From the NCBI GenBank assembly GCA_003252145.1, contig QKDJ01000230.1, positions 1-12,766 on the forward strand: a stretch of DNA of 12,766 bases, in the 5' to 3' direction. The position numbers and the translations under genes are program-made. Below are positions 1-12,766 of the stretch, one piece after another (position 1 is the first letter of the stretch; each line of letters opens with the position of its first letter). Below the pieces are notes generated by a model. It worked only from the letters and a program-made list of their open reading frames with translations. It did no database searches and was not told the origin of the DNA. The DNA is from Azovibrio restrictus (lineage in GTDB: Bacteria > Pseudomonadota > Gammaproteobacteria > Burkholderiales > Rhodocyclaceae).

Positions 1-1226
1 ATAAGCAGCAGGGCATAGGCCAGCATCACAGCCACTTGGGGAGTCACCGGGGAAATCAACCAGACGGCTGTGGCCAGCAACATCACCCCGAATGCCTTCT
101 TCACTCCTTCCATCCAGGGGCCGGAACGGGGCAGCAAGGTGCCGGCTGACAAACCTACTGCCAACAGGGGCACGCCCATACCCAGGGCCATGGCGAACAG
201 GGCAGCTCCGCCCAGCACCGCATCCCCGGTCTGCCCGATATAGAGCAAAGCCCCCGCCATAGGCGCTGCCACGCAGGGCCCCACGATCAGGGCCGACAAG
301 GCTCCCATGAACAACACGCTGATGCCTCGCCCGCCGGACAAATGCCCGGATTCCTCCGAAAGTTTGCTTTGCAAGGCCGAGGGCATCTGCAACTCGTAGA
401 AGCCGAACATGGACAGGGAGAGCAGGACAAACACCCCGGCAAAGGCCGAAAGAACCCAGACATTCTGCAGGGCAGCCGACAGCAAGGTACCGCTCAAGCC
501 CGCCGCCACACCCACGGCGGTATAGGTCAGGGCCATACCCAACACATAGACCAGGGAGAGCACAAAGGCCCGGCCTCGGGAAACCTTATGCCCCTGCCCC
601 ACAATGACGCCGGACAGAATGGGAATCATGGGGAACATGCAGGGGGTGAAAGCCAGCCCCAGACCGGCCACGAAGAAAATCAGCAGATTGCTCCAGAAAC
701 CGGCCTTACTCAGGGCTGCAGCAATCAATCCACTTTCGTCGCCACTAGCCTGAGCGGCCGGAGCAGGGGGCAAACTACCTTCGGCCGGCAATTCCGCCTG
801 CAAGGTCTGGGTTTGAGGGGGATAGCAGATGCCCCCGTCGGCACAGCCCTGGGAGGTGACTCGCAGGGCAAAGGACAGGGGGCCGGAAGCCTGGCGCTCC
901 ACCGGCAGACGAATCAAGACCTCGTCGTGAAAAATTTCCACCTTGCCGAAATTTTCGTCCTCCTTTTCCTGGCCCTTGGGTAATTCCGGCGCCCCCAGGG
1001 TCGCCTCATCACTGGCAAAACGGAACTTGTCCCGATACAGGTAGTAATCGGGCGCAATGTCGAAACGCACCTCCAGGGTACGGTCATCCAGGGCCCGAAC
1101 ACTGGGCTGGAAGGCCAGCATGGGGTCCAGGAATTGCTGGGCACGCACGGGACCCGCCCCCAGCAAACCCAGCAGGGGCAACAACAGCCCGACAAGGCGG
1201 AACAGGCTCAGCAAGGAATTCAGCAT
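1..1226 (-). CDS. dsbD: Thiol:disulfide interchange protein DsbD (N-terminal and membrane parts; C-terminus outside window)
   Basis: DsbD passes electrons from cytoplasmic thioredoxin across the inner membrane to periplasmic reductases such as DsbC. The 408 visible codons begin with a signal peptide (hydrophobic run at residues 8-23, likely cut after VRA at 29). The periplasmic alpha domain follows, with its cysteine pair C128 and C134 in the motif CADGGIC. A Pro/Ala linker at about 150-160 leads into the membrane beta domain from about 178. That domain holds the two essential cysteines, C196 in FTPCMFP and C318 in GPCVAAP. The reading frame is still open at the window edge, so the last helices and the C-terminal thioredoxin-like domain (CxxC) lie outside; the family is usually about 570-620 residues. 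The ATG at 1226 overlaps the end of cutA by 7 bases and has AAGGA 11 bases upstream, so translational coupling is likely. A cutA-dsbD pair is a common proteobacterial arrangement. All key residues that can be seen are intact. Confidence 0.95.
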   Translation of the reverse strand, partial: MLNSLLSLFRLVGLLLPLLGLLGAGPVRAQQFLDPMLAFQPSVRALDDRTLEVRFDIAPDYYLYRDKFRFASDEATLGAPELPKGQEKEDENFGKVEIFHDEVLIRLPVERQASGPLSFALRVTSQGCADGGICYPPQTQTLQAELPAEGSLPPAPAAQASGDESGLIAAALSKAGFWSNLLIFFVAGLGLAFTPCMFPMIPILSGVIVGQGHKVSRGRAFVLSLVYVLGMALTYTAVGVAAGLSGTLLSAALQNVWVLSAFAGVFVLLSLSMFGFYELQMPSALQSKLSEESGHLSGGRGISVLFMGALSALIVGPCVAAPMAGALLYIGQTGDAVLGGAALFAMALGMGVPLLAVGLSAGTLLPRSGPWMEGVKKAFGVMLLATAVWLISPVTPQVAVMLAYALLL

Positions 1227-1555
1227 AGGTCGGTCGGTCCTTCGGTTTCTTGTCGCACCCAGTCCAGATAGGCGGGCAAACCACCGCTCACCGGCAAGGT
1301 GATGATTTCGGGCACCTGGTAGGGATGCAGTTGCCGGATGGCCAGCTCCACCTCCGGATAATGAATGGCTCGCGTCTTGATGAGAACGGGCACTTCCGTG
1401 GCCCGCTCCACCTTGCCCTCCCAGCGATAGACGGACTGGCAGGGCGCCAGAATATTGACGCAGGCCACCAGCCCCTGTTCCACCAAAGCGGTGGCCACAC
1501 GCTCGGCACCGGCCTGATCGGGCAGATTGGTGAGGACTAAGAGAATATCGTTCAT
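1220..1555 (-). CDS. cutA: Divalent-cation tolerance protein CutA
   Basis: A complete 111-residue protein of the CutA1 family, which forms a very stable cytoplasmic trimer with a ferredoxin-like fold. It has been linked to copper and other divalent-metal tolerance, but its biochemical role is still unclear. Family landmarks are present: the N-terminal strand ILLVLTNLP (residues 4-12), GLVACVNI (28-35) with the conserved cysteine C32, YRWEGKVE (43-50), EVPVLIKT (54-61) and HPYQVPEII (77-85). Length is normal for the family. The ATG at 1555 gives the expected N-terminus; a G-run just upstream is the only candidate ribosome site and is weak. The gene is first in a two-gene unit with dsbD and is divergent from the GGDEF-EAL gene across 75 bases, so both promoters must lie between 1556 and 1630. 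I could not identify either with confidence. Confidence 0.95.
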
Positions 1556-1630
1556 CCCCCCATTTTAGCGGGCATTCCCGGAACAGTCCCCTTCAGTCAT
1601 AATGGGCTGCCGCAACGCCCTCATGCCTGC

Positions 1631-3325
1631 ATGTACCGTCTTCGTAGCGAACCTTCGCCACTCACCAGTGCCTTCCTGAAACTGCCGGGTACCCTACTCC
1701 TGGTCTTTGATCGCCAGGGGCGACTCAAAATGTTCAGCGATGCCTGGTCGGAAACCTTGGGTTACGACGCAGAGGAACTACGGCAACGCACTTTTTTTGA
1801 CCTGCTCTACCCGGAGGACCGGGCCGATTGCCAGGAAAAGTTGGCCAGCATGCATGCTGACCTCCCCACCCTGCGCTTTGCCAGCCGCTGCAGCCGCAAG
1901 GAAAAAGACTACCTGGGCGTGGCCTGGAGCATCACCTACGACGCAGAAGAGGAACTCTTCTACGCCTCCGCCCACGAAACAGCCGTACAGCTGTGTGCCG
2001 AAGAGGCCCATCTGCCTGACGTGTTCGTGGACGGCCTCACCGGCCTGCCCAATCGCAGCCTGTTCCTGGACCGTCTGGAGCACACCCTGCACCGGGCGGA
2101 GCGCCGCAAGGATATGCAATTTGCCGTGCTCCATTGCGGCATCGATCGCTTCTCGGTGATCAACAACAGCTTAGGCCACCGCATGGGGGACCTGCTGCTC
2201 ATGAGCGTGGCCAATCTGTTACGCAACACCATCCGCCCTACAGATATGGTGGCCCGTCTTTCCGGCGATGAGTTCGGCATCCTGCTGGAAGACATCCGGG
2301 ACGTAAGTGCCACCCTCCATGTGGTCAACCGGGTTCAGCAGAAACTGCAATTTCCTTTCCCCCTAAATGGCCACCAGGTTTTTGCCACCGTGTCCTTTGG
2401 CATCGTGATCAATGGAGAGGAATACCAGCAACCCGACATGATGTTGCGGGACGCCAACATGGCCCTGGTCCAAGCCAAGAGCCAGGGAGGCGGCGCCTAT
2501 CTGGTCTTTAACAAGAACATGCACGACCAGGCGGTGCGTCGCCTGAAACTGGAGTTGGATCTGCGTCAGGCCCTGGAGCGGGGCGAATTTCAGGCCTACT
2601 ACCAGCCCATCGTGCAACTGCTCACGGGACAACTCACGGGCTTCGAAGCCCTGGTGCGCTGGAATCACCCCAGCAAGGGGCTGATTTCCCCCCTGGAATT
2701 CATTCCCGTGGCCGAGGAAACCGGCCTGATCGTGCCCCTGGGCCGCTGGATGTTGCACGAAGCCTGTCGCCAGTTACGTCACTGGCAGGCCCGCCTGCCC
2801 GGTGCGGAGCACCTGAGCGTCAGCGTCAATCTATCCACCAAGCAGGTCCTGCATCCCCGCCTGCTCAATGACGTACAGGACGTACTGGTCAGCACCGGCC
2901 TGCAACCGGAACACCTGAAGCTGGAAATCACGGAAAGCGCCATGATGGAGGATACGGAACGGGCCATCACCCTGCTCGAATCCCTCAAGGCCATGGGCCT
3001 GCGCATCCTGCTGGACGATTTCGGCACCGGCTATTCCTCCCTGGCCTACCTGCACCGGCTACCCATCGACACCCTGAAAGTGGACCGCTCCTTCATCCGC
3101 CATGTGCATGAGAAGGAAACAGACCGGCACTTTGTGGAAACCATCGTACAACTGGCCCAGCGCCTGCAACAGGATGTAATCTGCGAAGGGGTGGAATTGC
3201 AGGAACAGGCCCGCCTGCTGGCTGGCATGGGCGTCACCCACACCCAGGGCTTCCTGTATTCCCGCCCCGTGGCCGCCCACGAAGCGGAAATGTTGATTCT
3301 CGCGGGCTTCCCTTCCGCCCACTGA
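1631..3325 (+). CDS. PAS-GGDEF-EAL cyclic-di-GMP signalling protein
   Basis: A soluble 564-residue protein with no predicted membrane segments. A PAS-like sensor (about residues 12-115, with [12 protein letters not shown] at 39-50) is followed by a GGDEF domain (about 130-295) and an EAL domain (about 303-560). The GGDEF signature is SGDEF at 211-215, a variant found in active enzymes. RPTD at 202-205, five residues before it, fits the RxxD inhibitory product-binding site. D172 and N179 match metal and substrate positions. The EAL domain looks catalytically complete: E339-A-L, N400, E432, D462-D463 in [10 protein letters not shown]483, E519 and Q539. The protein could therefore both make and degrade cyclic-di-GMP, with the PAS domain setting the balance; which activity dominates cannot be read from sequence. 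No clear Shine-Dalgarno precedes the ATG and no in-frame upstream start is available. The gene stops 5 bases before the convergent permease gene. Confidence 0.95.
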
Positions 3326-3330
3326 GACCC

Positions 3331-4137
3331 TTACTTCATCAAGCGCCGCCGGGTCAGCACCAGGGCTATGGCGTAGGACACCAGGGTCATGACCAGCAGG
3401 GCCAGCACATGGACTAAGACACCATCCGGCACCTGGCCCGCCAACAGGGGCCGCACCAGGGCCACCCCCTGAGCCAGAGGCAACCAGCCGCCCACCCAGG
3501 CCAGCCAGGCCGGTAACTGATCCGTGGGAAAGAACACCCCGGAAATCAAGGTCATGGGGGTGATGAACAGGGTGAAGTAGTACATGAAGAAATCGTAGGA
3601 CGGCGCCAGGGCGTTCCAGATCAGTCCCAGGGCGGCAAAAGCCAGGCCGGTTAGGGCCACCGCTGGCAACACCCACAGCACCAGAGGTCCCTGGGTCAGC
3701 CCCATGACCCCCACAACCACCAGGATCGCCACCCCGGAAAGCACCGACTTGGTGGCCGCCCAGACCAACTCACCGAGCAGCACATCCGCCATGCCCAGGG
3801 GCGTATTGAGGATGGCCTCCCAGGTTTTCTGCACATGCATGCGGGAGAAGGCGGAATACAGGGCCTCGAAGGTGGCCGCGTTCATGGTGGAGGAACAGAT
3901 GATCCCCGCTGCCAGGAAGGCCACGTAAGGCTGACCGTCGAGACTGGGCAACAGGGCCCCTAGGCCATAACCCAGACCCAGCATGTAGATCAGGGGGTCG
4001 GCCAGATTGCCCAGAATGGAAGGCAGGGCCAGCTTGCGCCAGACCAGGAAATTGCGCTGCCAGACAGGCAGCCAGCCCAACAGGGGAGAAGCCACGGTTG
4101 CAGACATATTCGTACAGGAATTCGAGTCGGCCTCCAT
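3331..4137 (-). CDS. ABC-2 type transporter permease, NodJ-like
   Basis: A 268-residue membrane protein of the ABC-2 permease family, close in pattern to NodJ, the membrane partner of the ATPase NodI. Landmarks are NFLVWRKLALPSILGNLADP (residues 29-48), YMLGLGYGLG (51-60), the cytoplasmic-side segment with TWEAILNTPL (105-114) and FITPMTLISGVFFP (191-204). About six hydrophobic segments are visible: roughly 38-62, 72-92, 118-145, 152-176, 184-203 and 242-262. The end, LTRRRLMK, is typical of the family. NodI/NodJ export lipo-chitin signals in rhizobia, but homologues are widespread in non-nodulating betaproteobacteria, where the substrate is unknown, so no nodulation role should be assumed. 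Its ATPase is not adjacent: the upstream neighbour is divergent and the downstream one convergent. The start is uncertain; the in-frame ATG at 4107 (MSATVAS) is an alternative, and neither has a good ribosome site. Confidence 0.88.
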   Translation of the reverse strand: MEADSNSCTNMSATVASPLLGWLPVWQRNFLVWRKLALPSILGNLADPLIYMLGLGYGLGALLPSLDGQPYVAFLAAGIICSSTMNAATFEALYSAFSRMHVQKTWEAILNTPLGMADVLLGELVWAATKSVLSGVAILVVVGVMGLTQGPLVLWVLPAVALTGLAFAALGLIWNALAPSYDFFMYYFTLFITPMTLISGVFFPTDQLPAWLAWVGGWLPLAQGVALVRPLLAGQVPDGVLVHVLALLVMTLVSYAIALVLTRRRLMK

Positions 4138-4276
4138 TGTAACTGCCGCCCCATGCTGCGACGCACCAGAATCGCGCCAGATGACTCACCCATGCACCAG
4201 CAAAAACCCATATTTGGGTTGTGGACATTCTTAAGCTATTGAATTGACGCAACAACACATTTGGCATGGTTTTCGC

Positions 4277-4308
4277 AAAGTCCGACCATCTTGTTTCCTC
4301 TGGACTTT
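4277..4308. repeat. Inverted repeat just before the small ORF
   Basis: AAAGTCC at 4277-4283 and GGACTTT at 4302-4308 form perfect 7-base arms around an 18-base spacer. The right arm ends 5 bases before the preferred start codon at 4314. It could be an operator or a leader hairpin. There is no T-run, so it is not a terminator. If translation began at 4266 instead, the repeat would lie inside coding sequence. Confidence 0.4.
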
Positions 4309-4313
4309 CGCAC

Positions 4314-4619
4314 ATGGCTGATCCCTACGAGCTCCCCCGCCTGCTGGCCCGTTTCAAACTTCAAGTCCGTCGGCAGCTCAATCAGTCCGTGGATCTGGAA
4401 CAATTGAGCCGGGATTCGGAATATGCCCGGACCCGCCTGGGAGAAATTGAGGATTTGGCCGATGATGAGGAATTGCTGGTCACCCTGGTGCGGCTGCGGG
4501 ACCTGCTTTGCCCAACGGCTTCACTGCCTGCCCAGACGGCCCTACCCCCAGAGGCGGAAACCCCTGACCCGGTTCCCAAGACCACCCGGAATTATCAATT
4601 CGGCGCACGCAGCTGGTAA
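4314..4619 (+). CDS. Small acidic protein of unknown function
   Basis: I do not recognise this family. From the ATG at 4314 (MADPYELPRLLARF) it encodes 101 residues. The first two thirds look helical and charged, with regularly spaced Leu and many Arg/Asp/Glu residues (segments LLARFKLQVRRQL and EIEDLADDEELLVTLVRLRDLL). This is followed by a Pro-rich, probably disordered tail ending in YQFGARSW. No signal peptide or membrane segment is visible, so it is probably cytoplasmic. The frame stays open back to an ATG at 4266, but the extra 16 residues look unlike coding sequence, so I prefer 4314. Neither start has a clear Shine-Dalgarno. Codon use with strong third-position GC supports a real gene. 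It diverges from the permease gene; the roughly 176 bases between the two starts hold the inverted repeat at 4277-4308 and only weak promoter-like matches. Confidence 0.6.
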   Translation: MADPYELPRLLARFKLQVRRQLNQSVDLEQLSRDSEYARTRLGEIEDLADDEELLVTLVRLRDLLCPTASLPAQTALPPEAETPDPVPKTTRNYQFGARSW

Positions 4620-4646
4620 GCACTCCAAGTTAGAGAACAGGCTGAC

Positions 4647-4693
4647 GTACGGTTTTCCGAACGAAGGAATTCACTCCATCCGGAAAACCGTAC
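4647..4693. promoter_or_regulatory. Paired dyad sites, candidate enhancer for the dctA sigma-54 promoter
   Basis: Perfect 13-base inverted arms (GTACGGTTTTCCG at 4647-4659 and CGGAAAACCGTAC at 4681-4693) flank a 21-base spacer. Each arm contains its own smaller dyad, CGG-N4-CCG, at 4650-4659 and 4681-4690. The centres are 31 bases apart, close to three helical turns, so two dimers would sit on the same face of the DNA. Relative to the inferred start of transcription near 4794, the sites centre at about -139 and -108. That is where DctD/NtrC-type activators usually bind upstream of sigma-54 promoters. No T-run follows, which argues against a terminator. The identity of the binding protein is inference. 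Confidence 0.6.
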
Positions 4694-4729
4694 AACACCT
4701 CTTTGCACACCACTCACCCAACCTTTAAG

Positions 4730-4742
4730 AATCAATGACTTG
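4730..4742 (+). promoter_or_regulatory. IHF-binding site between enhancer and sigma-54 promoter
   Basis: AATCAATGACTTG matches the IHF consensus WATCAA-N4-TTR at every fixed position. It lies between the dyad sites and the -24/-12 promoter, where IHF bends the DNA to bring an activator to sigma-54 RNA polymerase. A short AT-rich palindrome, CTTATATAAG (4746-4755), adjoins it. Confidence 0.6.
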
Positions 4743-4767
4743 AAACTTATATAAGACACAACACCCC

Positions 4768-4784
4768 TGGCACACCCCCTGCAA
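4768..4784 (+). promoter_or_regulatory. Sigma-54 (-24/-12) promoter of dctA
   Basis: TGGCAC, then five bases, then CTGCAA. The GG (4769-4770) and GC (4781-4782) dinucleotides are separated by exactly 10 bases, as required for sigma-54, and only one base departs from the TGGCAC-N5-TTGCA consensus. Transcription would start near 4794. Control of dctA by sigma-54 with the DctB/DctD two-component pair is well established in other proteobacteria. Those regulators are not in this window. Confidence 0.85.
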
Positions 4785-4794
4785 TAGAGAGTGA

Positions 4795-4811
4795 CCTCCC
4801 ATGGGGGGAGG
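4795..4811 (+). other. Hairpin at the 5' end of the dctA transcript
   Basis: CCTCCC (4795-4800) and GGGAGG (4806-4811) can pair around ATGGG. With a start of transcription near 4794, this stem would sit at the extreme 5' end of the mRNA, a place where hairpins often slow decay. The ATG in its loop is out of frame with dctA. Confidence 0.4.
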
Positions 4812-4832
4812 ACAACACCAGGAGGGTGAGAC

Positions 4833-6170
4833 GTGTCTGCAACAGCCAACAAATCCAAGAGCCTGTATATCCAGGTCATCATCGCCATTGCCATTGGCGT
4901 TCTACTGGGTCACTTCATGCCCGAACTGGGCACCCAGATGAAACCTCTGGGTGACGGCTTCATCAAGCTCATCAAGATGATCATCGCCCCGATCATCTTC
5001 TGTACCGTCGTCATCGGCATCGCCGGGATGGAAGACATGAAGAAGGTGGGCAAGACCGGCGGCTACGCCCTGCTCTACTTCGAGATCATGAGTACCGTGG
5101 CCCTGATCATCGGCCTCATCATCGTCAATACAGTCCAACCTGGCGCCGGCATGCATGTGGACCCTGCCAGCCTGGATACCAAGGCCATTGCCAGCTACAC
5201 AGATCCGGCCAAGATGCAGACCACCACCGAATTCCTGCTGCACATCATCCCCACCAGCGTGGTGGATGCCTTTGCCAAGGGTGACATGCTCCAGGTGCTG
5301 CTGTTCTCCGTGCTGTTCGGTTTTGCCCTGCACGCCTTTGGTGGCCGGGGCAATATCGTCTTCGACGTGATCGAGCGCCTCTCCCATGTGCTCTTCCACA
5401 TCGTGAACATGATCATGAAGCTGGCCCCCGTTGGTGCCTTCGGTGCCATGGCTTTCACCATCGGCAAACATGGCGTGGCCTCCCTGCTGCAACTGGCTCA
5501 GCTCATGGGCTCCTTCTACGCCACCTGCCTGATCTTCATCTTCGTGGTACTGGGCTCCGTCGCCCGCTTCCACGGTTTCTCCATCTGGAAGTTCATCAAG
5601 TACATCAAGGAAGAACTCCTGCTGGTGCTGGGCACCTCCTCTTCCGAATCCGCCCTGCCCCGGATGATGGCCAAGCTGGAGAACCTGGGCGCCAAGAAGA
5701 CCGTTGTGGGTCTGGTGATTCCCACCGGCTACTCCTTCAACCTGGACGGCACTGCCATTTACCTGACCATGGCTGCCGTATTCATCGCCCAGGCCACTGA
5801 CACCACCATGACCCTGAACCAGCAGCTGACCCTGCTGGCCGTGTTGCTGGTGACCTCCAAGGGTGCCGCCGGGGTGACTGGCTCCGGCTTCATCGTGCTG
5901 GCCGCCACCCTGTCTGCCGTGGGCCATGTACCGGTTGCCGGCCTGGCCTTGATCCTGGGTATCGACCGCTTCATGTCCGAAGCCCGGGCACTGACCAACC
6001 TGATCGGTAACGGGGTCGCCACCCTGGTGGTCGCCAAGTGGTGCAAGGAACTGGATACGGAGCGTCTGCACCAGCACCTGAATAATGAGACGGTGGAAGA
6101 GGCCGATGATCCGGAGCTGGTCCTGGATGAGCAGGAGGCCCACCTGTCCACCGGAGCCGCCCGAGCCTGA
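4833..6170 (+). CDS. dctA: C4-dicarboxylate/proton symporter DctA
   Basis: A 445-residue inner-membrane carrier of the DAACS (glutamate transporter fold) family. It imports succinate, fumarate and malate with protons for aerobic growth. Landmarks in order: [18 protein letters not shown] (residues 14-31), [18 protein letters not shown] (43-60), [16 protein letters not shown] (196-211), the Ser-rich re-entrant loop [12 protein letters not shown] (267-278), NLDGT (303-307) in helix 7, the second re-entrant loop with [13 protein letters not shown] (341-353), and [17 protein letters not shown] (377-393) with the substrate-binding residues of helix 8. Length is normal. It starts at a GTG codon (4833), supported by GGAGG at 4821-4825 with a 7-base gap. 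The acidic C-terminal tail is typical. It is monocistronic, with its own sigma-54 promoter upstream and a strong terminator downstream. Confidence 0.97.
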
Positions 6171-6186
6171 ACCGGCTGATCTAATG

Positions 6187-6220
6187 AAAAAAGGCGACGG
6201 TCAAACCCGTCGCCTTTTTT
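6187..6220. terminator. Bidirectional Rho-independent terminator
   Basis: A perfect 14-base inverted repeat: A6 followed by GGCGACGG (6187-6200), loop TCAAAC, then CCGTCGCC followed by T6 (6207-6220). The GC-rich stem with T-run works in both directions. It ends dctA on the plus strand (16 bases after its stop) and the DUF1631 gene on the minus strand (15 bases after its stop). Confidence 0.95.
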
Positions 6221-6235
6221 CATGGACCGCTGTAA

Positions 6236-8416
6236 TCAGGCGGCCTGCAGGACTTCGATAGTACGTGCCAGAGCCCGGTCAAAGATGGGCTCGGTAGAGA
6301 GAATCCGGACTTCGCCCCGCTGCAGTTGCACGCTCATGGCTTCAGGAGAAACGGCCAGGGCCTGGGGAGAATGGGGATTGGTAAAGAGGAAGATACCGCG
6401 CTGGGGACTGACCCAGGACAAGCGATAGCGAATGGCCTCGCCATCGGGCTGGATGAACTCCACCCAGTCGCCCCGCTGCAAGTCCTCGACCTCCTGAGCC
6501 GCTTCCACATCCGGCAGTTCCTGGCTCAAGGTCAGACTTTCCACCGTCACTTCGCCATCGCCCAGCACCTGGGTCGTCACTTCGGGCTCAGCCACAACCG
6601 CTTCCTGCTCCTCCAGCATCTCAGCCACAGGCTCGGCAGCCGACATCTCAGTTCCACGCAGAGCCTTGGCATGGACGGAGAACAATTCATCCAGCACCCG
6701 ATGGCGCCGCTCACCATCCGTCTTGATCCGGTCAAACCCTGCAATCAATTGCTTCAGCAACACGGGTAGTTGGCAGGCCAGGGCTTGGCGCTCCTGGGGA
6801 TCACGCTTGGCTCTGGTGCTATCCACCAGGGCAGCAGCAGTTTCCATAGCCCCTTGCCAGGCTTCGCTATCCAAGCCCTCTGCCAGGTAAATCTGCTTTA
6901 ACAGCAGGCGCCACTCGCGCTCCAGGAGCGCGGCAACCACACCAGGCTGAGGCATGGACAACAGGGGACGAAGCTCCCTTTCCACTGCCAAGCCCGCCAG
7001 TTCTTCCCGTTCACGCTGGGCCACCAGGGAAGCGGCACGACTGAGGTCTCCAGCAGTCGTAGCCTCGTATTCCGCCAAGAACTGCTCGAAATCGTCACTC
7101 AACTTGGTGAACAGGTCCGTATCCTGCTGAAAATTGCCATGGATCTGGTCCACAATTTCGGCGATCTTCAAATAGATCGGGTCATCGTGCCCCACGTCCT
7201 TGCCCCAGCGCAGGGCGGTACGGGAAATCAGGTCAAGCAAACGACGGGTCGGATGAGCCTTGCTGGAGAAGAAGGCACGATCCAGCATGGCGACCTTGAG
7301 GATGGGAATCTGCAACTTGCCCACCAAAGCCTTGATGGGATCGGCAATTTCCCGATCATCGAAAATCATGTCGAACAGCATGGCCACGATATCGACCGTG
7401 ATGGCATCCAGCTGACCCAAGCCCTGACCGACTTCACTGGCCCTGAAGTTGTGCAACACATTGGTGTTCTCGGTCGCCACCGGCTGGCCAACGGCGAAAT
7501 TCTGGACGGCATGCTGCATGGCCTCCAGGGAAGCCCACACCTGGGCCACAGGAACGCTTTGACCGCCGCCTACCCCGGCGCCAGGAATCCCTGGCACCCC
7601 CGGCAAGGCAGCAGCCCCAGACGGGGCTGCAACGCCCCCCGAAACCAGGCGCTGCAGCATGTTGAATATGTCGCCTGAAGCCTCTTCCTTGCTCGTTTCC
7701 TTGCTGGAGTTCTGACTCGGGCTCCGACCATAACCCCGCTTGAGATTGGGCAGAATGTCGTGCTTCAACAACTGGGCATTGATCGCGTGGAAAACGGGCC
7801 CCACCTGTGCCACCACCAACCCTTCCAGACAGCGGTACAACTCGATCCGACTTTGAATCTCGAATTCCACATCCCGCAGGGCACCCAGCAAGGAGCGGGT
7901 GAAAACATCCGGTGACAAGGGATTGGGAGCATCGGCGGGACTGTCATGGTCGATCAGGAAATTGATACGCCGCCCAAGGGCATACAACTCATCCGCACAT
8001 TTGTCTTCCAGACGGCGGGCCAGGGACTTCAGAGCCAGCTCTTCGTCCATTTCACCCACATCGACGATCTGCAGATCATCCAGGGAAAGCTTCTTGGGCG
8101 CTGGTTCCTCAACCCCTTTCAGGGCCCCATCAAACTCTTGGGCCCAGTGGGCAGACAACTGGGCTTCCAGACGGGAGCCCTTCTCGCGCAAAGCATTGGC
8201 CAGATCCAGCATGAGGCGGAAGTTACCCTTGCCGTTGAGCGCATCAGCGCGCTTATGCAGCGCCTCGATGGCCTGTTCCAGCATGGTCCGAGAAACTTCC
8301 CGCAAGCGGCGTGAAGCCAAGTCACGGCATCCCATCAGGATACGATTGGACGTTGCAGCCACACCGGGTCCACCGGGTTGCAGATTGATCACATTTCCGT
8401 ACGCTGTAGTTGCCAT
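6236..8416 (-). CDS. DUF1631 family protein under a probable cyclic-di-GMP riboswitch
   Basis: A 726-residue cytoplasmic protein that I assign to DUF1631, a family of beta- and gammaproteobacteria without an established function. Most of it is predicted helical. A Gly/Pro/Ala-rich linker at about 258-288 splits the helical part. The most conserved-looking stretch runs from about 345 to 400 and includes MLFDMIFDDREIADPIKALV, then QIPILKVAMLDRAFF, then HPTRRLLDLISRTALRWG. After an acidic linker (590-645), residues 646-710 (RGDWVEF, then RLSWVSPQRGIFLFTN) look like a small beta-barrel. It resembles PilZ in outline but lacks the RxxxR and [D/N]xSxxG cyclic-di-GMP motifs. I place the start at 8416 (MATTAYGN) because AGGGAG sits six bases upstream. 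The frame continues to an ATG at 8539, but that extension lies in the riboswitch leader. Some database entries call such proteins thymidine phosphorylase; nothing here supports that. Confidence 0.85.
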   Translation of the reverse strand: MATTAYGNVINLQPGGPGVAATSNRILMGCRDLASRRLREVSRTMLEQAIEALHKRADALNGKGNFRLMLDLANALREKGSRLEAQLSAHWAQEFDGALKGVEEPAPKKLSLDDLQIVDVGEMDEELALKSLARRLEDKCADELYALGRRINFLIDHDSPADAPNPLSPDVFTRSLLGALRDVEFEIQSRIELYRCLEGLVVAQVGPVFHAINAQLLKHDILPNLKRGYGRSPSQNSSKETSKEEASGDIFNMLQRLVSGGVAAPSGAAALPGVPGIPGAGVGGGQSVPVAQVWASLEAMQHAVQNFAVGQPVATENTNVLHNFRASEVGQGLGQLDAITVDIVAMLFDMIFDDREIADPIKALVGKLQIPILKVAMLDRAFFSSKAHPTRRLLDLISRTALRWGKDVGHDDPIYLKIAEIVDQIHGNFQQDTDLFTKLSDDFEQFLAEYEATTAGDLSRAASLVAQREREELAGLAVERELRPLLSMPQPGVVAALLEREWRLLLKQIYLAEGLDSEAWQGAMETAAALVDSTRAKRDPQERQALACQLPVLLKQLIAGFDRIKTDGERRHRVLDELFSVHAKALRGTEMSAAEPVAEMLEEQEAVVAEPEVTTQVLGDGEVTVESLTLSQELPDVEAAQEVEDLQRGDWVEFIQPDGEAIRYRLSWVSPQRGIFLFTNPHSPQALAVSPEAMSVQLQRGEVRILSTEPIFDRALARTIEVLQAA

Positions 8417-8559
8417 GACACGCTCCCTCGCCGCAAAAAACGCAGCAAACTCAAACAAATCAGACCTGTTGAGCAAACAAGCAAAAGAGAAGGAGCCACC
8501 GAAAACGCGCGCTGCCACTTGCGCGAGGCGCCAGTTCACGAATGGAACCGACGAATCTC
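8417..8559 (-). other. DUF1631 mRNA leader and possible expression platform
   Basis: This untranslated stretch of about 143 bases links the riboswitch aptamer to the start codon. Three weak hairpins are visible on the minus strand: CGGTTC/GAACTG (8550-8532), CGCGC/GCGCG followed by CG and T4 (8525-8502), and GCTGC/GCGGC (8446-8430) just before the ribosome site. The second resembles a short intrinsic terminator, and the third could influence ribosome access. I cannot decide which, if any, is the switch, nor whether the ligand turns expression on or off. Confidence 0.4.
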
Positions 8560-8675
8560 GCCTAGCCTGGCAGTCCCGCTATCATGGAGCGCATGCCCTC
8601 GAAGCAATGCCACTCTTTAGACCGGTGATTTTGCGTCCCCATCTTTCGAAGGGTTTGCCTTGATACAGTTAGGCC
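8560..8675 (-). promoter_or_regulatory. GEMM-I / cyclic-di-GMP-I riboswitch aptamer
   Basis: The minus strand carries the conserved elements of the GEMM-I aptamer in the right order and spacing. AAGGCAAACCC (8661-8651) leads into a stem closed by a GAAA tetraloop (CCCTTC-GAAA-GATGGG, about 8653-8638, one mismatch). GGGACGCAAAA (8639-8629) follows, then CACCGGTCTAAA (8627-8616, tetraloop-receptor strand), a variable hairpin (GAG/CTC closing, inner GCAT/ATGC), and ATAGCGGGACTGCC (about 8582-8569, the opposite receptor strand with the expected ligand-contacting C). An outer GCCTA/TAGGC pairing (8674-8670 with 8564-8560) may close the fold. The region before GCAAAC is AAGG rather than the AGGG of the Vibrio Vc2 aptamer, but the base I align with Vc2 G20 is still G. 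That favours cyclic-di-GMP over cGAMP as ligand. It lies upstream of, and in the same direction as, the DUF1631 gene and downstream of the HDOD gene. No clear promoter of its own was found. Confidence 0.88.
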
Positions 8676-8721
8676 GTTTGTCTAGTTTAGGTCATTTTAA
8701 AAAAAAAAGAAGCCCTACTCA

Positions 8722-9579
8722 TCAAAAACTTAACGACGCCGCAATAGCACTCAATTCCTCGCTGGACTCTTCAAGGATCGCCGCCAGTTCAGCATCTGCC
8801 ATCACCTGAGAGGGCAAATCGCGGGTTTCCGGATTGCCCTCCATCCCCACATTGGCATCCAGAGGACTGGCAATGGGTGTCAGGCAATTGGCCAGAAACA
8901 AGGTGTCGGCAAGGTTTTTCGGCGGCAGGACGACACGCCCCTGCCACAAACCACCGACTGCCGTGGCAATTTCCTCTGGCACCGCCAAGGCTTTCAATAC
9001 CGCTGAGCCCACCAGGGCTTCGCCCCCCGTCCGCCAAGCCTTATCCACCTCTTCGTCCAAGAGTCCCGGATAAGCCTCTGCACGGGAAATCAGATAGAAC
9101 CCTCCCACCTCATGGACAATACCGGCAAACATGGCGGCGTCCGGGTTCTGACGACTCACACGCTTGGCCAGGACATAGCACAGGGCCGCCACATGGGAGG
9201 TGTGCTCCCAAAGACGGGTGGCCAGTTGCTGATGAGTGGCCGCTGGATTTGCGGCGATCTGCCGCATGATCAGTGCCGTAGACAGGGCACGGATCAGATT
9301 CAGCCCCAAGCACACGACTGCCGAACGCACGTCGGAAACCGGGTTCCCCGAGCGATTGAAGGCCACGGAATTGGCCAGGGCTACCGCCCTCGCCGCCAGC
9401 AAGGGCTCCGCCTGTACGATTTTGGCAGCCGCTTCGGAATGCATGTCCGGATCATCCAGGGCCACGCGAATCTGCAGCGCCACTTGGGTATGGGTCGAAA
9501 AAACCAGCTCGCCTTGTGTCACCTCGGCAGCCAGTCGATTCAGCGCTTCCCTATTCTTCATCGCCGTGCTCGTGTTCAT
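8722..9579 (-). CDS. HDOD domain protein
   Basis: A 285-residue protein that is almost entirely one HDOD domain, a catalytically degenerate relative of HD phosphohydrolases used in bacterial signalling, usually as a scaffold. Typical features are the N-terminal helix pair with PLLAARAVALANSVAFNR (residues 59-76), the segment VSDVRSAVVCLGLNLIRALS (81-100), W124-EHTSHVAALCYVLAKR, GIVHEVGGFYLI (153-164) where the HD pair has become H156-E157, and the late segment ALAVPEEIATAVGGLW (197-212). There is no membrane segment or partner domain. The substituted metal-binding pair argues against phosphohydrolase activity. ATG at 9579 is used; ATG at 9561 is a plausible alternative, and neither has a strong ribosome site. 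The gene lies just upstream of the riboswitch and DUF1631 on the same strand, 46 bases from the aptamer, so read-through transcription is possible. A T10 run (8708-8699, minus strand) follows its stop but without a proper hairpin. Confidence 0.85.
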   Translation of the reverse strand: MNTSTAMKNREALNRLAAEVTQGELVFSTHTQVALQIRVALDDPDMHSEAAAKIVQAEPLLAARAVALANSVAFNRSGNPVSDVRSAVVCLGLNLIRALSTALIMRQIAANPAATHQQLATRLWEHTSHVAALCYVLAKRVSRQNPDAAMFAGIVHEVGGFYLISRAEAYPGLLDEEVDKAWRTGGEALVGSAVLKALAVPEEIATAVGGLWQGRVVLPPKNLADTLFLANCLTPIASPLDANVGMEGNPETRDLPSQVMADAELAAILEESSEELSAIAASLSF

Positions 9580-9729
9580 AAGTCTTCATTGTAGTGGCCT
9601 GTTACTGGACCATGGCAGGAAAGCAGAAGTTTCCAACGAGTAGGCAACGACACTTCCCGAACAGGGGCCCAACGATACCCAGGATGACAGAACCCGGCAT
9701 GCGCTGCGAGGCATGACAGACTCAAAGAC

Positions 9730-10404
9730 TCAGCCGGTACCCAAACCCCGATCCGTCAGGGACAGTCGATTCCGGTATCTGGATTTGAGTCGGTAGAGCT
9801 GCGCAGGGCGATGAGCCTTGCCCGTTTCCATGGCCCCCTCGATAGGCTCAAGGATGTCGAATTCCTCGATTTTTCGCCGAAAGCTCACCTTGTTTACCGG
9901 CTCGCCCAGCAGGGCTTCGTAGACGGACTGCAGTTGAGGCAGGGTAAAGGTATCGCCGCAGAGATACACGGGCAGGGAGGAATAGCTGCTCTTGTTACGC
10001 ACGCGCTCCAGCGCGGCAGCAACGATCTGTTGGTGATCAAAAGGCAGGCCGGCGATGCCATCTGCAGGCACGAGTACCACTTCCGGATGCCCTGCCAGCC
10101 TGATCACTTCCGTGGGCACCAGGGCGTAATAGCAGATGGAAAGGGACCAACCTCGTGGGTCCCGTCCACGACCAGAAAACGTGGCCAGTTGCTCCAGATA
10201 GGGGCTAACGATACCGGTCTTTTCCAGCAGCACCCGCGCAGCCGCCACCTGAGTGTCCCCATCCTGGTCAGGATGGATATACCCCCCTGGCAAAGCCAGC
10301 ACACCGGGAAATGGCTCATGGTCCCGACGCAACAGAGCGACCCGGAGCTGACCATCCAACAGGGTAAGCAGGACCACGTCCACAGTGCATATGATCTCAG
10401 CCAT
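9730..10404 (-). CDS. nrtR: NrtR, Nudix-related transcriptional regulator of NAD metabolism
   Basis: A 224-residue protein in which a Nudix-fold ligand-binding domain (about 1-140) is fused to a C-terminal winged helix (about 150-208). In the Nudix box after LALPGGY (36-42), the usual REUxEExGU reads R57-V-L-L-E61-K-T-G64-I. The catalytic glutamates at positions 58 and 62 are replaced by Val and Lys, so hydrolase activity is probably lost. The C-terminal part matches NrtR: TFTLPQLQSVYEALLG (152-167), KVSFRRKI (172-179) and HRPAQLYRLK (198-207). Characterised NrtR proteins repress NAD biosynthesis genes and are released by ADP-ribose or related NAD metabolites. The gene is divergent from the nicotinamidase-pncB-nadE operon, the classic context. 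The start at 10404 fits the family N-terminus, though the ribosome site is weak. The 150-base gap to the HDOD gene holds only small repeats and no clear terminator. Confidence 0.92.
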   Translation of the reverse strand: MAEIICTVDVVLLTLLDGQLRVALLRRDHEPFPGVLALPGGYIHPDQDGDTQVAAARVLLEKTGIVSPYLEQLATFSGRGRDPRGWSLSICYYALVPTEVIRLAGHPEVVLVPADGIAGLPFDHQQIVAAALERVRNKSSYSSLPVYLCGDTFTLPQLQSVYEALLGEPVNKVSFRRKIEEFDILEPIEGAMETGKAHRPAQLYRLKSRYRNRLSLTDRGLGTG

Positions 10405-10516
10405 TGGGTCACCACAGGTTACATAAGCCCCTTAGGATAACAGGCAAGCAAACAAATTCCGGGCTTGGCCTCTTAAAAATCCGGGGTGTATCAGCGAATC
10501 CCACAAAACCGACCCT

Positions 10517-10543
10517 TACTTAGTTGCAATATTAAACAAAGTA
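10517..10543. promoter_or_regulatory. Candidate NrtR operator
   Basis: TACTTAGTT (10517-10525) and AACAAAGTA (10535-10543) form a 27-base dyad in which 8 of 9 arm positions pair, around GCAATATTA. It lies in the nrtR-pncA intergenic region and covers the -35 element of a plausible promoter for the salvage operon, so a bound repressor would block transcription. The size fits the known NrtR sites, but assignment to NrtR rests on position and symmetry. Confidence 0.6.
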
Positions 10544-10552
10544 GCCTAGGAT
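10524..10552 (+). promoter_or_regulatory. Probable sigma-70 promoter of the NAD salvage operon
   Basis: TTGCAA (10524-10529), a 17-base spacer and TAGGAT (10547-10552) each match 4 of 6 consensus positions. Transcription would begin near 10559, about 38 bases before the nicotinamidase start. The -35 element lies inside the candidate NrtR operator. Confidence 0.45.
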
Positions 10553-10596
10553 GAATCCATGCGCTGATGACAGCGCCCTTTAAACAGGAGGGCAAC

Positions 10597-11445
10597 ATGA
10601 CCCGGCAAACCATTCATCTGGTGATCATTGATCCCCAAAACGACTTTTGCGACCTGCCCGAGGCCCTGCAGAATGGACATCGACCCGCCCTGCCCGTGAC
10701 TGGCGCCCACGCTGACATGCTTCGCCTGGCCGCTCTGATTGATCAGGGCGGAGCCGGATTGACGAACATCAGCGTCACCCTGGATTCCCACCAGCGTCTG
10801 GACATCGCCCACCCCACCTTCTGGGTCCGGAGTGACGGCAGTCCGGTAGCCCCCTTCACCCAAATCCAGGCTGTCCGGGTCCGGCGCGGCGAATTCCGTC
10901 CCCGAGACGAAGCAGCCCGGGAGCGAGTCCTGAGTTATCTGGAAGCCCTGGAAGCCGCCGGGCGTTACACCCACATGATCTGGCCGGTGCACTGCGAATT
11001 GGGCAGCTGGGGGCATAACGTGCATGACGCCGTACGGGCGGCCTACAACTGCTGGGAAGAGGCTTCCGGCATCGGTGTCGCCAAAGTGATCAAGGGCACC
11101 AACCCCTGGACCGAGCATTACAGCGCCGTACGCGCCGAAGTGCCGGACCCGGCGGCGCCGGAAACCGGCAGCAATGTCGCGTTTCTCTCCAGTCTGCAGC
11201 AGGCGGATCTGATCCTGATTGCAGGTGAAGCCGGTAGTCACTGTGTCAAGGCGACTACGGAGCACATTGCCGAGGCTTTGCCCAAAGAGGCTTGGGGACG
11301 GCTGGTGCTGCTCACGGATTGCATGAGCCCGGTGAGCGGTTTCGAGACCCAGTACCAAGGTTTTATTGAGGACATGGCAGCCCGTGGCGCCCGTATTGCC
11401 CGCAGCGCGGAAATCCTTCCCGAACTGCTCGCCAACGCTGACTGA
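10597..11445 (+). CDS. pncA: Nicotinamidase (isochorismatase-fold cysteine hydrolase)
   Basis: Converts nicotinamide to nicotinate and ammonia, the first step of the deamidating NAD salvage route. The 282-residue protein has the isochorismatase-like fold. The catalytic triad is D12 (IDPQNDF), K166 (KGTNPWTEHYS) and C216 (GSHCVKAT). Metal ligands would be D63, H65 and H72 (TLDSHQRLDIAH), and WPVHCELGSWG (129-139) is the usual WPxHCxxGxxG motif. It is some 70 residues longer than E. coli PncA; the extra length lies mainly in segments around 90-125 and 140-165. The start at 10597 is chosen over the in-frame ATG at 10567 because AGGAGG sits six bases before it. It is first in the operon, 21 bases before pncB. 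That context and the NrtR-like control support nicotinamidase over other cysteine hydrolases, but substrate specificity is inferred. Confidence 0.85.
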   Translation: MTRQTIHLVIIDPQNDFCDLPEALQNGHRPALPVTGAHADMLRLAALIDQGGAGLTNISVTLDSHQRLDIAHPTFWVRSDGSPVAPFTQIQAVRVRRGEFRPRDEAARERVLSYLEALEAAGRYTHMIWPVHCELGSWGHNVHDAVRAAYNCWEEASGIGVAKVIKGTNPWTEHYSAVRAEVPDPAAPETGSNVAFLSSLQQADLILIAGEAGSHCVKATTEHIAEALPKEAWGRLVLLTDCMSPVSGFETQYQGFIEDMAARGARIARSAEILPELLANAD

Positions 11446-11466
11446 AGTCAGATCAAGGAGAACAAC

Positions 11467-12690
11467 ATGGATAACAAGCAACCCATCGTGCAGAGTCTGC
11501 TGGAAAACGATCTCTACAAATTCACCATGTGGCAGGCCCTGCTGCACAGTCATCCGGGCGCCCTGGCCGAATACACCTTTGTCTGCCGCAACACCCCCGA
11601 GTTTCCCCTGACCCAACTGAAAGCCCAGGTGGAACAGGAGCTGGATCGCCTCTGCAGCCTCAGTTTTACCCAGGAAGAACTCGATTATCTGGGGAGTCTG
11701 CGCTTCATCAAGAGCGACTTTGTGGACTTCCTCTCCGTCTTCCGCTTCCAGCGCCGTTTCATCCAGGTCAGCGAAGAGGGAGAACGGCTGAGCATCGTTG
11801 CCAAGGGCCCCATGGTGCATGTGATGGCCTTCGAAATCTTCGTGCTCTACATCGTCAATGAACTCTATTTTCGCCGTCTTGGTGATACGGATGCTGCCTT
11901 GATGGAGGCCAGGCAACGGCTGCAATCCAAGATTGCCCTGGTGCGCCGGGAAGCTGCTGACCTGGGGGGCGCCGAGCCTTTCGTGATCACCGACTTCGGC
12001 CTGCGTCGCCGCTATTCCGGAGCCTGGCATGAAGAGGTCGTACGCACCTTGGCCCGGGAGCTGCCGGAACACTTTCGCGGCACCTCCAACGTTTTCCTGG
12101 CGAAGAAGCTCAACCTTCTCCCCATTGGAACCATGGCCCACGAATATCTACAGGCCTATCAGGCTTTCGGCTTCCGTCTGCGGGATTTCCAGAAGGCCTC
12201 ACTGGAAGGCTGGGTGCAGGAATATCGGGGTGACCTGGGCATCGCCCTGACCGACGTGGTGGGTATGGACGCTTTCCTGCGCGACTTTGACCTCTATTTC
12301 GCCAAGCTCTTTGACGGTCTGCGTCATGACTCGGGGGACCCCATCGTCTGGGGTGAAAAAGCCATCGCCCACTACCATGCCTTGCGCATCGACCCTACCG
12401 CCAAACGACTGGTGTTCTCGGACGGCTTGGATGTCCCCCGGGCCATGGCGCTCTATCGGCACTTCAAGGGGCGTATCCAGACGGCCTATGGCATCGGTAC
12501 CGACTTGACCAATGACACGCCCCACAAGGCCCTCAACATCGTCATGAAGCTGATCTCCTGCAACGGCCAACCGGTCGCCAAACTCTCGGATGCGCCGGGC
12601 AAGACCTTGTGCGAAGACCAGACCTTTCTGGCCTATCTACGCCAGGTGTTTCAGCACCCTGCCGCACCGGCCCGAGGAGGTGGATCATGA
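11467..12690 (+). CDS. pncB: Nicotinate phosphoribosyltransferase
   Basis: Joins nicotinate to PRPP, with ATP hydrolysis, to give nicotinate mononucleotide. The 407-residue length is that of the bacterial PncB type. Landmarks are [17 protein letters not shown] (residues 11-27), [16 protein letters not shown] (177-192), [15 protein letters not shown] (221-235) whose H225 corresponds to the histidine phosphorylated in the Salmonella enzyme, [12 protein letters not shown] (281-292) and [10 protein letters not shown] (341-350) with the phosphate-binding region. All look intact. AAGGAG lies seven bases before the ATG. The last codons overlap the nadE start in ATGA (12687-12690), which suggests translational coupling. 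The nicotinate it uses is produced by the preceding gene. Confidence 0.97.
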
Positions 12691-12766
12691 GCAGCCTGAG
12701 AATCAGTCTTGCCCAGCTCAACCCCACCATCGGCGACATGAGCGGCAATGTGAGCCTGATGCTCGC
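12687..12766 (+). CDS. nadE: NAD synthetase, glutamine-dependent (first 26 codons only)
   Basis: Only the N-terminus is in the window: [18 protein letters not shown] and eight further residues, the start of the nitrilase-like glutaminase domain found in long, glutamine-dependent NadE proteins. The enzyme would amidate nicotinate adenine dinucleotide to NAD, closing the pathway begun by the two preceding genes. AGGAGG at 12675-12680 lies six bases before the ATG, which overlaps the pncB stop. A free-standing nitrilase-family amidase would start similarly, but operon context makes NadE much more likely. The gene continues beyond the window. Confidence 0.85.

Follow-up and report, generated by a model that had tools for sequence, protein, structure and literature searches.

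The locus examined here raises the question of what an uncharacterised protein family, DUF1631, has to do with cyclic di-GMP (c-di-GMP), and whether the RNA element standing before one of its genes in Azovibrio restrictus sets the output of that gene. The window, by which we mean the whole 12,766-nucleotide stretch of DNA analysed, had been read in a first-pass annotation as carrying the ordered core of a GEMM-I riboswitch on its minus strand, about 145 bases before a DUF1631 start codon. We find the core pieces present in that order, and a gap of 149 nt, on the same strand, between the end of the aptamer and the DUF1631 ATG (8416). The features on which the argument turns are as follows.

8722..9579, minus strand: HDOD-domain gene directly upstream of the switch; a related gene stands at other linked loci
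8560..8675, minus strand: aptamer with its outer P1 arms, GGCCTAACTG (8675-8666) and CAGGCTAGGC (8569-8560), paired by eye
8566..8669, minus strand: c-di-GMP-I (GEMM-I) riboswitch aptamer, RF01051, with G at the ligand-selectivity position (67.2 bits and covariation)
8530..8552, minus strand: hairpin P4, 8 bp; two relatives preserve the stem while some of its pairs differ (a comparison of only three sequences)
8508..8525, minus strand: hairpin P5, CGCGC-N8-GCGCG; stem preserved in two relatives, with variation in the loop; terminator-like score in the window
8423..8429, minus strand: probable ribosome-binding site GAGGGAG, 6 nt 5' of the ATG, identified by eye
6236..8416, minus strand: DUF1631 (PF07793) gene, 726 aa, behind the aptamer (480.5 bits)

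By its sequence, the element is confirmed as a standard c-di-GMP-I riboswitch aptamer. When the window was compared with all Rfam families, RF01051 (c-di-GMP-I) matched at 8669-8566 on the minus strand over the full model (1-87 of 87), scoring 67.2 bits where the gathering score is 35, with an E value of 1.1e-11; it is the best-scoring member of its clan for this aptamer, and the assembly (1.87 Mb, 57% complete) has no other match to the model at E 0.001. Among the three closest leaders compared, the outer P1 arms of the window aptamer are identical in the relatives L033 and L034. Covariation was assessed in 31 DUF1631-linked aptamers. Paired cells make up 97.4% of the total, and double-changed cells number 113, where shuffles give 34.1 +/- 5.6 and sliding the partners gives at most 28; changes on both sides occur at 13 of the 21 pairs and back the P2 and P3 helices, which argues that the fold of the linked aptamers is under selection.

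The gene behind the aptamer is the DUF1631 gene it had been taken for, since PF07793 matches it at full length (residues 23-723, 480.5 bits against a cut-off of 33.7). It runs from an ATG at 8416-8414 to a stop codon ending at 6236; at E 0.001 the assembly, 57% complete, contains no second DUF1631 match. A longer, mechanically called frame from a GTG at 8539 would take in leader sequence; the gene starts in L033 and L034 agree with the ATG at 8416. The predicted protein structure has a long helical body (residues 17-587) and a small C-terminal barrel (613-705), with a mean pLDDT of 85.5. Fold comparison of this model brought no known fold to prominence, and searches by sequence found neither a PilZ match in the protein nor a relative of solved structure.

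Elsewhere in the window, a PAS-GGDEF-EAL gene lies at 1631-3325, so that a c-di-GMP turnover protein is encoded nearby. At 9730-12690 an NrtR-like Nudix/winged-helix regulator diverges from an isochorismatase-like gene (a weak match) and nicotinate phosphoribosyltransferase, in what is probably an NAD salvage locus. A strong GC hairpin with runs of A and T on its two sides occupies 6150-6223, where the dctA and DUF1631 genes converge, and looks like a two-way terminator; CsrC/SpF25-like matches there fall below their gathering scores and were rejected, the site fitting an ordinary terminator hairpin of such a convergent pair.

Is the pairing peculiar to this genome? In 199 genomes of the same family, RF01051 occurs in 101 and DUF1631 likewise in 101. 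All of the best 150 aptamers listed were compared with 102 of the 150 DUF1631 matches listed, namely the first 100 and those of G106 and G153, which were chosen because they adjoin an aptamer; the G153 link depends on one of these two lower matches. Of the 150 listed aptamers, 28 have DUF1631 downstream of them on their own strand, and these come from 28 genomes including A. restrictus. They account for 32 linked DUF1631 matches, four genomes having two adjacent matches per aptamer; in these four loci (L055, L056, L061 and L062, from G172, G196, G106 and G053) one aptamer probably precedes tandem genes. Rfam scans of further loci added a 29th linked family genome (G005, aptamer 57.5 bits) and the named MAGs HGW-Betaproteobacteria-12 (79.2 bits) and HGW-Betaproteobacteria-7 (76.1 bits).

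The same arrangement recurs at the level of the order. Here 300 genomes were sampled, DUF1631 being present in 126, and all 150 listed aptamers were compared with all 150 listed DUF1631 matches; 42 of these aptamers lie upstream of DUF1631, in 42 genomes from 13 families, the window genome included. From the aptamer to the start of the HMM match, 38 links measure 135-391 nt and four 1635-1976 nt; in these four the match starts far into a long gene or within a second one. Over the rows compared, neither sample contains an aptamer misplaced within 2500 nt of DUF1631, whether upstream on the opposite strand or downstream. The pairing of aptamer and DUF1631 is thus conserved across 13 families of the order. 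The survey of orthologous leaders that the first-pass annotation had proposed has in this way found the aptamer in 29 family genomes, two MAGs and 42 order genomes, and its suggestion that a DUF1631 target ties the family to c-di-GMP signalling gains support from this recurrence.

Many DUF1631 genes lack the aptamer. Of 53 family genomes that combine a listed aptamer with a DUF1631 match used in the comparison, 28 are linked, or 29 with G005; among the 48 family DUF1631 matches of at least 380 bits, 27 are linked in the matches listed and 28 with G005. A rescan of 30 DUF1631 genes that had no listed aptamer found none reaching the gathering score in its flank (about 300 nt in one case). In a tree built from 61 DUF1631 proteins, 31 linked (two of them from the named MAGs) and 30 unlinked, the label changes 9 times against 20.5 in shuffles, so that linkage appears to be inherited in certain branches and lost or gained in others. 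Before one of the 30 rescanned genes (L084, genome G018) lies a sequence that reads by eye as an eroded aptamer with several core pieces, likely a riboswitch in decay.

DUF1631 is also the largest target group (28) behind the 150 listed family aptamers. The 122 unlinked ones led to 121 mechanically chosen downstream ORFs, one having none, which were grouped by single-linkage clustering. By Pfam, the second group (19) carries Peptidase_S8 (subtilase) in 10 of 10 tested, an eleventh having PilZ and no subtilase; the third (12, of which 11 were tested) carries HDOD in eight, one of them with GGDEF, and GGDEF in three, two of them with EAL. Smaller groups, seen through single representatives, include metalloproteases, pilins, a TPS exoprotein and a chemotaxis receptor. 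Beyond DUF1631, the targets are the customary GEMM range.

Which nucleotide the aptamer answers, and whether it acts on DUF1631 at all, can be weighed against these distributions. The position equivalent to Vc2 G20 was mapped from the RF01051 structure line of the window match together with passages of PMC9262584 and PMC6274999, and is the residue immediately 5' of P2; the former passages describe G20 as a selectivity factor among cyclic dinucleotides, and the latter put A14 of the cGAMP riboswitch where J1/2 ends, directly preceding P2, and name a G20A GEMM-I mutant with bound cGAMP. The window has a G at this position, not the A that would mark a cGAMP (GEMM-Ib) aptamer, and because the residue is G the predicted ligand is c-di-GMP. 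Across the 31 aligned aptamers the G20 equivalent is G in 30, and two further contact positions, which we take to be A47 and C92 in Vc2 numbering, are A and C in 31 of 31 each; the window aptamer has all three contact residues. That it instead belongs to the cGAMP branch or to another ligand variant, so that DUF1631 would answer another nucleotide, is very unlikely, given that G is found in 69 of 71 DUF1631-linked aptamers (the window and 68 of the 70 others) and that RF01051 is the window's top clan model. Such a reading draws on the exceptions, an A in L103 (G166) and a C in L214 (G354), and on a linked relative (L068, 2581-2683) whose best clan score is with RF03167 (c-di-GMP-I-GGC). In G166 and G354 the ligand may have changed before the same kind of target.

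The HDOD gene on the other side of the aptamer invites a different account, in which the aptamer is a relic, or a 3' element of the upstream HDOD transcript, and has no action on DUF1631. A relative of this gene does stand upstream at 13 of 30 other linked loci (one by a short partial match) and at three of four unlinked ones, and several other family aptamers precede HDOD genes; yet 17 of the 30 linked loci show no related HDOD gene in the available flank and keep the aptamer before DUF1631 all the same, G056, G065 and G183 keep the HDOD gene where no aptamer was found, and the covariation favours selection on the aptamer fold. We consider this account hardly probable at all, and prefer the reading in which the aptamer acts on DUF1631. 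In G176, a genome of the same genus, a GEMM-I aptamer lies immediately before an HDOD gene (L074, 2864-2959).

How a c-di-GMP riboswitch would act on DUF1631 was sought in the leaders. Seventy-one were assembled, with start codons picked by us among the in-frame candidates; four without a usable start were dropped from the terminator and accessibility tests, and G226, one of the 42 order-linked genomes, lies outside the set. Intrinsic terminators are not enriched, occurring in 3 of 67 leaders, one of them the window's, against 2.9 +/- 1.5 in shuffles, so that intrinsic termination is rejected as the general mode and translational or Rho-dependent control is the likelier. For the window itself, the terminator-like site called at P5 (8525-8508, followed by TTTT) suggests intrinsic termination at this hairpin, but shuffles of the region average 1.2 such sites, L033 and L034 keep the stem without a T run, and the count across the leaders is that expected by chance; we regard such termination as unlikely. 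The conservation of the P4 and P5 stems is suggestive only, as just three sequences are compared.

Other measures of the leader gave no uniform picture. Mean accessibility of the ribosome site is 0.386 in the free leader, 0.336 in the spacer alone and 0.358 in the shuffled-aptamer control, a small and mixed effect, and the window runs in the opposite direction (0.14 free, 0.30 alone); no common switching structure was found in silico across the DUF1631-linked leaders. Promoter-like sites 5' of the aptamer scoring at least 8 occur in 15 of 71 leaders against 6.8 +/- 2.1 in shuffles, about twofold, while the average score, 4.83 against 5.11 in shuffles, shows no rise.

Based on these observations, we consider it very likely that a class I c-di-GMP riboswitch occupies the DUF1631 leader and that its predicted binding of c-di-GMP alters DUF1631 output; both the binding by the window RNA and the control of the gene are what we infer from sequence. 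In the mechanism we propose, the aptamer (P1-P2-P3 with its GAAA loop) would bind c-di-GMP, and binding would stabilise P1 and alter the folding of the 150-nt leader behind it. The changed folding would in turn alter DUF1631 output after transcription initiation, by control at translation or by Rho-dependent termination more likely than by intrinsic termination, and DUF1631 would thereby be part of the c-di-GMP response in these betaproteobacteria. The recurrence of the pairing in several related families suggests a place for DUF1631 in the choice between a swimming and a settled state. More tentatively, DUF1631 might be a core c-di-GMP output in betaproteobacteria and an old, order-wide GEMM-I target, whose protein performs a step between the motile and attached states, perhaps touching c-di-GMP itself or partnering the HDOD protein; we offer this as a possibility that we think somewhat doubtful.

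That a riboswitch precedes DUF1631 in 13 families offers a strong and testable clue to a role in c-di-GMP physiology, and a large share of the GEMM-I aptamers listed for the order (42 of 150) precede this one uncharacterised family. As a conserved riboswitch target, the family becomes directly testable, and c-di-GMP is a candidate inducer for studies of it. The riboswitch class is known and the DUF1631 target apparently undescribed. In agreement with the first-pass annotation, which knew of no description of the pairing, we found no report of DUF1631 as a GEMM target in the literature searched, although an earlier mention in a supplement may exist; nor did that literature bring DUF1631 together with c-di-GMP.

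A 2013 survey of the GEMM regulon, in the part consulted, gave most of its content as of unknown function (PMC3766115), and the portions examined of papers naming DUF1631 give it no function. The family appears in a promoter list (PMC10155442) and in PMC10139004, and a Jeongeupia DUF1631 gene, a copy not known to have the switch, is raised by 3.04 log2 on chitin relative to glucose (PMC10455584).

Among characterised or named systems, the nearest to the protein is the PF07793 DUF1631/PacR family, which it resembles in its full-length DUF1631 match; it differs in its score with the NCBIfam PacR model NF058594, 168.7 bits and far short of the cut-off of 1200, so that no function can be transferred to the window protein, and the literature searched contained no recognisable paper on PacR in the DUF1631 sense. 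The cGAMP (GEMM-Ib) riboswitches of Geobacter share the fold of the window aptamer and have A at the selectivity residue, where the window has G. Vc2 of Vibrio cholerae (RF01051) has the same core sequence, P2 and P3, GAAA loop, selectivity G and placement in a 5' leader. Compared with Vc2 and the other RF01051 systems, the arrangement described here is without a clear intrinsic terminator, and its target is DUF1631, kept behind the aptamer in 13 families.
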